DNA of 64,000 bases from Subtercola vilae. Its GTDB lineage: Bacteria; Actinomycetota; Actinomycetes; Actinomycetales; Microbacteriaceae. Each line of letters begins with the position of its first letter. Position 1 is the first letter of the stretch. The stretch lies in assembly GCF_004923255.1 (NCBI RefSeq), contig NZ_QYRT01000009.1:1-64000 (forward strand). The letters are read 5' to 3'. The notes below the pieces were generated by a model, which did no database searches, was not told where the DNA came from, and was given only the letters and a program-made list of their open reading frames with translations. Both the position numbers and the translations under genes were made by a program. This document shows, one piece after another, positions 1-64,000 of the stretch.

Positions 1-61
1 GACTCGCAGCGCCGATGGTACTGCAAGGGAGACCTTGTGGGAGAGTAGGACACCGCCGGAC
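1..61 (+). rRNA. rrf: 5S ribosomal RNA, 3' part (5' end outside window)
   Basis: The first ~60 bases carry the conserved 3' half of bacterial 5S rRNA, including GCGCCGATGGTACTGC and GTGGGAGAGTAGGACACCGC. The gene is cut by the window edge. The window therefore begins just downstream of an rRNA operon on the plus strand, and a strong hairpin follows at once. Confidence 0.93.
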
Positions 62-77
62 TCCTTCTAGAAACACC

Positions 78-120
78 AGGAAAGCCCAACAACCCCCACA
101 AACGGTTGCTGGGCTTTCCT
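78..120 (+). terminator. Rho-independent-like terminator after 5S rRNA
   Basis: AGGAAAGCCCAACAA and TTGCTGGGCTTTCCT form an inverted repeat with 15-base arms around a short C/A-rich loop, 17 bases after the 5S end. It most likely terminates the rRNA operon. Confidence 0.85.
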
Positions 121-259
121 GCATTTAGGGGCCTGGGCTTCCCTCACCCGCGGCTTGAACCGGCCTTGCATCATTCGGGGGAGCTGCCCGACACCCTCTG
201 TATCCCTCAGAAATGATGGGGTTTCACCACAAATGAAACCACCTCGGGGGTACAGCAGA

Positions 260-775
260 ATGAAAGAAAATGACACCTCGGCGGTCGAGAAAGACACGCT
301 TGTCAATCGCCGCTCACTTGTCAAAGCAGCGGCATGGTCTGTTCCCGTTATCTCGCTGGCGATTGCATCACCGGCTATGGCTGCCTCGGGCAACACCGAA
401 GTGGGCGCCTTCCACCTCGACGGCACTTGTGGCGTGTTGGGAGTGCTCGGCCCTGGTTTTACCTTGACCGCGGGCTCCGCGCCCCTGCCGATCGGCACTG
501 TCGTCACGATCACCGGTTCAGGTATCGCCAATATCGGTGTCTTCACGCCTGCGCCGGTCATCGCCAGCGTCGCCGTCTTGAGCGGCACCAGTCGACAGAT
601 CACGCTGACCGCCGCCCTGCCGGCCGGTGCTACGCTTGCGCTTCGCACGACGCTCTCGATCTCGGTCGCGTTCGCTCTGAATGCCAGTGCCGCGCTTCCT
701 TCGGGCTACATCGGAACCGGGTCGAAGACCGGCGCTTCTGTCAGTTCGACGCTGATCTTCTGCAGCGGTACCTGA
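260..775 (+). CDS. Tat-exported protein of unknown function
   Basis: 171 residues from the ATG at 260, preceded by a G-rich ribosome-binding stretch. Longer in-frame starts (233, or TTG 155) lack one. Residues 15-41 form a twin-arginine signal: RR at 17-18, a hydrophobic stretch and an A-M-A cleavage site near 39-41. The mature part is rich in Ala, Gly, Thr, Val and Ser with two cysteines, as in small cell-surface beta-rich proteins. I do not recognise a family. The gene stands alone between the rRNA terminator and an 18-bp palindrome. It is probably secreted folded or surface-bound; the function is unknown. Confidence 0.8.
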   Translation: MKENDTSAVEKDTLVNRRSLVKAAAWSVPVISLAIASPAMAASGNTEVGAFHLDGTCGVLGVLGPGFTLTAGSAPLPIGTVVTITGSGIANIGVFTPAPVIASVAVLSGTSRQITLTAALPAGATLALRTTLSISVAFALNASAALPSGYIGTGSKTGASVSSTLIFCSGT

Positions 776-783
776 CGCGTTGC

Positions 784-832
784 CACTGAGAAGAAGCCCA
801 GTCCCGGGATGGGGCTGGGCTTCTTCTCAGTG
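784..832. terminator. Bidirectional terminator between convergent genes
   Basis: A perfect inverted repeat with 18-base arms (CACTGAGAAGAAGCCCAG, 784-801, and its complement, 815-832) lies between the plus-strand Tat protein gene and the minus-strand uricase gene. AGAAGAAG/CTTCTTCT at the stem ends gives T-rich tails in both directions. Confidence 0.85.
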
Positions 833-865
833 CAGTGCGGTGCTGCGTAGCGCAGTTCTGAGCGG

Positions 866-1771
866 CTAGACGAGGCCGGTGTAGCTGTCCCAGGCGGCGG
901 GCGCGGCAGGAAGCTCGTCGCGCAGCACGCTGACCTGGATGAGGCCGTACGGCCGGTCATCCGCGTTGAAGACCTCGTTGTTGTTCTCGACACCGAAGGG
1001 TTCGAGGTTGTAGACGAAGTGATGTTTGTTCGGTGCAACGAAGCGAATCTCGGCGAGGGAGTCGTAGGCTTCGAGCGCGGCCTTACCCATTTCGAACAGG
1101 GTCTGCTGCAGAGCGAGCGAGTGAAGTGTGGCGAACTTCTCGATGAGGATTGTCTTTATGCCTTCGTAGGCGGCGTTCCAGTCGACGTCGGTGCCGACGT
1201 AGCGCCACTGCGCCACCAGCGATGTGGCCATCACGCGGTCGTTGGTCGGCTCAAGCAGCGTGTAGCCGTCTTCGTAGAACCCGGCGAACTCCGAGCCGGT
1301 CGACTTCAAGATGGTGAGGTCTTTGAAGCCGGCGATGACGGTGGCGCTCTGATCGTCGCCGTGCCCCTCAATCGTGACGGCGGCTGTGCGAACCTCCTGG
1401 CCCGAGCGCACCCAGGTGTGGTCGTGTTCGATCCCGCCCGCGCTGACGCGCTGCCAGAGAAACTCTTCGACCTCGATGCGGGCAGAGTCGACGTACTCAA
1501 CCGTGTCGGCGAAGTGGCGGCCGAGCTCGAGGGCGTATGCCTCGATGGTGACCAGCCCCTTCTCCTTGGCGAATGAGTATGCGGTCTGCTTCTGGCTGTC
1601 TGTCGGCAGCACCTGCGATTGATCGCCGAAAAGGTGAGCGCCGGCGAACGCTCCGCGAAGGGCCGTCGAAACATTGATGTCGCGAATCTCGTGGCGGGCC
1701 TGGTCGCGGTAGATGCGCACGACCCGGTTTTCTGCTTTGCCGTAACGGTTTGGACCAAGAACGATGGGCAC
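866..1771 (-). CDS. pucL: Urate oxidase (uricase)
   Basis: 301 residues, the usual length of cofactor-free uricase. It converts urate and O2 to 5-hydroxyisourate and H2O2. The family's catalytic residues are recognisable: Lys12 in YGKAENRVVR, a Thr near 57 in LPTDSQKQT, and His near 250 in NKHHF; the substrate-loop segment SEFAGFYEDGYT is present. The start is GTG with a good GAAAGGAG site 8 bases upstream. It lies 55 bases after allB on the same strand, so the two are probably co-transcribed. No HIU hydrolase or OHCU decarboxylase is in the window; the later steps must be elsewhere or spontaneous. Confidence 0.95.
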   Translation of the reverse strand: MPIVLGPNRYGKAENRVVRIYRDQARHEIRDINVSTALRGAFAGAHLFGDQSQVLPTDSQKQTAYSFAKEKGLVTIEAYALELGRHFADTVEYVDSARIEVEEFLWQRVSAGGIEHDHTWVRSGQEVRTAAVTIEGHGDDQSATVIAGFKDLTILKSTGSEFAGFYEDGYTLLEPTNDRVMATSLVAQWRYVGTDVDWNAAYEGIKTILIEKFATLHSLALQQTLFEMGKAALEAYDSLAEIRFVAPNKHHFVYNLEPFGVENNNEVFNADDRPYGLIQVSVLRDELPAAPAAWDSYTGLV

Positions 1772-1826
1772 GATCGGGTCTCCTTTCGGATGGGTGGATG
1801 TTCGGTGGTCTGTGTGGGGCGGCGAA

Positions 1827-3185
1827 TCAGTGCGTCGCTGTCAGGAGTCGGCCTCGAAGGCGCACTTGATCGTTCGGCGCGCCGAGCACGAAGACGGGTT
1901 CGCCGCCGAGCCAGGTGGTGTGCACGACCCCGTGCAGCTCGGAGCCGTCGAATGCCGTGACCTTGTTCTTGTGCTGGAGGTGTTCCGCGATAACGGTGAA
2001 CGTCTCATCGGGGGCGAAGGCGACGAAGTCGGCGTCGGTGCCTACGGCCAGCGACCCCTTGGCGGGGAGACCCGCGAGGCGGGAGGTGGAGCCGGTCATC
2101 CACTCGACCACCTGCTCGAGAGTGATACCGAACTCACGCGCAGCCGACCACACTGCGGGAAGGCTCACCTCGAGACCAGAGATGCCTCCCCAGGCCAGGC
2201 CGAAGTCACCGCCGTGCCCGAGCTTCAGCTCGCGGGTGCTGGGGGAGTGGTCGGAAGCGATGAGATCGATGTCGCCCGCGATGAGTGCCTGCCAGAGCTC
2301 TCGGCGATTGCTTTCATCGCGAATGGGAGGGCAGCACTTGTACTGGGTAGCGCCGTCGGGTATTCCCTCGGAGGCGAAGCTCAGATAGTGCGGGCACGTC
2401 TCGACGGTGAGGTGCAGCCCCTCGGCTTTGGCTGCCCGAATGGTGGGCAGGGCGCTGGCAGAGGAGAGGTGCAGAATATGGGCGCGTGCACCGGTGCGGC
2501 GCAGGCCCTCGATGACGTGCTCGATGGCCGTCTTCTCGGCGCTGTCGGGTCGACTCGCCACGAAGTCGTCATAACCCACGCCGCCGGTGTTCTCGTGGGC
2601 TTCGAGCACTCCGGGATCTTCGGCGTGCACGATGAGCAGCCCATCGAAGGCGGCGAGCTCGGCCAGGGCGGCGTGCAGTTGTTCGGAGCTGAGGTGCGGG
2701 AACTCGTCGACACCCGAAGGGGAGAGAAACGCTTTGAAGCCGAAGACACCAGCCCTGTGCAGCGGCTCGAGGTGGCCGAGACTCGACGGGATGGCTCCGC
2801 CCCAGAACCCGATGTCGATGGTGGCCTGGGCGGCGGCAGCTTCGCGTTTCTGCCGCAGGGCATCCACTGTCGTCGTCGGCGGAATGCTGTTGAGCGGCAT
2901 GTCGATGATGGTCGTGACCCCGCCGGCAGCAGCCGCCCGGGTTGCGCTGGCGAAGCCCTCCCAGTCTGTGCGGCCGGGTTCGTTCACGTGCACATGGGTG
3001 TCGACGATTCCCGGGATCAGTACCTGGCCCGCGGGCAGGGCGACCTCCGTCGTCGCCGTGAACTCGGCATCGTGGTCGCCGATCGCGACAATCGTGCCGT
3101 TCGTTACGGCGAGGGTCGCCGGGCGGAAGGCTCCGTCGATGAGCGCAGAGTGTGCTCGTACGATGAGATCGTAGTGGTCGACCAT
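1827..3185 (-). CDS. allB: Allantoinase (cyclic amidohydrolase)
   Basis: 452 residues. It hydrolyses allantoin to allantoate, the step after urate oxidation. The dihydroorotase-like metal site is visible: HVH at 64-66 in VDTHVHVNEPGR, the lysine of GFKAFLS (carbamylated in the family), HILHLSS and SDHSPS. I chose the ATG at 3185 because GGAGG lies 7 bases upstream; an in-frame start 27 codons earlier has only a low-complexity Arg/Thr leader. It is transcribed away from xdhC across a 223-bp divergent region and is followed by uricase. Confidence 0.94.
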   Translation of the reverse strand: MVDHYDLIVRAHSALIDGAFRPATLAVTNGTIVAIGDHDAEFTATTEVALPAGQVLIPGIVDTHVHVNEPGRTDWEGFASATRAAAAGGVTTIIDMPLNSIPPTTTVDALRQKREAAAAQATIDIGFWGGAIPSSLGHLEPLHRAGVFGFKAFLSPSGVDEFPHLSSEQLHAALAELAAFDGLLIVHAEDPGVLEAHENTGGVGYDDFVASRPDSAEKTAIEHVIEGLRRTGARAHILHLSSASALPTIRAAKAEGLHLTVETCPHYLSFASEGIPDGATQYKCCPPIRDESNRRELWQALIAGDIDLIASDHSPSTRELKLGHGGDFGLAWGGISGLEVSLPAVWSAAREFGITLEQVVEWMTGSTSRLAGLPAKGSLAVGTDADFVAFAPDETFTVIAEHLQHKNKVTAFDGSELHGVVHTTWLGGEPVFVLGAPNDQVRLRGRLLTATH

Positions 3186-3408
3186 TGGTGCCTCCGTGCG
3201 CGTGCGAGTGGTGCGAGTCGTGCGGTGGTTCGGGCTTCCAGCGTAACTTTTCTGAGGGGGCCGCACTCAGCGCTTCTGAAATGTGCCCGACACACGCTGC
3301 CACCTGATCGAAATATGGCCGGGCAACAGACCACAGCGAATGTGTGGTTTCATCGTTCAACGGAAGAACTGTCGACAGCCCTCGCCGCCAAAGGGAAGGA
3401 GTGACCGG
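3186..3408. promoter_or_regulatory. Divergent promoter region of allB-pucL and xdhC
   Basis: A 223-bp gene-free stretch between divergent purine-catabolic genes. It must hold both promoters and probably an operator. The only small symmetric site I see is GTTCAACGGAAGAAC near 3354-3368, with arms of only 4 bases, so I do not assign a regulator. Ribosome-binding sites for both genes (GGAGG and GGAAGGAG) lie at its ends. Confidence 0.4.
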
Positions 3409-4512
3409 ATGCTCGAACTTGCCAGCGCACTGCTGCCCCTGCTCGACGCGGGGCATCACATCGCGGTGGCTACCGTGACCCGCATCGACGGCAGCGCCCC
3501 TCGCACGCTGGCGACCTCGATGGCACTGGTCGACAGCGGCGCCGTGATCGGCAGTATCTCGGGGGGCTGTGTCGAGGGTGCGGTGTACGAGGCCTGCGCC
3601 GAAGTGCTGGAGACGGGCCGGGCTTCGGTGCAGCAGTTCGGCTACTCCGACGACGATGCGTTTGCCGTGGGCCTGGCGTGCGGGGGGCGCATCGAGGTGA
3701 TCGTTCAACGCATCGGGGGTGCGGTTGACGAACGCGATGACGCGCTGCAGCGTGAGTTCGCAGCCGCTGCTGAAGGGCGCCCGGCCGGCATTGCCATGAT
3801 CGTGGAGGGCGACGCGCTCGGCGCCGTGCTGGTGGGCGGTCACGAACCGTCGGAGTTCGTCGGTGTGCCGGTCGACAGCGCGAACCGCCTGCGTGCCGAG
3901 CTGGCCGCTCGTATCTCGGCCGGGCAGAGCGGGTTGGCCGTGGTGGAGTGTGATGACGCGCCGATCAAAGCCCTGTTCGTCGTGGCGGCGACAGCCCCAC
4001 GCATGATCATCTTCGGCGCGGTCGACTTCTCGGCGGCACTTGCGCAGGCGGCTGTGCTGCTGGGCTACCGCGTGACCATCTGCGATGCGAGGCCCGTTTT
4101 CGCGACCGCCGAGCGGTTTCCGGCGGCACACGACGTCGTTGTCGAATGGCCTTCCGACTATTTGGCACGTACAGAGGTGGATGCCCGAACTGTGGTGTGC
4201 GTTCTGACCCACGACGACAAGTTCGACATTCCGCTGCTCGAGGTGGCCCTCGGCCTTCCGATCGCCTACGTCGGAGCGATGGGGTCGAGGCGTACGCACG
4301 AGAGACGCCTCGAGGCGCTCTGCCAGACGGTCGACAGCGACGCACTCGAGCGACTGCACTCGCCCATCGGTCTCGACATCGGGGCCAGTACTCCCGAAGA
4401 GACGGCGCTCTCGATTCTGGCCGAGGTCGTGGCTACCCGCACGGCTGCATCAGGGGGGTCGCTGAGGTACCTCGCAGGCCCTATTCATGGCGCGGCCGCG
4501 AAACATTCCTGA
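3409..4512 (+). CDS. xdhC: XdhC-family molybdenum cofactor insertion/maturation protein
   Basis: 367 residues. XdhC proteins bind Moco, promote its sulfuration and insert it into xanthine dehydrogenases. The N-terminal XdhC/CoxI domain carries ISGGCVEGAVYE and LACGGRIEV. The C-terminal XdhC Rossmann domain carries IIFGAVDFSAALAQAA, VLTHDDKFD and YVGAMGSRRTHERR. In the Rossmann part GAVDFS replaces the commoner GAGH pattern. The ATG at 3409 has GGAAGGAG 8 bases upstream. It faces the Mo-enzyme subunit gene tail to tail (stops 30 bases apart), which fits a chaperone for that enzyme. Confidence 0.92.
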   Translation: MLELASALLPLLDAGHHIAVATVTRIDGSAPRTLATSMALVDSGAVIGSISGGCVEGAVYEACAEVLETGRASVQQFGYSDDDAFAVGLACGGRIEVIVQRIGGAVDERDDALQREFAAAAEGRPAGIAMIVEGDALGAVLVGGHEPSEFVGVPVDSANRLRAELAARISAGQSGLAVVECDDAPIKALFVVAATAPRMIIFGAVDFSAALAQAAVLLGYRVTICDARPVFATAERFPAAHDVVVEWPSDYLARTEVDARTVVCVLTHDDKFDIPLLEVALGLPIAYVGAMGSRRTHERRLEALCQTVDSDALERLHSPIGLDIGASTPEETALSILAEVVATRTAASGGSLRYLAGPIHGAAAKHS

Positions 4513-4542
4513 ATCGGAATATAGCGCAGCCCGTCGGCTGTG

Positions 4543-7485
4543 TCAGCTGGCGGTGTCAGCGTTCAGCAGACGCCAGAGACGGTCGCGAGAGAACGGCAGT
4601 TCGCGGGGGCGGCGACCGGTGGCGTTCCGTACGGCATTGGCGAGGGCAGGGGCGACGGGGTTGAACGGCGCCTCGCTCATCGATTTGGCGCCGAAGGGCC
4701 CGAGCCCGTCGGCGGTGTCGGCGAAATAGACCTCGGTGGTGGGAGTGTCGGCGAACTGGGCGAGGTGGTAGTTGCGCAGCACGCTCGTGGTCACGGTGCC
4801 CTCGGCATCGAGGATGAGTTCTTCGTAGAGCGAGGTGCTGATGCCTTGAGCGACTCCGCCCTCGATCTGGCCCCGGCACTGCTCGGGGTTGATGACGAAG
4901 CCCGCGTCGGCGGCCTGGATCGACTGAAGGATACGCAGTTCGCCGGTACGGCTGTTGACGGCGACCCGCATGGCGTGCACGTTGAACGCGAGCGAACGGC
5001 GGTGCCCGGCGTGGGTACCGAGGGCCGTGATCCCGCGCGCGGCGGGGGCTGCGTTCGCGACCCCGCCGTCGATGCGAACGGTGGTGACGGCGGGGGCCGC
5101 CTCGGTGCCGGCCGCTGCGAGTTCGGTGAGGGTGAGCATCCGGTCGCCCGAAGAGAGACCCTCGGAGTTCAGCTGCCAGGCCGTGGCCGGGATGCCCGTG
5201 AGAGCCTCCGCGACCTCGCCGAGTTTCACCGCGAGGGCGGTCGCTGCGGCGAGCACGGCTTTGCCGGCCACGACGGTTCCGGCCGAGCCGAAGGCCCCCG
5301 TGTCGTACGGCACCACGTCGGTGTCGGACTGCCGGATGCCGATGAGTGACGCACTCGTGTTGAGCGCTGTTGCGGCGAGCTGAGTGTGCACGGTGGTGGT
5401 TCCGTTGCCGAACTCTGCCGTGCCGGCGTTGATGGTGTACCGGCCGTCGAGGCCGAGGGTGATGGAAGCCTCGGCGAAGTGGCCGCGCGGCGGGATGGTG
5501 GCGATCATGGCGGCGGCCATTCCCTCACCCACCGACCACTCTGGCCCGTCGGGTGCTGGCAGGCTGCGACCCGATTCGGGTCCTGTGGCGAGAGCGTTCT
5601 GGGCGAGGTCGAGGCACTGGTCGAGGCCGTAGCTGCCTCCGAAGACAAGGTCGTCGCCTTCGACATGGGTGACGACGAGCGGGTCGGTGGGGCTGACGGC
5701 GTTGAGGCGCCGCAGCTCGAAGGGGTTCATGTCGAGGGCGATGGCGAGGTCATCCATCGCCGACTCGATGCCGAACACGACCTGGCCGAGACCGTAGCCG
5801 CGAAAGGCGCCAGAGGGCATGTTGTTCGTGTAGACGGCTTCGGCATCGACGCGCTTGTTGGGCGAGTTGTAGACGCTGATCGACTCTGAGCAGCTGTGGT
5901 ACATGACGCCGGGGCCGTGGTTTCCGTAGGCGCCGGTGTCACTGAGCACGTCGACCTTCATGGCCGTGAGCAGGCCGGCCGCGGTGGCGCCGAGGCTGAC
6001 GCTCACCCGCATGGGGTGGCGGCACGGCACGACGGTGAGTTCGTCGGTGCGGCTCATCTCGTACTGCACCGGGCGACCGGTTTTCAGAACGGCGAGGCTG
6101 ACGATGTCTTCGGTCTGGATCTCCTGCTTGCTGCCGAAACCGCCGCCCACGCGGGCAGTGAAGACGCGGATGGTGTCGAGGCTCCGGTCGAAGAGCCGGG
6201 CCAGCTCCTTCTGAACGAGAAAAGGCACCTGCGAGCTGGTGCGCAGCACGAGCCGGCCGTCGTCGTCGAGCCAGCCGATGCTGGCGTGGGTCTCGAGGGC
6301 GGTGGCGGCGATGCGGTGCGACTGCCAGGTTCCGCTCACGGTCACGTCGGCGTCGGCGAAGCCCTGGGCGATGTCGCCGTATTCGCCGTGCAGGGCTGCG
6401 ACGAGGTTCGTCTCGGGGTCGGCGATGCGCGAGTCGTTGGGGTTTTTGCCGCTGTGCAGCAGTGGGATGCCCGGCTGCCGCGCCTTCGCCGGGTCGAAGT
6501 TGGCCGGTAGAACGTCGTACTCGACCTCGATGAGCCGGCTCGCGGCCTCTGCTATGCCAACGGTTTCGGCGACGACGACGGCGACGCGCTGGCCCCTGAA
6601 CCGGATGACCGGGTCGAGCACGAGCGTGTCGTCGGGGTCGTCGGTGCGGTTCTCGTGGCGGGCGGTGGAGAAGAGGGTGCTCGGGGAGTCGCGGTGGGTC
6701 AGCACGGCGGCGACGCCCTCGAGGGCCTCGGCGGCGGAGGTGTCGAGGCGGGTGATGCGGGCGTGGGCGTGCGGGCTCCGCAGTACGACGAGGTGCAGGA
6801 GGCCAGGGATGGCGACGTCGAGCGTGTACTCCTCGCGCCCGGTCACGATGCGGGCGCCGGCGGGGGCGCGCTCCGAGGTGCCGACGGAGCGCGGGGCGGG
6901 AGTGGTTGCGGCGGGCGGCGCGGTGGTGGGAGCCGCGGCATGCGAGCGGGCGGCGGTCGGGCATCCGGAGCCGGGGTTGGCAGAGGCGGCGTGGGCGGCG
7001 CACGCTGCAGGGTCGACCGGGCCGGAGGACGAGGCGGCGCAAGGGCGCGGGGTCACGTTGGTGATGCCGGCGAAGGCGTCTCTGATCGAGCGGTAGCCGG
7101 TGCAGCGGCAGAGGTTGCCTTTGAGCAGGCGCGGCAGATCGGCCGGGTCTGCCTCGGTGAGGGTGGAGGCCGTGACGACCATGCCCGCGGTGCAGAACCC
7201 GCACTGGAACCCGGCGGCGTCGACGAAGCTCTGCTGAACGGGGCTGAGAGCGTCAGGGGTGCCGAGGCCGGCCACGGTGGTGACGTCGTGGCCCTCGATG
7301 CGGTGAGCCGGGTAGACGCAGGAGTGCACGGGCTCGCCGTCGACGAGAACCGAGCACGCGCCGCAGTCGCCCGTGTCGCAACCCTTCTTGACCTCGAAGT
7401 GCTCGGTGTCGCGCAGCAGGGTGCGAAGGGCCTGGCCGGCGCGCGGGGTGGCCTCGGTGGGCTCGCCGTTGACGGTGAACTTCAT
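4543..7485 (-). CDS. Xanthine dehydrogenase-like FeS and molybdopterin subunits, fused
   Basis: 980 residues. Residues 1-140 are a CoxS-type two-[2Fe-2S] domain with C36, C41, C44 and C56, then C95, C98, C126 and C128. A low-complexity Ala/Pro/Thr linker follows (about 145-215). The rest is the Mo-binding large subunit (YTLDVAIPGLLHLVVLRSPH onwards), with GAFRGYGLGQ and AKSMSEAPFNP, whose Glu matches the family's catalytic base. In most bacterial enzymes these are separate polypeptides. The start overlaps the stop of the FAD-subunit gene by 4 bases (ATGA). Purine hydroxylation is inferred from the uricase/allantoinase/xdhC neighbourhood; other hydroxylase substrates remain possible. Confidence 0.9.
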   Translation of the reverse strand: MKFTVNGEPTEATPRAGQALRTLLRDTEHFEVKKGCDTGDCGACSVLVDGEPVHSCVYPAHRIEGHDVTTVAGLGTPDALSPVQQSFVDAAGFQCGFCTAGMVVTASTLTEADPADLPRLLKGNLCRCTGYRSIRDAFAGITNVTPRPCAASSSGPVDPAACAAHAASANPGSGCPTAARSHAAAPTTAPPAATTPAPRSVGTSERAPAGARIVTGREEYTLDVAIPGLLHLVVLRSPHAHARITRLDTSAAEALEGVAAVLTHRDSPSTLFSTARHENRTDDPDDTLVLDPVIRFRGQRVAVVVAETVGIAEAASRLIEVEYDVLPANFDPAKARQPGIPLLHSGKNPNDSRIADPETNLVAALHGEYGDIAQGFADADVTVSGTWQSHRIAATALETHASIGWLDDDGRLVLRTSSQVPFLVQKELARLFDRSLDTIRVFTARVGGGFGSKQEIQTEDIVSLAVLKTGRPVQYEMSRTDELTVVPCRHPMRVSVSLGATAAGLLTAMKVDVLSDTGAYGNHGPGVMYHSCSESISVYNSPNKRVDAEAVYTNNMPSGAFRGYGLGQVVFGIESAMDDLAIALDMNPFELRRLNAVSPTDPLVVTHVEGDDLVFGGSYGLDQCLDLAQNALATGPESGRSLPAPDGPEWSVGEGMAAAMIATIPPRGHFAEASITLGLDGRYTINAGTAEFGNGTTTVHTQLAATALNTSASLIGIRQSDTDVVPYDTGAFGSAGTVVAGKAVLAAATALAVKLGEVAEALTGIPATAWQLNSEGLSSGDRMLTLTELAAAGTEAAPAVTTVRIDGGVANAAPAARGITALGTHAGHRRSLAFNVHAMRVAVNSRTGELRILQSIQAADAGFVINPEQCRGQIEGGVAQGISTSLYEELILDAEGTVTTSVLRNYHLAQFADTPTTEVYFADTADGLGPFGAKSMSEAPFNPVAPALANAVRNATGRRPRELPFSRDRLWRLLNADTAS

Positions 7486-8285
7486 GCCAGCTCCTCGCGG
7501 ATCTCGTCGGCCAAGACGCAACTCACGGCGCGTCGCCAGTCGGCGGCGCCATGAGCATCAGTGAACCATTCGTCGAGGCGTTCGACGTCGGCGCGCAGAG
7601 TGTCGGCGTCGGGCAGGGCGTCGTAGCTCAGCTGAACAGGCTTTACGGTGGCGGCGGTGACGGTCAGAACGAAGGCGCCAGAGCGTTCGAGGCGGCCGAG
7701 CAGTACGGCCCCCGATCGTCCGAGCGGGGACAGGGCGATCTTGCGGTAGCCCACCCTCGCCTCGAGCGCTCGAAGCGGCAGGTGAATCGAACGCAGAACC
7801 TCGCCAGGGGTCAGGATGTTCGTGGTGTTTCCGGTGATGAACGAGGTCACGGGCATCCGGCGCTCGCTGCCGTCGGGGCTCCAGATGAGCACTTCACCGT
7901 CGAGCGCAGCCGTGAGGGAGGTCATGGGGCCGGCCGGAAGCGAGGCGCAGAGGTTGCCGCCGACGGTGGCGACGTTCCAGACCTTGAACGAGCCGAACAG
8001 GGCTGTGCAGCACTGGAAGAACGCGGGGTGCGCGAGCCAGCCGGGTTGGGCGGGGAAGCGCGAGAGCTCGGCGATGGTGCAGGTGGCGGCGATGTCGAGA
8101 CCGTCGGGGGTGACGGTGAGGGCAGGCCACTCGAGGGTCATCAGGTCGACGAAGCCCTCGAGGTGGTTCTGGGGCTCGCCGAAGAGCGCGGAACCGCCGG
8201 CGAGGGGTACGACCGTGGTGCAGAGCGCCACCAGGTCGGCGCGGCTACGGGCCAGCCGAACATCGGTGATGGTGTTCAGATCCAT
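7482..8285 (-). CDS. Xanthine dehydrogenase-like FAD-binding subunit
   Basis: 267 residues of the CoxM/PucC/XdhB family, which pass electrons from the FeS clusters to FAD. The two FAD-contact segments are recognisable: VVPLAGGSALF (about 25-35) and WNVATVGGNLCASLPAGP. The CO-dehydrogenase-flavoprotein-type C-terminal part includes the segment SPLGRSGAVL. The ATG at 8285 has AAAGGG upstream; longer in-frame starts only add low-complexity sequence. Its stop overlaps the FeS/Mo subunit start by 4 bases, so the subunits are translationally coupled. A 175-bp gap separates it from moaE upstream, leaving room for its own promoter. Confidence 0.9.
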   Translation of the reverse strand: MDLNTITDVRLARSRADLVALCTTVVPLAGGSALFGEPQNHLEGFVDLMTLEWPALTVTPDGLDIAATCTIAELSRFPAQPGWLAHPAFFQCCTALFGSFKVWNVATVGGNLCASLPAGPMTSLTAALDGEVLIWSPDGSERRMPVTSFITGNTTNILTPGEVLRSIHLPLRALEARVGYRKIALSPLGRSGAVLLGRLERSGAFVLTVTAATVKPVQLSYDALPDADTLRADVERLDEWFTDAHGAADWRRAVSCVLADEIREELA

Positions 8286-8460
8286 GATGCAGGTGCCCTT
8301 TCTGTGGGCCCGACGGCGGCCCAGCCCGCGAGAAAGCGGGATCTGATCAGTGAACACCACAAAAATGTCGGGCATGTAACGGGGAGTGGGCGGTGCGGGC
8401 GGGGTGCGGTTTCGAGAGGGGGTGTCGGATGCCCGTGCCGCGTGCGGGGTGGTGTTCGTG

Positions 8461-8928
8461 TCAGGCGGCGCCGACCCACTCGGTGGTGCCGTCGGTGAAG
8501 ACCTGCTCCTTCCAGATGGGAACACGTTCTTTTACCGCATCGATGAGTTCGGCGCAGGCGGCGAAAGCTGCGGCCCGGTGCGCTGACGCCACGGCGCAGG
8601 CGAGGGCGATGTCACCGACGACCAGGTCGCCGATGCGGTGCGCGACGGCGATGCGGGTGCCGGGGTGCCGGGCGGCGACGTCTTCGGCGACGCGGCGCAT
8701 GACCTCGTCGGCCGACGGATGCGCGCTGTAGGTCAACCGTTCGACCGACTGCCCGTGGTCGTGGTTGCGCACGACTCCGCTGAACGTGACGACCGCGCCG
8801 GCCTCGTCGGAGCTGACGTTGTCGACGCACCACTCGACGGTGATGCCGGCGTCACTCACGAAGGCGAAGGCGATGCTGCCGGGGGCGCTGCGGTCGTCGC
8901 TGTCGTAGGTCAGGTTGTCAGCGCTCAT
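8461..8928 (-). CDS. moaE: Molybdopterin synthase catalytic subunit MoaE
   Basis: 155 residues. MoaE with thiocarboxylated MoaD turns cyclic pyranopterin monophosphate into molybdopterin. Typical segments are GAVVTFSGVVRNHDHG, HRIGDLVVGDIAL, SAHRAAAFAACAELID and KERVPIWKEQVF, the last holding the catalytic lysines. The start overlaps the 3' end of mogA by 11 bases. It is the last cofactor gene of the moeA-moaC-mogA-moaE run. Confidence 0.95.
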   Translation of the reverse strand: MSADNLTYDSDDRSAPGSIAFAFVSDAGITVEWCVDNVSSDEAGAVVTFSGVVRNHDHGQSVERLTYSAHPSADEVMRRVAEDVAARHPGTRIAVAHRIGDLVVGDIALACAVASAHRAAAFAACAELIDAVKERVPIWKEQVFTDGTTEWVGAA

Positions 8929-9394
8929 GGTCGCCGCCTCTCAGCTGGTCGACCATGTGGTCGAGAACGTCGTCGAGCAGGCCGAGGCCGTCTTTCACGC
9001 CGCCGGTCGAGCCCGGAAGGTTCAGCACAATGGTCGACCCGGCGACGCCGGCCACGCCGCGAGAGAGCAGGGCGCTCGCGACCTTCAGCGAGCCGCGGCG
9101 GCGGAGCTCCTCTGCGAAGCCCGGAATCTCGTAGTCGAGTAGCGCGCGCGTCTGGTCGGGGGTGCGGTCGCCGGGATGGATGCCCGTTCCTCCGCTGGTC
9201 ACGACGAGGGTGGGCGAACCGGCGATGATCTGGGCCAGCGCGGTGCCGACCCCGGGGCCGTCGGCGACGACGAGGGGGTCGCCCACCGACCATCCACGGC
9301 CCGTCAGCCACTCGGCGATCAGAGGGCCCGTTCGGTCGGTGTACACGCCCGTCGCGGCCCTCGTCGATGCGATGAGTACTACCGCGGTGTTCAC
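8918..9394 (-). CDS. mogA: MogA/MoaB-type molybdopterin adenylyltransferase
   Basis: 158 residues. It adenylylates molybdopterin before Mo insertion by MoeA. The MoCF-binding fold is shown by TSGGTGIHPGDRTPDQT and LPGSTGGVKDGL. The GTG start at 9394 overlaps the moaC stop (GTGA), and its 3' end overlaps moaE by 11 bases, so the operon is tightly coupled. Confidence 0.94.
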   Translation of the reverse strand: MNTAVVLIASTRAATGVYTDRTGPLIAEWLTGRGWSVGDPLVVADGPGVGTALAQIIAGSPTLVVTSGGTGIHPGDRTPDQTRALLDYEIPGFAEELRRRGSLKVASALLSRGVAGVAGSTIVLNLPGSTGGVKDGLGLLDDVLDHMVDQLRGGDHER

Positions 9395-9924
9395 GCGTCG
9401 CCCCGCACCCAGTCGCCGCTCTTGCCGCCGGTCTTCGAGACGACCTCGATACCGGTGATGCTGGCGTGCTTGTCGACGGCTTTGATCATGTCGTAGAGGG
9501 TGAGGGCGGCGATGGATGCGGCAGTGAGGGCTTCCATTTCGACGCCGGTGACGCCGGTGGTCTTCACCATGGTCTCGATGAGCACGCGGTCGTCTGACGC
9601 GGTGAAGTCGATGGTCGCGCCTGACAGTGGCAGTGGGTGGCAGAGCGGAATGAGGCTCGACGTCTGTTTGGCGCCCATGATGCCGGCAATGCGGGCCGTG
9701 GCGAGGGCTTCGCCTTTGGGGAGTTCGCCGGCCATGAGCATGGCGATCACGTCGGGCCGGGTGATGAGGGTGGCGCGGGCGTGCGCGACGCGCTTGGTGA
9801 CGGGTTTGTCGGTGACGTCGACCATGAGAACGGCGCCGTCGGGGCGCACATGGGTGAGGGCGGGTGCGGTTGCGTGGTCGCCCGCCGCCGCTGCGCCCCT
9901 GTGGCGTCCTGCATGGTCACTCAT
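9391..9924 (-). CDS. moaC: Cyclic pyranopterin monophosphate synthase MoaC
   Basis: 177 residues, slightly long because of a His/Ala-rich N-terminal stretch of about 20 residues. MoaC acts after MoaA to form cyclic pyranopterin monophosphate. Diagnostic segments are GELPKGEALATARIAGIMGA, LIPLCHPLPL, GVEMEALTAAS and YDMIKAVDK. It overlaps moeA upstream by 8 bases and mogA downstream by 4. Confidence 0.96.
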   Translation of the reverse strand: MSDHAGRHRGAAAAGDHATAPALTHVRPDGAVLMVDVTDKPVTKRVAHARATLITRPDVIAMLMAGELPKGEALATARIAGIMGAKQTSSLIPLCHPLPLSGATIDFTASDDRVLIETMVKTTGVTGVEMEALTAASIAALTLYDMIKAVDKHASITGIEVVSKTGGKSGDWVRGDA

Positions 9925-11257
9925 CGATCCTCCACACCATCACGGGGTCGCCGGCGTCGAGGTGTTCGACGTCGGCCGGAATGTGCACGAGGGCGTTCGA
10001 GGAGGCATACGAGTGCAGCAGGTGCGAGCTCGGCCCTCCGACGAGTTCGACGGTGCCGTCGTCGTGCACGAACCCCCGCCGAACCTGATAGACCCCGGGC
10101 GGGGAGTCGGTGGCGCCGATGATCATCGCTACCTCGCGCATCCGGTCGGCCGGCTCGCTCTGGGCAAGTCGGCGAAGAGCTGGCCGCACGAACATCTCGA
10201 ACGACACCAGCGCGCTCACCGGGTTGCCTGGCAGGCTGAGCACCGGCCGCACCACGTCGTCGAGGGTCGCTCGACCGAATCCCTGGGGGCCGCCGGGCTG
10301 CATGGCCACCGTGCCGAATTCGACGCCGAGCGGGCCGAGGGCGTCGCGCACCACTTCGCGGGCGCCCGCACTCACCCCGCCCACGGTGATGATGAGGTCG
10401 TGTGCGCTGGCGTGGGCGGCGAGGATGCCCAGCAGATCTACCGCGTCATCAGAGCGGCACGGAACCGCCGTCACCTCGCACCCGGCTTCGATCAGCGCCA
10501 CGCTGAGCGACACGCTGTTCGCGTCGAAGATCTGCCCGGCGCCGAGCGTTGTGCCGGGCTCGCGGATCTCGTGCCCGGTCGACACCAGCAGCACCCGGAT
10601 GCGCCGCACCACGTCGATGACGGTCAGGCCGGTGCCGGCGATGACGCCGAGCTGGGCCGGGCCGAGCGGGCTGCCGGCGGGCAGCAGCACGGCTCCGGCG
10701 CGCACGTCGCTGCCGGTGCGGCGGATGAACGTGCCAGGGGTGACGGGTTCGATGAAGCTGACCGTGGCGGGCGCGCTGGCCGCGACAGGGGTATCGCTGG
10801 TCGCGCCAGACGCTTCGGGCGTCTCCTCGGCGGTCTCACTCGACGCAATCGCAGCGAACCGCGGCGGAATCGCCTGCTCGATCGGCACGATCGCGTCGGC
10901 CCCGGGAGGCACCGGCGCCCCCGTCATGATGGGTGCCGCCGTGCCCGAAGCCAGGGGTTCCGCTCCGTCGCCGGCCGCGATCTGCGCCGCCACGAGCAGC
11001 TCGACCGGGTTCTCGGGCGACGCCGTCACGAGGTCGAACCACGAGACCGCGTAGCCGTCCATTTGTGAATTGTCGAAGTTCGGCAGATCGGTGGGCGAGA
11101 GCAGGTCGCTGGCCAGAACCCGCGCGCGAAACTCTCCCGAGTGCTCGGCGAGTCGCTGAGGAGACACCTCGAGCAGCTCGCTCACCCGGTTCTCGAAGAG
11201 CGGCGCGAGCAGCGCGTCGACGGCTGCCCGGTGTTCTTCAGTGCTGCGACGGTTCAC
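9917..11257 (-). CDS. moeA: Molybdopterin molybdenumtransferase MoeA
   Basis: About 446 residues. MoeA inserts molybdate into adenylylated molybdopterin. It shows NFDNSQMDGYAV, ITVGGVSAGAREVVRDAL and LPGNPVSALVSFEMFVRPAL. Residues 185-215 form an Ala/Ser/Thr-rich insertion that looks like a linker. I chose the GTG at 11257, with CAGGAT upstream; an in-frame start 16 codons earlier is possible. It is the first gene of the minus-strand moeA-moaC-mogA-moaE operon and is divergent from moaA across 97 bases. Confidence 0.93.
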   Translation of the reverse strand: MNRRSTEEHRAAVDALLAPLFENRVSELLEVSPQRLAEHSGEFRARVLASDLLSPTDLPNFDNSQMDGYAVSWFDLVTASPENPVELLVAAQIAAGDGAEPLASGTAAPIMTGAPVPPGADAIVPIEQAIPPRFAAIASSETAEETPEASGATSDTPVAASAPATVSFIEPVTPGTFIRRTGSDVRAGAVLLPAGSPLGPAQLGVIAGTGLTVIDVVRRIRVLLVSTGHEIREPGTTLGAGQIFDANSVSLSVALIEAGCEVTAVPCRSDDAVDLLGILAAHASAHDLIITVGGVSAGAREVVRDALGPLGVEFGTVAMQPGGPQGFGRATLDDVVRPVLSLPGNPVSALVSFEMFVRPALRRLAQSEPADRMREVAMIIGATDSPPGVYQVRRGFVHDDGTVELVGGPSSHLLHSYASSNALVHIPADVEHLDAGDPVMVWRIDE

Positions 11258-11342
11258 ACGACCATCCTGCCCCACACTGCCCTCACTGCGGCACCCTGTT
11301 GTCAATCTGTGCGCGAAGTCAGAAAGCGGGCCGCAAAACTCT

Positions 11343-11348
11343 TACTCT
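11343..11348 (+). promoter_or_regulatory. -10 box of leaderless moaA promoter
   Basis: TACTCT ends 6 bases before the moaA ATG at 11355 and no Shine-Dalgarno sequence precedes that ATG. This places the transcription start at or within a base of the start codon. Confidence 0.55.
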
Positions 11349-11354
11349 TGATGA

Positions 11355-12473
11355 ATGACTGTGATGCTCGGTGTTCCCCAGGTGCGTCTCGGCTCGCCGG
11401 GCGGAGCGGGGGCGTCGCAGCTCGCGCAGTACGGCGCCCGCCCGAGTTCGGCGAGTGCGCCCGGGCTGGTCGACAGCTTCGGCCGCTCGGCCACCGACCT
11501 GCGCATCTCGCTCACAGACAAGTGCAACCTGCGCTGCACGTACTGCATGCCGGCCGAGGGTCTTCCGTTTTTGCCGACACCGAAGCTGATGCAGCGCGAC
11601 GAGATCGTGCGTCTCGCCCGCCTGGCCACCGAGCGCCTGGGGGTTCGCCAGGTGCGCTTCACGGGTGGCGAGCCCCTGCTTCGCAAAGACCTGGTCGAGA
11701 TCATCCGGGGCGTAGCAGCTCTGGATGCCCGCCCAGAGATCTCGCTGACGACCAACGCCATCGGGCTGGCCGGCCGCGCTGTCGCCCTCGCTGATGCAGG
11801 GCTTGACCGTGTGAACGTTTCGCTCGACTCGATCTGCGCCGAGACGTTCGCCATCATCACTCGTCGGCCGTTTCTCGACAAGGTGCTGAAAGGTATCGAT
11901 TCGCTCGGCGCTGCGGGCATCGGGCATACCAAGATCAACGCCGTGCTCATTCCCGGCGTCAACGACACCGAGGGGCCCGACCTGCTCGCGTGGGCGCTGG
12001 CGGGCGGGCATCAGCTGCGCTTCATCGAGCAGATGCCGCTTGACGCCGACCACATCTGGGACCGCGACATCATGATCACCGCGGCCGAGATGCGTCGCCG
12101 CCTCTCCGAACGCTTTCAGCTGACGCCCGACAGCGAGCCTCGCGACGGTTCGCCCGCCGAGCTCTACCAGGTGCGCGCCCGCGGTGCGTCGCTCGACGAC
12201 CCCTCGCTCGGAACGGTGGGCATCATCGCTTCGGTCACCGAAGCCTTCTGCGAAGACTGCCGCCGCACCCGCCTCACCGCTGAGGGCGGGGTGCGCAGCT
12301 GCCTCTTCTCGCACACTGAGACCGACCTGCTCGGCCCGATGCGTGCCGGGGCCGGCGACGACGAGGTGGCCGACCTCTGGCGGGCCGCCATGTGGGCGAA
12401 ACCGTCGGGGCACGGAATGAACGCGGCCGGGTTCGTGCAGCCTGAGCGGCCGATGAGTGCCATCGGTGGTTGA
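11355..12473 (+). CDS. moaA: GTP 3',8-cyclase MoaA (radical SAM)
   Basis: 372 residues. It performs the first step of Moco synthesis on GTP. The N-terminal radical-SAM cluster is C57, C61 and C64 (DKCNLRCTYCMP), with FTGGEPLLRKDL. The C-terminal substrate-binding cluster is CEDCRRTRLTAEGGVRSC, and the protein ends in the Gly-Gly that MoaA needs. About 45 extra N-terminal residues precede the fold. A -10 box 6 bases before the ATG suggests a leaderless mRNA. It overlaps moaD by 17 bases. Confidence 0.96.
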   Translation: MTVMLGVPQVRLGSPGGAGASQLAQYGARPSSASAPGLVDSFGRSATDLRISLTDKCNLRCTYCMPAEGLPFLPTPKLMQRDEIVRLARLATERLGVRQVRFTGGEPLLRKDLVEIIRGVAALDARPEISLTTNAIGLAGRAVALADAGLDRVNVSLDSICAETFAIITRRPFLDKVLKGIDSLGAAGIGHTKINAVLIPGVNDTEGPDLLAWALAGGHQLRFIEQMPLDADHIWDRDIMITAAEMRRRLSERFQLTPDSEPRDGSPAELYQVRARGASLDDPSLGTVGIIASVTEAFCEDCRRTRLTAEGGVRSCLFSHTETDLLGPMRAGAGDDEVADLWRAAMWAKPSGHGMNAAGFVQPERPMSAIGG

Positions 12474-12798
12474 GGTGGCGGGCGCTGGTCGCGGCGCGGC
12501 GGCAGGTGAGGGCGCGGCTGATCTTGATGGCGGCACTGCGGCGGGTGCCGGCTTGATTCGGGTGCGCGTGCGGGTGCGGTATTTCGCTGCGGCGAAGGCG
12601 GCGGCGGGTGTGGCAGAAGAGTTGCGTGACGTCGACTCCGGATGCACGGTCGATGACCTGCTCGTGACCGCGGGCCTCGCGTCGCTGCCGGTCTTCGGTC
12701 GCAGCACCTTCCTCGTCAACGGGGTCGCCGCCGCGCGAACCCAACCGTTGTACGACGGAGACACCCTCGACGTGCTGCCCCCCTTCGCCGGCGGCTGA
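12457..12798 (+). CDS. moaD: Molybdopterin synthase sulfur-carrier subunit MoaD
   Basis: Up to 113 residues. The C-terminal ~82 residues are a ubiquitin-like MoaD fold from VRVRYFAAAKAAAG to DGDTLDVLPPFAGG, ending in the Gly-Gly that is adenylylated and thiocarboxylated. The first ~32 residues are Gly/Ala-rich with no known role, so the true start may be an internal one such as the TTG near 12553. The listed GTG at 12457 overlaps moaA. Its partners in the window are MoaE and the MoeB-rhodanese encoded convergently. Confidence 0.88.
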   Translation: MPSVVEVAGAGRGAAAGEGAADLDGGTAAGAGLIRVRVRVRYFAAAKAAAGVAEELRDVDSGCTVDDLLVTAGLASLPVFGRSTFLVNGVAAARTQPLYDGDTLDVLPPFAGG

Positions 12799-12837
12799 TC
12801 CCCGCCGCCCAGCCCCACCTCACCCGGTCATCCAGTC

Positions 12838-12882
12838 GGCGAAGTTTGTGGGTGTGGCGCGGTAGCACCCGCAAACTTCGCC
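12838..12882. terminator. Long imperfect palindrome between convergent moaD and moeB
   Basis: GGCGAAGTTTGTGGGTG (12838-12854) pairs with CACCCGCAAACTTCGCC (12866-12882) with one mismatch around an 11-base loop. It sits between convergent genes and could terminate both, but no T-run follows. It may instead be one copy of a dispersed palindromic repeat. Confidence 0.55.
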
Positions 12883-12934
12883 GAGTCGATGGGATCCGGT
12901 GGCGGCCGGGGGTGGCGAGGCGGGGTGGTGAGGG

Positions 12935-14188
12935 TCAGTACCGCGGCAGGGTCGGGTCGATGAGGGCGGCCCAGGCATCGATGCCGCCCTCGACGAAGGT
13001 GACGTCGGAGTAGCCCGACTGGAGGAGCACGTCGCGTGCGTAGCGCGAGCGTCCGTCGTGGTGGCAGTGCACGAGCACCTCGGCGGTCTGCGGGATGAGC
13101 GCGCGTGCCGCATCCGAAAGCAGCGAGTCGAGGGGAACGAGTTCGGCACCCTCGATCGCGACGGCGTCGTGCTCCCACTCCTCGCGCACGTCGACGAGCA
13201 CGAAGTCGTCGGTGCCCGCGGCCCGTGCGGCCAGGCGCTCGGCGAGCATGTCGACGGTGACAGAGGGCGAGCGACGCGGCACTGAGCTGGCGGCGGGTGC
13301 GGTTGCGGGTGCGGCGGTGGCGCGCGCGGTATCTGGGGTCATCGGACTGCTCCCATCGGAGGTGGCGGTGCTGTCGGTTGTCGGGCGGCTCTCAGCGGTG
13401 TCGGAGAGCGGGGGATTGCTTTCGGCGGCGGCCCTGAACGGCACGATCGTGAACGTCGAATCGAGGGCGTCGACCACCAGGATGCGCCCGAACAGCGGCT
13501 CGCCGAACCCGACGATGAGCTTCAGCGCCTCGGCCGCCATGGCTGATCCCACGACGCCGCAGAGCGGCCCGAGCACGCCGGCCACCGCGCACGATTCAGC
13601 TTCGTCGTCGGCGGGAGGGGTGGGGAAGAGGTGGCGGAGGTCTACTGCTCCGCCCGGCGCGAGCGGCCAGAACGTCGACACCTGCCCGTCGAACCTCAGC
13701 ACCGAACCCCAGATGTAGGGCATCCGGAGCAGGGCTGCCGTGTCGTTTGCGAGGTAGCGGGCGGCGAAGTTGTCGGTTGCGTCGACGACGAGGTCGTAGC
13801 CCGAGAGAATGCGAGCGGCAGTGCGCCCGGTGAGGCGTTCGTCGTGCAGCTGAACCGTGACGTGCGGGTTCAGGCTCCGGATGCCCGCTTCTGCCGACCG
13901 CGTCTTCAACTCACCGACCGCCGCCACTGTGTGAATGGTCTGCCGCTGCAGGTTCGACACGTCGACCGTGTCGAAATCGACAATGCCGAGCGTGCCGACC
14001 CCGGCCGCCGCCAGGTAGGTCAGAACCGGCGACCCGAGCCCGCCCGCGCCGATCACCAGCACCCGCGCAGCCTTCAGCCGGCGCTGACCCTCGACGCCGA
14101 TCTGCGGCAGCCTGATCTGGCGCGAATACCGCCGTCGTTCGGCGTCGTCGAGCTCTGAACCCGGTGCGACGAGGGGTGTGCGTGCCAT
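12935..14188 (-). CDS. moeB: MoeB/ThiF-type adenylyltransferase fused to rhodanese
   Basis: 417 residues. The N-terminal ThiF/MoeB domain carries the nucleotide motif GAGGLGSPVLTYLAAAGVG, then DTVDVSNLQRQTIH and DATDNFAARYLAND. After a Ser/Thr/Ala linker (about 270-315), the C-terminal rhodanese domain has VLVDVREEWEHD and LVHCHHDGRSRYA with the active-site cysteine. Such MoeBR proteins activate MoaD and provide its sulfur. The two CxxC zinc pairs of E. coli MoeB are absent; DLRHLFPTPP stands where CxxC is expected. The ATG at 14188 follows TAAACT by 7 bases, suggesting a leaderless mRNA. Confidence 0.92.
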   Translation of the reverse strand: MARTPLVAPGSELDDAERRRYSRQIRLPQIGVEGQRRLKAARVLVIGAGGLGSPVLTYLAAAGVGTLGIVDFDTVDVSNLQRQTIHTVAAVGELKTRSAEAGIRSLNPHVTVQLHDERLTGRTAARILSGYDLVVDATDNFAARYLANDTAALLRMPYIWGSVLRFDGQVSTFWPLAPGGAVDLRHLFPTPPADDEAESCAVAGVLGPLCGVVGSAMAAEALKLIVGFGEPLFGRILVVDALDSTFTIVPFRAAAESNPPLSDTAESRPTTDSTATSDGSSPMTPDTARATAAPATAPAASSVPRRSPSVTVDMLAERLAARAAGTDDFVLVDVREEWEHDAVAIEGAELVPLDSLLSDAARALIPQTAEVLVHCHHDGRSRYARDVLLQSGYSDVTFVEGGIDAWAALIDPTLPRY

Positions 14189-14195
14189 GGCCCCC

Positions 14196-14201
14196 AGTTT
14201 A
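14196..14201 (-). promoter_or_regulatory. -10 box of leaderless moeB promoter
   Basis: On the minus strand TAAACT is followed by 7 bases and then the moeB ATG. Those 7 bases (GGGGGCC) are too close to the ATG for a good ribosome-binding site. Confidence 0.5.
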
Positions 14202-14278
14202 CCGGCGCACGTGTCACGGCACCCCGTGATGCCCGGCCCCTGTACCGTAGACGCAAGCCTCACTCGAAAGGTCGCCCG

Positions 14279-17200
14279 GTGTACCTGAAAAGCCTGACCC
14301 TCAAGGGGTTCAAGTCTTTCGCGCAGCCCACGACGTTCGCGTTCGAGACCGGAGTGACCTGCGTGGTCGGCCCGAACGGCTCGGGCAAGAGCAATGTGGT
14401 CGACGCGCTGGCCTGGGTGATGGGCGAGCAGGGTGTGAAGACGCTTCGCGGCGGCAAGATGGAAGACGTCATCTTCGCGGGCACGGCCACTCGCGGCCCG
14501 CTCGGCCGGGCCGAGGTCATTCTGACCATCGACAACTCCGACGGCGCTCTGCCGATCGACTACTCCGAAGTGACCATCAGCCGCACGCTGTTCCGCAACG
14601 GCGGCAGCGAGTACGCCATCAACGGCGACGCGTGCCGGCTGCTCGATGTGCAGGAGCTGCTCAGCGACTCCGGCCTCGGGCGGGAGATGCACGTGATCGT
14701 GGGCCAGGGCCAGCTCGACGCGGTGCTGCACGCCACACCCGAGGGGCGGCGTGGATTCATTGAGGAGGCCGCGGGCATCCTGAAGCATCGCCGCCGCAAA
14801 GAGAAGACCGCTCGAAAGCTCGAAGCCATGCAGGCGAACCTCACGCGGCTGAGCGACTTGGCGGGCGAGATCCGGCGCCAGCTGAAACCTCTGGGTCGCC
14901 AGGCCGAGGTGGCGAAAGAGGCCCAGGGCATCGCCTCGATCGTGCGGGATGCCCGTGCCCGCCTGCTGGCCGACGAAGTGGTCACCTTGAGAGCTGCCCT
15001 GGACACCCACTCGAAGAGCGAGAACGAGCGGCGCACCGAGCGCATCGTGCTGCAGGAACAGCTCGAACAGAACCAGTTGCGTATCGAACGCATCGAGCGG
15101 GCCCAAGTGGGCGACGCCGTCGACCTCGCGCGCCGCACCGCTTTCGGCCTCGAATCGGTGCAGGAGCGCCTGCGCGGCCTCTATACGCTCGCCAATCAGC
15201 GCCTGGCGCTGCTCGGCTCTGAGCAGGAGAATTCGGCCGCCGCGCCGGGCGTCTCGCCCACGATGGTCGCCGATTCGAAGATCGAGGCGACGCGCCTCGC
15301 CGGGGGAGTCGTGGCTGCCGAGCAGGCGTGGCACGGCGCTCAGGCACTGACCCTCGCCGCGCGGCAGGCGCTCGACGCGGCCGACGAGCAGATCGCCGCG
15401 CAGAGTGCGCTGGTCTCGCGGCACGACCTCGAGATCTCGAAGCTCGCCGGCCAGCTCGAGTCGGCCAACTCGCGGCTCGCGGCCGTTCGCGGCGAAGACC
15501 TGCGGCAGCAGAACGCGCTCGACGCGGCCCACGACCGCCGCGAACGCCTGCAGATCGAGTTCGTCGCCCTCGAGGCCGAGGCGGCCACCTCCGACGCGGG
15601 CGAGACCGACCTCGATGAGGCCTACGAGTTCGCGCAGGCGGCCGTGTTCGAGGCCGAGGCCGAGATCGAGCAGCTTCGGGATGCCCTGCACGCGCACCAA
15701 CGCGAACGAGATGCCCTGGCAGGCAAGGCCAGCGCGCTGTCGATGGCGCTCTCGCAGAAAGACGGATCGAGCGAACTCGCGGCCTCCGGCCTCGCCGGTG
15801 TGCGCGGGCTCGTCGCCGAGAACGTTCAGGTCACGCCGGGGTTCGAGGCAGCCATCGCGGCGGCGCTCGGGTCGCTCGCCGACGGGGTGCTGGCCGAGAC
15901 GCGCGATGACGCCTTCGCGGCGCTCGAGCACGCGCGGGCGGGCGATATGGGTCGGGTCGAGGTGATTGTGGCGGCGGGGGGTTCTGCGGCTATGGCGGCT
16001 GCGAAGAGTGCAGGTGTTGGTGTTGGTGCGCGTTCTCCGAGCTGGAATGCTTCGGTTGCCGAAGCCGGCCTCACACCCGCCGCCGAAGTGGTCGTCGCGC
16101 CGGCGGGCGTGAAAGCGCTTCTCTTCGCGACCCTTATCGCGAACGACATCGCGGCGGCACGAGCCGCGTGGAAGGTGCTTGAGAGCGAGGATGGCGACGC
16201 CGGGCATCCGGAAACCCTCCCGGTGACGATCATCACGAAGGGCGGCGACGTGCTCACGGAGTACGTGCTGCGCGGCGGCTCGGGCGCGAAACGGTCGCGG
16301 CTCGAGCTGGTGGCGGAGCGGGATGCGGCGTCTGACCGGCTCGAGATCGTGACGGCCGACATCGATCGTGCCACGTTCGCTTTGGCCGAACAGCGCGGAA
16401 TTCTGCAGAACGCGAAGCAGCAGTCGACGGCGGCGCTGCAGGCACTGCGTGAATTCGACTCGCGGCTCGCGGCGCAGACCGAGCGGCTCTCGCGGCTGCG
16501 CGCTCAGGTCGATGCGAGTCAGGGTGAGTTCGAACGGCTCGAGCGCTCGCGTGCGGCTGCCGGCGAAACCGTGGCGGGGGCACTGGCGGCGGCCGAGAAG
16601 GCGCGTGTCGAACTCGATGCGGCGCGCAGTCGGCCCCGCCCGATTCTCGATGTGAGTTCGCGCGACGATCTGCTCGGAGCCCTCGAGAAGGCGCGCGACG
16701 GCGAACTCGACGCGCGGCTGCAGCTCGAGACCGTGCGGGAGCGGGTGCGGGCCGAACAGGCTCGCGTGGTCGCGCTCGAACGGCAACTCGAAAGCGAGCG
16801 CCAGGCGGCGGAGGAGGCGGCCCGGCGCGCGGTGATTCGGCGCCGGCAGGTCGATGCGGCCACGGCCGTCGCCGAAAGCCTGCCAGAGGTGCTCGACTCG
16901 GTCGACCGTTCGGTGGCAGCTGCCCGGCTCGAACTCGCCCAGAGTGAGGCCGAACGGGCCGAACAGAATGCCGAACTGACCGATCTGCGCAAGCTCGAGG
17001 CGGGGCTCCGGCAACGCTTGCAGGGCATCACCGAGAACGTGCACGGGCTCGAACTGCAGATCTACGAGAAGAAGTTGCACCTGTCGAGCGTGCTCGAACG
17101 GGTGGGTTCTGAGCTCGGCATGGTGGAGGCCGATCTGGTCGAGGAGTACGGGCCCGATCAGCCGATTCCGATGGATGTTCGGGGCGCCGGCCCCGCTCTG

Positions 17201-17956
17201 ATCAGCCGAACGGCCGGTGCGGCTCCTTCGGGGGCATCCGGAACCGAATCGCAGGGGGGCGACCACGCGGGCCCGGCCGACCCCGAAACCGTTCCGTTCG
17301 ACCGCGACGAGCAGAAGCGCCGCCTGGCCCGCGCGGAGCGCATGCTCGCCGAACTAGGCCGCGTGAACCCGCTCGCACTCGAAGAGTTCGACGCACTCGA
17401 GCAGCGGCACAAATTTCTCACCGAACAGCTCACCGACCTCACGAACACGCGCAAAGACCTGCTCACGATCATCGACGAGATCGACGACAAGATGAAGTAC
17501 ATCTTCGAGGCCGCCTTCAACGACACGCGGGACGCCTTCGCCGAGGTGTTTCCCGTGCTGTTTCCCGGCGGAACCGGGAGTATCTCACTCACCGACCCTT
17601 CGGATCTGCTCACGACGGGGGTCGAGGTCAGTGTGAAGCCGGCGGGCAAGAAGATCGAGCGGCTGTCTCTGCTCTCGGGCGGCGAACGTTCGCTCGCCGC
17701 CGTGGCGCTGCTGATCGCCATCTTCAAGGCGCGCCCCAGCCCGTTCTACATCATGGACGAGGTCGAGGCCGCCCTCGACGACGCCAACCTGGGGCGTCTG
17801 CTCACGATCTTCCAAGACCTGCGACAGACCTCGCAGCTCATCGTCATCACCCACCAGAAGCGCACGATGGAGATCGCTGACGCGCTGTACGGCGTCTCGA
17901 TGCGGCAAGACGGGGTGTCGGCCGTGATCGGCCAGCGGGTCGAGGTGGCGTCGTGA
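14279..17956 (+). CDS. smc: Chromosome segregation ATPase SMC
   Basis: 1225 residues, full length for bacterial SMC. Walker A is GPNGSGKSN at 31-39. Two long Gln/Glu/Arg/Ala-rich coiled-coil arms flank a hinge (GLAGVRGLVAENVQVTPGF and following). The C-terminal head has the signature LSLLSGGERSLAA and Walker B FYIMDEVEAALDDAN. It compacts and segregates the chromosome with ScpA/ScpB, which are not in this window. The GTG start at 14279 has GAAAGG 8 bases upstream. It is the first gene of a plus-strand run to ffh. Confidence 0.97.
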   Translation: MYLKSLTLKGFKSFAQPTTFAFETGVTCVVGPNGSGKSNVVDALAWVMGEQGVKTLRGGKMEDVIFAGTATRGPLGRAEVILTIDNSDGALPIDYSEVTISRTLFRNGGSEYAINGDACRLLDVQELLSDSGLGREMHVIVGQGQLDAVLHATPEGRRGFIEEAAGILKHRRRKEKTARKLEAMQANLTRLSDLAGEIRRQLKPLGRQAEVAKEAQGIASIVRDARARLLADEVVTLRAALDTHSKSENERRTERIVLQEQLEQNQLRIERIERAQVGDAVDLARRTAFGLESVQERLRGLYTLANQRLALLGSEQENSAAAPGVSPTMVADSKIEATRLAGGVVAAEQAWHGAQALTLAARQALDAADEQIAAQSALVSRHDLEISKLAGQLESANSRLAAVRGEDLRQQNALDAAHDRRERLQIEFVALEAEAATSDAGETDLDEAYEFAQAAVFEAEAEIEQLRDALHAHQRERDALAGKASALSMALSQKDGSSELAASGLAGVRGLVAENVQVTPGFEAAIAAALGSLADGVLAETRDDAFAALEHARAGDMGRVEVIVAAGGSAAMAAAKSAGVGVGARSPSWNASVAEAGLTPAAEVVVAPAGVKALLFATLIANDIAAARAAWKVLESEDGDAGHPETLPVTIITKGGDVLTEYVLRGGSGAKRSRLELVAERDAASDRLEIVTADIDRATFALAEQRGILQNAKQQSTAALQALREFDSRLAAQTERLSRLRAQVDASQGEFERLERSRAAAGETVAGALAAAEKARVELDAARSRPRPILDVSSRDDLLGALEKARDGELDARLQLETVRERVRAEQARVVALERQLESERQAAEEAARRAVIRRRQVDAATAVAESLPEVLDSVDRSVAAARLELAQSEAERAEQNAELTDLRKLEAGLRQRLQGITENVHGLELQIYEKKLHLSSVLERVGSELGMVEADLVEEYGPDQPIPMDVRGAGPALISRTAGAAPSGASGTESQGGDHAGPADPETVPFDRDEQKRRLARAERMLAELGRVNPLALEEFDALEQRHKFLTEQLTDLTNTRKDLLTIIDEIDDKMKYIFEAAFNDTRDAFAEVFPVLFPGGTGSISLTDPSDLLTTGVEVSVKPAGKKIERLSLLSGGERSLAAVALLIAIFKARPSPFYIMDEVEAALDDANLGRLLTIFQDLRQTSQLIVITHQKRTMEIADALYGVSMRQDGVSAVIGQRVEVAS

Positions 17957-17972
17957 GGGGCGGAGTGCGACC

Positions 17973-18539
17973 GTGGTGAAGCTTCCGAAGCCGGGCCGGC
18001 TGATTCGCCGGGTGCGCGCTGGTTCGTACATGCTGGCCTGGGGCACGCTTGCGCCCGAGGCTCCCACCACGATTGTCATGAGCAGCCCCGACTTCGCCGA
18101 GGGGGCTGCGATTCCGGCACTGCACGCGGGCGACGGTGCAGGCGACAACGTCTCACCCGCGCTCGTCTGGAGCGGCCTGCCCGCGGGCACCAAGCAGTTA
18201 CTGTTGGTGGTCGAAGACCCTGATGTGCCTCTGCCTCGCCCGGTCATCCACCTGCTCGCCCGCCTCGACCCGAGCCGCACCTCGGTCGCCCGGGGCGAAC
18301 TCAACCTCGAGGCCGAGAACACCGGAATCGTGTTGCACCCCGGCTCGTTCAACCGGGTCGGGTACGCCGGCCCACACCCTATCGAGGCGCACGGGCCGCA
18401 CCGGTACGTGTTCCAGCTGTTCGCGCTCTCGAAGCCTCTTCCGCTGCCCGCCACCGCCCGCCTCGAGTCTGTCGCCGCCGCCGCGTACGGGCTGATCCTC
18501 GCGCGCGGGCGCACCTGGGGCACCTTCGAGCGCCCGTGA
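17973..18539 (+). CDS. YbhB/YbcL-family (PEBP-like) protein
   Basis: 188 residues of the phosphatidylethanolamine-binding-protein family. It shows SPALVWSGLPAGTKQLLLVV, VEDPDVPLPRPVIHLLA and the ligand-pocket segment GYAGPHPIEAHGPHRYVFQL. The cellular role of bacterial members is poorly defined. It starts at GTG 16 bases after smc and is probably co-transcribed with it; ftsY follows with its own promoter. Confidence 0.88.
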   Translation: MVKLPKPGRLIRRVRAGSYMLAWGTLAPEAPTTIVMSSPDFAEGAAIPALHAGDGAGDNVSPALVWSGLPAGTKQLLLVVEDPDVPLPRPVIHLLARLDPSRTSVARGELNLEAENTGIVLHPGSFNRVGYAGPHPIEAHGPHRYVFQLFALSKPLPLPATARLESVAAAAYGLILARGRTWGTFERP

Positions 18540-18622
18540 CCCCGGCCGACTACACGATTACTGCGCGGAGGCGCGGGCAGGGCGCCGCGGGCAAGCGGTG
18601 CCCGGGCATCCACGCGGCTCAT

Positions 18623-18628
18623 TAGGCT
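18623..18628 (+). promoter_or_regulatory. -10 box of leaderless ftsY promoter
   Basis: TAGGCT ends exactly 6 bases before the ftsY ATG at 18635, so transcription should begin at the A of ATG. Confidence 0.55.
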
Positions 18629-18634
18629 GAGGGC

Positions 18635-19510
18635 ATGGCTGAACGCAACTCCTGGTCGCTGTCGGGCGCCCTCCGCGGCATGTTCGCAAAGAAGACGATC
18701 GACGACGAGACGTGGGACGACCTCGAGACCGCACTCATCACCGGAGACTTCGGCATCGACGTCACCGATCAGATCGTCGGCGACCTGCGCACGAAGGTGT
18801 CGCGCTACAACACCACCGACCCGAAAGACCTGCAGCGCATGCTTCGGGAGACTCTCGAGGAGCGGTTCTCGAAGCTCGACCCCACGCTGAAGCTCACCGA
18901 GCGGCCGGCGGTCGTGCTCGTGGTGGGCGTGAACGGCGTGGGCAAGACCACGACCATCGGCAAGTTCGCCAAGTTCTTGGGCAACTACAACCGCACGGTC
19001 GTGGTCGGGGCGGCCGATACGTTCCGGGCCGCCGCCGTCGAGCAGGTTGCGACCTGGGCCGAACGCGCGGGCGCGCACATCGTGCGGCCGCAGCAAGAGG
19101 GCCAAGACCCCGCCTCGGTGGCTTTCCAGACCGTCGAGTACGCCAAGCGCAACAATATCGAGATCGCCATCATCGACACCGCCGGCCGCCTGCAGACCAA
19201 GGGCGGGCTGATGGATGAACTCACCAAGATCAGGCGCGTCATAGAGAAGCAGGCACCCGTCGCCGAGGTGCTGCTCGTACTCGATGCCACGACGGGCCAG
19301 AACGGTCTGCTCCAGGCGGAAGCGTTCATCGAGCATGCCGGGGTCACCGGCCTCGTGCTCACCAAGCTCGACGGTTCGGCGAAGGCCGGGTTCGTTCTGG
19401 CCGTGCAGGAGCGCACGGGCATCCCGATCAAACTGATCGGCCAGGGCGAGGGCATCAACGACCTCACCGGTTTCACGCCGCATGTCTTCGTGCAGAACCT
19501 GATCGGTTAA
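18635..19510 (+). CDS. ftsY: Signal recognition particle receptor FtsY
   Basis: 291 residues, a short FtsY without the acidic A domain of E. coli. The NG GTPase has GVNGVGKTT at 98-106, DTAGRLQTK, TKLDGSAKAG and the end GFTPHVFVQNLIG. It docks ribosome-SRP complexes at the membrane and partners with Ffh encoded just downstream. Its last 53 bases including the stop are repeated 422 bases downstream, at the far side of a small insert that separates ftsY from ffh. The gene itself is intact. Confidence 0.96.
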   Translation: MAERNSWSLSGALRGMFAKKTIDDETWDDLETALITGDFGIDVTDQIVGDLRTKVSRYNTTDPKDLQRMLRETLEERFSKLDPTLKLTERPAVVLVVGVNGVGKTTTIGKFAKFLGNYNRTVVVGAADTFRAAAVEQVATWAERAGAHIVRPQQEGQDPASVAFQTVEYAKRNNIEIAIIDTAGRLQTKGGLMDELTKIRRVIEKQAPVAEVLLVLDATTGQNGLLQAEAFIEHAGVTGLVLTKLDGSAKAGFVLAVQERTGIPIKLIGQGEGINDLTGFTPHVFVQNLIG

Positions 19511-19512
19511 GA
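19458..19512 (+). repeat. ftsY 3'-end repeat, copy 1 (att-like)
   Basis: Fifty-five bases covering the last 17 sense codons and stop of ftsY recur at 19880-19934 with two differences (T/C at 19482, G/A at 19492). Both differences are third-position and synonymous in the ftsY frame. This is what a 3'-end integration site looks like after insertion of an element. Confidence 0.85.
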
Positions 19513-19524
19513 CAGAGCTCTGGG

Positions 19525-19905
19525 CTAGTTCGTTGAGGCGACAATCCACGCGGTAAGGCCCCAACAGAGTAATGCCACGCATCCGCAAACGATGTACCTC
19601 ATCTTTCGTGCGGCGGGGCTGCCACCACGGATTGCGACGATAAGAACTATGGGCAACAACAGAAGGATTCCAGCTAAGGCGTCTTGCCCGCAGTTCGTCG
19701 TTGAACAATCGACACTCGTCGCGAGTAACATCGCGGCTCCTACCGTCATGGACGGCTTGAGATCATCGGTGGAAAGTAGAGCACGTCTCCTATCGTAGCT
19801 GATAAAAAATCGACTATCTGGATTGGTTGGGCTCGTCACGTCGACAGAACCGATCGGCGCGGTCGCCCGTGCGAACAAGACGACCTCACCGGTTTCACGC
19901 CGCAC
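19525..19905 (-). CDS. Small membrane protein in the ftsY-ffh insert, unknown function
   Basis: Up to 126 residues, with two hydrophobic segments near 78-93 (LAGILLLLPIVLIVAI) and 104-123 (YIVCGCVALLCWGLTAW) and a cysteine pair (CSTTNC) before the first. The start is uncertain: the GTG at 19905 lies inside the second ftsY repeat, and an internal ATG at 19749 would give 74 residues. Codon use is less GC-biased than in the neighbours. I recognise no family. It is the only gene-like content of the insert; it could be a real accessory gene or a chance open frame. Confidence 0.5.
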   Translation of the reverse strand: MRRETGEVVLFARATAPIGSVDVTSPTNPDSRFFISYDRRRALLSTDDLKPSMTVGAAMLLATSVDCSTTNCGQDALAGILLLLPIVLIVAIRGGSPAARKMRYIVCGCVALLCWGLTAWIVASTN

Positions 19906-19934
19906 GTCTTCGTACAGAACCTGATCGGTTAAGA
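19880..19934 (+). repeat. ftsY 3'-end repeat, copy 2 (att-like)
   Basis: The distal copy of the duplicated ftsY 3' end. Its final TAAGAT forms a plausible -10 box 9 bases before the ffh ATG, while copy 1 ends TAAGAC. Copy 2 may therefore be the original ftsY end that once adjoined ffh, and copy 1 the version carried in by the element. Confidence 0.85.
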
Positions 19935-19935
19935 T
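19930..19935 (+). promoter_or_regulatory. Possible ffh -10 box within the repeated ftsY end
   Basis: TAAGAT ends 9 bases before the ffh ATG and no ribosome-binding site is seen. A very short leader of 2-3 bases would result. Confidence 0.4.
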
Positions 19936-19944
19936 TGTGTCACC

Positions 19945-21540
19945 ATGGCAACTTTTGGAAACCTCTCTGACCGCTTAGCCGATACCTTTCGAAATCTTCG
20001 CACGAAGGGCAAGCTCAGCCCTGCAGACGTCGACGGTACGGTCCGCGAGATTCGTCGTGCCCTGCTCGACGCCGACGTGGCGCTGGATGTCGTCAAAGAC
20101 TTCACCGGCAAGGTGCGTGAGCGCGCGCTCGGCGACGAGGTCAACAAGGCCTTGAACCCCGCCCAGCAGGTGGTTCAGATCGTCAACGAAGAACTGATCG
20201 CCATTCTCGGTGGCGAGGCCCGGCGCATCAACTTCGCCAAGAAGGCTCCGACGGTCATCATGCTCGCGGGCCTGCAGGGCGCCGGTAAGACGACGCTCGC
20301 CGGCAAGCTGGCGAAGTGGCTCGCGAAAGACAACCACACCCCGCTTCTGGTCGCCGCCGACCTGCAGCGCCCGAACGCCGTGCAGCAGCTGCAGGTGGTG
20401 GGTGGACAGGCCGGCGTCGCGGTGTACGCACCCGAGCCCGGCAACGGCGTCGGCAACCCCGTGAAGGTCGCCAAAGACTCCATCAAGTGGGCCATCGACA
20501 AGCAGTACGACGTGGTCATCGTCGACACCGCCGGCCGTCTCGGCGTGGATGCCGACATGATGAAGCAGGCCGCAGACATTCGTAAGGCCGTCGACCCCGA
20601 CGAGGTGCTCTTCGTCATCGACGCGATGATCGGGCAAGACGCGGTGGCTACGGCCAAGGCGTTCCAGGCCGGTGTCGACTTCACCGGTGTCGTGCTGACG
20701 AAGCTCGATGGCGATGCCCGGGGTGGTGCTGCGCTGTCGGTGGCCTCTGTCACGGGCCGACCCATCATCTTCGCCTCGACCGGTGAGTCACTCGACGACT
20801 TCGAACCGTTCTACCCGGATCGCATGGCGTCGCGCATCCTCGACCTCGGTGACATTCTCACCCTGATCGAGCAGGCGCAGGGCGCGTTCGACGAAGAAGA
20901 GGCGAAGAAGGTCGCGGAGAAGTTCCGCACCGACAGTTTCACGCTCGAAGACTTTCTTGGCCAGATGCAGCAGCTGCGCGGTGCGGGGTCGCTGAAGAAG
21001 ATGATCGGCATGCTCCCGGGCGCCGGCGCGATGCGCGAGCAGCTCGACAACTTCGATGAGCGTGAAATCGTTCGCACCGAGGCCATCATCCAGTCGATGA
21101 CGAAGGCCGAGCGCCAGAATCCGAAGCTGTTGAACGGTTCGCGACGCGTGCGCATCGCCCGCGGTTCGGGCATGACGGTGACCGACGTGAACCAGCTCGT
21201 GCAGCGTTTCGAGCAGGCCGCCAAGATGATGAAGACGGTTGCGCGCGGCGGTGTACCCCAGATTCCGGGCATGGGGCCGATTCCCGGCGCCGGGTTCGCA
21301 GGGCGCGGCAAGGTTCAGCCGAAGAAGAAGGGCTCGAAGTCGGGCAACCCGGCGAAGCGCGCCGTCGAGAACGCGGCGCTGGCGTCGGGGGAGAAGCTTC
21401 CGGGGGCGGCGGGTGCAGGCTCGGGCGGCGGGTCTGGGTTCGGGCTAGGTTCTGGTTCTGGCGCTGGCGCGGATGCTGGCGCTGCCGGCGGCCCGAGCGA
21501 GAAGGAGCTCGAGTCGCTGCAGAAGTTCCTGCGGCGCTGA
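19945..21540 (+). CDS. ffh: Signal recognition particle protein Ffh
   Basis: 531 residues. The N-terminal helical bundle is followed by the GTPase (GLQGAGKTTLAGK, DTAGRLGVDADMM, TKLDGDARGG) and a Met-rich M domain that binds 4.5S RNA and signal peptides (FLGQMQQLRGAGSLKKMIGM ... SRRVRIARGSGM). The last ~60 residues form a Gly/Ala/Ser tail beyond the usual end. It acts with FtsY. No Shine-Dalgarno is visible before the ATG. Its upstream region is the duplicated ftsY end. Confidence 0.97.
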   Translation: MATFGNLSDRLADTFRNLRTKGKLSPADVDGTVREIRRALLDADVALDVVKDFTGKVRERALGDEVNKALNPAQQVVQIVNEELIAILGGEARRINFAKKAPTVIMLAGLQGAGKTTLAGKLAKWLAKDNHTPLLVAADLQRPNAVQQLQVVGGQAGVAVYAPEPGNGVGNPVKVAKDSIKWAIDKQYDVVIVDTAGRLGVDADMMKQAADIRKAVDPDEVLFVIDAMIGQDAVATAKAFQAGVDFTGVVLTKLDGDARGGAALSVASVTGRPIIFASTGESLDDFEPFYPDRMASRILDLGDILTLIEQAQGAFDEEEAKKVAEKFRTDSFTLEDFLGQMQQLRGAGSLKKMIGMLPGAGAMREQLDNFDEREIVRTEAIIQSMTKAERQNPKLLNGSRRVRIARGSGMTVTDVNQLVQRFEQAAKMMKTVARGGVPQIPGMGPIPGAGFAGRGKVQPKKKGSKSGNPAKRAVENAALASGEKLPGAAGAGSGGGSGFGLGSGSGAGADAGAAGGPSEKELESLQKFLRR

Positions 21541-21573
21541 GTTCGCCTAGTTCGCATCACGCTCACAACTGAG

Positions 21574-21592
21574 TTAGGTTAGCTTTACCTTA
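21574..21592 (+). promoter_or_regulatory. DtxR/IdeR-type iron box
   Basis: TTAGGTTAGCTTTACCTTA matches the DtxR/IdeR consensus TTAGGTTAGCCTAACCTAA at 16 of 19 positions. It lies 12 bases before the GTG of the siderophore-interacting protein and abuts its TTGGAGG ribosome-binding site. It should repress that gene when iron is plentiful. Confidence 0.8.
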
Positions 21593-21604
21593 CTTGGAGG
21601 TTTC

Positions 21605-22546
21605 GTGGAGCACACCAGAACCCGATCGCGGCAGAGCTCGTTCCTGATGTTCGAGGTCGAGTTGCTGCGCATCCGGCCGCTGAGCCCCACGCTTTCGCGC
21701 TTCACCTTCACCGGCCCTGACCTCGACCAGTTCGCCGACAATGGCTACGACCAGCGCATCAAACTGGTCTTCCCGCTGCCCGGCATCGGGCTCGAGAGTG
21801 TTCCGACCGGTGACGATTGGTATTCCGAGTGGCGTTCGCTGCCGGTGGGGCGGCAGAATCCGATTCGTACGTACACCGTTCGTCAGGTGAGGGCCGACGA
21901 GCGGGAGATCGACGTCGATATCGTGCTGCACGGCGATGCCGGGCCGGCTTCGGCGTGGGCATCCCGAGCCCAGCCGGGAGACCCGCTGGTCATCCTGGGG
22001 CCGAACCGTGGGTTCGATGGCGTGTGTGGCGGGGTCGACTTCGTGCCCCCGGCTCACACCGAGACGATTCTGCTCGTGGGCGACGAGACCGCGCTGCCGG
22101 CCATCGCATCGATTCTCGAGCGACTGGCACCGGATGCCCGGGGCCTCGCCCTCGTTGAGGTTCCGCACCTCGGCGACGCCGCCGCGCTGGTCGCCCACGT
22201 GGGCGTCGAGGTGCGAGTGGTGGCGCGGGGGGCGGGGGATCCCGGTTCGGCGTTGCTGCCGGCGGTACGGGCGGCGACGGGGATGCTGCTCGGGCCGGGC
22301 GGGCGCGGTGGGGTTGGTGATCTCGAAAAGCTCGACGATGTCGATGTCGATTCCGTGCTGCTGTGGGAGGTTCCGGTGAGCGATGCTGGCGTGCCTCTCT
22401 GCGAGAGCACGGAGCTGTACGCATGGGTCGCGGGCGAGGCCGGAGTGGTCAAGGAGGTGCGCCGACACTTGGTGCGGGAGTGCGGGCTCGACCGGGCATC
22501 CGTTGCGTTCATGGGGTACTGGCGGCTGGGTCGCGCCGACATCTGA
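21605..22546 (+). CDS. Siderophore-interacting protein (ferric-siderophore reductase-like)
   Basis: 313 residues of the SIP/ViuB family: cytoplasmic flavin- and NAD(P)H-dependent reductases that release iron from siderophores. The FAD-binding segment is NPIRTYTVRQ. The central part has DPLVILGPNRGF and LLVGDETALPAIASILE, and the SIP C-terminal domain ends at VAFMGYWRLGRADI. It starts at GTG 21605 with TTGGAGG 4 bases upstream and an iron box directly before it. No siderophore transporter or synthesis gene is adjacent. Confidence 0.92.
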   Translation: MEHTRTRSRQSSFLMFEVELLRIRPLSPTLSRFTFTGPDLDQFADNGYDQRIKLVFPLPGIGLESVPTGDDWYSEWRSLPVGRQNPIRTYTVRQVRADEREIDVDIVLHGDAGPASAWASRAQPGDPLVILGPNRGFDGVCGGVDFVPPAHTETILLVGDETALPAIASILERLAPDARGLALVEVPHLGDAAALVAHVGVEVRVVARGAGDPGSALLPAVRAATGMLLGPGGRGGVGDLEKLDDVDVDSVLLWEVPVSDAGVPLCESTELYAWVAGEAGVVKEVRRHLVRECGLDRASVAFMGYWRLGRADI

Positions 22547-22553
22547 CGCGAAG

Positions 22554-22559
22554 TAGGCT
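22554..22559 (+). promoter_or_regulatory. -10 box of leaderless F420-type oxidoreductase promoter
   Basis: TAGGCT ends 6 bases before the ATG at 22566; the spacer TTTGGT offers no ribosome-binding site. The gene can thus be transcribed independently of the iron-regulated gene just upstream. Confidence 0.55.
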
Positions 22560-22565
22560 TTTGGT

Positions 22566-23387
22566 ATGACTTCAGAGACGAATCGGCCGGTACGCATCGG
22601 CGTTCAAATTGCACCGCAGCACTCGACCTACAGCGAGATCCGCGACACCCTCACGCAGCTCGAAGAGCTCGGCGTCGACATCGCTTTCAACTGGGATCAC
22701 TTCTACCCGCTCTCGGGCGACCCTGAAGGTCTGCACTTCGAGGGTTGGAGCATGTTGGCGGCCTGGGCCGAGCAGACCTCGACCATCGAGTTCGGCCCGC
22801 TCGTGACCTGCAACACGTACCGCAACCCTGACCTGCTCGCCGACATGGCCCGCACCGTCGACCACATCAGCGCGAAGAACCCGGGCGCCGAGGGGCGTCT
22901 CATCTTCGGCATCGGCTCGGGCTGGTTCGAGCGCGACTACGACGAGTATGGCTACGAGTTCGGCACCGTCGGGCAGCGACTGGATGCCCTGGCCGAAGCC
23001 ATGCCGCGCATCGAGTCGCGCTGGTCCAAGCTGACCCCGCCGCCCACGCGAAAGATCCCCGTGCTCATCGGCGGCGGCGGCGAGAAGAAGACTCTTCGCA
23101 TCGTGGCCAAGCATGCCGACATCTGGCACAGCTTCGCCGACACCGAAACCCTCGAGCGCAAGCTCGTCATCCTGCGAGCGCACTGTGACGAGATCGGCCG
23201 CGACTTCAACGAGATCGAAATCTCAACCGGAACACGCCCGCACACCGAAGACGGATTCGACGAGACTGACCTCGACGCCCAGCTCGCCCTCGGCGCCACC
23301 CTGTTCACGCTCGGCATCACCGGCCCCGGCCTCGACGTGTCGCCCGTGAAAGACCTGCTCGCCTGGCGCGACGCGAAGAACGCGTAA
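22566..23387 (+). CDS. LLM-class (F420-dependent-like) oxidoreductase
   Basis: 273 residues of the luciferase-like monooxygenase superfamily, actinobacterial F420-dependent type. It shows RIGVQIAPQHSTYSEI, WDHFYPLSGDPEGLHFEGW, ARTVDHISAKN and the barrel segment GIGSGWFERDYDEYGY, followed by IPVLIGGGGEKKTLRIVAKH. The substrate cannot be read from sequence, and F420 rather than FMN is inferred from family resemblance. It is convergent with the YbdK-like gene across a terminator hairpin. Confidence 0.85.
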   Translation: MTSETNRPVRIGVQIAPQHSTYSEIRDTLTQLEELGVDIAFNWDHFYPLSGDPEGLHFEGWSMLAAWAEQTSTIEFGPLVTCNTYRNPDLLADMARTVDHISAKNPGAEGRLIFGIGSGWFERDYDEYGYEFGTVGQRLDALAEAMPRIESRWSKLTPPPTRKIPVLIGGGGEKKTLRIVAKHADIWHSFADTETLERKLVILRAHCDEIGRDFNEIEISTGTRPHTEDGFDETDLDAQLALGATLFTLGITGPGLDVSPVKDLLAWRDAKNA

Positions 23388-23396
23388 CGCCGACGC

Positions 23397-23436
23397 GGTC
23401 TGCACGCCGCGCGCATCTTCATGCGACGTGCAGACC
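23397..23436. terminator. Bidirectional hairpin between convergent genes
   Basis: GGTCTGCACG (23397-23406) and CGTGCAGACC (23427-23436) are exact complements, and the inside pairs further (CGCAT/ATGCG around CTTC). It lies between the oxidoreductase stop and the YbdK-like gene stop. T-runs are absent. Confidence 0.6.
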
Positions 23437-23446
23437 GGCACTGGCT

Positions 23447-24583
23447 TCAGCCCCCGAGCCCGTGCCGCAGTTCGTGCGTGAGCGACGAAACCACGGCATG
23501 CAGGCTGCCGCCGTTCTCGGCCGCCACCCGCAGTTGGCGCTGGTAACTGGCACCCTGCTCGAGAATGAGGGTGACCTGGGCGAGTTCTGCCGAGCATCCG
23601 AGTTTCAGAGCGGTCGGTGCCAGCGTCACCAGCAGGTCACGAATCTCATCGGTGACGAGGCGCTCGTCTCCCGCCGGGTTGAGAATGATCTCGGCATCGA
23701 GCCCGTAGCGGGCGGCGCGCCACTTGTTCTCGCGCGTGAACCACGGTTGCAGCGTCACCAGCTCCTCGCCCGCGTCGAGCCGATCAGACATGTGATCGAC
23801 CAGGCACTGGATGAGCGCCGCCACAGCCCCGATCTCCTCGGGGCTCGACAGGCCGTCGCACGCGCGCATCTCGACTGTGCCCCACTGAGGTGAGGGCCTG
23901 ATGTCCCAGCGCACCTCGGTGTGGTCGTCGATGATTCCGGTGACGGTCATGTCGGCCACATACTGCTCGTAGTCGGCCCATGTTGTGAACTGGTACGGCA
24001 GCCCGGCGGTCGGCAGCTGCTGGAACATCAACGCCCGGTTCGACGCGTACCCGGTGTTCACGCCGCCCCAGAACGGGCTCGACGCGCTCAGCGCCTGCAG
24101 GTGCGGGTAGTACGTCAGCAGCCCGTTCAGCAGCGGCAGAACCTTGTCGCGAGACTCGACACCGACGTGAACGTGAATGCCCCAGATCAGCATGTTGCGC
24201 CCCCACCACTGGGTGCGGTCGACGAGCTTGTGGTACCGCTCTTTGTCGGTGACCTTCTGATCGAACCACTGGGCGAACGGGTGGGTGCCGGCGCACATCA
24301 GCTCGACGCCCAGCGGGTCGGTGATGGCGCGCACCTCGGCGAGCTGGCCCTGCAGGTCGGCGACGGCATCCGAAACCGTCGTGTGCACCCGGGTCACGAG
24401 CTCGACGGTGTTCAACAACAGTTCGCCCGTGATCTGCGGATGCTCCGACCCGTCAGCTCCCCGCAATGCCTCCAGCACCTCGGCGGCCACCGACACGAGG
24501 TCGCCAGATGTCTGGTCGACGAGCGCGATCTCCCACTCGATTCCGAGGGTTGAGCGGGCCGATTCGGCGAAACTGATCTGCAT
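23447..24583 (-). CDS. ybdK: YbdK-type carboxylate-amine ligase (glutamate-cysteine ligase 2 family)
   Basis: 378 residues. The GCS2 family makes gamma-glutamyl bonds using ATP; YbdK has weak glutamate-cysteine ligase activity and the true substrate in actinobacteria is unclear. Seen are [57 protein letters not shown] and [13 protein letters not shown] chose the ATG at 24583, with AGGGGCGG upstream; a start 20 codons earlier lacks support. It is divergent from rpsP. Confidence 0.9.
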
Positions 24584-24787
24584 GGAGCCGCCCCTGTGTG
24601 GTTCGAAGTGCCGAATGTCTGTGTTAATTACTCTACGGGGCAAATATCTGACAGAATGGTCAGTCGAGTCTGCCCTTGCCCGACCCTCTACTCAGGCACT
24701 GCGCAGAACCTTAGAACTTTTTCTTGGCCGAGTGTGCCCCCACGCTCACGGCCGGCAGTTCGCCCCATAAAAATACTCAGGAGAATT
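24584..24787. promoter_or_regulatory. Divergent region ybdK / rpsP with rpsP leader
   Basis: 204 bases without a gene, noticeably AT-rich at 24615-24660 (TTAATTACTCTACGGGG, AAATATCTGACAGAATGG), where promoters probably lie. About 120 bases of likely rpsP leader follow, with a GGCCGAGTGTG/CACGCTCACGGCC near-palindrome at 24727-24753. rpsP has CAGGAG 5-6 bases before its GTG. Confidence 0.4.
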
Positions 24788-25216
24788 GTGGCTGTAAAGA
24801 TCCGTTTGAAGCGCATGGGCAAGATCCGCGCTCCTTACTACCGTATTGTCGTCGCCGACGCACGCACCAAGCGCGACGGCCGTGTCATCGAAGAAATCGG
24901 CAAGTACCACCCGACCGAAGAGCCTTCGTTCATCGAGGTCAAGAGCGACCGTGCGCAGTACTGGCTCGGCGTTGGCGCCCAGCCCACCGAGCAGGTTGAG
25001 GTTCTCCTCAAGCTGACCGGCGACTGGGGCATCTTCAAGGGTGACAAGAACGCGGTTTCGACCGTTCGCGTCAAGGCTCCGAAAGCGGCTTTCGTCGCCG
25101 ACGAGAAGAAGAAGCCCGTTCTTCGCCCCAAGGCCGAGGCCCCCGCGGCTCCGGTTGCTGCAGCTCCCGTTGCCGACGAGGCTGCTGACGCAGCTGCTGT
25201 CTCAGACGAGGCGTAA
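24788..25216 (+). CDS. rpsP: 30S ribosomal protein S16
   Basis: 142 residues. The S16 fold runs from [19 protein letters not shown] through [20 protein letters not shown] to [12 protein letters not shown] ~50-residue Ala/Pro/Lys/Glu tail follows, as is common in actinobacterial S16. The start is GTG with CAGGAG 5 bases upstream; longer in-frame starts extend into the ybdK promoter. First gene of rpsP-khpA-rimM. Confidence 0.97.
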
Positions 25217-25219
25217 GTC

Positions 25220-25456
25220 TTGCTCGCACCGGCTCTCGAGCACCTGGTGAAGGGGATCGTCGATCACCCCACCGACGTGCACGTTGTCGCCAAGAGCTCA
25301 CCGCGCGGCGAGGTTCTCGAGGTTCGGGTGAACCCCGACGACCTCGGTCGCGTGATCGGTCGCTCCGGTCGCACGGCGAAAGCCCTGCGCACCCTCGTTG
25401 CTGCTCTTGCCGATGGCAAGCGCATCCGTGTCGACGTGGTTGATACCGATTTCTAA
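25220..25456 (+). CDS. khpA: KH-domain RNA-binding protein KhpA
   Basis: 78 residues, a single KH domain with the motif DDLGRVIGRSGRTAKALRT. KhpA-type proteins bind RNA and sit between rpsP and rimM in many Gram-positive bacteria. The start is TTG, 3 bases after the rpsP stop. It overlaps rimM by about 17 bases. Confidence 0.93.
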   Translation: MLAPALEHLVKGIVDHPTDVHVVAKSSPRGEVLEVRVNPDDLGRVIGRSGRTAKALRTLVAALADGKRIRVDVVDTDF

Positions 25457-26171
25457 GAACGAGACCCAACTGCGAGTAGGTCGCCTCACCAAAGCCCACG
25501 GGCTGAAGGGTGCGATCAAGCTCGAGCTGTTCACCGACGACCCGGGGCGACGCTTCGTTCCGGGCGCGGTGTTCACGCTGCAAGTGCCCACCACCTCGCC
25601 GTGGCACGGTAAGACCCTCGAACTGGCCGAACTGCGCTGGTACAACGGTCACGCCGTCGGCTTCTTCGTCGGTGTTCCCGACCGTGATGCGGCCGAGTCC
25701 CTGGCGAAGGCGATCCTCTGGATCGACCACGACCTCACCGAGACCACCGACGAGGAAGACGCCTGGTTCGACCACCAGCTGGTCGGCCTCGCCGTCATGC
25801 GTGACGGTGTGCGCATCGGAACCATGACGCAGATCGACCACCTTCCGGCCCAAGACCTGCTGCACGTCTCCACGATCACGGGCGAGGTTCTCGTTCCGTT
25901 CGTGAAGGCCATCGTGCCGTCGGTCGACGTGGCCGGTGGGTTTCTCACCATCACGCCGCCTCCGGGCCTCTTCGAGGAACTGCCGGCGGCTGACGACGCT
26001 GAGCCGGGCGATGCTGAGTCTGAGGCCGCTGAGTCGGAGGCCGCTACGTCTGAGGCCGCTACGTCTGAGGCCGCTACGTCTGAGGCCGCTACGGCTGACG
26101 ACACGGTTCCGGATGCGTCGGCTGGCGTTCCGTCGGCACCCGCCGTCACCGAAGCACCCGCCGCCTCGTAG
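25440..26171 (+). CDS. rimM: Ribosome maturation factor RimM
   Basis: About 243 residues. The RimM N-domain (LRVGRLTKAHGLKGAIKLEL) and PRC barrel (AWFDHQLVGLAV, LLHVSTITGEVLVPFVKAI, PPPGLFEEL) are intact. It binds S19 and assists 30S maturation. After residue ~182 an acidic Ala/Glu/Ser/Thr tail of ~60 residues contains a five-unit, 15-bp tandem repeat encoding E-A-A-(E/T)-S. The start is uncertain; the TTG at 25440 gives the usual short N-terminus. In most relatives trmD follows directly; here a DUF559 gene intervenes. Confidence 0.92.
   Translation: MIPISKNETQLRVGRLTKAHGLKGAIKLELFTDDPGRRFVPGAVFTLQVPTTSPWHGKTLELAELRWYNGHAVGFFVGVPDRDAAESLAKAILWIDHDLTETTDEEDAWFDHQLVGLAVMRDGVRIGTMTQIDHLPAQDLLHVSTITGEVLVPFVKAIVPSVDVAGGFLTITPPPGLFEELPAADDAEPGDAESEAAESEAATSEAATSEAATSEAATADDTVPDASAGVPSAPAVTEAPAAS
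26019..26093 (+). repeat. 15-bp tandem repeat in the rimM tail, five units
   Basis: Five 15-bp units ending in GAGGCCGCTGAG or GAGGCCGCTACG; the last three are identical (TCTGAGGCCGCTACG). They are in frame with rimM, so unit-number changes would only alter tail length. Confidence 0.9.
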
Positions 26172-26176
26172 TTCAC

Positions 26177-26248
26177 CAATCGTCGGCCCTCGTTCACACC
26201 TCTGCCGCCCTGGGCGTCGGGTTGAATGAGGGCCGACGATTGCGTTGT
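26177..26248. repeat. Palindromic repeat A, upstream of the DUF559 gene
   Basis: Arms CAATCGTCGGCCCTCGTTCA (26177-26196) and its near-complement (26223-26242) pair over 20 bases with a single G-T position, around a 26-base loop. A further CGTTGT follows. A near-identical unit lies at 27006-27076 on the other side of the gene. It may also act as the rimM terminator. Confidence 0.85.
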
Positions 26249-26264
26249 CCACCGGTTGTCCACA
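26245..26264 (+). promoter_or_regulatory. Two DnaA-box-like 9-mers
   Basis: TTGTCCACC (26245-26253) and TTGTCCACA (26256-26264) lie in the same orientation 11 bases apart. TTGTCCACA is the DnaA-box form reported for high-GC actinobacteria. They sit between palindrome A and the DUF559 start. DnaA titration or control of this gene is possible but unproven. Confidence 0.4.
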
Positions 26265-26315
26265 GATTGTGCTGGCACCGCCCGCGCGGTGTTCCGGGCT
26301 ACAACACTGGTCTGT

Positions 26316-27053
26316 ATGCACCTCGACCAGCTGTTTGCCGCGCGCGGCGGAATCGTCTCGACGGCAGAGTGCGCCGCCGAGGGCATGACCGCGCACCTCG
26401 TTCGGCAGGCTGTTCTCACGGGCCGGGCCGAACGCATTCGGCAGGGCTCGATCAGAGCCCTGACCGCACCCGCTGAAGCCGTGCAGGCCGTTCGGGTGGG
26501 CGGGTTTCTCACGTGCATCTCTGCTCTTCGCGCTCAGGGGGTGTGGTGCGTCGACGATGGCCGGCTGCACGTCAGGGTCGACCGGCACGCGAACCACCTC
26601 GCATTGCCGACGGATCGGTCGTCACCATTCGGCGACCCGGCCGCTGCAGGGGTGGTCATCCACCGCTCGTATGCGGGTGATCGGATTCGACCAGACCAGC
26701 CTGTCGACCTGGTCATTGGCGATCGGCTCGTTCTCGAGCTCGACGGGCGGCAATGGCACTCGACAGAGGCCGCCTTCGCCGAGGATCGGCGCCGCGACCT
26801 GCTGCTGCACGAGCGGGGGTGCCTCGTCATTCGGCTGACGTACGCGCAGGTGATGTTCGAGTGGCCGCGCGTCGAGGCGCTGATCAGGGCGCTCGTCGGC
26901 CGGCAGGAACACAGCTGGAGCGCTGGGCATCGGCAGGCCGGGCCGCGGCAGACCGGCCTGCGGCAGGCCGGGCTGCGGCAGGTTGATCTCGGGGCGCAGC
27001 CCGCGCAATCGGCGGCCCTCGTTCAAACCGACGCCCCATTTCGGCCGGGTTGA
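26316..27053 (+). CDS. DUF559 (Vsr-like nuclease fold) protein with AbiEi-like N-terminal domain
   Basis: 245 residues from the ATG at 26316. Residues 1-50 resemble the winged-helix N-terminus of AbiEi-type antitoxins (LFAARGGIVSTAECAAEGM). Residues 130-190 are the DUF559 core of the very-short-patch-repair-nuclease superfamily: DLVIGDRLVLELDGRQWH, DRRRDLLLHERGCLVIRLTY and YAQVMFEWPRVEALI, with Glu141 and Asp143 as likely metal ligands. The middle looks shorter than in typical family members, as if a segment was lost. Residues 206-225 are 15-bp-repeat-encoded R-Q-x-G-L units. The gene interrupts rimM-trmD and is bracketed by palindromes A and B; its stop lies in B. An in-frame ATG at 26226 is also possible. 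Function unknown. Confidence 0.8.
   Translation: MHLDQLFAARGGIVSTAECAAEGMTAHLVRQAVLTGRAERIRQGSIRALTAPAEAVQAVRVGGFLTCISALRAQGVWCVDDGRLHVRVDRHANHLALPTDRSSPFGDPAAAGVVIHRSYAGDRIRPDQPVDLVIGDRLVLELDGRQWHSTEAAFAEDRRRDLLLHERGCLVIRLTYAQVMFEWPRVEALIRALVGRQEHSWSAGHRQAGPRQTGLRQAGLRQVDLGAQPAQSAALVQTDAPFRPG
26931..26990 (+). repeat. 15-bp tandem repeat at the end of the DUF559 gene, four units
   Basis: Units beginning CGGCAGGCCGGGCCG, CGGCAGACCGGCCTG, CGGCAGGCCGGGCTG and CGGCAGGTTGATCTC. The period is a multiple of three and keeps the reading frame. Confidence 0.85.
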
Positions 27054-27076
27054 ACGAGGGCCGACGATTGCGTTGT
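27006..27076. repeat. Palindromic repeat B, downstream of the DUF559 gene
   Basis: Arms CAATCGGCGGCCCTCGTTCA (27006-27025) and the complement TGAACGAGGGCCGACGATTG (27051-27070) pair with one mismatch around a 25-base loop. The right half matches repeat A over about 31 bases with one difference. It contains the stop codon of the DUF559 gene and ends 25 bases before the trmD -10 box. Confidence 0.85.
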
Positions 27077-27101
27077 GACGAGGGCGCCGCCCCGGCAGAG
27101 A

Positions 27102-27107
27102 TAGGGT
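27102..27107 (+). promoter_or_regulatory. -10 box of leaderless trmD promoter
   Basis: TAGGGT ends 6 bases before the trmD ATG at 27114. This own promoter would keep trmD expressed even though the DUF559 gene and palindrome B separate it from rimM. Confidence 0.55.
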
Positions 27108-27113
27108 TTTGGC

Positions 27114-27863
27114 ATGCGCATCGACATTGTGACGATCTTCCCGGAGTACTTCGGCGTGCTCGACGTGTCGCTGCTCGGCCGCGCCCGCGAAGACGGCATT
27201 CTCGAGGTGGCGGTGCATGACCTGCGTGACTTCACGCACGACCGGCATCGCACGGTCGACGACAAGCCGTACGGCGGCGGCGCCGGCATGGTGATGAAAC
27301 CCGAGCCGTGGGGCGAGGCGCTCGACGCGATCCTCGACGCTGCCGCCGCGCCAAAGTCCGCCGCGCCAGAATCCACTACCGAGGCAGACGCGCCTGCCGC
27401 AGACACCGGCCCGATCGTCATCTTCCCGTCACCAGCTGGGGAGGTGTTCACGCAGGCGATGGCGCGTGAGCTGAGCCACGCTGACCACATCGTGTTCGGC
27501 TGCGGCCGCTACGAAGGCATCGATCAGCGGGTGTTCGAGTATGCCGGCAGCCGGGCATCCGTGCGCCTGGTGAGTCTGGGCGACTACGTACTGAACGGCG
27601 GGGAGGTCGCCGTGATGGCGATGATCGAGGCCATTGGGCGACTGATTCCGGGCGTCATCGGCAACCCAGAGAGCCTCGTCGAAGAGTCGCACGAAGACGG
27701 CCTGCTCGAGTACCCGAGCTACACCAAGCCCGCGCTGTGGCGCGACTACGAGGTTCCGCCGGTGCTCACAAACGGCAACCACGGTGCCATCGCCACCTGG
27801 CGCCGCGCCCAGCAACTCGAGCGCACCCGACGCGTTCGCCCCGATCTGCTGCCCCCGGCGTAG
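27114..27863 (+). CDS. trmD: tRNA (guanine-N1-)-methyltransferase TrmD
   Basis: 249 residues. It methylates G37 of tRNAs that read codons starting with C. The SPOUT-fold knot is seen in [12 protein letters not shown] and [20 protein letters not shown]; the N-terminus [13 protein letters not shown] and [13 protein letters not shown] are typical. Residues ~75-97 contain an Ala/Ser/Glu-rich insertion not seen in compact TrmDs. A -10 box 6 bases before the ATG suggests leaderless transcription. Confidence 0.96.
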
Positions 27864-27960
27864 CCGGTTCCGGATGCTCGGCGGCGCCGTTTCGCCCCAG
27901 CCGCTGCACAGCTGACCTCGCGGCCGACCCGCTCGCGCCGAACTCTGCGCCAGGTTCGCT

Positions 27961-28728
27961 TCAGGCGCGGGCGCTCAACACGAGCGGCCCGTCGGCCGTG
28001 ATCGCAATCGTGTGCTCGGCGTGCGCCCCGCGTGACCCGTCGGCGCTTCGCAGAGTCCAGCCGTCGCGGTCGGTGACGATCTTGTCGGTGCTCTCGAGAA
28101 ACCACGGCTCGATGGCGATGACCAAGCCCGGTTCGAGGTGGATGCCGCGGCCCGGGCGCCCGTTGTTCGGAATGTGGGGGTCGCCGTGCATGGTGCGGCC
28201 CACGCCGTGGCCGCCGAAATCCGTGTTGATGGAGTAGCCGTCTGCGAGGGCGACGCCGGCGATGGCCGCCGAGATGTCGCCGAGACGACCGCCGGGCTGG
28301 GCGGCAGCGATACCCGCGGTGAGAGCTCTCGTTGTGGTGTCGATGAGTCGGGCATCCTCGGGCCGGGGAGTGCCGACGATGACCGTGATGGCCGAGTCGG
28401 CGACCCAGCCGCCGACCGACGCGGCGAAGTCGAGCGAGACCATGTCGCCGTCGCGCAGGCGGTAGTCATGGGGGAGCCCGTGCAGCACGGCGTCATTGAC
28501 CGAGGTGCAGAGAACCTTGCCGAATGGCATGGCGCCGAACGAGGGGTGGTAGTCGATATAGCACGACTCTGCCCCACGGGCGCGAATCATGTCGTGCGCG
28601 ATCTTGTCGAGCTTCAACAGGTTGACACCCACCCCAGCTGCCGCAGCGACGGCGGTGAGAACTTCGCCCACGAACGCGCCGGCGGGCCGCATCTGCTCGA
28701 TCTCGGCGGCGGTTTTGAGCTCTATCAT
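27961..28728 (-). CDS. map: Methionine aminopeptidase, type I
   Basis: 255 residues. It removes the initiator Met. Metal ligands are visible in LDFAASVGGWVADSAI (two Asp), GHGVGRTMHGDPHIPN (His), AIEPWF (Glu) and AEHTIAI (Glu); the substrate-binding His lies in AVLHGLPHDY. The ATG at 28728 has AAGGGAAG 5 bases upstream. It is opposed to its neighbours: convergent with trmD and divergent from the membrane-protein gene. Confidence 0.95.
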   Translation of the reverse strand: MIELKTAAEIEQMRPAGAFVGEVLTAVAAAAGVGVNLLKLDKIAHDMIRARGAESCYIDYHPSFGAMPFGKVLCTSVNDAVLHGLPHDYRLRDGDMVSLDFAASVGGWVADSAITVIVGTPRPEDARLIDTTTRALTAGIAAAQPGGRLGDISAAIAGVALADGYSINTDFGGHGVGRTMHGDPHIPNNGRPGRGIHLEPGLVIAIEPWFLESTDKIVTDRDGWTLRSADGSRGAHAEHTIAITADGPLVLSARA

Positions 28729-28792
28729 CTGTCTTCCCTTGGATTTGCCTGTGTGAACAGGCGCGATACGACCCAACCCACGTTACCCGCCG

Positions 28793-28798
28793 TACCCT
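28793..28798 (+). promoter_or_regulatory. -10 box of leaderless membrane-protein promoter
   Basis: TACCCT ends 6 bases before the ATG at 28805, with no ribosome-binding site between. Confidence 0.55.
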
Positions 28799-28804
28799 TG
28801 GATC

Positions 28805-29296
28805 ATGTTCGTTCGACGGGCCTTCTACTACTGGCAGGTTGCTGCGGTCGTCGTGCTGCCACTGTGGATTCTCATCGGGTGGTCGGTTTTCGGCGGTTCG
28901 GGCTGGCAGTTTCTTCTGGTCATGCTCTCGTGCGGCGCACTCGCGCTGGCCCTCGCCGGTGTCGGCGTTCTCATCTACGCCCGCAAGGGTGTCCGACAGG
29001 CGCGCGCCGTCTCATGGGCCGATGTCGCGGTTCTGGCGCTCTGGCACGCCGCCATCGTGGCCGTCGGCTTTCTCACTCCTGCAGGCACCCTTCTTGCCAC
29101 CGCCGTGGTCATCGTCGGTCTGGCTGCGTTCTGGCTCGTACTCTCCGAGCTGTTCAGAGAGACGCGGCGGCGGGTACAGGGGGCGTTCGACTCGTTCCAG
29201 GCGGCTGCCCAGATGGGTGCCGGTGCGCCCAGGCCTCCGGTGGTGGCCAACGGCGAGTACATCGTTATCGACACGGCTCGCAGTCACGAGAAGTAG
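28805..29296 (+). CDS. Four-helix membrane protein, unknown function
   Basis: 163 residues with four predicted membrane segments: about 9-29, 33-58, 71-92 and 95-115. A basic/amphipathic stretch (ELFRETRRRVQGAFDSFQ) and a short C-terminal tail follow. I do not recognise a named family. It lies between map and rplS with its own leaderless promoter, and a 213-base gap separates it from rplS. Confidence 0.78.
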   Translation: MFVRRAFYYWQVAAVVVLPLWILIGWSVFGGSGWQFLLVMLSCGALALALAGVGVLIYARKGVRQARAVSWADVAVLALWHAAIVAVGFLTPAGTLLATAVVIVGLAAFWLVLSELFRETRRRVQGAFDSFQAAAQMGAGAPRPPVVANGEYIVIDTARSHEK

Positions 29297-29509
29297 GTCA
29301 CGGGCATCCTGAGCCCGTAGGTCACCGGATGCCCGGGGTTGGCCTCTTTGCTTAAAGCCCTCGTGGCATGACACAATTGTCGATTGTGCCACCGCCAGAC
29401 TCTGCCACAGGGGAGTTCTGCAGTTTCGCGTGCACACCATTTCATCAGAAGCCAGACACTGGCTACCAGCACGTAGTCGACCTGTGGCGGTTACAGAGAG
29501 CGATATTCC

Positions 29510-29854
29510 ATGCATATTCTCGACAGCGTAGACGCAGCATCACTGCGTAGCGATGTTCCCGACTTCCGCGCCGGCGACACCGTTCGCGTACACGTCAACA
29601 TCATCGAAGGTACCCGCTCGCGCGTTCAGGTCTTTCAGGGCATCGTCATCGGCCGTTCGGGCGAAGGCGTGCGCGAGACGTTCTGCGTTCGCAAGGTCAG
29701 CTTCCAGGTCGGTGTCGAGCGCACGTTCCCCGTGCACTCGCCGATCATCGACCACATCGAGATCGTGACGCGCGGCGACGTGCGCCGCGCGAAGCTGTAC
29801 TACCTTCGTGCCCTTCGTGGCAAGAAGGCGAAAATCAAAGAGAAGCGCGCCTAG
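29510..29854 (+). CDS. rplS: 50S ribosomal protein L19
   Basis: 114 residues, the standard L19 length. It includes [54 protein letters not shown] and the basic end [14 protein letters not shown]19 sits at the 30S-50S interface. About 213 bases without a gene precede it, including an AT-rich stretch at 29346-29382 (TTGCTTAAAG ... CACAATTGTCGATTGTG) likely to contain its promoter and a leader hairpin. Confidence 0.97.
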
Positions 29855-29960
29855 TCTTCTTCTCTCGTTTCATTTTCTCTGTCAGTTTGCGCCGAACGGC
29901 CTAACGTTTGAGTAACTTGACTGTGAAGTTGCCGGTGCAGACCGGCGAAGTGACCGAATA

Positions 29961-29999
29961 CCTGAGCTCCTGCCCCATAAAATGGGTCGGGAGCTCAGG
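29961..29999 (+). promoter_or_regulatory. Stable hairpin just before the lepB start
   Basis: CCTGAGCTCC pairs with GGGAGCTCAGG (ends 29999) and CCCAT pairs with ATGGG inside, around AAA. It ends 7 bases before the lepB ATG, where a ribosome-binding site should lie. It may terminate rplS transcription, or hide the lepB ribosome-binding region. Confidence 0.6.
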
Positions 30000-30006
30000 C
30001 GGTTAA

Positions 30007-30774
30007 ATGACAGAAACATCGGTACCCACGCGGCCACGTCGCGCGGGTAGACGTTCGGGGCGTCGCTCGAAGAGCACAGCCTTGTTCATTCGCGACATCA
30101 TCATCATCTTCTTGGTGGCGCTGCTCGCCTCAGTACTCATCAAGACGTTCTTGGTGCGGTCGTTCTACATTCCTTCCGGGTCGATGCAGAACACTTTGCA
30201 GATCAATGACCGCATCCTGGTGAATGAGCTCGAGCCGAACCTGATGCCCATCCAACGCGGCGATGTCGTGGTGTTCAAAGACCCGGGCGGCTGGTTGCCT
30301 GCCGCGACGCCCACGGCTGTGTCCCCCATCAAGGGTGCCATCAACTGGGCGCTCGACGCGGTGGGTCTCGCGGCCTCTGACAGCAACGACCATCTCATCA
30401 AACGGGTCATCGGCCTGCCGGGTGACCACATCGCCTGCTGCAACGCGCTCGGTCAGATGATGGTGAACGACGTGCCGTTGAACGAGCCGTACCTGAAGCT
30501 GCCGGCTGGGGTGACGAAGGTCTCCGACATCGCGTTCGATGTCACCGTGCCCGCCGGGTCGCTCTGGGTGATGGGCGACAACCGCTACAACTCGGCTGAC
30601 TCGCGGTACAACCAGACCAAGCCGGGGGGCGGCTTCGTTCCCGTGGCCGACGTGGTGGGTCGCGCTCTCTGGATCACCTGGCCCATCGGGCGGTGGAGCT
30701 ACCTCGACGACTACCCGGCTGTGTTCCAGGCCGCCAAAGATGCGGCTCCCGGGCCGCCGGGCGGTTCTGGGTGA
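30007..30774 (+). CDS. lepB: Signal peptidase I
   Basis: 255 residues. One N-terminal membrane anchor (about 26-48, FIRDIIIIFLVALLASVLI) follows a basic Arg-rich start. The catalytic Ser59 is in IPSGSMQNTL and Lys132 in LIKRVIGLPGD; box E is VMGDNRYNSADSR. It cleaves Sec/Tat signal peptides outside the membrane. Its stop overlaps the rnhB start (GTGA). A strong hairpin ends just before the ATG. Confidence 0.96.
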   Translation: MTETSVPTRPRRAGRRSGRRSKSTALFIRDIIIIFLVALLASVLIKTFLVRSFYIPSGSMQNTLQINDRILVNELEPNLMPIQRGDVVVFKDPGGWLPAATPTAVSPIKGAINWALDAVGLAASDSNDHLIKRVIGLPGDHIACCNALGQMMVNDVPLNEPYLKLPAGVTKVSDIAFDVTVPAGSLWVMGDNRYNSADSRYNQTKPGGGFVPVADVVGRALWITWPIGRWSYLDDYPAVFQAAKDAAPGPPGGSG

Positions 30775-31460
30775 GCCCCGTGGCTGAACCGACTCTGAAG
30801 CACGAGCGATCGATGGGGCGCGCAGGGGCGACGATGGTCATCGGGGTCGATGAAGTCGGGCGTGGCGCGCTGGCTGGGCCCGTCGCCGTGGGTATGTGTG
30901 TCATCGATCCGGTTCGCCCGGGCCGCTTTCCTGTGGGGCTTCGCGATTCGAAGATGCTGTCGGAGGCCAAGCGCGAGCTGCTGGCTCCGCTGGCCGCCGC
31001 GTGGGCGGGGGCATCCGCCGTGGGCCTGGCAAGTGCCGATGAGGTCGACCGGCTGGGCATCATCGCGTGCCTCGGGCTGGCCGCGAAACGAGCGCTCGGC
31101 ATCCTGCACGCCAGTGGTGTGGAGATCATGACGGCGACAGTGCTGCTCGACGGCTCGCACGACTGGCTGTCGCCCGCCCTCGGTACCCCGCTGCAGGTGA
31201 CCACGAAGGTCAAGGCCGACCGCGACTGCGCGTCGGTCGCCGCGGCGTCGGTAGTGGCAAAGGTGCATCGCGACCGGCTGATGATCGATCTCGACGGCGT
31301 ACTGCCCGGCTACGGCTGGGCGAGCAACAAGGGCTACGGCAGCGCCGCGCACTTCGAGGCCATCGAGCTTCTGGGTGCAACCGAGCACCACCGGCACACG
31401 TGGCTGAAGAGCGCGCCGAGCGTCGCACCGATAGACTTGGCAAACCATGGAAGAAGATGA
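30771..31460 (+). CDS. rnhB: Ribonuclease HII
   Basis: 229 residues. It nicks at ribonucleotides in DNA and degrades RNA in hybrids. Active-site acidic residues lie in VIGVDEVGRGALAGPVAVG (Asp, Glu), LLDGSHDW (Asp) and VKADRDCASVAAASVVAKV (Asp). The GTG at 30771 overlaps the lepB stop by 4 bases; a GTG 9 bases on is also possible. The 3' end overlaps the DUF2469 gene by 14 bases. Confidence 0.95.
   Translation: MSPVAEPTLKHERSMGRAGATMVIGVDEVGRGALAGPVAVGMCVIDPVRPGRFPVGLRDSKMLSEAKRELLAPLAAAWAGASAVGLASADEVDRLGIIACLGLAAKRALGILHASGVEIMTATVLLDGSHDWLSPALGTPLQVTTKVKADRDCASVAAASVVAKVHRDRLMIDLDGVLPGYGWASNKGYGSAAHFEAIELLGATEHHRHTWLKSAPSVAPIDLANHGRR
31432..31437 (+). promoter_or_regulatory. Possible -10 box before the DUF2469 gene
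   Basis: TAGACT lies inside the end of rnhB, 9 bases before the ATG at 31447; it would give a leader of 2-3 bases. Confidence 0.35.
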
Positions 31461-31770
31461 GTTCGAGGACTACGACCGCGAGGTCGAGCTGGCCCTCTAC
31501 CGCGAATACCGTGACGTCGTGTCGCAGTTCAAGTACGTCATAGAGACAGAGCGTCGGTTCTATCTCGCGAACGATGTCGATCTGGTTCGCCGCGACACCG
31601 AGCACGATTTTTACTTCGAGCTCACGATGAACGATGTGTGGGTGTGGGATGTGTACCGCTCCGACCGATTCGTGAAGTCGGTTCGGGTTCTCACGTTCAA
31701 AGACGTGAACATCGAAGAGTTGTCGTCGAAAGACTTCGAGCTGCCGAAAGAGCTCGCGCTCGACGAGTAG
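31447..31770 (+). CDS. DUF2469 protein
   Basis: 107 residues, very acidic at both ends. It matches the actinobacterial DUF2469 family always found near rnhB and yraN: EDYDREVELALYREYRDVV, FKYVIETERRFYLANDVDL and FYFELTMNDVWVWDVYR. No function is established. It overlaps rnhB by 14 bases. The 189 bases that follow, to yraN, hold no recognisable gene. Confidence 0.93.
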   Translation: MEEDEFEDYDREVELALYREYRDVVSQFKYVIETERRFYLANDVDLVRRDTEHDFYFELTMNDVWVWDVYRSDRFVKSVRVLTFKDVNIEELSSKDFELPKELALDE

Positions 31771-31959
31771 GGCTTGGCACGAAAACGCGCCCGCTCGACG
31801 AGTAACCTCCGGGCTGACCCTGTGCTGAGTTCGGCCCTCCCGCAGCCTGTTGCATGGCTCGTCGCTCACAACCGACGGGTCTTGTCGGTTCTGCACCGAC
31901 CCCTCGGGTAGCGGCTCGTTCTGCGTTTCACCCCGCCAGTGTTGCTGGCGGAGGTCGAA

Positions 31960-32316
31960 ATGAAAGCAAAAGATGTGCTCGGGCGGCGGGGCGAACAGCT
32001 CGCCGCTGACTACTTGGTTGAGCGTGGGTACACAATCCTGGGCCGCAACTGGCGGTGCGCGCAGGGCGAGATAGACGTGATCGCCGAGCACGGTGGCGTG
32101 ACGGTGTTCGTCGAGGTGAAGACCCGGTCGGGGCTTCGGTACGGGCATCCGTTCGAGGCCATCACGGTTGCCAAGCTCGCCCGGTTGCGGCGGCTCAGCT
32201 CGGCATGGTGTGAGGCGGCCGGGGGCGGCCGACGGCAGATTCGCGTCGATGCCATCGGTGTGGTTGCGCCCGCGGGGTCGGTGCCGGTCGTCGAACACCT
32301 CGAGGGAATCTTCTGA
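31960..32316 (+). CDS. yraN: UPF0102 (YraN) nuclease-fold protein
   Basis: 118 residues. Family residues are visible: LGRRGEQLAADYLVERGY, NWRCAQGEIDVIAEH and VFVEVKTRSG, the PD-(D/E)XK-like core (E, D, ExK). It is usually found beside comM. The ATG at 31960 has GGAGG 5 bases upstream. Its stop overlaps the comM start by one base (TGATG). Confidence 0.94.
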   Translation: MKAKDVLGRRGEQLAADYLVERGYTILGRNWRCAQGEIDVIAEHGGVTVFVEVKTRSGLRYGHPFEAITVAKLARLRRLSSAWCEAAGGGRRQIRVDAIGVVAPAGSVPVVEHLEGIF

Positions 32317-33848
32317 TGGTGGCGCGCACCCATTCGGTCGCCTTACTCGGCATGACCGGCTCGATGGTCGAGGTCGAGGCTGACATCGGCAATGGCCTAC
32401 CGACCCTCATGATCATCGGCCTTCCCGATACGGCACTGTCGGATGCCCGAGACCGCGTTCGAGCGGCGGCCACCAATTGCGGCTGCGCTCTGCCGCACAG
32501 CAAGATCACCGTCAACCTGTCGCCCGCGGCTCTGCCGAAACACGGTTCGACCTTCGACCTTGCGATTGCGATGGCCATCCTGGCCGCTGAAGGCACCATT
32601 TCGGCTGAATCGGTTGCCGGGGTGGTGCATCTGGGCGAACTGAGCCTCGACGGGCGGCTTCGGCCGATGAACGGGGTGCTGCCGGCCATTGCTGCCGCCG
32701 CGCGCGCGGGCTATCGGTCGTTCATGGTGCCCGAGGGCAATCGGCACGAGGCTGAGCTGGTGCCGGGTGTGGTCATCGTGCCCGTAGTGTCGTTGCGCGA
32801 CGCGGCGATCTACCACGCCGGAGCCTTCGAGCCCGTCGTGTACGAGGCCATTCAAGGGCACGATGCGCACGACACCCGGGAGCCGCACCACGAGCTGGCC
32901 GACGTGGTCGGCAATCCCGACGCGGTACTCGCCCTGGTCGCGGCGGCGGCGGGCGGGCACCACATGTTTCTGCTCGGCCCGCCGGGGGCAGGCAAGACCA
33001 TGCTCGCGTCGAGGCTGCCCGGTCTTCTGCCCGATCTCGACACCGAGTCGGCGCTCGAGGTGAGTTCGGTGCGGTCGTTGGCGGGGGCGGGGGTTCCGCG
33101 CACGCTCGCGGTGCGGCCGCCATTCGAGTCGCCGCACCACACGGCCACGGCGGCGGCGTTGATCGGCGGTGGGTCGAGGCTCATTCGGCCGGGGGCCGCG
33201 GCCCGGGCATCCCACGGAGTGCTGTTTCTCGACGAGGCACCCGAGTTCGCCGTGAGTGTGCTCGACGCGCTTCGGCAGCCCCTCGAGTCGGGGGTGATCA
33301 GCATTCATCGAGCGAACGCAGTCGCACGGTTCCCCGGTAGCTTTCAGCTTGTGCTGGCGGCGAACCCGTGCCCCTGCGGCCAATACGGTGCCGCAGAATC
33401 GAAGTGCACCTGCTCGCCGAACACTCGACGGCGCTATCTCGCGAGGTTGTCGGGCCCGCTGCTCGACCGCATCGACATTCAGGTTCAGGTTCGGCGCGTC
33501 ACCGCAGTCGAGCTGCGGCTCGGCGATACCGAGCCCCGACTGACGACCGTCGAGGCGAGGCGAACCGTGGAGTTGGCACGCGAGCGCATGGCGCGGCGTC
33601 TCGAGGGCACGGGGTGGAGGCTGAACAGCCAGGTTCCCGGCGAGTGGTTGCGCAGCGGGCCCGAGCGCCTGCCGCACTCGTTCACCGCAGTGCTCGATCG
33701 TGCTCTCGAGCGCGGCGGCATCACCATGCGCGGCTACGACCGCATTCTGCGCGTCGCATGGACCCTCGCCGATCTCGACGGCGCCGACCAGCCCAGCCCG
33801 GAGCACGTGGGGCGGGCCCTCTACCTCAGAAAGTCGATGTCAGCATGA
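32316..33848 (+). CDS. comM: ComM/YifB family Mg-chelatase-like AAA+ ATPase
   Basis: 510 residues. The N-terminal Lon-like domain (about 1-170) is followed by a Mg-chelatase AAA+ domain with Walker A LLGPPGAGKTML, Walker B VLFLDEAPEF and ANPCPCGQYG, then a C-terminal Mg_chelatase_C domain. ComM is a branch-migration helicase in natural transformation in Gram-negatives. The neighbouring dprA suggests a DNA-uptake or recombination role here. Coupled to yraN and dprA by 1- and 4-base overlaps. Confidence 0.95.
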   Translation: MVARTHSVALLGMTGSMVEVEADIGNGLPTLMIIGLPDTALSDARDRVRAAATNCGCALPHSKITVNLSPAALPKHGSTFDLAIAMAILAAEGTISAESVAGVVHLGELSLDGRLRPMNGVLPAIAAAARAGYRSFMVPEGNRHEAELVPGVVIVPVVSLRDAAIYHAGAFEPVVYEAIQGHDAHDTREPHHELADVVGNPDAVLALVAAAAGGHHMFLLGPPGAGKTMLASRLPGLLPDLDTESALEVSSVRSLAGAGVPRTLAVRPPFESPHHTATAAALIGGGSRLIRPGAAARASHGVLFLDEAPEFAVSVLDALRQPLESGVISIHRANAVARFPGSFQLVLAANPCPCGQYGAAESKCTCSPNTRRRYLARLSGPLLDRIDIQVQVRRVTAVELRLGDTEPRLTTVEARRTVELARERMARRLEGTGWRLNSQVPGEWLRSGPERLPHSFTAVLDRALERGGITMRGYDRILRVAWTLADLDGADQPSPEHVGRALYLRKSMSA

Positions 33849-35239
33849 GCATTTTTTCGTTGGACGAGAAGTTGGTGATCGAGGCGGTGCTCGGCGTGAG
33901 CGGCGTCGGGGCGCCGAGGGGAGCGGGTGCCGCGGCCGGGGCTGCAAACGCGGGTTCGGATGTGGGTGCGGGTACGGATGCAGCTGCGAGTGCTGCCGAG
34001 GTCGAAGCCGAGGCCGAAGCGCGGCCCGAGATCGACACGCTGGCGATTGCGGAGCGGTTCGCCCGCGCCACGTGGAGCGGGCTCGCCGAACCCGGTGATG
34101 TGACGGCGGGAGCCCTTGTCCGGGCCCTCGGGGCAAGCGTCGGCCTCACTTTGCTGGTCGAGCGGGCCTCACCCAGGGCCGTTCTCGAACGGGTGATCGC
34201 GGGCGGTGACGAGACAACTGGTGGTGGAGGAATCGGTGGTGGGGCCGACGAGTTGACAGAGAAGTCCCTCACTCAGGCAATAGAACGATGGATGCCCCGC
34301 CTGGCGGCGAACTCGGCCCTCACCTCGCTTCGTCTCGCCCACCACTCTGGCGCGCGACTGCTCACCCCCGACGACGACCTGTGGCCGTCGTCGCTGGCCG
34401 ACCTCGGTGGGCACGAGCCGCTCGCACTCTGGGTGCGCGGCCCTGCCTCAGCCATCGCTGGCATCGAACACTCCGTCGCGCTGGTGGGCGCCCGCGCGGC
34501 CACCGGATACGGGGAGCACATGGCCATGGAACTGTCTGCCGGGCTCAGCGATCGCGGCTGGGGCATTGTGTCGGGTGCCGCCTACGGAATCGACGGAATG
34601 GCCCATCGCGCGGCGCTCGCCAGTTCGGGGTTGACCGTGGCTTTTCTGGCGGGAGGGGTAGACCGGTTCTACCCGAGTGGGCACGATTCGTTGCTCAAAC
34701 GCATCAGTGAGGTGGGGCTTGTCGTCTCCGAGTTGTCGTGCGGGTCGCCTCCGACAAAATGGCGGTTTCTGCAGCGCAACCGGCTCATCGCTGCCGTTTC
34801 GCAGGCAACAGTGGTGGTCGAGGCGGGCAGGCGCAGCGGTTCGCTGAACACCGCCGCCCATGCCAACGAACTCAACCGTCCACTCGGCGCTGTACCGGGG
34901 CCGGTGACGTCGATGTCGTCGGCGGGCTGCCATCGTCTGCTTCGTGACTATGCAGCGGTCTGTGTCACATCTGCTGACGACGTGGTGGGCATGGTGGGCA
35001 TGTTCCAGGGCGCTGAACCCGATGACACGGCCGACAGCGATCGCCCGAGCGCCGAGCAACTGCGGGTTCTGGATGCCCTCAGTAAGAAGTTGGCGCGCCC
35101 TACCGACGATGTGGCTCGCCGCGCCGGTCTCAGTGTCTCGCGGGTGCAGTCGGTTCTCGGAGGGCTGCAACTCGAAGGCAGCGTGCTCGAAGACGTCGGG
35201 GGTTGGCGCGCCGCTGGGGGCAGGCGGATGCCGGTCTGA
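33845..35239 (+). CDS. dprA: DNA-processing protein DprA
   Basis: 464 residues. The Rossmann-like DprA core is intact: LVGARAATGYGEHMAMELSA, GWGIVSGAAYGIDGMAHRAA, AGGVDRFYPSGH, PPTKWRFLQRNRLIA, EAGRRSGSLNTAAHANEL and GPVTSMSSAGCHRLLRD. A C-terminal winged-helix segment follows. An Ala/Gly/Glu-rich insertion (about 22-62) enlarges the N-terminus. It loads RecA on incoming single strands. The start overlaps comM by 4 bases. Confidence 0.95.
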   Translation: MSIFSLDEKLVIEAVLGVSGVGAPRGAGAAAGAANAGSDVGAGTDAAASAAEVEAEAEARPEIDTLAIAERFARATWSGLAEPGDVTAGALVRALGASVGLTLLVERASPRAVLERVIAGGDETTGGGGIGGGADELTEKSLTQAIERWMPRLAANSALTSLRLAHHSGARLLTPDDDLWPSSLADLGGHEPLALWVRGPASAIAGIEHSVALVGARAATGYGEHMAMELSAGLSDRGWGIVSGAAYGIDGMAHRAALASSGLTVAFLAGGVDRFYPSGHDSLLKRISEVGLVVSELSCGSPPTKWRFLQRNRLIAAVSQATVVVEAGRRSGSLNTAAHANELNRPLGAVPGPVTSMSSAGCHRLLRDYAAVCVTSADDVVGMVGMFQGAEPDDTADSDRPSAEQLRVLDALSKKLARPTDDVARRAGLSVSRVQSVLGGLQLEGSVLEDVGGWRAAGGRRMPV

Positions 35240-35260
35240 AAGCCACGGTCTGAAAGCCAC
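35233..35260 (+). repeat. 14-bp direct repeat at the dprA stop
   Basis: GGTCTGAAAGCCAC occurs twice in tandem and is followed by a partial third copy. The first copy contains the dprA stop codon. Confidence 0.85.
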
Positions 35261-35302
35261 GGTCTGAGACCTGATGTCGGCGCCTGCTGCGAAGATGAAG
35301 GC

Positions 35303-36214
35303 ATGCCAGAGAACGACACTCCCACTCACGTCATTGCGCACCTCAGCGACACCCACTTCGTGGCGGCCAGCGCGAAGCTGTACGGCCGGGTCGACACCGA
35401 CGCCACGCTCAAGCGAGCACTTTCGCAGCTCGAGGGGTCGGGCATCCGGTTCGACGCTCTGGTTTTCACGGGAGACATCACCGATCTCGGGGAGACTGAC
35501 GCGTACGTGCGTATTCGAGGGATCGTCGAGCCTGCCGCTGAACGGATGGGAGCAGAGCTGGTCTGGGTGATGGGCAACCATGACAGCCGGGCCCGCATGC
35601 GCACCGACCTGCTCGGCGAAGCGGTGAGCAGCGAACCGGCAAGCAGCGCACCGGTCGACCGGGTGTTCTGGTTCGGTGGGTTGCGATTGATCGCGCTCGA
35701 CACGTCGGTTCCGGGGTTCCACCACGGCGAACTGACCCTGCAGCAGCTCGACTGGCTGGCAGAGACGCTCGCGGTCGCGGCACCAGAGGGAACGCTGATC
35801 GCTCTGCATCATCCACCGATCCCCACGTCGCTGCCGCTGATGCCGATTCTCGAGCTTCAAGACCAGCCGCGGTTCGCCGACGTCATCCGTGGCACCGATG
35901 TGCGCGGAATTCTCGGCGGTCACCTGCACTACGCGACCACCTCGCTTTTCGCCGGCATACCGGTCTCGGTGGGGGCGGCCACGTGTTACACCATGGACAT
36001 CACGGCCCACCCCGGCAGCCTCACCGGGGTGGGAGGCGGGCAGTCGATGAACCTGGTGCATGTGTACGAGAACCAGGTTGTGCACTCGGTGGTGCCCATC
36101 GGCGACTTCGAGACGGTGAACAACTTTCCCGACGAGCTCGTGGCCGAGATCCAAGCGCTCGGCCCCGCGGAGCAGCGGGAGGCATTCTCTCGCCACACCT
36201 CGCCGACAGCCTGA
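35303..36214 (+). CDS. Metallophosphoesterase, CpdA-like
   Basis: 303 residues of the calcineurin-like phosphoesterase superfamily, class III cyclic-nucleotide phosphodiesterase type. Metal-binding motifs appear in order: HLSDTHFVA, VFTGDITDLGE, VMGNHDSRA, LHHPPIP and GGHLHYATT. cAMP hydrolysis is inferred; related enzymes also cleave other phosphodiesters. No signal peptide. It lies between dprA and xerC. Confidence 0.88.
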   Translation: MPENDTPTHVIAHLSDTHFVAASAKLYGRVDTDATLKRALSQLEGSGIRFDALVFTGDITDLGETDAYVRIRGIVEPAAERMGAELVWVMGNHDSRARMRTDLLGEAVSSEPASSAPVDRVFWFGGLRLIALDTSVPGFHHGELTLQQLDWLAETLAVAAPEGTLIALHHPPIPTSLPLMPILELQDQPRFADVIRGTDVRGILGGHLHYATTSLFAGIPVSVGAATCYTMDITAHPGSLTGVGGGQSMNLVHVYENQVVHSVVPIGDFETVNNFPDELVAEIQALGPAEQREAFSRHTSPTA

Positions 36215-36245
36215 CGAAACGGATGCTGAGCGGCATGCTTGACGG

Positions 36246-37190
36246 GTGAACCTCGAACGCGTGATGAGCGACTACTTGTCGCACCTCGAGTTCGAGCGTG
36301 CCTACTCGGCCAACACCATCCGTTCGTACCGGTCTGACCTGGCCAATCTGCGAGCCTTCGCCGAGCAGCGTGCAGCAGCCGAGGCGCGCTCGGAAGCCAA
36401 ACCGCAACCGGAACCCGAGATCACGCTCGAACTGTTGCGTGACTGGCTATGGGCGGCGTCGAACCAGGGGCTCTCGAAAGCGACCTTGGCCAGGCGCTCT
36501 GCAACGGTCAAAAGTTTCTCTGCGTGGCTGTCGCGAACCCATCAGCAGGCGATCGACCCGGCTGCACGCCTGCGTGCGCCCCGACCAGACCGTTCGCTGC
36601 CCCGTGTGCTGAGCCGTGCATCGATGCAGTCGATCTTCGACCGGCTCGAAGATCGTGCGTCAGAGGGCGAAGAACTCGCCCAGCGTGACCTGGTCATCGT
36701 CGAGCTGCTCTATGCGTCGGCGCTGCGCGTCTCCGAACTCGTGGGAATCGATGTCGACGATCTCGATCTCGACCGACGCACGGTACTCGTGACAGGAAAG
36801 GGTTCGAAGCAGCGGGTCGTTCCGTTCGGGGGGCCGGCGGGGGAGGCGCTCGTGCAGTACCTGCACCGCGGTCGCCCGGCCCTTCTCGAGCGATCCGCCG
36901 TTCCGGCTGCGAAGGGGGCGCTGTTGCTGAACCAGCGCGGTGCCCGGCTCGGCACTCGTGCGGTCTACACCCTTGTGTCGGGGTTGCTGCGTGAGCTTCC
37001 GGGGTCTGGCCCGGAAGGCCCGCACGCGTTCCGCCACACGGCAGCGACGCACCTGCTCGACGGCGGAGCAGACTTGCGTGCGGTACAGGAGATGCTCGGC
37101 CACGCGAGCCTCGGCACAACGCAGATCTACACCCACGTGACGACGGAACGCCTGCGGCAGAGCTACCTCGCGGCCCACCCGCGCGCCTGA
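36246..37190 (+). CDS. xerC: Tyrosine recombinase XerC
   Basis: 314 residues. The N-terminal SAM-like core-binding domain has a ~15-residue acidic/basic insertion (about 43-58). Catalytic residues are in order: Arg in ALRVSELVG, Lys in VTGKGSKQR, HxxR in HAFRHTAATHLL, His in GHASLGTTQ and the nucleophile Tyr in QIYTHV. Position after dprA and before rpsB is the normal chromosomal place of XerC, so this is a housekeeping dimer-resolution enzyme. Start GTG at 36246. Confidence 0.95.
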   Translation: MNLERVMSDYLSHLEFERAYSANTIRSYRSDLANLRAFAEQRAAAEARSEAKPQPEPEITLELLRDWLWAASNQGLSKATLARRSATVKSFSAWLSRTHQQAIDPAARLRAPRPDRSLPRVLSRASMQSIFDRLEDRASEGEELAQRDLVIVELLYASALRVSELVGIDVDDLDLDRRTVLVTGKGSKQRVVPFGGPAGEALVQYLHRGRPALLERSAVPAAKGALLLNQRGARLGTRAVYTLVSGLLRELPGSGPEGPHAFRHTAATHLLDGGADLRAVQEMLGHASLGTTQIYTHVTTERLRQSYLAAHPRA

Positions 37191-37285
37191 CCCGCGCGCC
37201 CAAGCCCCGCGCCTGACCCACTGCGCTCAAGCCCCGCGCGCCTACCATTCGTACCCGACCCCCAGGGCCCGTCGCGGCCCGGCCG

Positions 37286-37885
37286 TCACCCACCGCCGAT
37301 CGGCAGCAGTACTGCCCGCGGAACCGACGCGAGAACGAGCATCGGCGACACGTACTGCCCGTCGAGTCGCACGCCGTAGTGGATGCAGCTCACGGCGCAG
37401 TGCGACCAGACCGCGACCGATCCGATGGGCTGGCCGGCGACGACGGTCTGCCCCAGCGAGACGACGGCGGTGACCGGCTCGAGGCTGGAGACGAACCCGT
37501 TGCCGTGGTCGATCGAGACGACGGGCCGGTCGACCACGACCGCCGCATACGTGACGACTCCGGCCGCGGGTGCGACGACCTGTTCGTCGGGATCGGCTGC
37601 GATGTCGATTCCGCGGTGCCCTGCCGCAAATGCCGTCGGCGGCGCGGCGAACGCGCGCAGCAGCACGTGCGGCTCTGCCACCGGCCATTCTGCCCGGAAG
37701 GCAGACGCGGCTTCGCCCGGAGGGCCGATCGCGCTCACCAGCCCCACGCCAACACCCCCATCACCCGAAACCCCCGCAACACCCCCGACCCCGGGCACCA
37801 GAACACCGCCAGCCCCGCCGAGCGACCCCGCCGCGCCCGCCACCAACATCACCACAACCAGCAACCCGAGCCCATGTATTTTCAT
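37286..37885 (-). CDS. Exported M23 (LytM-like) peptidase
   Basis: 199 residues from the ATG at 37885. An N-terminal hydrophobic signal or anchor (about 5-25) precedes a Gly/Val-rich spacer. The M23 domain starts near residue 85 with GHRGIDIAADPDEQVVAPAA (HxxxD zinc ligands). The second motif reads SCIHYGVR rather than HxH, a form I recall from actinobacterial members; activity is likely but not certain. It is oriented against its neighbours. The 183 bases to the transporter start hold promoters and a small palindrome. Confidence 0.87.
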   Translation of the reverse strand: MKIHGLGLLVVVMLVAGAAGSLGGAGGVLVPGVGGVAGVSGDGGVGVGLVSAIGPPGEAASAFRAEWPVAEPHVLLRAFAAPPTAFAAGHRGIDIAADPDEQVVAPAAGVVTYAAVVVDRPVVSIDHGNGFVSSLEPVTAVVSLGQTVVAGQPIGSVAVWSHCAVSCIHYGVRLDGQYVSPMLVLASVPRAVLLPIGGG

Positions 37886-37968
37886 GCGCCCACTCTCGCT
37901 GCGAACACGCAACCCCCACCGCCGAAAGTCATCAACTGTGAGAACCCGTGCCAAGATCGAGTATGTGA

Positions 37969-37996
37969 GGGAGACAACCTGCACACAGGTTCTCCT
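37969..37996. promoter_or_regulatory. Palindrome upstream of the sugar transporter
   Basis: GGGAGACAACCTG CACA CAGGTTCTCC pairs as AACCTG/CAGGTT and GGAG/CTCC. It lies about 75 bases before the transporter start and 85 bases upstream of the divergent M23 gene. It could be an operator or a leader hairpin. Confidence 0.35.
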
Positions 37997-38068
37997 CGTG
38001 AATAGCGAAGATCGCGTGGCATCTCACGCGAACGACACACATATTACACGTCCTAAAAGGGGTACGAC

Positions 38069-39580
38069 ATGTCTGACACAGCTGGTACAACGAGGTCTGG
38101 CGAAACAGACCAATCCCTGCAGCGCAAGCTGAACCGCAAGGTCATCGCGCTCTCGATCTCAGCGGCACTCGGCGGCTTTCTGTTCGGCTTCGACTCCTCG
38201 GTCATCAACGGTGCCGTCGATGCCATCAAGAGTGACTTCGGCCTCGACCAACTGCCGTTCCTCGCCGGGTTCGCCGTTGCCTCGGCCCTGCTCGGCTGCG
38301 CCATCGGCGCCTACTTCGCCGGCCGCATCGCCGACCGCCTCGGCCGCATCCCCGTGATGCTCATCGGTGCCGCGCTCTTCTTGATCAGCTCCATCGGCTC
38401 GGCTTTCGCCTTCTCGGTCACCGACCTGATTCTCTGGCGGGTGCTCGGCGGTCTCGGGATCGGCATCGCCTCGGTCATCGCCCCCGCGTACATTGCCGAA
38501 ATCGCGCCGAAGCGCGTGCGCGGCAGCCTCGGCTCGCTGCAGCAGTTGGCCATCACCCTCGGCATCTTCGCCGCCCTCCTGAGCGACGCCATTCTCGCCA
38601 ACGCCGCAGGCGACGCCAACAGCCCGCTTTTCTTCGGTGCCGACGCCTGGCGATGGATGTTCGTGGTCTGCGCCGTTCCCGCCATTGTGTACGGCCTGCT
38701 GGCCTGGCGCCTGCCTGAGTCGCCTCGGTTTCTCGCCGGCAAGGGTCGTCACGACGATGCGCGAGCGGTGCTCGCCAGCGTGATGCCGAGGGCCGAAGTC
38801 GACGGAGCCCTCGACGAGATCGAGACCTCGCTTCGTGAAGACAAGGAGAACGCGCGAACCGCCAGCCTTCGCGGCAAGCTGTTCGGCCTGCTGCCGGTGG
38901 TGTGGGTGGGCATCCTGCTGTCGATGTTCCAGCAGTTGGTGGGCATCAATGTGATCTTCTACTACTCGACCTCTCTCTGGTCGAGCGTCGGTTTCGACAC
39001 CGGCAACGCGGGCACCTCCCTCACGATCTCGGTGGTGACGGCCGTGGTGAACGTGCTGGTGACCTTCGTGGCCATCTTCACGGTCGACAAGGCCGGCCGA
39101 CGCCCACTGCTGCTGATCGGCTCGATCGGCATGGTGGTGTCGTTGGGCGTCATGGCCATCTCGTTTGCGCAGTCGGTTCAGGTGAACGGCAACCCGTCGC
39201 TTCCCGGTGCGTGGGGCCCGATCGCGCTTGTCGCCGCCAACCTGTTCGTGATCTCATTCGGAGCCACGTGGGGCCCGCTCGTGTGGGTGCTGCTCGGTGA
39301 GATCTTCCCGAACCGCATCCGTGGCAAGGCGCTCGGCATCGCCGCCGCCGCGCAGTGGCTCACGAACTTCGCCGTCACCGAGACGTTCCCGGCGCTTTCG
39401 GCATTCTCGCTGCCCTTCACCTACGGCATGTACGCGTTCTTCGCCCTGCTGTCATTCGTCTTCGTGTTCTTTGCGGTTCCTGAGACGAAGGGTCGTTCTC
39501 TTGAGAGCATGGATGATCTGAAGGTCGATCGCGGAGGCCGAGCCGCCAAGGCCGCCGCCGCCCTCAAGGCCTCTGCGTAG
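38069..39580 (+). CDS. MFS sugar transporter (sugar:H+ symporter family)
   Basis: 503 residues with about 12 membrane segments. Sugar-porter signatures are present: GGFLFGFDSSVINGA, GRIADRLGRIPVML, APAYIAEIAPKRVRGSLGS, PESPRFL, QQLVGINVIFYYS, VDKAGRRPLLL and VPETKGRSLE. It resembles the XylE/GlcP group; the exact sugar is not readable. AAAAGGGG lies 6 bases before the ATG. It stands alone between M23 and rpsB. Confidence 0.93.
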   Translation: MSDTAGTTRSGETDQSLQRKLNRKVIALSISAALGGFLFGFDSSVINGAVDAIKSDFGLDQLPFLAGFAVASALLGCAIGAYFAGRIADRLGRIPVMLIGAALFLISSIGSAFAFSVTDLILWRVLGGLGIGIASVIAPAYIAEIAPKRVRGSLGSLQQLAITLGIFAALLSDAILANAAGDANSPLFFGADAWRWMFVVCAVPAIVYGLLAWRLPESPRFLAGKGRHDDARAVLASVMPRAEVDGALDEIETSLREDKENARTASLRGKLFGLLPVVWVGILLSMFQQLVGINVIFYYSTSLWSSVGFDTGNAGTSLTISVVTAVVNVLVTFVAIFTVDKAGRRPLLLIGSIGMVVSLGVMAISFAQSVQVNGNPSLPGAWGPIALVAANLFVISFGATWGPLVWVLLGEIFPNRIRGKALGIAAAAQWLTNFAVTETFPALSAFSLPFTYGMYAFFALLSFVFVFFAVPETKGRSLESMDDLKVDRGGRAAKAAAALKASA

Positions 39581-39810
39581 AAGGCTGCACCGCAGCGCCC
39601 GAACGGTGGTATCCTTTTTGTAGCACCGCTCTCGTAGCGGTGACTACGCGTGCCCATCGGCCGCCAAACCCTTCGGTCTCGAGCGAGTCATTTCGCGCGG
39701 GCGGGTCTGTGCCGGGCACCAGGTGAGACGGTCATCCGGCCGTCACTGAGAAACCGATTTGGCTCCTGCCGTGCATCCGTGCCCGGGGGCCATAGAACAG
39801 GAGTACGGCC
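39581..39810 (+). promoter_or_regulatory. rpsB promoter and long leader
   Basis: A 230-base gap. TATCCT at 39610-39615 is a good -10 box. Transcription from there gives a leader of ~190 bases containing ACCGCT/AGCGGT and CGGTCATCCGGCCG hairpins, before AGGAG at 39801-39805. A long structured leader is typical for autoregulated rpsB, but I cannot confirm a known motif. Confidence 0.5.
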
Positions 39811-40827
39811 ATGGCCGTCGTAACCATTCGCCAGCTGCTCGACAGCGGCGTGCACTTCGGGCACCAGACCCGCCGTTGGAACCCGAAGATGAAGCGCTTC
39901 ATCTTCACCGAGCGTTCTGGCATCTACATCATCGACCTTCAGCAGTCGCTCGGCTTCATCGACAAGGCCTACGACTTCGTCAAAGAGACCGTCGCCCACG
40001 GCGGCACGATTCTCTTCGTCGGCACCAAGAAGCAGGCCCAGGAAGCAATCGCCGAGCAGGCGACCCGCGTCGGCCAGCCCTACGTCAACCAGCGTTGGCT
40101 CGGTGGCCTCCTCACCAACTTCCAGACGGTGTCGAAGCGTCTTGCCCGCATGAAAGAGCTCGAAGAGCTCGACTTCGAAGACACCGCCAAGAGCGGTTTC
40201 ACGAAGAAAGAGCTGCTCATCAAGAAGCGCGAGCTCGACAAGCTGCACAAGAGCCTCGGCGGTATCCGCAACCTCACGAAGACCCCGTCGGCCCTCTGGG
40301 TCGTCGACACCAAGAAGGAGCACCTCGCCATTGACGAGGCGCGCAAGCTCGGTATCCCCGTCATCGGTATTCTCGACACCAACTGCGACCCCGACGAAGT
40401 TCAGTACCCGATTCCGGGCAACGACGACGCCATCCGCTCGGTGGGGCTGCTGACCCGCATCATTGCTGACGCTGCCGCTGAGGGCCTCATCCAGCGTCAC
40501 CAGAAGCCCGAGGAGACCGGCAACGTGTCTGCCGTCGAGCCGCTCGCCGAGTGGGAGCGCGAGCTTCTCGAGGCGTCGACCGTCGAACTCGAGCAGACCG
40601 AGACCGCCGTTGCTGAGACGCTCGCTACCGAAGGTGCCGATGCAGCTGTCGTCGAGGCCGCCCAGGCCGACGCTGCTGTCATCGAGGCTGACGTAGCCGA
40701 GCTGGCCGAAGAGCCCAACACCGAGGAGAACGACGCAGACGCGCAACTCATCGGCAAGGCCATCGGTGAGCCCGTCGCCCACCCGGTCGCCGAGGCTCGC
40801 ACCGTCGACCCCGAGCAGACCGTCTGA
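39811..40827 (+). CDS. rpsB: 30S ribosomal protein S2
   Basis: 338 residues. The S2 core ([72 protein letters not shown]) ends near 225. It is followed by about 110 extra residues rich in Glu, Ala and Val, longer than in most bacteria. It starts with ATG after AGGAG. First gene of rpsB-tsf-pyrH-frr-cdsA. Confidence 0.97.
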
Positions 40828-40836
40828 CCTTATGGC

Positions 40837-40859
40837 GGCGATGCCTGAGAGGCATCGCC
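40837..40859 (+). promoter_or_regulatory. Perfect hairpin between rpsB and tsf
   Basis: GGCGATGCCT-GAG-AGGCATCGCC, with ten-base arms and no T-run, 9 bases after the rpsB stop. It may be an attenuator or an mRNA-stability element setting the S2:EF-Ts ratio. Confidence 0.5.
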
Positions 40860-40963
40860 CGCGAATAAATCCTCGGCGGCAGTGATTCGCTGGGGTTTGA
40901 ACATTGATCAGCTGTGCCCGGGGTGACTCGGGCACAGCCATTTAGCAAGGAGTGAGTAGCACT

Positions 40964-41791
40964 ATGGCAAATTTCAACGTTGCCGACGTGAAGATTCTGC
41001 GCGACCGTCTCGGCGCCGGAATGGTAGACAGCAAGAACGCACTGGTCGAAGCCGATGGTGACATCGAGAAGGCGATCGAGATTCTGCGCCTCAAGGGTCA
41101 GAAGGGCGTCGCCAAGCGCGAAGGCCGTGCCACCAGCGAGGGCCTCGTCGCCGCGAAGGAGGAGGCTGGTACTGCCACCCTCATCGAGCTCGCGAGCGAG
41201 ACCGACTTCGTTGCGAAGAACCAGAAGTTCATCGACCTGAGCGAGAAGGTTCTGGATGCTGCCGCTGCAGCCCAGGCCACCGACGCCGCCTCTGCGCTTG
41301 CCGCTCCGGCCGGCTCGCAGACCGTCGGTGAGGTCATCGCCGACGAGGCCGCCATTCTCGGCGAGAAGATCGAACTGCGCCGCGTGGCACAGGTGAAGGG
41401 CGAGAAGTTCGCCATCTACCTGCACCGCACCAGCAAAGACCTGCCCCCGCAGGTCGGCGTTGTGGTCGGCTACACGGGTGACGACGCCGAGACCGCTCGC
41501 AGCATTGCGCAGCACATCTCGTTCGCCAACCCCGAGTACCTGACCCGCGAAGATGTTCCTGCTGACGCCGTTGAGGCCGAGCGGAAGATCGTCACCGAGA
41601 TTGCTGAGAACGAGGGCAAGCCCGCCGCGGCCCTGCCCAAGATCATCGAGGGTCGTCTCACCGGGTACTTCAAGCAGGTCGCCCTGCTCGACCAGGACTA
41701 CGCGAAAGACAACAAGCTGTCGGTCGCCAAGGTGCTGGCCGAGGCCGGCCTGACCGTGACCGGGTTCGCCCGTTTCAAGGTCGGCGCCTGA
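40964..41791 (+). CDS. tsf: Elongation factor Ts
   Basis: 275 residues. It exchanges nucleotide on EF-Tu. The N-terminal UBA-like domain and the EF-Tu-contact segment ASETDFVAKNQKF are present; the rest has the two-subdomain core (KGEKFAIYLHR, VALLDQDYAKD). The ATG at 40964 has AAGGAG 11 bases upstream. Confidence 0.97.
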   Translation: MANFNVADVKILRDRLGAGMVDSKNALVEADGDIEKAIEILRLKGQKGVAKREGRATSEGLVAAKEEAGTATLIELASETDFVAKNQKFIDLSEKVLDAAAAAQATDAASALAAPAGSQTVGEVIADEAAILGEKIELRRVAQVKGEKFAIYLHRTSKDLPPQVGVVVGYTGDDAETARSIAQHISFANPEYLTREDVPADAVEAERKIVTEIAENEGKPAAALPKIIEGRLTGYFKQVALLDQDYAKDNKLSVAKVLAEAGLTVTGFARFKVGA

Positions 41792-41804
41792 CCTCCTGTC
41801 ACTG

Positions 41805-41843
41805 AAAGCCCCGACACCCGAAACGGTGTCGGGGCTTTTTGTT
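41805..41843 (+). terminator. Rho-independent terminator after tsf
   Basis: AAAGCCCCGACACC and GGTGTCGGGGCTTT form a perfect 14-base stem with a 6-base loop, followed by TTGTTT. It separates rpsB-tsf from pyrH-frr-cdsA. Confidence 0.9.
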
Positions 41844-41889
41844 TACCGGTAGCCTGAACACCGGGAAGCGACGGAAGGACAACCATTCG

Positions 41890-42615
41890 ATGTCAGAAGC
41901 GACCGGTAGACGACGAGTTCTGCTGAAACTTTCGGGTGAAGCCTTCGGGGCCGGCTCACTGGGTGTGAATCCCGATGTAGTCAGCGAGCTTGCGCGCGAG
42001 ATCGCCGCAGCAGCGAAGACCGTCGAGATCGCCATTGTGGTTGGCGGCGGCAACTTCTTTCGCGGAGCGGAGCTCTCACAGCGCGGAATGGATAGAGGGC
42101 GTGCCGACTACATGGGCATGCTCGGCACCGTGATGAACGCCCTCGCACTGCAAGACTTTCTCGAGCAGGCCGGGGCGGCGACGCGGGTGCAGTCGGCCAT
42201 CTCGATGACGCAGGTGGCTGAGCCGTACATCCCGCGCCGTGCCGAACGCCACCTCGAGAAGGGCCGCGTGGTCATCTTCGGTGCCGGGGCAGGTCTGCCC
42301 TACTTCTCGACCGACACGGTGGCTGCGCAGCGTGCCCTCGAGATCGGCGCAGACGTGGTTCTCGTGGCGAAGAACGGTGTAGACGGCGTCTACGACTCCG
42401 ACCCGCGCACGAACCCGAACGCGAAGAAGATCGACAGGCTGACCTACATCGACGCGCTGCAGCGGGAACTGAAGGTGGTCGACTCGACCGCGTTCAGCCT
42501 CTGCATGGACAACCGCATGCCGATGATGGTGTTCGGTATGGAGCCGCAGGGCAATGTGACCCGCGCGATTCTGGGCGAGCAGATCGGCACGCTGGTTCAC
42601 ACCTCGCACGAGTGA
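41890..42615 (+). CDS. pyrH: Uridylate kinase
   Basis: 241 residues of the amino-acid-kinase fold, making UDP from UMP. It shows [49 protein letters not shown] and [20 protein letters not shown]. The ATG at 41890 has GGAAGGA 11 bases upstream. A likely -10 box (TAGCCT) lies at about 41850, right after the tsf terminator. Confidence 0.96.
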
Positions 42616-42660
42616 TCAGGCTTTCGAACTAAACTGTTGCCGATATAAGGAGTTGTCACT

Positions 42661-43215
42661 GTGATTGCCGATGTACTGACCGATGCCGCTGAGCGAATGA
42701 AGAAGGCGCTCGAAGCAACGAAAGAAGATTTCTCGACGGTGCGAACCGGCCGGGCGAACCCGGCCCTGTTCCAGAAGGTTCTGGTCAACTACTACGGGTC
42801 ACCGACGCCGCTCTCACAGCTTGCCTCGTTGCAGAACCCCGAGGCACGCACCATCATCGTCACCCCGTACGACAAGGGTGCCCTGCGCGACATCGAGCAG
42901 GCCCTGCGTGACATGCCGAACCTCGGTGCGAACCCCACAAACGATGGCAACATCATTCGGGTCACCCTGCCCGACCTCACCGAAGAACGTCGTCGGGAGT
43001 TCGTGAAGGTGGTCAAGGTCAAGGCCGAAGATGGCAAGATCTCGGTGCGCAACATCAGGCGCAAGGCCAAAGACGATCTCGATGCCCTGAAGAGCGAGGT
43101 CGGAGACGATGAGGTTGCCCGCGCGGAGAAAGAACTCGAAGCATCGACGAAGTCAGTGGTCGATGCAATCGACGACGCCTTGAAGCGCAAAGAGACCGAG
43201 TTGCTGGAAATCTAG
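42661..43215 (+). CDS. frr: Ribosome recycling factor
   Basis: 184 residues, the standard length. It shows [46 protein letters not shown] and [12 protein letters not shown]. The start is GTG after ATAAGGAG. It splits post-termination ribosomes with EF-G. Coupled to cdsA 12 bases downstream. Confidence 0.97.
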
Positions 43216-43227
43216 GTCTCAGAAACT

Positions 43228-44184
43228 GTGACTATCGATTCGGGTGCGGGCGGCCCTGCGAAACCGAAACGCTCTTCGCAGGGAATCACGCGCGCCGAAC
43301 TCGAAGAGCGTGTTCGCGCGAGGCGCGAACAGTTCGAAGAGGCCAACGAGAAGATCACGGCGCGCACCGGCCGCAATCTGGTCAGTGCGATCGCGATCGG
43401 CCTCGGCCTTGGTCTGATCATGCTCTTCAGCCTGATCTTTCTCAAAGTTCTCTTCTTCATCTTCGTGGGCATTCTGGTGTGCATCACCTCGGCAGAGCTC
43501 GTCGGTGCGCTGAAAAGGTCGGGCCGGCACGTACCGCTGATTCCCACCGTTGTCTCTGGTGCTGCGGTCGCGGTCGCCGCGTTCTACTTCGGCGAGGCGG
43601 GCCAGTGGCTGACGCTGCTGGGTGGCGCGCTGTTCGTGTGCGTCTGGCGGCTCGCTCAGCTGGTGAGCCCGTCGCATCGCGGTGGTGTGGTCGCCGTATT
43701 GAGAGACCTCTCATCGGGCATCTTCGTGCAGGTGTACGTCGTGTTCCTTGGGAGCATCGCCATACTTCTGGCCGCAAAACCGAGTGGTCAGTTCTGGGTG
43801 CTCGCGTTCATGCTTGTGGTCATCTGCGTCGACACGGGTGCGTACGTGACGGGGCTGAACTTCGGCAAACATCCGATGGCACCCCGCATCAGTCCGAAGA
43901 AGACGTGGGAGGGCTTCGCCGGGGCCGCGGGGCTGGCTCTCATAGCGGGGGTCGTGCTCGGGGTCTTCATGCTAGACCGGCCCTGGTGGTTCGGGCTCAT
44001 TCTGGGTGCCGTCATCACGGCCACCGCCACATTCGGCGACCTCGCCGAATCGCTGCTGAAACGCGACATGGGCATCAAAGACATGAGCACCTGGCTCCCC
44101 GGGCACGGCGGTTTTCTCGACCGACTCGACTCGATGCTGCCTTCTGCCGCCGCCGCATATGTTCTGTTCATCGTCTTCCGTTAG
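43228..44184 (+). CDS. cdsA: Phosphatidate cytidylyltransferase
   Basis: 318 residues. It makes CDP-diacylglycerol. A ~50-residue charged cytoplasmic N-terminus precedes about eight membrane segments. The CdsA signature is clear: SPKKTWEGFAGA, then LAESLLKRDMGIKDMS and PGHGGFLDRLDS. Start GTG. It ends 9 bases before the DivIVA-repeat gene. Confidence 0.95.
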   Translation: MTIDSGAGGPAKPKRSSQGITRAELEERVRARREQFEEANEKITARTGRNLVSAIAIGLGLGLIMLFSLIFLKVLFFIFVGILVCITSAELVGALKRSGRHVPLIPTVVSGAAVAVAAFYFGEAGQWLTLLGGALFVCVWRLAQLVSPSHRGGVVAVLRDLSSGIFVQVYVVFLGSIAILLAAKPSGQFWVLAFMLVVICVDTGAYVTGLNFGKHPMAPRISPKKTWEGFAGAAGLALIAGVVLGVFMLDRPWWFGLILGAVITATATFGDLAESLLKRDMGIKDMSTWLPGHGGFLDRLDSMLPSAAAAYVLFIVFR

Positions 44185-44193
44185 CGTGGTCTC

Positions 44194-44820
44194 GTGAGTC
44201 AAACCTTTCCGCATGCCCGTCGCCCACAGCTCGGCTACAACGTCTACGAGGTGGAGAAGTTCCTGGCGGATGCCCGCGCTGCATACGAGGCCAAGGGCAT
44301 GTTCACCGAGCCGGGCGACACGGGCGACATCGGTGCGGGCGCGAATGCAGGTGCAGCAGGTGCAGGTGCAGCGGGTGCTGCCGGCGTCATCGACTCGCAG
44401 ACCATCCGTCAGGCATCCTTCGGCCTGCAGAAGAGCGGGTATTCGACGGTGCACGTCGATGCCGCACTCGAGCGACTCGAAGAGGCATTCTCGGCGCGTG
44501 AGCGCGCCCGTGCCCAGCGTGCTGTTGGCGAAGAACAGTGGTACGCGCAGAGCCGCGAGCGTGCGCGAGAACTTCTCGCCCGCCTCGAACGGCCGAAGGG
44601 CAGGCGGTTCACGCGTGCCGGGCTGCTGAGCGGTGGCTACAACCGCAGTGACGTCGACACCTTCTGCGATGCGATCGTCGCGTACTTTCGGTCGGGTGCT
44701 GCTGTGACGGTGGGAGACGTGCGCTCCGCTGTCTTCCGGCCGAAGCTCGGTGGGTACAGCGAGGGTCAGGTCGATGCCGTTCTCGACGCCGTCGTCGACG
44801 TGATGTTGTCGGTGCGCTGA
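44194..44820 (+). CDS. DivIVA-repeat protein
   Basis: 208 residues. It contains four copies of the short DivIVA N-terminal motif: GYNVYEVEKFLADA (about 14), GYSTVHVDAALERLEEA (about 85), GYNRSDVDTFCDAI (about 149) and GYSEGQVDAVLDAV (about 189). An Ala/Gly spacer and a charged helix separate them. In full-length DivIVA this motif binds curved membrane at poles and septa. There is no long coiled coil here, so this is a repeat-type relative rather than Wag31. A role in cell envelope positioning is inferred from motif and from cdsA next door. Confidence 0.82.
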   Translation: MSQTFPHARRPQLGYNVYEVEKFLADARAAYEAKGMFTEPGDTGDIGAGANAGAAGAGAAGAAGVIDSQTIRQASFGLQKSGYSTVHVDAALERLEEAFSARERARAQRAVGEEQWYAQSRERARELLARLERPKGRRFTRAGLLSGGYNRSDVDTFCDAIVAYFRSGAAVTVGDVRSAVFRPKLGGYSEGQVDAVLDAVVDVMLSVR

Positions 44821-44844
44821 GCCCACTGCTACAGTCGACTCATC

Positions 44845-45483
44845 GTGGGTAGACATCAGATCGAACGTCGGGTGCCGAGACCTCGTCAGCACCGCGCGCC
44901 GCTCGATAAAAGCCGCCTCGCGCTTCAGGGGTTCGGATTTCTGGCCGCTGTCGCCTTCGTGGCGATCACCGCGGTCGACCCGTACACGGGTGCCACGGCG
45001 TCGGCCTACTTCACTGTCACGATCAAAGACACGTCGAATCTCCCGACTCAGGCTCTCTCGTCGGGCCGATACGAGAACGCCGTCAGCCGAGATGGCTACT
45101 CGACCAAGGCAGCGCCCCCGCCCCCGGTCGTGGTCGCCGTGAAGACCGCCTCGTCGGCGCCGTCAGCTGCTACGCCCGACCCCGGCTCAGCCAAAGCGAT
45201 CGCCCACGACATGATCGTGGCCAAGGGCTGGGGCGAAGACGAGTACTCGTGCCTCGTCTCCCTGTTCAACCGCGAATCGGGCTGGAATGTGTCGGCATAC
45301 AATGCCGGCAGCGGCGCCTACGGTATTCCACAGGCTCTGCCGGGCGGCAAGATGGCCTCGGTCGGTGCCGACTGGCAGACCAGCGCCGCCACGCAGATCA
45401 CCTGGGGTCTCGGCTACATCACCAGCCGCTACGGCACCCCCTGCGGCGCCTGGGGCCACTCCGAAGACCAGGGCTGGTATTAG
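44845..45483 (+). CDS. Exported lytic transglycosylase-like protein
   Basis: 212 residues. The basic N-terminus is followed by one membrane segment (about 27-45) and a Pro/Ala/Ser linker. The C-terminal domain has the lysozyme-like pattern CLVSLFNRESGWNVSAYNAG (probable catalytic Glu) and AYGIPQALPGGKM, ending in CGAWGHSEDQGWY. It should cut peptidoglycan outside the membrane. Start GTG. Confidence 0.85.
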   Translation: MGRHQIERRVPRPRQHRAPLDKSRLALQGFGFLAAVAFVAITAVDPYTGATASAYFTVTIKDTSNLPTQALSSGRYENAVSRDGYSTKAAPPPPVVVAVKTASSAPSAATPDPGSAKAIAHDMIVAKGWGEDEYSCLVSLFNRESGWNVSAYNAGSGAYGIPQALPGGKMASVGADWQTSAATQITWGLGYITSRYGTPCGAWGHSEDQGWY

Positions 45484-45525
45484 AGCCGCTGCCGCCTTCG
45501 TCTGATGTCGCCCGTTCGCTGATCG

Positions 45526-45531
45526 TAGACT
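45526..45531 (+). promoter_or_regulatory. -10 box of near-leaderless promoter
   Basis: TAGACT ends 7 bases before the ATG at 45539. The spacer GGAGGGT looks like a ribosome-binding site but is too close to the ATG and the predicted start of transcription to serve as a normal one. Confidence 0.45.
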
Positions 45532-45538
45532 GGAGGGT

Positions 45539-45856
45539 ATGCCTCGCAGCAATCGCCCCCGCCGACCCGTTCGCGGCCAGGGGCAGGGGCAGAGCGACGC
45601 CGACGAGAGCGAGAGCTTCGAACGCGCGATGACAGGCTGGCGCACGGTGGAGCACCGTCGGGGCGGCGACTGGAACGTTCAGCCCATCTCAGCGCTGCAG
45701 GCCACCAAAGAATACGTCTGCCCCGGATGCTCGAAGACCATCGTGCCGGGTACTGCCCACCTCGTGACGTGGCGGGCTGACGGTGTCATGGGTGACGCCA
45801 GCGACCTGGCGGCCCGGCGGCACTGGCACACTCACTGCTGGAAGATCGGTTTCTGA
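45539..45856 (+). CDS. Small zinc-ribbon-like protein, conserved-type hypothetical
   Basis: 105 residues. A basic, Gln/Glu-rich N-terminus precedes a core with CPGC (about 61-64) and a C-terminal HWHTHCW, which together could hold one zinc ion. No family name is recognised with confidence. It ends one base before the hydrolase gene and is probably co-transcribed with it. Confidence 0.75.
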   Translation: MPRSNRPRRPVRGQGQGQSDADESESFERAMTGWRTVEHRRGGDWNVQPISALQATKEYVCPGCSKTIVPGTAHLVTWRADGVMGDASDLAARRHWHTHCWKIGF

Positions 45857-45857
45857 C

Positions 45858-46583
45858 ATGACCCCCGCCATCGAGATTCGAAGCTCGACATTACTTCCTG
45901 CCCTGCGGGAAGACATCGAGTTGCACACCTCCGACGGTCTGACGCTGGTCGGCGAGCTGGCCCTGCCCGAGTCGGGCGCCCCGGTGGCGACACTCGTCAT
46001 GTTGCACCCCCTGCCGACCGCTGGCGGGTTCATGGACTCGCATATCCTTCGAAAGGCCTCCGCCCGGCTGCCGGCCCTCGCCGACCTGGCCGTGCTGCGC
46101 TTCAACACCCGCGGCACCTCGTCACCGCGCGGCACGAGTGACGGCAGCTTCGATGGGGCCGTGGATGAACGGTTCGACGTCGCCGCTGCAATGGCCTTCG
46201 TCGCCGAACGCCAGCTGCCGCACCCGTGGCTGGTGGGCTGGTCGTTCGGTACAGAGCTTGCCCTGAAATACGGGCTCGACCACCCCATCGATGGAGCGAT
46301 TCTGCTCTCACCGCCGCTTCACCGCACCACGGAGGCTGAGCTTGCGCGGTGGGCCGACGCCGGGGTGCCGCTGGTGGCGCTCATTCCTGAGTTCGACGAC
46401 TTTCTGCGGCCGGCGGAGGCGGTCGACCGCTTCGCCGTAGTACCCGAGGCCGAGCTGGTGGTGGTCGAGGGTGGCAAACATCTCTGGGTGGGCGAGACGC
46501 AGACCAAGAGGGTTCTGAACGAGATCGTCGCCCGCGTGAACCCGGCTGCATGGCCGTTGCCCGAGACCGTCGAGGGACCTTAG
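45858..46583 (+). CDS. Alpha/beta hydrolase
   Basis: 241 residues. The nucleophile Ser sits in LVGWSFGTELAL; the acid is probably Asp in PEFDDFLRP and the His is in VEGGKHLWVGE. An HPLPTAGGFMDSH segment forms the oxyanion region, as in the KANL3/Tex30-like small hydrolases. Substrate unknown. Its stop overlaps that of the convergent AI-2E-type gene. Confidence 0.85.
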   Translation: MTPAIEIRSSTLLPALREDIELHTSDGLTLVGELALPESGAPVATLVMLHPLPTAGGFMDSHILRKASARLPALADLAVLRFNTRGTSSPRGTSDGSFDGAVDERFDVAAAMAFVAERQLPHPWLVGWSFGTELALKYGLDHPIDGAILLSPPLHRTTEAELARWADAGVPLVALIPEFDDFLRPAEAVDRFAVVPEAELVVVEGGKHLWVGETQTKRVLNEIVARVNPAAWPLPETVEGP

Positions 46584-47635
46584 CGCTCGTTCTGCGCCGG
46601 AATGACGACCTGCTTGACGATCAGCATGATCGACGCGGCGATGGGGATGGCAACGAGTGCTCCGAGCACTCCGAGCAGTGAGCCGCCCGCCAGCGCTGCG
46701 ATGACGACAACCGCCCCCGGCACTGACACCGCGCGTCGCATGATGTTCGGGCTGAGAAGGTATGCCTCAACCTGCATGTAGACGAGATAGTAGATGCCCG
46801 CCGCCAGCGCGGTCGCCGGTGAGCCCACCCCGGGAATCAGGCAGATCAGCACAATGATGACCGACCCGGAGATGGTTCCGACGAGCGGAATGAGCGACAG
46901 GATGCCGGCGATGAAGGCGAGCACGGCCGCGTAGGGTGCCTGGATGATCGACAGGTAGATGAAACTCAGCACTCCGTTGCACGCGGCCAGCGTGACCTGG
47001 CCGATCACATAGCGCCCCACCGCATCGGTGACCTGCTCGCCGAGGTCGGCGAACCGCTCCCGGCTCGACGCAGGAACAAGCAGGTACACCGTGCGTTTCA
47101 TCGCTGACAGATTCGCGGTGAAGAACAGGGTGAGGATGAATACGATCACCACGCCGAACACGCCGTTTGCGATGCCGACGCCGATGGCGAGCGCACCACC
47201 GGCAATGGTGGTGATGTTGCCGGGGTCTTGCAGATACTTGGTCACGGCATCGACGACGGCCTGAACGTCGACGTAGCCGCCGAGCCTCGTGGTGAGGTCG
47301 GAGGCCCAGCTCGACGACTGCAGCTGTGCGAGCAGCGGGGGAATCTGGCCGAAGAGCTGCGTCAGCTGGTCGACGATGATGGGCAGCACGGCGAAGACAA
47401 GACCGGTGATGATGCCGGCAACTCCGACGATGACGATGAGAATGGCCAGGCTCCGCGGGAACCGCTTACGTTCGAGCCACGACACCAGCGGGTCGAGGCC
47501 GAGGGCGAGAAAGACGGCGATACCGACGTAGGTGAGAACCGTGGCGAGGTTGCTGATGGCGAACAGAATGAGAATACCGAGGCCCACACCCAGCGTGCCC
47601 ACGAGCCCCAGGGTGAATGCGTTCCTGATCTTCAC
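46580..47635 (-). CDS. AI-2E family (TqsA/PerM-like) membrane protein, paralogue 1
   Basis: 351 residues with about eight membrane segments in the TqsA/YhhT arrangement. It shares ALGLDPLVS, VGRYVIGQ, LIPLVGTISGSVIIVL, YYLVYMQVEAY and AVSVPGAVVVI with the plus-strand paralogue at 50693-51820. I chose the GTG at 47635 because AAGGGAG lies 5 bases upstream. Members export AI-2 or act as Na+/H+ antiporters; the substrate here is unknown. Confidence 0.88.
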   Translation of the reverse strand: MKIRNAFTLGLVGTLGVGLGILILFAISNLATVLTYVGIAVFLALGLDPLVSWLERKRFPRSLAILIVIVGVAGIITGLVFAVLPIIVDQLTQLFGQIPPLLAQLQSSSWASDLTTRLGGYVDVQAVVDAVTKYLQDPGNITTIAGGALAIGVGIANGVFGVVIVFILTLFFTANLSAMKRTVYLLVPASSRERFADLGEQVTDAVGRYVIGQVTLAACNGVLSFIYLSIIQAPYAAVLAFIAGILSLIPLVGTISGSVIIVLICLIPGVGSPATALAAGIYYLVYMQVEAYLLSPNIMRRAVSVPGAVVVIAALAGGSLLGVLGALVAIPIAASIMLIVKQVVIPAQNER

Positions 47636-47757
47636 TGCCACTCCCTTGCAGGCCCCCAGACCTGTCGGGGAGTAGCCTAATTGTAGGGGCCAGCGAAGTC
47701 TGGGAGCCTTCACAAGCGCGATGGGCTATCTTTTAATGTCTTGTCTGGAGTTCTCAC

Positions 47758-49602
47758 GTGCGATTTATTCTTGCCATCTTCGCCTTCGTCATAGCGACGG
47801 CGCTCATCGGTATCGGCATCGCTGAGCGTACGGTGCTTCTGCCCCCTTCGTCGCTCAGCGTTCAGACGACCCAGTCGTCGCCTCTGCCGTACCTCTTCAT
47901 CGACAGCGATGTGCTGCAGTCCCACTCGGGCGCGCAGACCATTTCGCTCTCCGGCAGCAAAACGGTCTTCGCCGCCTACGGCCGCACGGCCGATGTGAAG
48001 GCGTGGCTGAACGGGTCGGCCTACGACACCGTCGCGGTCGACTCGACCACGAAGTCGCTCTCATCGAGCGTTGTCGCCGCCGCCACCACGGGGGCCGCAA
48101 ACGTCGCGAGCGGGTCGGCCAACCCCGCCGGCTCCGACCTGTGGCTCGAAGAGTACACAAGTGACAGCTCACTCAATCGCACGTTCAGCCTGCCGGCCGG
48201 GTACTCGATGATCGTCGCCGACGATGGCACAGCCGAGGCGCCGTCATCGATCCGCATTTCGTGGCCGCTCGACAACAGCACGCCGTTCGCAGTGCCACTG
48301 CTGCTCGCCGGGGCGTTCTTCGTGCTCGTCGGGCTGGTGCTGCTGCTGTTGGGGCTCGCCCACATGAAGAAGTCGAGGGGCCCGAGGCGTAAGCCCCCGG
48401 CGCTTCCCCGTGGCAAGCGGTTCTCGTCGTCGCGGCACAACGCCATCGAATCGGGCGTGAAACGCGGCCGTCGGTCGATCTCCCGGTCGATCGCCATCGC
48501 AGTGCCGACCGTGCTTCTCGGTTCGCTGGCGCTTGCCGGATGCTCGATCCAGTCACTGCCGTCAGCGATCGCTGACACGGCCACGCCTACTCCCGGTTCA
48601 ACTGCGGCTGTCTCCTCGACCCCGGCGGCCACGGCGACCCCGACGCCAACCGGCACCGCCACCATTACGCCCACGCCGGTGCCCACCCCCGACTCCGGCC
48701 CGCCGCCCGCTGTCTCCGAGGAGCAGCTCAACACAATTCTCACGAAGATCTCGCAGACCGCCACCGCGTCCGATGCGGCCGCGGACGCGGGTGCCCTCGC
48801 CGCGAGGTTCACCGGGCCCGCGCTCGATCTCCGCACCGAGACGTACAAGATTCGTGCCACTGATGCGAGCTACCCCGCCCCGCAGGCCGTGCCCACCGGG
48901 CCGTCGTCTGTCGTGCTGCCGCAGGCAACCGACACGTGGCCGCGAACGGTCTTCACCATTGTGGAGAACAAGGCTGACACCACTGTTGCCCCGCTGTCGT
49001 TGATGCTCATCCAAGAGACTCCGCGAAGCGCCTACAAGGTCTACTACGCCATCGCGCTCGAGCCCGACACCACCCTGCCGCCCGTCGCTCCGGCCTCGGT
49101 CGGCACGTCGCGCCTCGGCACCGACTCGAAGCTCCTCTCCATCACGCCGGCACAGGCGGCCAGCGGCTACGCCGACCTCCTGGCGGTGGGTTCGGCAAGC
49201 CCCACGTTCGCCGAGTTCGATGCGACCGGCGATACGCTCCGCACCAGCGTGGGGGTCGACTACAAGAATGCGAAGAAGGCGGGGCTCGCCAACACGGCGA
49301 GTATCGACTTCGCAAAGGTTGCGGGCCTCGGCCAGAGCATCGCTCTCGCCACAAACCAGTCGGGCGCCATCGTGGCCCTGAACATCCGGGAATCCGAAGT
49401 GGTGAAGGTCGTCGAGGCCGGTGCCACGGTGACCACGCAGGGCGCTGTCACGGCGGCGTCGGGCGTGACGTCGACCACCAAGGGCACCGAAGCGATCTAC
49501 GATTACCAGTTGTTGTTCTACATTCCGCCGTCGGGCGACACCTCGAAGGTGAAACTTCTGGGATTCGCCCAAGGACTGCTGTCAGCCAAGGAGTTGCCGT
49601 GA
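47758..49602 (+). CDS. Membrane protein with internal lipobox, unknown function
   Basis: 614 residues. A membrane segment (about 4-22), an extracellular Ser/Thr-rich domain and a second membrane segment (about 179-201) come first. A basic stretch (KKSRGPRRKPPALPRGKR) and a third hydrophobic segment follow, ending in the lipobox LALAGC (Cys262). A Thr/Pro linker and a ~310-residue extracytoplasmic domain complete the protein. It reads like a membrane protein fused to a complete lipoprotein precursor. Start GTG; its stop overlaps the CnoX-like gene by 4 bases, so the two products likely work together. Confidence 0.78.
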   Translation: MRFILAIFAFVIATALIGIGIAERTVLLPPSSLSVQTTQSSPLPYLFIDSDVLQSHSGAQTISLSGSKTVFAAYGRTADVKAWLNGSAYDTVAVDSTTKSLSSSVVAAATTGAANVASGSANPAGSDLWLEEYTSDSSLNRTFSLPAGYSMIVADDGTAEAPSSIRISWPLDNSTPFAVPLLLAGAFFVLVGLVLLLLGLAHMKKSRGPRRKPPALPRGKRFSSSRHNAIESGVKRGRRSISRSIAIAVPTVLLGSLALAGCSIQSLPSAIADTATPTPGSTAAVSSTPAATATPTPTGTATITPTPVPTPDSGPPPAVSEEQLNTILTKISQTATASDAAADAGALAARFTGPALDLRTETYKIRATDASYPAPQAVPTGPSSVVLPQATDTWPRTVFTIVENKADTTVAPLSLMLIQETPRSAYKVYYAIALEPDTTLPPVAPASVGTSRLGTDSKLLSITPAQAASGYADLLAVGSASPTFAEFDATGDTLRTSVGVDYKNAKKAGLANTASIDFAKVAGLGQSIALATNQSGAIVALNIRESEVVKVVEAGATVTTQGAVTAASGVTSTTKGTEAIYDYQLLFYIPPSGDTSKVKLLGFAQGLLSAKELP

Positions 49603-50606
49603 GCCAGATTCCCCCCTCTGCCGCAAGCCTGAGGGGTGCCGTCGACCTCTCGTCGCTCGTGAACCGCCCGGCTCCCGGTGCCCAGGCAGCCGGGGCCGCG
49701 GCATCCGGCGTCGCCAGCGGCCCCGCCGGTGAGCCCGGCGCTGGCGTCAGCGTGCCGAGCCTGCTGCTCGACGGCACCGACGCCACCTTCTCGCAGATTC
49801 TCGAGCTGTCGAACGCGGTGCCGGTCGTCGTCGAACTGTGGGCTTCGTGGTCTGACGGGTCGCGTATCCTCGCGCCGCTGATGCAGAAACTCATCCTCGA
49901 ATACGGCGGCCAGTTCATGCTCGTTCGGGTCGAAACCGATACGAACCCGCAGCTCGCTGCGGCGTTTCAGGCCCAGACGGTTCCGACCGTCGCTGCCATC
50001 ATCGGTGGGCGGCCGGTGTCACTATTCGAAGGCGCGCAGCCCGAGCAGAGCATTCGGGAGGTTCTCGAACAGGTCGCCCAGCTCGGCGTGCAGAACGGCG
50101 TGACCGGCGTGGCTGTACCGGCCGATGGGCGCGGGCTGCCGGGTGCTGGCCCTGATGGTGACGGCGAGGCCGCAGAGCCCGTCGAGGAGCCGCTGCCGCC
50201 CCACCACGCCGAAGCCTTCGACGCGATCTCCCGTGGCGACTACAAGGGCGCCATCGCCGAGTACGAGAAGGCCATCGCGCAGAGCCCCCGCGACGCCCTC
50301 GCCATGGCGGGTCTTGCCCAAGTCAAGCTGCTCGACCGTCTCGACGGCCAGTCGCTCGATGAGATCCGTAGTGCCGGCGCCGCCAACCCCACCGATATGG
50401 ATGCCCAGCTGCTGGTCGCCGATCTCGATGTCTCTGGTGGGCACGTCGACGACGCGTTCGATCGTATTCTCACGCTCTTCGCGAAAGCCGACCAGGCAAC
50501 GAAAGACGTGCTGCGGGCCCGGCTGCTCGAACTGTTCGAGGTGGTCGGTACCGACGACGCACGGGTCACCGCAGCGCGCCGCAGGCTGACCATGCTTCTG
50601 TACTGA
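49599..50606 (+). CDS. CnoX/YbbN-like thioredoxin-TPR protein without CxxC
   Basis: 335 residues. An Ala/Gly-rich N-terminus (1-50) precedes a thioredoxin fold (VPVVVELWASWSDGSRILAP ... VPTVAAIIGGRPV) and a C-terminal TPR region (HHAEAFDAISRGDYKGAIAE onwards, ending with the YbbN-type helical repeats). The redox motif is replaced by SDGS, so it cannot do thioredoxin chemistry. CnoX proteins protect clients for the chaperonin. The GTG start overlaps the upstream gene (GTGA). Confidence 0.85.
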   Translation: MSQIPPSAASLRGAVDLSSLVNRPAPGAQAAGAAASGVASGPAGEPGAGVSVPSLLLDGTDATFSQILELSNAVPVVVELWASWSDGSRILAPLMQKLILEYGGQFMLVRVETDTNPQLAAAFQAQTVPTVAAIIGGRPVSLFEGAQPEQSIREVLEQVAQLGVQNGVTGVAVPADGRGLPGAGPDGDGEAAEPVEEPLPPHHAEAFDAISRGDYKGAIAEYEKAIAQSPRDALAMAGLAQVKLLDRLDGQSLDEIRSAGAANPTDMDAQLLVADLDVSGGHVDDAFDRILTLFAKADQATKDVLRARLLELFEVVGTDDARVTAARRRLTMLLY

Positions 50607-50680
50607 GGCCCGGTCTAGACCCACCGGCGGCGCTTGTCAATCGTCGGCACGGATGTGCGTGCGATACACAGCCGGGGCAA

Positions 50681-50686
50681 TAGGGT
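50681..50686 (+). promoter_or_regulatory. -10 box of leaderless AI-2E paralogue 2 promoter
   Basis: TAGGGT ends 6 bases before the ATG at 50693 and no ribosome-binding site intervenes. Confidence 0.55.
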
Positions 50687-50692
50687 CATCTC

Positions 50693-51820
50693 ATGAGCAT
50701 TCTGAAGAAACGTGCTGAGGTGCCTTCGCCGGCGAAGGTGTCACCCGAGGTGCAGGTCGTGTCGCAGGGGTCTGAGGCGTTCGCGCAGGTGAATGCCTTC
50801 AAGATCGGCCTGCTCGGCGCACTCGGCGTACTGGTTGCGCTGGTCATCGGCGGCCTGATCACGCAGCTCGGCACGGTGCTCATCTATGTGGGCGTGGCGC
50901 TCTTCATCGCGCTCGGCCTCGACCCGCTCGTGTCACGGCTCTCCCGGCGCATGCCCCGGCCGCTCGCCATCGGCATCGTGTTCGGCATCGTGGTGGTGAT
51001 TCTCGCAGCGTTGCTGCTGACGATCATCCCCATCATCGTGTCGCAGACGACGAACCTCGTGAACAACTTTCCGTCGTACATCACCACCCTGCAGGGTGAG
51101 CAGTGGGTCAAAGACCTCGAACAGCAGCTCAGCGGCGTGGTGAGTGTCGACGACGTCATCAAGAACGTGCAGAGCTTTCTGAGCCCCGACAAGATCCTCT
51201 CGGTGGGCGGCGGCCTGCTCGCAGTGGGTGCTGGGGTCGCGAGCGGGGTCACAGGGTCGGTCATCGTGCTGATTCTGACGCTGTACTTTCTGGCCTCGAT
51301 CCGCTCGATGAAGCGCGTGGTGTACCGGTTCGTTCCGGCCACGAAGCGCAGCGGCTTCGCCGAGATCACCGAACAGATCACCCAGGCGGTGGGGCGGTAT
51401 GTAGTAGGCCAGATTGCGCTCGCGTTGGTCAACGGCATCCTGAGCTTCGTCTTCTTGACCGTCATCGGGGCACCGCTGCCCGTGCTGCTGGCGTTCATCG
51501 CATTTCTGCTGTCGCTCGTGCCGCTGGTGGGAACCGTCACCGGTTCGGTGATCATCGTACTGATCAGCCTGTTCGCCTCTCCGGCCACGGCCATTGCCGC
51601 CGCGATCTACTACCTCGTCTACATGCAGGTTGAGGCATACGTGCTCAGCCCGCGCATCATGAACCGCGCGGTCTCTGTGCCGGGTGCTGTCGTGGTGATC
51701 GGCGCCGTCGCCGGCGGAACCATCGGTGGCGTGCTGGGAGCGCTCGTCGCCATCCCCATCGCCGCCTCAGCCATCATCGTCATCGAGAAGGTCGTCTTCC
51801 CGAAGCAAGACGCCAAATAG
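50693..51820 (+). CDS. AI-2E family (TqsA/PerM-like) membrane protein, paralogue 2
   Basis: 375 residues with about eight membrane segments. It has the same blocks as the minus-strand paralogue (ALGLDPLVS, VGRYVVGQ, LVPLVGTVTGSVIIVL, YYLVYMQVEAY, AVSVPGAVVVI) with ~20 more N-terminal residues. The ATG at 50693 follows a -10 box by 6 bases. It ends before a strong bidirectional terminator facing glgB. Confidence 0.88.
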   Translation: MSILKKRAEVPSPAKVSPEVQVVSQGSEAFAQVNAFKIGLLGALGVLVALVIGGLITQLGTVLIYVGVALFIALGLDPLVSRLSRRMPRPLAIGIVFGIVVVILAALLLTIIPIIVSQTTNLVNNFPSYITTLQGEQWVKDLEQQLSGVVSVDDVIKNVQSFLSPDKILSVGGGLLAVGAGVASGVTGSVIVLILTLYFLASIRSMKRVVYRFVPATKRSGFAEITEQITQAVGRYVVGQIALALVNGILSFVFLTVIGAPLPVLLAFIAFLLSLVPLVGTVTGSVIIVLISLFASPATAIAAAIYYLVYMQVEAYVLSPRIMNRAVSVPGAVVVIGAVAGGTIGGVLGALVAIPIAASAIIVIEKVVFPKQDAK

Positions 51821-51835
51821 CCTCACACCCGCATC

Positions 51836-51889
51836 GTGGAGTCGAAAAAGGCCCTAAAACCGAGGTTTCAGGGCCTTTTTCGACTCCAC
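51836..51889. terminator. Bidirectional terminator between AI-2E paralogue 2 and glgB
   Basis: Twenty-six-base arms (51836-51861 and 51864-51889) pair with one mismatch. Each contains AAAAAGGCCCT/AGGGCCTTTTT, so a T-run occurs in both directions. Confidence 0.92.
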
Positions 51890-51896
51890 AACGGGG

Positions 51897-54116
51897 TCAG
51901 CGGGGGCGCGGCTTGAGGTAGAGGGCCGCGAGGGGCGGGAGGGTGAGCTCGACCGAGGCGGGGCGACCCGACCAGGGGATCGACTCGGCCGTCACGGCGC
52001 CGAAGTTGCCGACACCGGAACCGCCGAACTCTACGGCGTCGGTGTTGATGATCTCGTCCCAGATGCCGCCGAACGGCAGCGAGACACGGTAGGGGCCTAC
52101 AGGCGCCCCACCGAAGTTCATCAGCACGGCGATGGGGTTGCCCTCGGCATCCCACCGCAGGAACGACACGAGGTTCTTCTCACTCGAACCGCCGTCGATG
52201 AACTCGAACCCGCCCGACTCGTTGTCGCGGAGCCAGAGCGCGGGGTTCTCGCGGTAGACCCGGTTCAGCGACGACACGAGGTGCAGCAGCGAACGGTGCA
52301 CGGGCTGGTCGAGAATCCACCAGTCGAGCCCGCGCTCTTCGCTCCACTCCGACGGCTGGCCGAACTCCTGGCCCATGAACAGCAGCTGTTTGCCGGGGTG
52401 CGCCCACATGAAGCCGAGGTAGGCGCGCAGGTTGGCGAGCTTCTGCCAGTGGTCGCCCGGCATCTTCGACAACAGCGAGCCTTTGCCGTGCACGACCTCG
52501 TCGTGCGAGATGGGCAGCATGAAGTTCTCGCTGAACGCGTAGACGAACGAAAAGGTGATTTCGCCGTGGTGATACGAACGGTACAGCGGGTCGGTCTCGA
52601 TGTAGGCGAGGCTGTCGTGCATCCAGCCCATGTTCCACTTGATGCCGAAGCCGAGCCCGCCCTGCGAGGTGGGCTTGGTGACACCCGGCCAGCTTGTCGA
52701 CTCTTCGGCGATCATCACGATGCCTGGGTAGCGCTTGTAGGCCGTAGCGTTGACCTCCTGCAGCAGGCTGATGGCTTCGAGGTTCTCGCGCCCGCCGTAC
52801 TGGTTCGGCAGCCACTCGCCGTCTTTGCGTGAGTAGTCGAGGTAGAGCATCGAGGCCACGGCGTCGACTCGCAGGCCGTCGATGTGAAACTCCTCGAGCC
52901 AGTACAGGGCATTGGCAACGAGAAAGTTGCGCACCTTCGAGTCGCCGAAGTTGAAGACGAGAGTGCCCCAGTCGGGCTGCTCTCCGCGCCGGGGGTCTGG
53001 ATGCTCGTACAGCGCCTGCCCGTCGAAGTTCGCCAGCGCGAACTCATCTTTCGGGAAGTGCCCCGGAACCCAGTCGAGCAGCACGCCGATGCCCGCCTGG
53101 TGCAGGCGGTCGATGAGGTACCGCAGGTCATCCGGGGTTCCGAAACGGGCCGTGGGGGCGTAGTAACCCGTGATCTGGTAGCCCCACGAGCCGCCGAACG
53201 GGTGCTCGGCGAGCGGCATGAACTCCACGTGCGTGAAGCCGAGCTCGTTCATGTAGCCGATGAGTTCGTCGGCGAGCGAGCGATAGTCGAGCCCGGGGCG
53301 CCACGAACCGAGGTGAACCTCGTAGACGCTCATGGGCGAGTTGTGCGGATCTTTCGCGGCGCGCTCGGTCATCCAGCCGCCGTCGGCCCACTCGTACGAC
53401 GAGTCGGTGATCACCGAGCCGGTGAGCGGCGGCACCTCGGTGCGGCGGGCCATCGGGTCGGCCTTCTGAACCCAGCCGCCGTGCTGCGTGAGCAACTCGA
53501 ACTTGTAGGTGCTGCCGGGCCCGAGATCGGGAACGAAGATCTCCCAGACCCCGGTGGCGCCGAGGCTGCGCATCGAGTGCCGCGTGCCCTCCCACCCGTT
53601 GAAGTCGCCGATGACACGAACGGCGCGGGCGTGCGGGGCCCAGACGCTGAAGGCAGTGCCGGAGGACGAGGCGTGGGCGCCGGAGTGCGTGCGATAGTGT
53701 GCCCCGAGCACATCCCACAGCTGCTCGTGTCGGCCTTCGCCGATGAGGTGCAGGTCGAGTTCGCCGAGAGTGGGGGAGAAGCGGTAGGGGTCGTCGGCGG
53801 TCCACACCGACCCGTCTTCGTACGTCGCGTCGATCACGTAGTCATCGAGCCCGGTGAGCGTGTAGCCCTGCCAGATGCCGGCGTACAGGTGCGTGAGCGA
53901 GGCCCGGGCCCCGTTCGAGAGCACCGCCGAGACCGCGCTGGCGAGCGGCCGGAGGGTGCGGATGACCGTGATCGGGTCGCCCTCGCCGGCCGGGTTCACG
54001 AGGTGCTGCCCGAGCACGGCGTGCGGGTCGAAGTACGAGCCGGTCGCGATCTGCTGCAGAACGTTCTCGGCCACGTCGGGCGCGCTGAGGGTGGTGAGGC
54101 CATCGATCTGTGACAT
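51897..54116 (-). CDS. glgB: 1,4-alpha-glucan branching enzyme
   Basis: 739 residues, full length. The N-terminal beta-sandwich domains precede the GH13 barrel: nucleophile Asp in [18 protein letters not shown], Glu in [13 protein letters not shown], and [11 protein letters not shown]. It introduces alpha-1,6 branches into glycogen or capsular glucan. The ATG at 54116 overlaps the glgE stop by one base (TGATG), fixing the start; the longer frame upstream runs into glgE. Confidence 0.96.
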
Positions 54117-56260
54117 CAGTGTGTGTCCGTTCCGTCGGAAGTGGGCGGCGTTTCGGGGTCGGTTGGCTGGGCATCCGGAGCCTCGTCGGGCTCGTAGTGC
54201 ACCGAGAGGATGTGAACGGGCTCGCCGAAGGCGTTCAGGCGTACGTAGTTGTCGGCGCCCCAGAGCCAGGTCGCACCGGTGATCTCGTCGGTGACGCGGT
54301 AGGTTGCGCCGGGTTCGAGTCCGAACTTCGTGACGTCGAGGTGCACGGTGCTCTCGCGTACCGACCACGGGTCGACGTTGGCGACGATGATGAGCCCGTC
54401 GGCTCTACCGCTCGCCGTGAACTCGCCCGCGATGAACTTGCTGTAGACGAGAATCGCTTCGTCGTCGCTGGCGTGGATGTCGAGGTTACGCAATTGCGCG
54501 AGCGCCGGATGTGCGCGGCGGATCGTGTTCAGCCGCGTGAGGTACGGGGCAAGCGATGTTCCCGCTGCCTCGGCTGCGGTGAAGTCTCTCGGCCGGTACT
54601 CGTACTTCTCGTTGTCGAGGTTCTCTTCGGAGCCGGGCCGTGCGACGTTCTCGACCAGCTCGTAGCCCGAGTAGACACCCCACGTCGGCGAGCCCGTCGC
54701 GGCGATGGCGGCACGGATCTTGTACGCCGGCCGGCCGCCGAACTGCAGGTAGGCGTGCAGAATGTCGGGCGTGTTCACGAACAGGTTCGGCCGGAAGAAC
54801 GCGGCCGTCTCATGCGCCAACCCGTCGAGAAACTCTTCGAGTTCTTCTTTCGAGTTGCGCCACGTGAAGTACGTGTACGACTGCGTGAAGCCCACCTTGG
54901 CGAGCGTCTGCATGAGGGCGGGGCGGGTGAACGCCTCGGCCAGCCAGATGACGTCGGGTGTCTCGGCGTTCACAGTGGCGATCAGCCACTCCCAGAAGTC
55001 GAGCGGCTTGGTGTGCGGGTTGTCGACGCGAAAGATGCGTACGCCGGCCGAGATCCAGAACCGGATGATTCGCAGCGCCTCGGCGCGGATGCCCTCGGGG
55101 TCGTTGTCGAAGTTGATCGGGTAGATGTCCTGGTACTTCTTCGGCGGGTTCTCGGCGTACGCGATCGAGCCGTCGGGCAGCGTCGTGAACCATTCCGGGT
55201 GCTCTTTCACCCACGGATGATCGGGCGATGCCTGCAGCGCGAAGTCGAGCGCCACCTCGAGGCCGGCTTTCTGCGCGGCCGTCACGAAGATCTTGAACTG
55301 CGCGAGAGTACCGAGGTCGGGGTGGATCGCGTCGTGGCCGCCTGCGGCCCCGCCGATGGCCCACGGCGAACCGGGGTCGCCCGCCTCGGTGGTGAGCGAA
55401 TTGTTCGGGCCCTTGCGGAAGGCCTCACCGATGGGGTGGATCGGCGGCAGATACAAGACGTCGAAGCCCATCGCGGCCACCTCGGGCAGGCGGCGCGCGG
55501 CGGTACGGAACGTTCCGCTGGTGAACGTGCCATCGGCCTTCTCCACGGCCCCCACCGAGCGCGGGAAGAACTCATACCAGCTGCCGAACCCGGCGCGCTG
55601 GCGTTCGACCACGACGCTCTGCCACTCGCTGTACGTGTCGAGGCTGGCGATCGGGGTGTGCTCGACGGCCGCGTGCACTTCGGGCGCGGTGGCCGCAGCC
55701 AGGCGCTCGAGCGGGGCCACCTCGGTGTCGGCCATGAGCAGCGAGACGTCGTCGAACAACGAACGATCGGCTTCGGGGCGCAGCTGGTTGGCTGCGGCGG
55801 CGACGAAGAGCTCGCTGGCGATCTGGAACATGAGCTCGACGTCGATGCCGGCCGGCACCTTGATCGAGGCGTTGTGCTGCCAGGTCTCGTAGTCGTCGCT
55901 GAAGGCGTGGATGCGGAACTGCCACGTACCCTGGCTCGGAAGGTGCGCGAGGCGCTGGTATTTGTCAATGCCCACCCCGATCATCCGGAGACCGTAGCTC
56001 GACACCTCGCCCGACGGGCTCTTCAGTTCGACGCGTGCCCCCACGGCGTCGTGGCCCTCGCGAAAGATGGTGGCGCCGAACGGGACCACCTCGCCCGCGT
56101 ACGCTTTGGCGGGCCATCGACCGCCTGAAACCTGCGGAAACACATCGACGATGGGGATGCGGCCGATGCGAGGCGTGAACGCCACCGCGGCCGCAACGGG
56201 CGTCTTCGCCGCCCGGATCGTTGTGCCTTTTACTGTTGTTTTCGCCACTGTCTTAGCCAC
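54116..56260 (-). CDS. glgE: Alpha-1,4-glucan:maltose-1-phosphate maltosyltransferase GlgE
   Basis: About 714 residues. It extends alpha-glucan from maltose 1-phosphate. GH13_3 features are [40 protein letters not shown], the nucleophile Asp in [12 protein letters not shown] and the acid Glu in [12 protein letters not shown] chose the GTG at 56260 because TACGGT ends 6 bases before it; no other start has a ribosome-binding site, and a GTG 12 bases on is possible. Divergent from glgP; the TreS/Pep2 source of maltose 1-phosphate is not in the window. Confidence 0.94.
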
Positions 56261-56266
56261 TGTTCG

Positions 56267-56272
56267 ACCGTA
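56267..56272 (-). promoter_or_regulatory. -10 box of leaderless glgE promoter
   Basis: On the minus strand TACGGT is followed by CGAACA and the GTG start. A TTGACG 22 bases further upstream could be a -35 element with a long spacer. Confidence 0.5.
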
Positions 56273-56428
56273 CCAATAAAGCTCCCAGCCGACCGTCAAA
56301 AAGTTGGGCCTTGTGCGTTTAACGTCTTCTGCTTTACCTGTTCTAGGCTGGCGATCTGAGGGGCGCGTCGGCATGGGTCGTACGCGAACTGCGAAGGCAG
56401 GCGGTGTCTGTCGAAGAAGGAGCTGCGC

Positions 56429-59038
56429 GTGAAGGCCATCCGTAAATTCACTGTTCGATCTGTTCTGCCTCCCGAGCTGAGCGCGGTGGGCGAACTGGCA
56501 GCCAACCTGCGCTGGTCGTGGCACGAACCGACCAGGCGCCTGTTCGCGCACATCTCACCCGATGAATGGGAGTCGACGATGTGCGACCCCATCGCCCTTC
56601 TCGGCGCCGTGAGCCCTGCCCGGCTCGACCAGCTCGCGGCCGATGAGGGCTTCGTCTCGTGGGCGAACGGCCTACGCGACGATCTGCACCGGTACCTGAA
56701 CGAACCGCGCTGGTACCAGCACCTCGAGGGCCCGAAGCCCGCGAGCATCGGCTACTTCTCGCCGGAGTTCGGTATTGCGGCCGCGCTTCCGCAGTACTCG
56801 GGGGGCCTCGGCATCCTCGCCGGCGACCACCTCAAGGCGGCGTCAGACCTCGGCGTGCCGATCATCGGCGTGGGTCTGTTCTACCGGGCAGGCTACTTTC
56901 GCCAGGCCATTTCGCGCGACGGCTGGCAGCAGGAGAGCTACCCCGTGCTCGACCCCGACGGGCTGCCGCTGAACGTGCTGCGGCTCTCCGACGGCTCGCC
57001 GGCCCAGGTGGTGCTCGCGCTGCCCGACGACCGGGCGCTGTACGCCCGTATCTGGCAGGCGCAGGTGGGGCGCATCCGGTTGCTGCTGCTCGACACCGAC
57101 ATTCCCGACAACGACGAAGACCTGCGGGGTGTCACCGACCGGCTCTACGGTGGCGGCGGCGAACACAGGCTGTTGCAAGAACTGTTGCTCGGCATCGGCG
57201 GCGTGCGCGCACTCAAGATTCTGAGTGAGCTGACGGATGCTCCTGAACCCGAGGTGTTTCACACCAACGAAGGCCACGCCGGTTTTCTGGGGCTCGAGCG
57301 CATCTGCGATCTGATTGGCGAAGGTCTGTCGTTCGACGCGGCGCTGCAGGTCGTACGCGCGGGGACCGTGTTCACCACCCACACCCCGGTGCCGGCTGGC
57401 ATCGACCGGTTCGAGGCGTCGCTGGTTGAGCGTTACTTCTCCACCGACCTGCTCCCGGGCGTCGACGTGTCGGCGATTCTCACTCTCGGCGACGAGGTCG
57501 ACAACGGCGGCAGCCCCGGCATGTTCAACATGGCCGTGATGGGCCTGCGGCTCGCGCAGCGCGCCAACGGCGTCTCCCAGCTGCACGGTGAGGTCAGCCG
57601 CGGCATGTTCGCCGGGCTCTGGCCGGGATTCGACCAGGCCGACGTGCCCATCACCTCGGTGACGAACGGTGTGCACGCACCCACCTGGACAGACCCGATG
57701 CTCATCGAACTCGCCGAGAACCGGCTCGGCACGTCAGAGACGGCCACCGCCGATTGGGCCTCACCGGCGGTCACCGACGCCGACCTCTGGGCGGTGCGCG
57801 GCGAGATGCGGCGCCAGCTCGTGATCGACGCGCGGCACCGGGTGACCGAGGCATGGCTCGAACAGAACCCCGGTTCGATTCCACCCGCGTGGTACCGCAC
57901 CCTGCTCGACCCGTCGGTGCTCACGATCGGTTTCGCCCGTCGGGTGCCCACCTACAAGCGCCTGACGCTCATGCTTCATGACCCCGCGCGCCTCAAGTCG
58001 ATTCTGCTGAACCCGTCGCAGCCCGTTCAGCTCATCATCGCGGGCAAGTCGCACCCGGCCGACGAGGAAGGCAAGCGCCTGATTCAGAAGCTCGTGCAGT
58101 TCGCCTCCGACCCCGAGGTTCGGCACCGCATCGTGTTCCTGCCGAACTACGACATCGGTATGGCGCAGAAGCTCTACCCGGGCACCGATGTGTGGCTGAA
58201 CAATCCTCTGCGCCCGCTCGAGGCGTGTGGAACATCAGGAATGAAGTCGGCTCTGAACGGTGGCCTCAACCTCTCCATTCTCGACGGCTGGTGGAACGAG
58301 TACTACGACGGCGAGAACGGCTGGGCCATTCCCACCGCCGACTCGGCCGACAGCCCCGAAGAGCGCGACCTGCTCGAGTCCGAGGCGCTCTACGACCTCA
58401 TCGAGCACCAGGTGGCGCCGCGGTTCTACGACCGAAACGCCGAGGGCATTCCCGAGCGCTGGACCACCGCCATCAGGCACACACTCGCCACCCTCTCGCC
58501 CGAGCTCTCGGCCGAGCGCATGGTGCGGGAGTACGTCACCCGTCTCTACGTGAAGGCCGCCCAGGCTGAGCACGAGATCAGCGGCCACGACTACAGCCCG
58601 GCAGTCGAGCTTGCCGAATGGAAAGATCGCGAACGCGCGGCCTGGCCGTCGGTCGCCGTTGTGCACGTCGAGTCGGGCGGTCTCGATGACACCCCGCAGG
58701 TCGGCGACGAACTGCAGGTTCGGGCCCGCGTGAACCTCGGTTCGCTGACCCCCGAAGACGTCTCGGTCGAGGTCGTCTATGGCCACGCCGGTGGCGGCGA
58801 CCAGCTGGTGGATGCCCGTACGGTGGCCCTCTCGCCGACCACCATCCCCACCTCCACCACTCCTCTTGCCGTCGTGGCGCCGAGTGCAGCAGAGAGCGAC
58901 TCGGAGGGGCTGTTCGCGTTCTCGGGCACCGTCGTGCTCGAGCGCGCCGGGTCTTTCGGCTACACGGTTCGCGTGGTGCCGAGGCACCCGCACCTCGCCT
59001 CCTCCGCCGAGCTGGGGCTCATCGCGTCGGCGCGGTAG
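56429..59038 (+). CDS. glgP: Alpha-glucan (maltodextrin/glycogen) phosphorylase
   Basis: 869 residues of the actinobacterial alpha-glucan phosphorylase type. It starts with an extra N-terminal domain (RKFTVRSVLPPELSAVGELA), then SIGYFSPEFGIAAALPQYSG, LFYRAGYFRQ, FTTHTPVPAGIDRF and RVPTYKRLTLM. The PLP-binding region is EACGTSGMKSALNGG, whose lysine carries PLP. It releases glucose 1-phosphate. Start GTG. Divergent from glgE-glgB and convergent with glgX. Confidence 0.94.
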   Translation: MKAIRKFTVRSVLPPELSAVGELAANLRWSWHEPTRRLFAHISPDEWESTMCDPIALLGAVSPARLDQLAADEGFVSWANGLRDDLHRYLNEPRWYQHLEGPKPASIGYFSPEFGIAAALPQYSGGLGILAGDHLKAASDLGVPIIGVGLFYRAGYFRQAISRDGWQQESYPVLDPDGLPLNVLRLSDGSPAQVVLALPDDRALYARIWQAQVGRIRLLLLDTDIPDNDEDLRGVTDRLYGGGGEHRLLQELLLGIGGVRALKILSELTDAPEPEVFHTNEGHAGFLGLERICDLIGEGLSFDAALQVVRAGTVFTTHTPVPAGIDRFEASLVERYFSTDLLPGVDVSAILTLGDEVDNGGSPGMFNMAVMGLRLAQRANGVSQLHGEVSRGMFAGLWPGFDQADVPITSVTNGVHAPTWTDPMLIELAENRLGTSETATADWASPAVTDADLWAVRGEMRRQLVIDARHRVTEAWLEQNPGSIPPAWYRTLLDPSVLTIGFARRVPTYKRLTLMLHDPARLKSILLNPSQPVQLIIAGKSHPADEEGKRLIQKLVQFASDPEVRHRIVFLPNYDIGMAQKLYPGTDVWLNNPLRPLEACGTSGMKSALNGGLNLSILDGWWNEYYDGENGWAIPTADSADSPEERDLLESEALYDLIEHQVAPRFYDRNAEGIPERWTTAIRHTLATLSPELSAERMVREYVTRLYVKAAQAEHEISGHDYSPAVELAEWKDRERAAWPSVAVVHVESGGLDDTPQVGDELQVRARVNLGSLTPEDVSVEVVYGHAGGGDQLVDARTVALSPTTIPTSTTPLAVVAPSAAESDSEGLFAFSGTVVLERAGSFGYTVRVVPRHPHLASSAELGLIASAR

Positions 59039-59059
59039 GCGGGGTATGACCTGAGACGG

Positions 59060-59101
59060 GGAGGCGTCGGCAGCTGCTTGTGGGCAGCCGGCGCCTCCTT
59101 T
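59060..59101. terminator. Hairpin between convergent glgP and glgX
   Basis: GGAGGCGTCGGC pairs with GCCGGCGCCTCC with one mismatch around AGCTGCTTGTGGGCA; CTTTC follows on the plus strand. Confidence 0.6.
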
Positions 59102-59114
59102 CGTCGTGAGTTTG

Positions 59115-61169
59115 TCAGTGCGCGCGGAAGAGTTGGATCGACGAGGCCGACACGGGCAGAACGACCCCGGGTTCGAGGGCGGGGAGTTGGGCATCCGGAG
59201 CCGGCGGGGCGTCTTCGGAGCTGTCCCAGAGCAGCTCGTACGAGTCGACACCCTCGTGGTGCGGCAGGGTCACGGTGGTGGGGTGCTCGAGGCCGTGGAT
59301 GATGAGCAGAATACGGTTGAACTCTTCGTGCTCGGGGGTCGAGGCGGCGAGAAACTGCAGGGTGCGGTTCTCGGGGGAGTTCCAGTCGACGTTACTCATC
59401 TCGTTGCCCTCGGCGTCGTACCAGTCCATCTGGCTGGCGCTCGGGGTGGTCTCGCCGAAGACACCGAAGTGGCTGGGGCGAAGGGCTGGGTTCTCTCGGC
59501 GGAGCTTCAGCAGGTACTGGGTGGTCTGCCAGAGTCCGTTCTGCCATTTGCGGCGATCCCAGCTGAGCCAGGTGAGCTCGCTGTCGTGACAGTAGGCGTT
59601 GTTGTTGCCCTTCTGGCTGCGGCCGAACTCGTCACCGGCCGTGATCATGGGCACGCCGGCTGAGAGCAGAAGCGTGGCCATGAGGTTACGAATGGTTCGG
59701 CGGCGACCGGCTTCGATGGTGCGATTGGTCGTCGCGCCCTCGACTCCGTGGTTGTACGACATATTGTTGTCGGTGCCGTCGCGGTTCGACTCGCCGTTGC
59801 CCACGTTGTGCTTGACGTCGTAGGCGGTGAGGTCGGCGAGCGTGAAACCGTCATGGGCCGTCACGAAGTTCACCGACGCGAGCGGGCCACGGTTCTGCGA
59901 GAAGGTGTTGCTCGACCCGGCGAGACGGGTGGCGAGCATCCCGACGCCGTCGCCCGGTGAGCCGTGGTCGCGAATCGATTTCACGTCGCGCAACCAGAAT
60001 TTGCGCATGCGGTCGCGGTAGCGGTCGTTCCATTCGTGCCAGCCGGCGCCGAAGTTGCCGGTCTGCCAGCCGCCCATGCCCACATCCCACGGCTCGGCGA
60101 TCATCTTGACGTCGGCGAGGGCGGGGTCGTTGACGATGGCCTCGAGCAGCGGATGCGACGGGTCGAAATAGGCGTCGGAGTTACGACCCAGCGTGGCCGC
60201 CAGATCGAAGCGAAAGCCGTCGACCTGCACGTCGTTCGCCCAGTACTTCAACGAATCGAGCACCATTCGCGACACGGCCGGAACGCTCGTGTTGACGCTG
60301 TTGCCGCAGCCGGTCACGTCGATGTAGGTGCCCGACTTCGTCTGCCGGTAGTAGTTCGCGTTATCGATGCCCCGAAAGCTGGTGCGCGGGCCGGTGATGC
60401 CCTCCTCGGCGGTGTGGTTGTAGACCACATCGAGGATGACCTCCAAACCGGCCTCGTGCAGCAGCTTGACCATGCCCTTGAACTCGCGGAGCACCGCGCT
60501 CGGGCCGCCCTGCTGGGCCGTCTTCGTGCCGTAGAAGGAGTGCGGGCTGAAGAAGTTGAGCGTGTTGTAACCCCAGTAGTTGCTGAGGCCCTGCTTCATG
60601 AGGCGGCGTTCGGAGACGAACGCGTGCACCGGCAGTAGCTGAACGGCGGTCACCCCGAGCTTCTGCAGGTAGCCGATGGTGGTCTCGTGTGCGAGGCCCG
60701 CATAGGTGCCGCGCAGGTGTTCGGGCATGCGGGTGTTCAGCTTGCTGAGGCCCTTCACATGGCCCTCATAGATGACGGTGCGATCCATGGCCGTGTTCGG
60801 TTTGACGGCGCCGTTCCAGTCGAACTCGTCGTCGACGACGACGCCCCGCCACGTGTCGGGGCCGGTGCGGGTGAGGCCGCGCGCGTACGGATCGAGGAGC
60901 AGCGCGTTCGGGTCGAATGAGTTCATGGGGGCATCCGGACCGCTCACCTTCAGCGCATACTTGCGCCCCGGAGCCAGCGACTTGGTACGCCCATGCCACA
61001 CACTGTTCGCGTCACGGGTCAGTGAGACGGTCTTGTAGACCCAGTTGGCGTCTTTGTGGTCGAAGAGGCAGAGGTCGATGCGGGTGGCGTTCTCAGACCA
61101 GACCCTCAGCTCACCGCCGGCCGAGGTCTGCCTGATACCGAGGTGGGCGAAGGGGTCAGGCTGGGTCAT
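59115..61169 (-). CDS. glgX: Glycogen debranching enzyme GlgX
   Basis: 684 residues. A CBM48 domain (GGELRVWSENATRIDLCLFD) precedes the isoamylase-type GH13 barrel: VQLLPVHAFVSERRL, LDVVYNHTAEE, nucleophile region DGFRFDLAATLG, Glu in MIAEPWDVGMGGW and NFVTAHDGFTLADL. It hydrolyses alpha-1,6 branches left by the phosphorylase. The ATG at 61169 follows TACTCT by 7 bases with no ribosome-binding site, suggesting a leaderless mRNA. Confidence 0.95.
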   Translation of the reverse strand: MTQPDPFAHLGIRQTSAGGELRVWSENATRIDLCLFDHKDANWVYKTVSLTRDANSVWHGRTKSLAPGRKYALKVSGPDAPMNSFDPNALLLDPYARGLTRTGPDTWRGVVVDDEFDWNGAVKPNTAMDRTVIYEGHVKGLSKLNTRMPEHLRGTYAGLAHETTIGYLQKLGVTAVQLLPVHAFVSERRLMKQGLSNYWGYNTLNFFSPHSFYGTKTAQQGGPSAVLREFKGMVKLLHEAGLEVILDVVYNHTAEEGITGPRTSFRGIDNANYYRQTKSGTYIDVTGCGNSVNTSVPAVSRMVLDSLKYWANDVQVDGFRFDLAATLGRNSDAYFDPSHPLLEAIVNDPALADVKMIAEPWDVGMGGWQTGNFGAGWHEWNDRYRDRMRKFWLRDVKSIRDHGSPGDGVGMLATRLAGSSNTFSQNRGPLASVNFVTAHDGFTLADLTAYDVKHNVGNGESNRDGTDNNMSYNHGVEGATTNRTIEAGRRRTIRNLMATLLLSAGVPMITAGDEFGRSQKGNNNAYCHDSELTWLSWDRRKWQNGLWQTTQYLLKLRRENPALRPSHFGVFGETTPSASQMDWYDAEGNEMSNVDWNSPENRTLQFLAASTPEHEEFNRILLIIHGLEHPTTVTLPHHEGVDSYELLWDSSEDAPPAPDAQLPALEPGVVLPVSASSIQLFRAH

Positions 61170-61176
61170 GCGTTCT

Positions 61177-61182
61177 AGAGTA
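61177..61182 (-). promoter_or_regulatory. -10 box of leaderless glgX promoter
   Basis: TACTCT on the minus strand is followed by AGAACGC and the glgX ATG. Confidence 0.5.
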
Positions 61183-61225
61183 GTGAGTGCGTGTTACGGC
61201 AATAAAAACTGGGAGGGCTCGGCCT

Positions 61226-62434
61226 GTGGTGATCTACCTCGACCATGCGGCTACGACGCCCATCATTCCCGTTGCGCTCGCGGCGTACGTCGACGCATTG
61301 GGGCTGGTGGGAAACCCGTCGTCGATTCACAGCCAGGGCCAGCAGGCGAAACGGATGCTCGAAGAATCGCGTGAGACGGTGGCGGCGTCGCTCGGGGCCG
61401 ATGCTGTGGAGGTGGTGTTCACCTCCGGAGGCACCGAATCGGTGAACCTCGGCATCAAGGGTCTGTGGTGGAAGCGGCAGGAGGGCGGGGTCTCACGCCC
61501 GCGCATCCTGGTTCCGGGTGGGGAGCATCATGCGACGAACGACGCGGTCGAGTGGTTGGTGCGGTACGAGGGCGCGGTGGTGGAGTGGTTGCCCGTCGAC
61601 GCGTTCGGGCGGCTGACGCCCGAGGTCTTGGCAGCGGCGCTCGCGGGGGGCGCGGCGGACGCGGGGGCGGGCGTGGGGGATGATGTCGCGTTGGTCAGTT
61701 TTCTGTGGGCCAACAATGAGGTGGGCACGCTGCAGCCCGTGGCCGAGCTGGCGGCGGTGGCTGCGCGGTTCGGGGTGCCCGTTCACGTCGATGCGGTGTC
61801 GGCGTATGGATATGTTCCGATCGACTTTCGGGCGCTCGGGGTGGCGGCGCTCAGCGTGTCGGCGCACAAGATCGGCGGCCCGGTGGGGGTGGGGGCGCTG
61901 CTGCTGTCACGGAGCGCAGAAGTGGTGCCGCTGATTCACGGCGGGGGGCAGCAGCGCGGGCGCTCCGGTACGCAGGATGCGGCGGGAGCCGCGGCGTTCG
62001 CGGCCGCCGCCCGTGCCGCCGTGCACGGCCTGAGCGAGTTCGGCGACGAGCTGGCGGTGCTTCGCGATCGGCTGGTGGCGGGCATCCTGAGCCGTGTGCC
62101 GGAGGCGGTGCTGCGCGGCGACCCTTCGCGCGATGGGCGGCTGCCGGGCAATGCGCACTTCACATTTGCTGGCTGCGAGGGCGATTCGCTGCTTTTTCTG
62201 CTCGATGTTGCGGGGTTTTCGGTGTCAACTGGGTCGGCGTGCCAGGCGGGGGTTCCTGAGGTGTCGCACGTGCTGACCGCGATGGGCGTGCCCGAACTCG
62301 AGGCGCGCGGGGCGCTGCGCATGACGCTCGGGCACGGCACGACGGTGGCCGATGTGGATGCGCTCGTCGGGGCGATGCCGGCGGCGGTCGCGCGGGCGTC
62401 GAAGGCCGGGTTCGCCGACCGGGTGGTGGCGTAG
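61226..62434 (+). CDS. Cysteine desulfurase, NifS/IscS family
   Basis: 402 residues, PLP-dependent. It mobilises sulfur from cysteine for Fe-S clusters and tRNA thiolation. Seen are IYLDHAATTPI, FTSGGTESVNLGIKG, GGEHHATNDAVEWL, the PLP lysine in SVSAHKIGGPVGVGALL and the active-site Cys in STGSACQAGVPEVSHVL. The GTG at 61226 has GGGAGG 8-9 bases upstream. The mnmA gene that often follows is not here; a decayed HerA-like gene is found instead. Confidence 0.94.
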   Translation: MVIYLDHAATTPIIPVALAAYVDALGLVGNPSSIHSQGQQAKRMLEESRETVAASLGADAVEVVFTSGGTESVNLGIKGLWWKRQEGGVSRPRILVPGGEHHATNDAVEWLVRYEGAVVEWLPVDAFGRLTPEVLAAALAGGAADAGAGVGDDVALVSFLWANNEVGTLQPVAELAAVAARFGVPVHVDAVSAYGYVPIDFRALGVAALSVSAHKIGGPVGVGALLLSRSAEVVPLIHGGGQQRGRSGTQDAAGAAAFAAAARAAVHGLSEFGDELAVLRDRLVAGILSRVPEAVLRGDPSRDGRLPGNAHFTFAGCEGDSLLFLLDVAGFSVSTGSACQAGVPEVSHVLTAMGVPELEARGALRMTLGHGTTVADVDALVGAMPAAVARASKAGFADRVVA

Positions 62435-62497
62435 AGCGATCGGCCGCTCGGGGCGCGTCGTGCCGGGTCGCTTCGTGCGCGGCGTGCGGGTCTGCAG

Positions 62498-63787
62498 CTA
62501 CAGGGGTAGCCGAGTGGTGTCTCGCCTGTCGGAGACGTCTGAAAGGTCAGCGGCGGCGGCGGCCGACTCGGAGGCGGCGTTCAGCTTGGCGGTGAGCATT
62601 TCGCGGGCGGACTCGCGGTCGACGAGCGGCCCGTACGTGGCCAGGAGCGGCGATGCGGTGACGGGCGACTCGATCTGGGCATCCGGAGTCGGCGACATGG
62701 AGCCCTGCGGCGCTCTCCGTCGGGTCCAGGCGACGGGGCTCGGGGCGCCTTTCTCGTTCATGACGGTAACGATGGCCTCGCCGGTCGCGAGGTTCTGCAG
62801 TACCTCGGCCAGGTCATACCCTGACTTCGGGTAGGTCGAGACGGTGGCGCGCAGGGCTTTCGCGTCGTCAGGCGTGAACGCGCGGAGCTGATGCTGGATG
62901 CGCGACCCGAGCTGTGCGAGAACCTCACCCGGCACGTCTTTCGGGGTCTGCGTGACGAAGAAGATGCCCACGCCCTTCGAGCGGATCAGCCGGACGGTCT
63001 GGGTGATCGAGTCGAGAAAGTCTTTCGAGGCGCCCCGAAACAGGAGGTGCGCCTCGTCGAAGAAGAACACGAGTTTCGGTTTGTCGAGGTCGCCCACCTC
63101 AGGTAGGTCGTTGTAGAGGTCGGCGAGCAGCCACATCAGGAAGGTCGAACAGAGCCGGTTTGTCGGCAACGCCCGGTACCTCGAGCAGGCTCACGATTCC
63201 GCGGCCGTCGGCGGTTGTGGGATGCCCCGGCCGATGCCGCCCAGACTGAAGAACTCGGTCGGGGTGGCTGTCGATTGCCAGTCCTGGCCGATTCCCTGCG
63301 TGCGGGCGAGAAGTTTTTCGTTCGATTCGCCTGCGGAGGCGATGCCGGAGAGATCGCCCTTGATGTCGGCGGCGAAGACGGGAACGCCGGCTGCGGCGAG
63401 TTGCTCGGCGAGCACCTGCAGGGTTTTGGTCTTGCCTGTTCCGGTGGCGCCTCCGACCAGTCCGTGGCGGTTCGTCATGGCCAGGGGGATGCGCACCTGA
63501 ACAGCCGGCTGGGCGTCGCCGTTGACCAGGGCGCCCATCTCGAGGGCTGCTCCTTCAAAGGTGTAGCCGGCACGAATGGTGTCGACGGCTTCGGGGGTGA
63601 GTGGGCCGAGTTTGGCAGCGGGGGTGGGGCTGGCGGCGACGGCAGCGGCTGCGGCGTTGACCGCCGCAGTATCGACGGCGTCTTGGGCCCGCTTCAGAGC
63701 GGCTTCGGCCACCTGTTGGGCGCGGCGAGCGGCTTCGACCGCGGCGGCGGCTTCTTCTTGGGCGAGGCGAGGAGCGTCATCGGTCAT
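62498..63787 (-). pseudogene. HerA-like (DUF853/YjgR-type) ATPase, internally deleted
   Basis: Two same-strand pieces of one ATPase. The 5' piece (63787 to 63191) has a coiled Ala-rich start, Walker A GGATGTGKTKTL, FAADIKGDLSGI and FSLGGIGRGIP, then runs into a stop. The 3' piece (63169 to 62498) has LVFFFDEAHLLF, LIRSKGVGIFFVTQTPKDVP and RIQHQLRAFTPDDAKALRA. Between them roughly 110 residues expected from the E. coli YjgR layout are missing. Just after the junction a different frame reads GRGIVSLLEVPGVADKPALF, then a 2-base loss (TTCGACC where TTCTCGACC is expected) returns to the original frame. So there is one out-of-frame deletion plus one small indel. Unlikely to be functional as one protein. 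Confidence 0.85.
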
Positions 63788-63816
63788 GTCGCCAGCTTAG
63801 AACGCGGGCATTCGCG

Positions 63817-63837
63817 GCGATAGGCGATAGGCGATAG
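63817..63837. repeat. 7-bp tandem repeat, three copies
   Basis: GCGATAG occurs three times head to tail, followed by a degenerate GCGTTGG. It lies between the HerA-like pseudogene and the next gene. Confidence 0.85.
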
Positions 63838-63858
63838 GCGTTGGTCCGGCCTGGTGTC

Positions 63859-64000
63859 TCAGAGGTTCAGAGCCGTGAGAATGGCTCGGTGGTCGCTGGC
63901 GCCGGCGCTGAGGGTGGTGTTGGAGGTGACCTGCATTCCGCGTTGCAGGAGGTGATCGAGCCGCGTGACCGGCATGTTCGACGGCCAGGTGTTGCCGAAC
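63859..64000 (-). CDS. Endonuclease/exonuclease/phosphatase family protein, C-terminal fragment
   Basis: The last 46-47 residues of a gene cut by the window edge. They show NTWPSNMPVTRLDHLL and GASDHRAILTALNL, the Asp and His-containing end of the EEP (DNase I-like/sphingomyelinase-like) fold. The substrate cannot be judged from this piece. Confidence 0.75.
   Translation of the reverse strand, partial: FGNTWPSNMPVTRLDHLLQRGMQVTSNTTLSAGASDHRAILTALNL

What the first reader, a model, noticed from the sequence alone, without database searches (positions are those of the whole stretch)
19458..19934. Duplicated ftsY 3' end bounding a small foreign-looking insert: a protein-gene attachment site
Seen: 55 bases including the stop of ftsY recur 422 bases downstream with only two differences. 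The ~367 bp between them are AT-richer and hold one minus-strand frame for a two-helix membrane protein, with no integrase. Known: integrative elements often use 3' gene ends, usually tRNA or tmRNA genes, and restore the gene with their own copy. Inference: ftsY serves as an attachment site here, and this is either a collapsed element or a minimal integrase-less satellite. A signal-recognition gene as target would be unusual.
Basis: partly seen in the sequence, partly recalled or inferred. Interest (0 to 1): 0.72.

Follow-up and report, generated by a model that had tools for sequence, protein, structure and literature searches.

The report
Duplicated ftsY end around small insert
In one Subtercola bacterium a short piece of unknown DNA separates two neighbouring protein-targeting genes and is flanked by two copies of the first gene's end; one copy still ends the first gene and the other probably still starts the second, so it is more likely a one-off insertion than a proven landing site for mobile DNA.

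Summary
The last 55 bases of ftsY (19458-19512) recur at 19880-19934 with two differences, flanking a 367-bp insert of lower GC (55.6%; sampled genome 64.9%) with an orphan minus-strand frame that has two hydrophobic segments. The arrangement is absent from the 11 other Subtercola genomes held. Three of them have ftsY and ffh 12 bp apart, the spacing the right-hand copy has to ffh.
The attachment-site reading is not established. No second copy of this quality was found in 324 other family genomes, mixed-strain assemblies aside. None of this genome's 7 tyrosine integrases has a relative in 149 stretches downstream of ftsY. Shorter ftsY-end duplications do occur in an Agrococcus MAG and Frigoribacterium faeni.
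Relatives add this: a TAnnnT box sits 15-16 bp before ffh in 98 of 98 distinct upstreams. In the short-gap state the ftsY stop codon is the start of that box. Here the left copy keeps the stop but loses the box; the right copy keeps the box. I favour a one-off duplicative insertion (0.50) over a collapsed integrative element (0.35).

The parts
18635..19510 (+). ftsY, intact, stop codon TAA at 19508-19510
   Evidence: SRP54 GTPase E=1.9e-67, SRP54_N 9.6e-15
19458..19512 (+). left copy of the 55-bp repeat; 3' end of ftsY; the -10-like box is broken here (TAAGAC)
19513..19879 (.). 367-bp insert, 55.6% GC, no convincing relative found in DNA or protein searches
19525..19905 (-). open frame of 126 codons; likelier protein is 68-74 aa from ATG at 19749 or 19731 (a GGAG stands before the ATG at 19731), two hydrophobic segments; orphan
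19831..19857 (+). weak, gapped resemblance to the inner part of the repeat (possible third, decayed copy); 3 of 1000 shuffles score as high
19525..19542 (.). left arm of an imperfect inverted repeat near the insert ends (partner 19862-19879, 13 of 18); 6 of 500 shuffles as good; weak
19880..19934 (+). right copy of the 55-bp repeat; not joined to ftsY
19930..19935 (+). TAAGAT, probable ffh -10 box, 15 bp before the ffh ATG; its first three bases correspond to the ftsY stop codon of the copied junction
19945..21540 (+). ffh (SRP54)

Best explanation
A one-off duplicative insertion at a two-purpose gene junction. Before the event this lineage had ftsY and ffh fused as in three congeners: the ftsY stop codon TAA was the start of the ffh -10 box TAAGAT, 15 bp before the ffh start (inferred from both copies carrying TTAAGA). 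A staggered break or template switch, probably followed by end joining, then captured a few hundred bases of unknown DNA and left the 55-bp junction on both sides (mechanism inferred, no step of it shown). The two jobs are now divided. The left copy ends FtsY but its box reads TAAGAC; the right copy has no ftsY attached but keeps TAAGAT at the normal distance from ffh (shown by sequence; the promoter role is inferred). Loss of either copy should harm an essential gene, which would explain why both persist.
For: TAnnnT lies at -15 or -16 from the ffh ATG in 98 of 98 distinct upstream sequences, and the window has it at -15. Three of 11 other Subtercola genomes (G003, G004, G008) have the fused junction, TAA plus 12 bp plus ATG. 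Both copies carry TTAAGA, so the copied unit included the fused junction. Copy 1's T is seen in none of 17 compared sequences; copy 2's A only in G002 and G006. So the copies look like host sequence duplicated in this lineage. The genome encodes Ku. No second repeat-flanked insert of this quality was found in the family genomes searched. Shorter ftsY-end duplications occur in an Agrococcus MAG (L119) and Frigoribacterium faeni (L088), in stretches without a match to this genome's 7 tyrosine integrases.
Against: A 55-bp direct repeat that stops just after a gene end and leaves the gene intact is the usual mark of integrase attachment. Staggered breaks with 55-base overhangs are not common (recalled). 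The promoter role rests on position and conservation only; a simple sigma-70 scan found no promoter in 19400-20000. The lineage has no close relative among the genomes held and its place within Subtercola differs between the DNA and protein trees, so the pre-insertion junction of this very lineage was not seen. In L119 and L088 the second copy is not next to ffh, so those cases do not need the two-job argument and could instead point to a site that is hit repeatedly. The possible third decayed copy and the terminal inverted repeat, both weak, would fit a recombination site better.
Confidence: 0.5

Rival explanations
1. Remnant of an integrative element. A tyrosine-integrase element inserted into the ftsY 3' end, supplied its own 55-bp copy and restored ftsY, then lost its integrase and most cargo, leaving attL and attR around 367 bp.
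For: Repeat ends two bases after the stop codon and ftsY is intact. Insert is low in GC, orphan and found in no other genome searched. Direct repeats of 12-54 bp, and 30 of 73 elements at 3' ends of housekeeping genes, are reported for streptococcal ICEs with tyrosine integrases (PMC4701971, passages). The genome holds 7 tyrosine-integrase-family matches. The ftsY end is also duplicated, over shorter stretches, in L119 and L088. Weak third copy and weak terminal inverted repeat.
Against: No integrase in the insert. Only two copies of the repeat in the genome. No comparable second copy in 324 other family genomes with a match, apart from mixed-strain assemblies. None of the 7 integrases of this genome has a tblastn relative (E up to 0.01) in 149 stretches downstream of ftsY. 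No DNA match in phages, plasmids or viral contigs.
Confidence: 0.35
2. The 367 bp are ordinary intergenic DNA of this lineage, and only the right-hand 55 bp are new: the ffh promoter region was patched with a copy of the ftsY end by template switching at the shared CGGTTAAGA.
For: The ftsY-ffh gap varies from 12 to about 730 bp within Subtercola and up to 7.9 kb in other genera. The ffh upstream reads CGGTTAAGATTG in six unfused congeners without a second ftsY end, giving microhomology.
Against: It needs the ftsY end to have had TTAAGA by chance; unfused congeners read CTGA at the stop. The insert resembles no other gap sequence (best blastn E 0.5, tblastn E 3.5).
Confidence: 0.09
3. Assembly or contamination artefact.
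For: Draft genome in 103 contigs; no reads available.
Against: Exact shared runs are only 25, 8 and 20 nt; the site lies inside a 132-kb contig; contamination is listed as 0.33%.
Confidence: 0.03

Closest known systems
Integrative elements of the tyrosine-integrase type that use 3' ends of housekeeping genes (rplL, rpsI, lysS, rpmG, guaA; PMC4701971, passages seen)
   Same: Direct repeat of about 50 bp covering the gene end, gene left intact, foreign-looking DNA between the repeats
   Different: Only 367 bp, no integrase, no conjugation or phage gene recognised, no second occurrence found; the word ftsY does not occur in the main text of that paper
Captured DNA at a staggered double-strand break joined by Ku/LigD end joining (recalled mechanism)
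   Same: Orphan fragment, flanking duplication of host sequence, single occurrence, Ku present
   Different: A 55-bp flanking duplication is long; LigD was not looked for; no donor was found
Transposon insertions with target-site duplication (recalled)
   Same: Direct repeat of host sequence on both sides
   Different: 55 bp is far longer than usual duplications (recalled); no transposase; only a weak imperfect terminal inverted repeat

Membership tests
Integrative element at a gene 3' end | direct repeats with the gene end, host gene intact | tested here: met
Integrative element at a gene 3' end | encodes an integrase or recombinase | tested here: not met
Integrative element at a gene 3' end | empty site in close relatives | tested here: inconclusive
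   short junction without insert in 3 of 11 congeners, but no conspecific genome and the branching is unresolved
Integrative element at a gene 3' end | related elements occupy the same site elsewhere | tested here: not met
   325 of 398 family genomes (own included) matched; no second copy of this quality except in mixed-strain assemblies. Limits: one search scored at most 2 candidates a genome, and one search did not list the 27-nt copy of G360 that one search found, so short copies are missed. L119 and L088 hold shorter duplications without an integrase match
Integrative element at a gene 3' end | excision circle or attP | not testable with these tools
   needs DNA or reads
Transposon with target-site duplication | transposase or terminal inverted repeats | tested here: inconclusive
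   no transposase; 13 of 18 imperfect inverted repeat near the ends, 6 of 500 shuffles as good
End-joining capture | end-joining machinery present | tested here: met
   Ku E=4.4e-51; LigD not searched
End-joining capture | insert traceable to a donor | tested here: not met
   no donor in own genome, 11 congeners, plasmids or phages

The most novel reading that the evidence does not exclude
The ftsY 3' end is a genuine attachment site for a very small integrase-less cassette, mobilised in trans, which carries a two-helix membrane protein and has inserted more than once (the third, decayed copy at 19831-19857 being the trace of an earlier round); the ftsY-end duplications in Agrococcus and Frigoribacterium would be further uses of the site.
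Probability: 0.1. Interest if true: 0.6.

Novelty: new variant of a known kind. Interest (0 to 1): 0.32.

Why it matters
It cautions that a repeated gene end around foreign DNA does not by itself prove an attachment site. Where one gene's stop codon is also the next gene's promoter box, an insertion that separates the genes would be expected to persist only if it copies the junction. The fused ftsY-ffh junction in some Subtercola and its split here would be a clean natural case of that rule.

Tried and rejected
Homologues of the minus-strand protein: only the own genome matched among 398 Microbacteriaceae. In 296 genomes drawn from the class, 41 besides the own genome match at E up to 0.1, best 0.005; by eye these look like chance similarity of hydrophobic segments. 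None in viral contigs. Pfam, PHROGs and NCBIfam gave only weak matches (best E 0.036, 0.057 and 0.14). Rfam: no match up to E 1. RNA fold of the insert (minus strand): z -0.51, ordinary. PF07508 serine recombinases in the own genome: none. FtsY C-terminus (40 aa) in phage records: 4 weak matches, E 3e-4 to 0.06, in unannotated Listeria, Enterococcus and faecal records; not pursued. Kinship of the insert to DNA in other ftsY-ffh gaps: none. Second ftsY-end matches in family genomes: G010 and G328 hold two different ftsY genes on separate contigs; the second matches of G116 and G394 lie in stretches without ftsY; the rest of the second matches of the 59 genomes are at E 4.9e-4 or weaker and 42 bp or shorter. 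Corrected on re-check: two of the seven integrase queries were the wrong frame; one search repeated the comparison with the right frames and again found nothing. In one search the repeats had been sorted by eye only; one search tested them against stop codons and found two more that hold one (L082, L112). Papers, listings only: none held all of ftsY, attachment site, integrase, integrative; one held ftsY, attB and integrase, and its title concerns polyphosphate and cell division in E. coli; searches listed nothing that I judged to the point.

Full report
Observation. The window holds ftsY (18635-19510) followed by ffh (19945-21540), both by Pfam. The 55 bases 19458-19512 recur at 19880-19934 with two differences; the 367 bases between have no repeat of that size inside. 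The insert has 55.6% GC; its first 318 bases have 53.8%, its last 49 bases 67.3%, which is host-like. Sampled own-genome GC is 64.9%. The stretch is single-copy in the genome, and the repeat was found there only twice.

Where it occurs. All 12 genomes held for the genus match the flanks, but the insert is full length only in the own genome; the 11 others give short matches, best E 0.002. Gaps between the ftsY stop and the ffh start in the others are: G003, G004, G008 12 bp; G001, G002 39; G009 107; G006 159; G005 648; G007 701; G011 717; G010 about 730 (whose printed gaps are one base larger). In G007 and G011 the gap holds a plus-strand frame for a membrane protein that is unrelated to the insert. 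Trees from smc, ftsY and ffh leave the window's lineage deep and without a stable sister, so no direct forerunner was seen.

What the junction does. A TAnnnT box lies 15 or 16 bases before the ffh start in 98 of 98 distinct upstream sequences (121 before removing identical ones, out of 149 loci with an ftsY end; ffh was not found in the rest). In G003, G004 and G008 the ftsY stop codon TAA is the first half of that box. In the window both copies read TTAAGA. In the left copy the next base makes TAAGAC, so the box is lost and the stop is kept. In the right copy TAAGAT stands 15 bases before ATG, so the box is kept and no ftsY is attached. That this box is the ffh promoter, perhaps giving a nearly leaderless mRNA, is inference; a simple sigma-70 scan found no site.

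Origin of the copies. Compared with 17 ftsY ends from 16 other genomes, copy 1 has one private base (CAT where all 17 have CAC). Copy 2 has GTA where 12 of 17 have GTG; G002 and G006 share its A. At the ftsY end both copies read TTAAGA, which no compared ftsY end does (the fused ones read TTAAAC). So both came from this lineage or a very near one. This fits local duplication; it does not exclude an element adapted to this species.

Test of the attachment idea. Of 398 family genomes (own included), 325 matched the ftsY end (which scored at most 2 candidates each); the other 73 are untested. The 59 others with a second match were searched again with up to 15 candidates. Second matches were weak, except in G010 and G328, which hold two different ftsY genes on separate contigs. 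The search misses short copies: it did not list a 27-nt one in G360, the Frigoribacterium faeni genome of L088. Tblastn of the 7 tyrosine integrases of this genome against 149 stretches downstream of ftsY gave nothing at E 0.01; the 149 are partly redundant and not all reach ffh. Predicted proteins of 8 gaps, judged by eye from their first 100 residues without a family search, show no integrase. DNA or protein searches found no phage, plasmid or viral contig with the sequence (plasmids were asked with the insert only), apart from 4 weak protein matches to unannotated phage records. Direct repeats of 12-54 bp, and 30 of 73 elements in housekeeping-gene 3' ends, are reported for streptococcal ICEs (PMC4701971, passages), so the repeat's size and place alone are compatible with an element.

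Signals for the rival. A gapped resemblance to the repeat lies at 19831-19857 (3 of 1000 shuffles as good), and an imperfect inverted repeat lies near the insert ends (6 of 500). Both were found by looking for something, so they are weak. The protein frame has two hydrophobic segments (0 of 300 shuffles reach its peak), but its length is not unusual (43 of 500).

Background. Over the window, 80 related loci (1.59 Mb together) and 303 kb of the own genome, 25 local direct repeats passed one filter; 4 contain the stop codon of a plausible gene frame. Two are at ftsY, in the window and in L119; the other two, in L082 and L112, look by eye like members of interspersed repeats. The loci were all chosen around ftsY, which is one of many genes in each, so two of four at ftsY is striking but rests on small numbers. 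L088 has a shorter ftsY-end copy below that filter. In L119 the copied stretch is 22 bases of ftsY plus 31 bases beyond it. In L119 and L088 the second copy follows a small palindromic element and is not next to ffh, so it is a different arrangement. It can be read either way: as ftsY ends being duplicated without an integrase, or as a site that is hit repeatedly.

Verdict. The duplication and insertion are real and were found in this lineage only. The safest statement is that a 422-bp event split a two-purpose junction and both copies stayed. A non-integrase origin is slightly favoured; a collapsed element stays open.

Noticed in passing
L088 10880-10990, L119 10890-11210, L071 about 8275-8345: A small palindromic element with nearly constant ends (GGCGCTGGCGTCGC ... 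GAGCTCCAGCGCG) and a variable inner hairpin occurs in three genera; in L088 and L119 it stands directly before a partial second copy of the ftsY 3' end, in L071 it does not.
   Followed up: partly
window 19930-19944 and the ffh upstreams of related loci: A TAnnnT box at -15/-16 from the ffh start in 98 of 98 distinct upstreams suggests a nearly leaderless ffh mRNA in the Microbacteriaceae sampled.
   Followed up: partly
ftsY-ffh gap in L057-L136: The gap ranges from 12 bp to about 7.9 kb with different genes in different genera; many Leifsonia and relatives share a frame of about 167 aa there.
   Followed up: partly
L068 10887-10966 and 11646-11727; L070 10900-10966 and 11379-11445: Rathayibacter carries interspersed palindromic repeats (CGAGATGCCACTTGTG ... 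CACAAGTGGCATCTCG) in this region.
   Followed up: no
window 36243-37187 (+): Tyrosine recombinase frame (PF00589 E=1.3e-38) that looks, from recall, like a chromosomal XerC/XerD; nothing links it to the repeat.
   Followed up: no
G010 contigs C131 and C221; G328 contigs C168 and C302: Two different ftsY genes in one assembly, probably mixed strains.
   Followed up: yes
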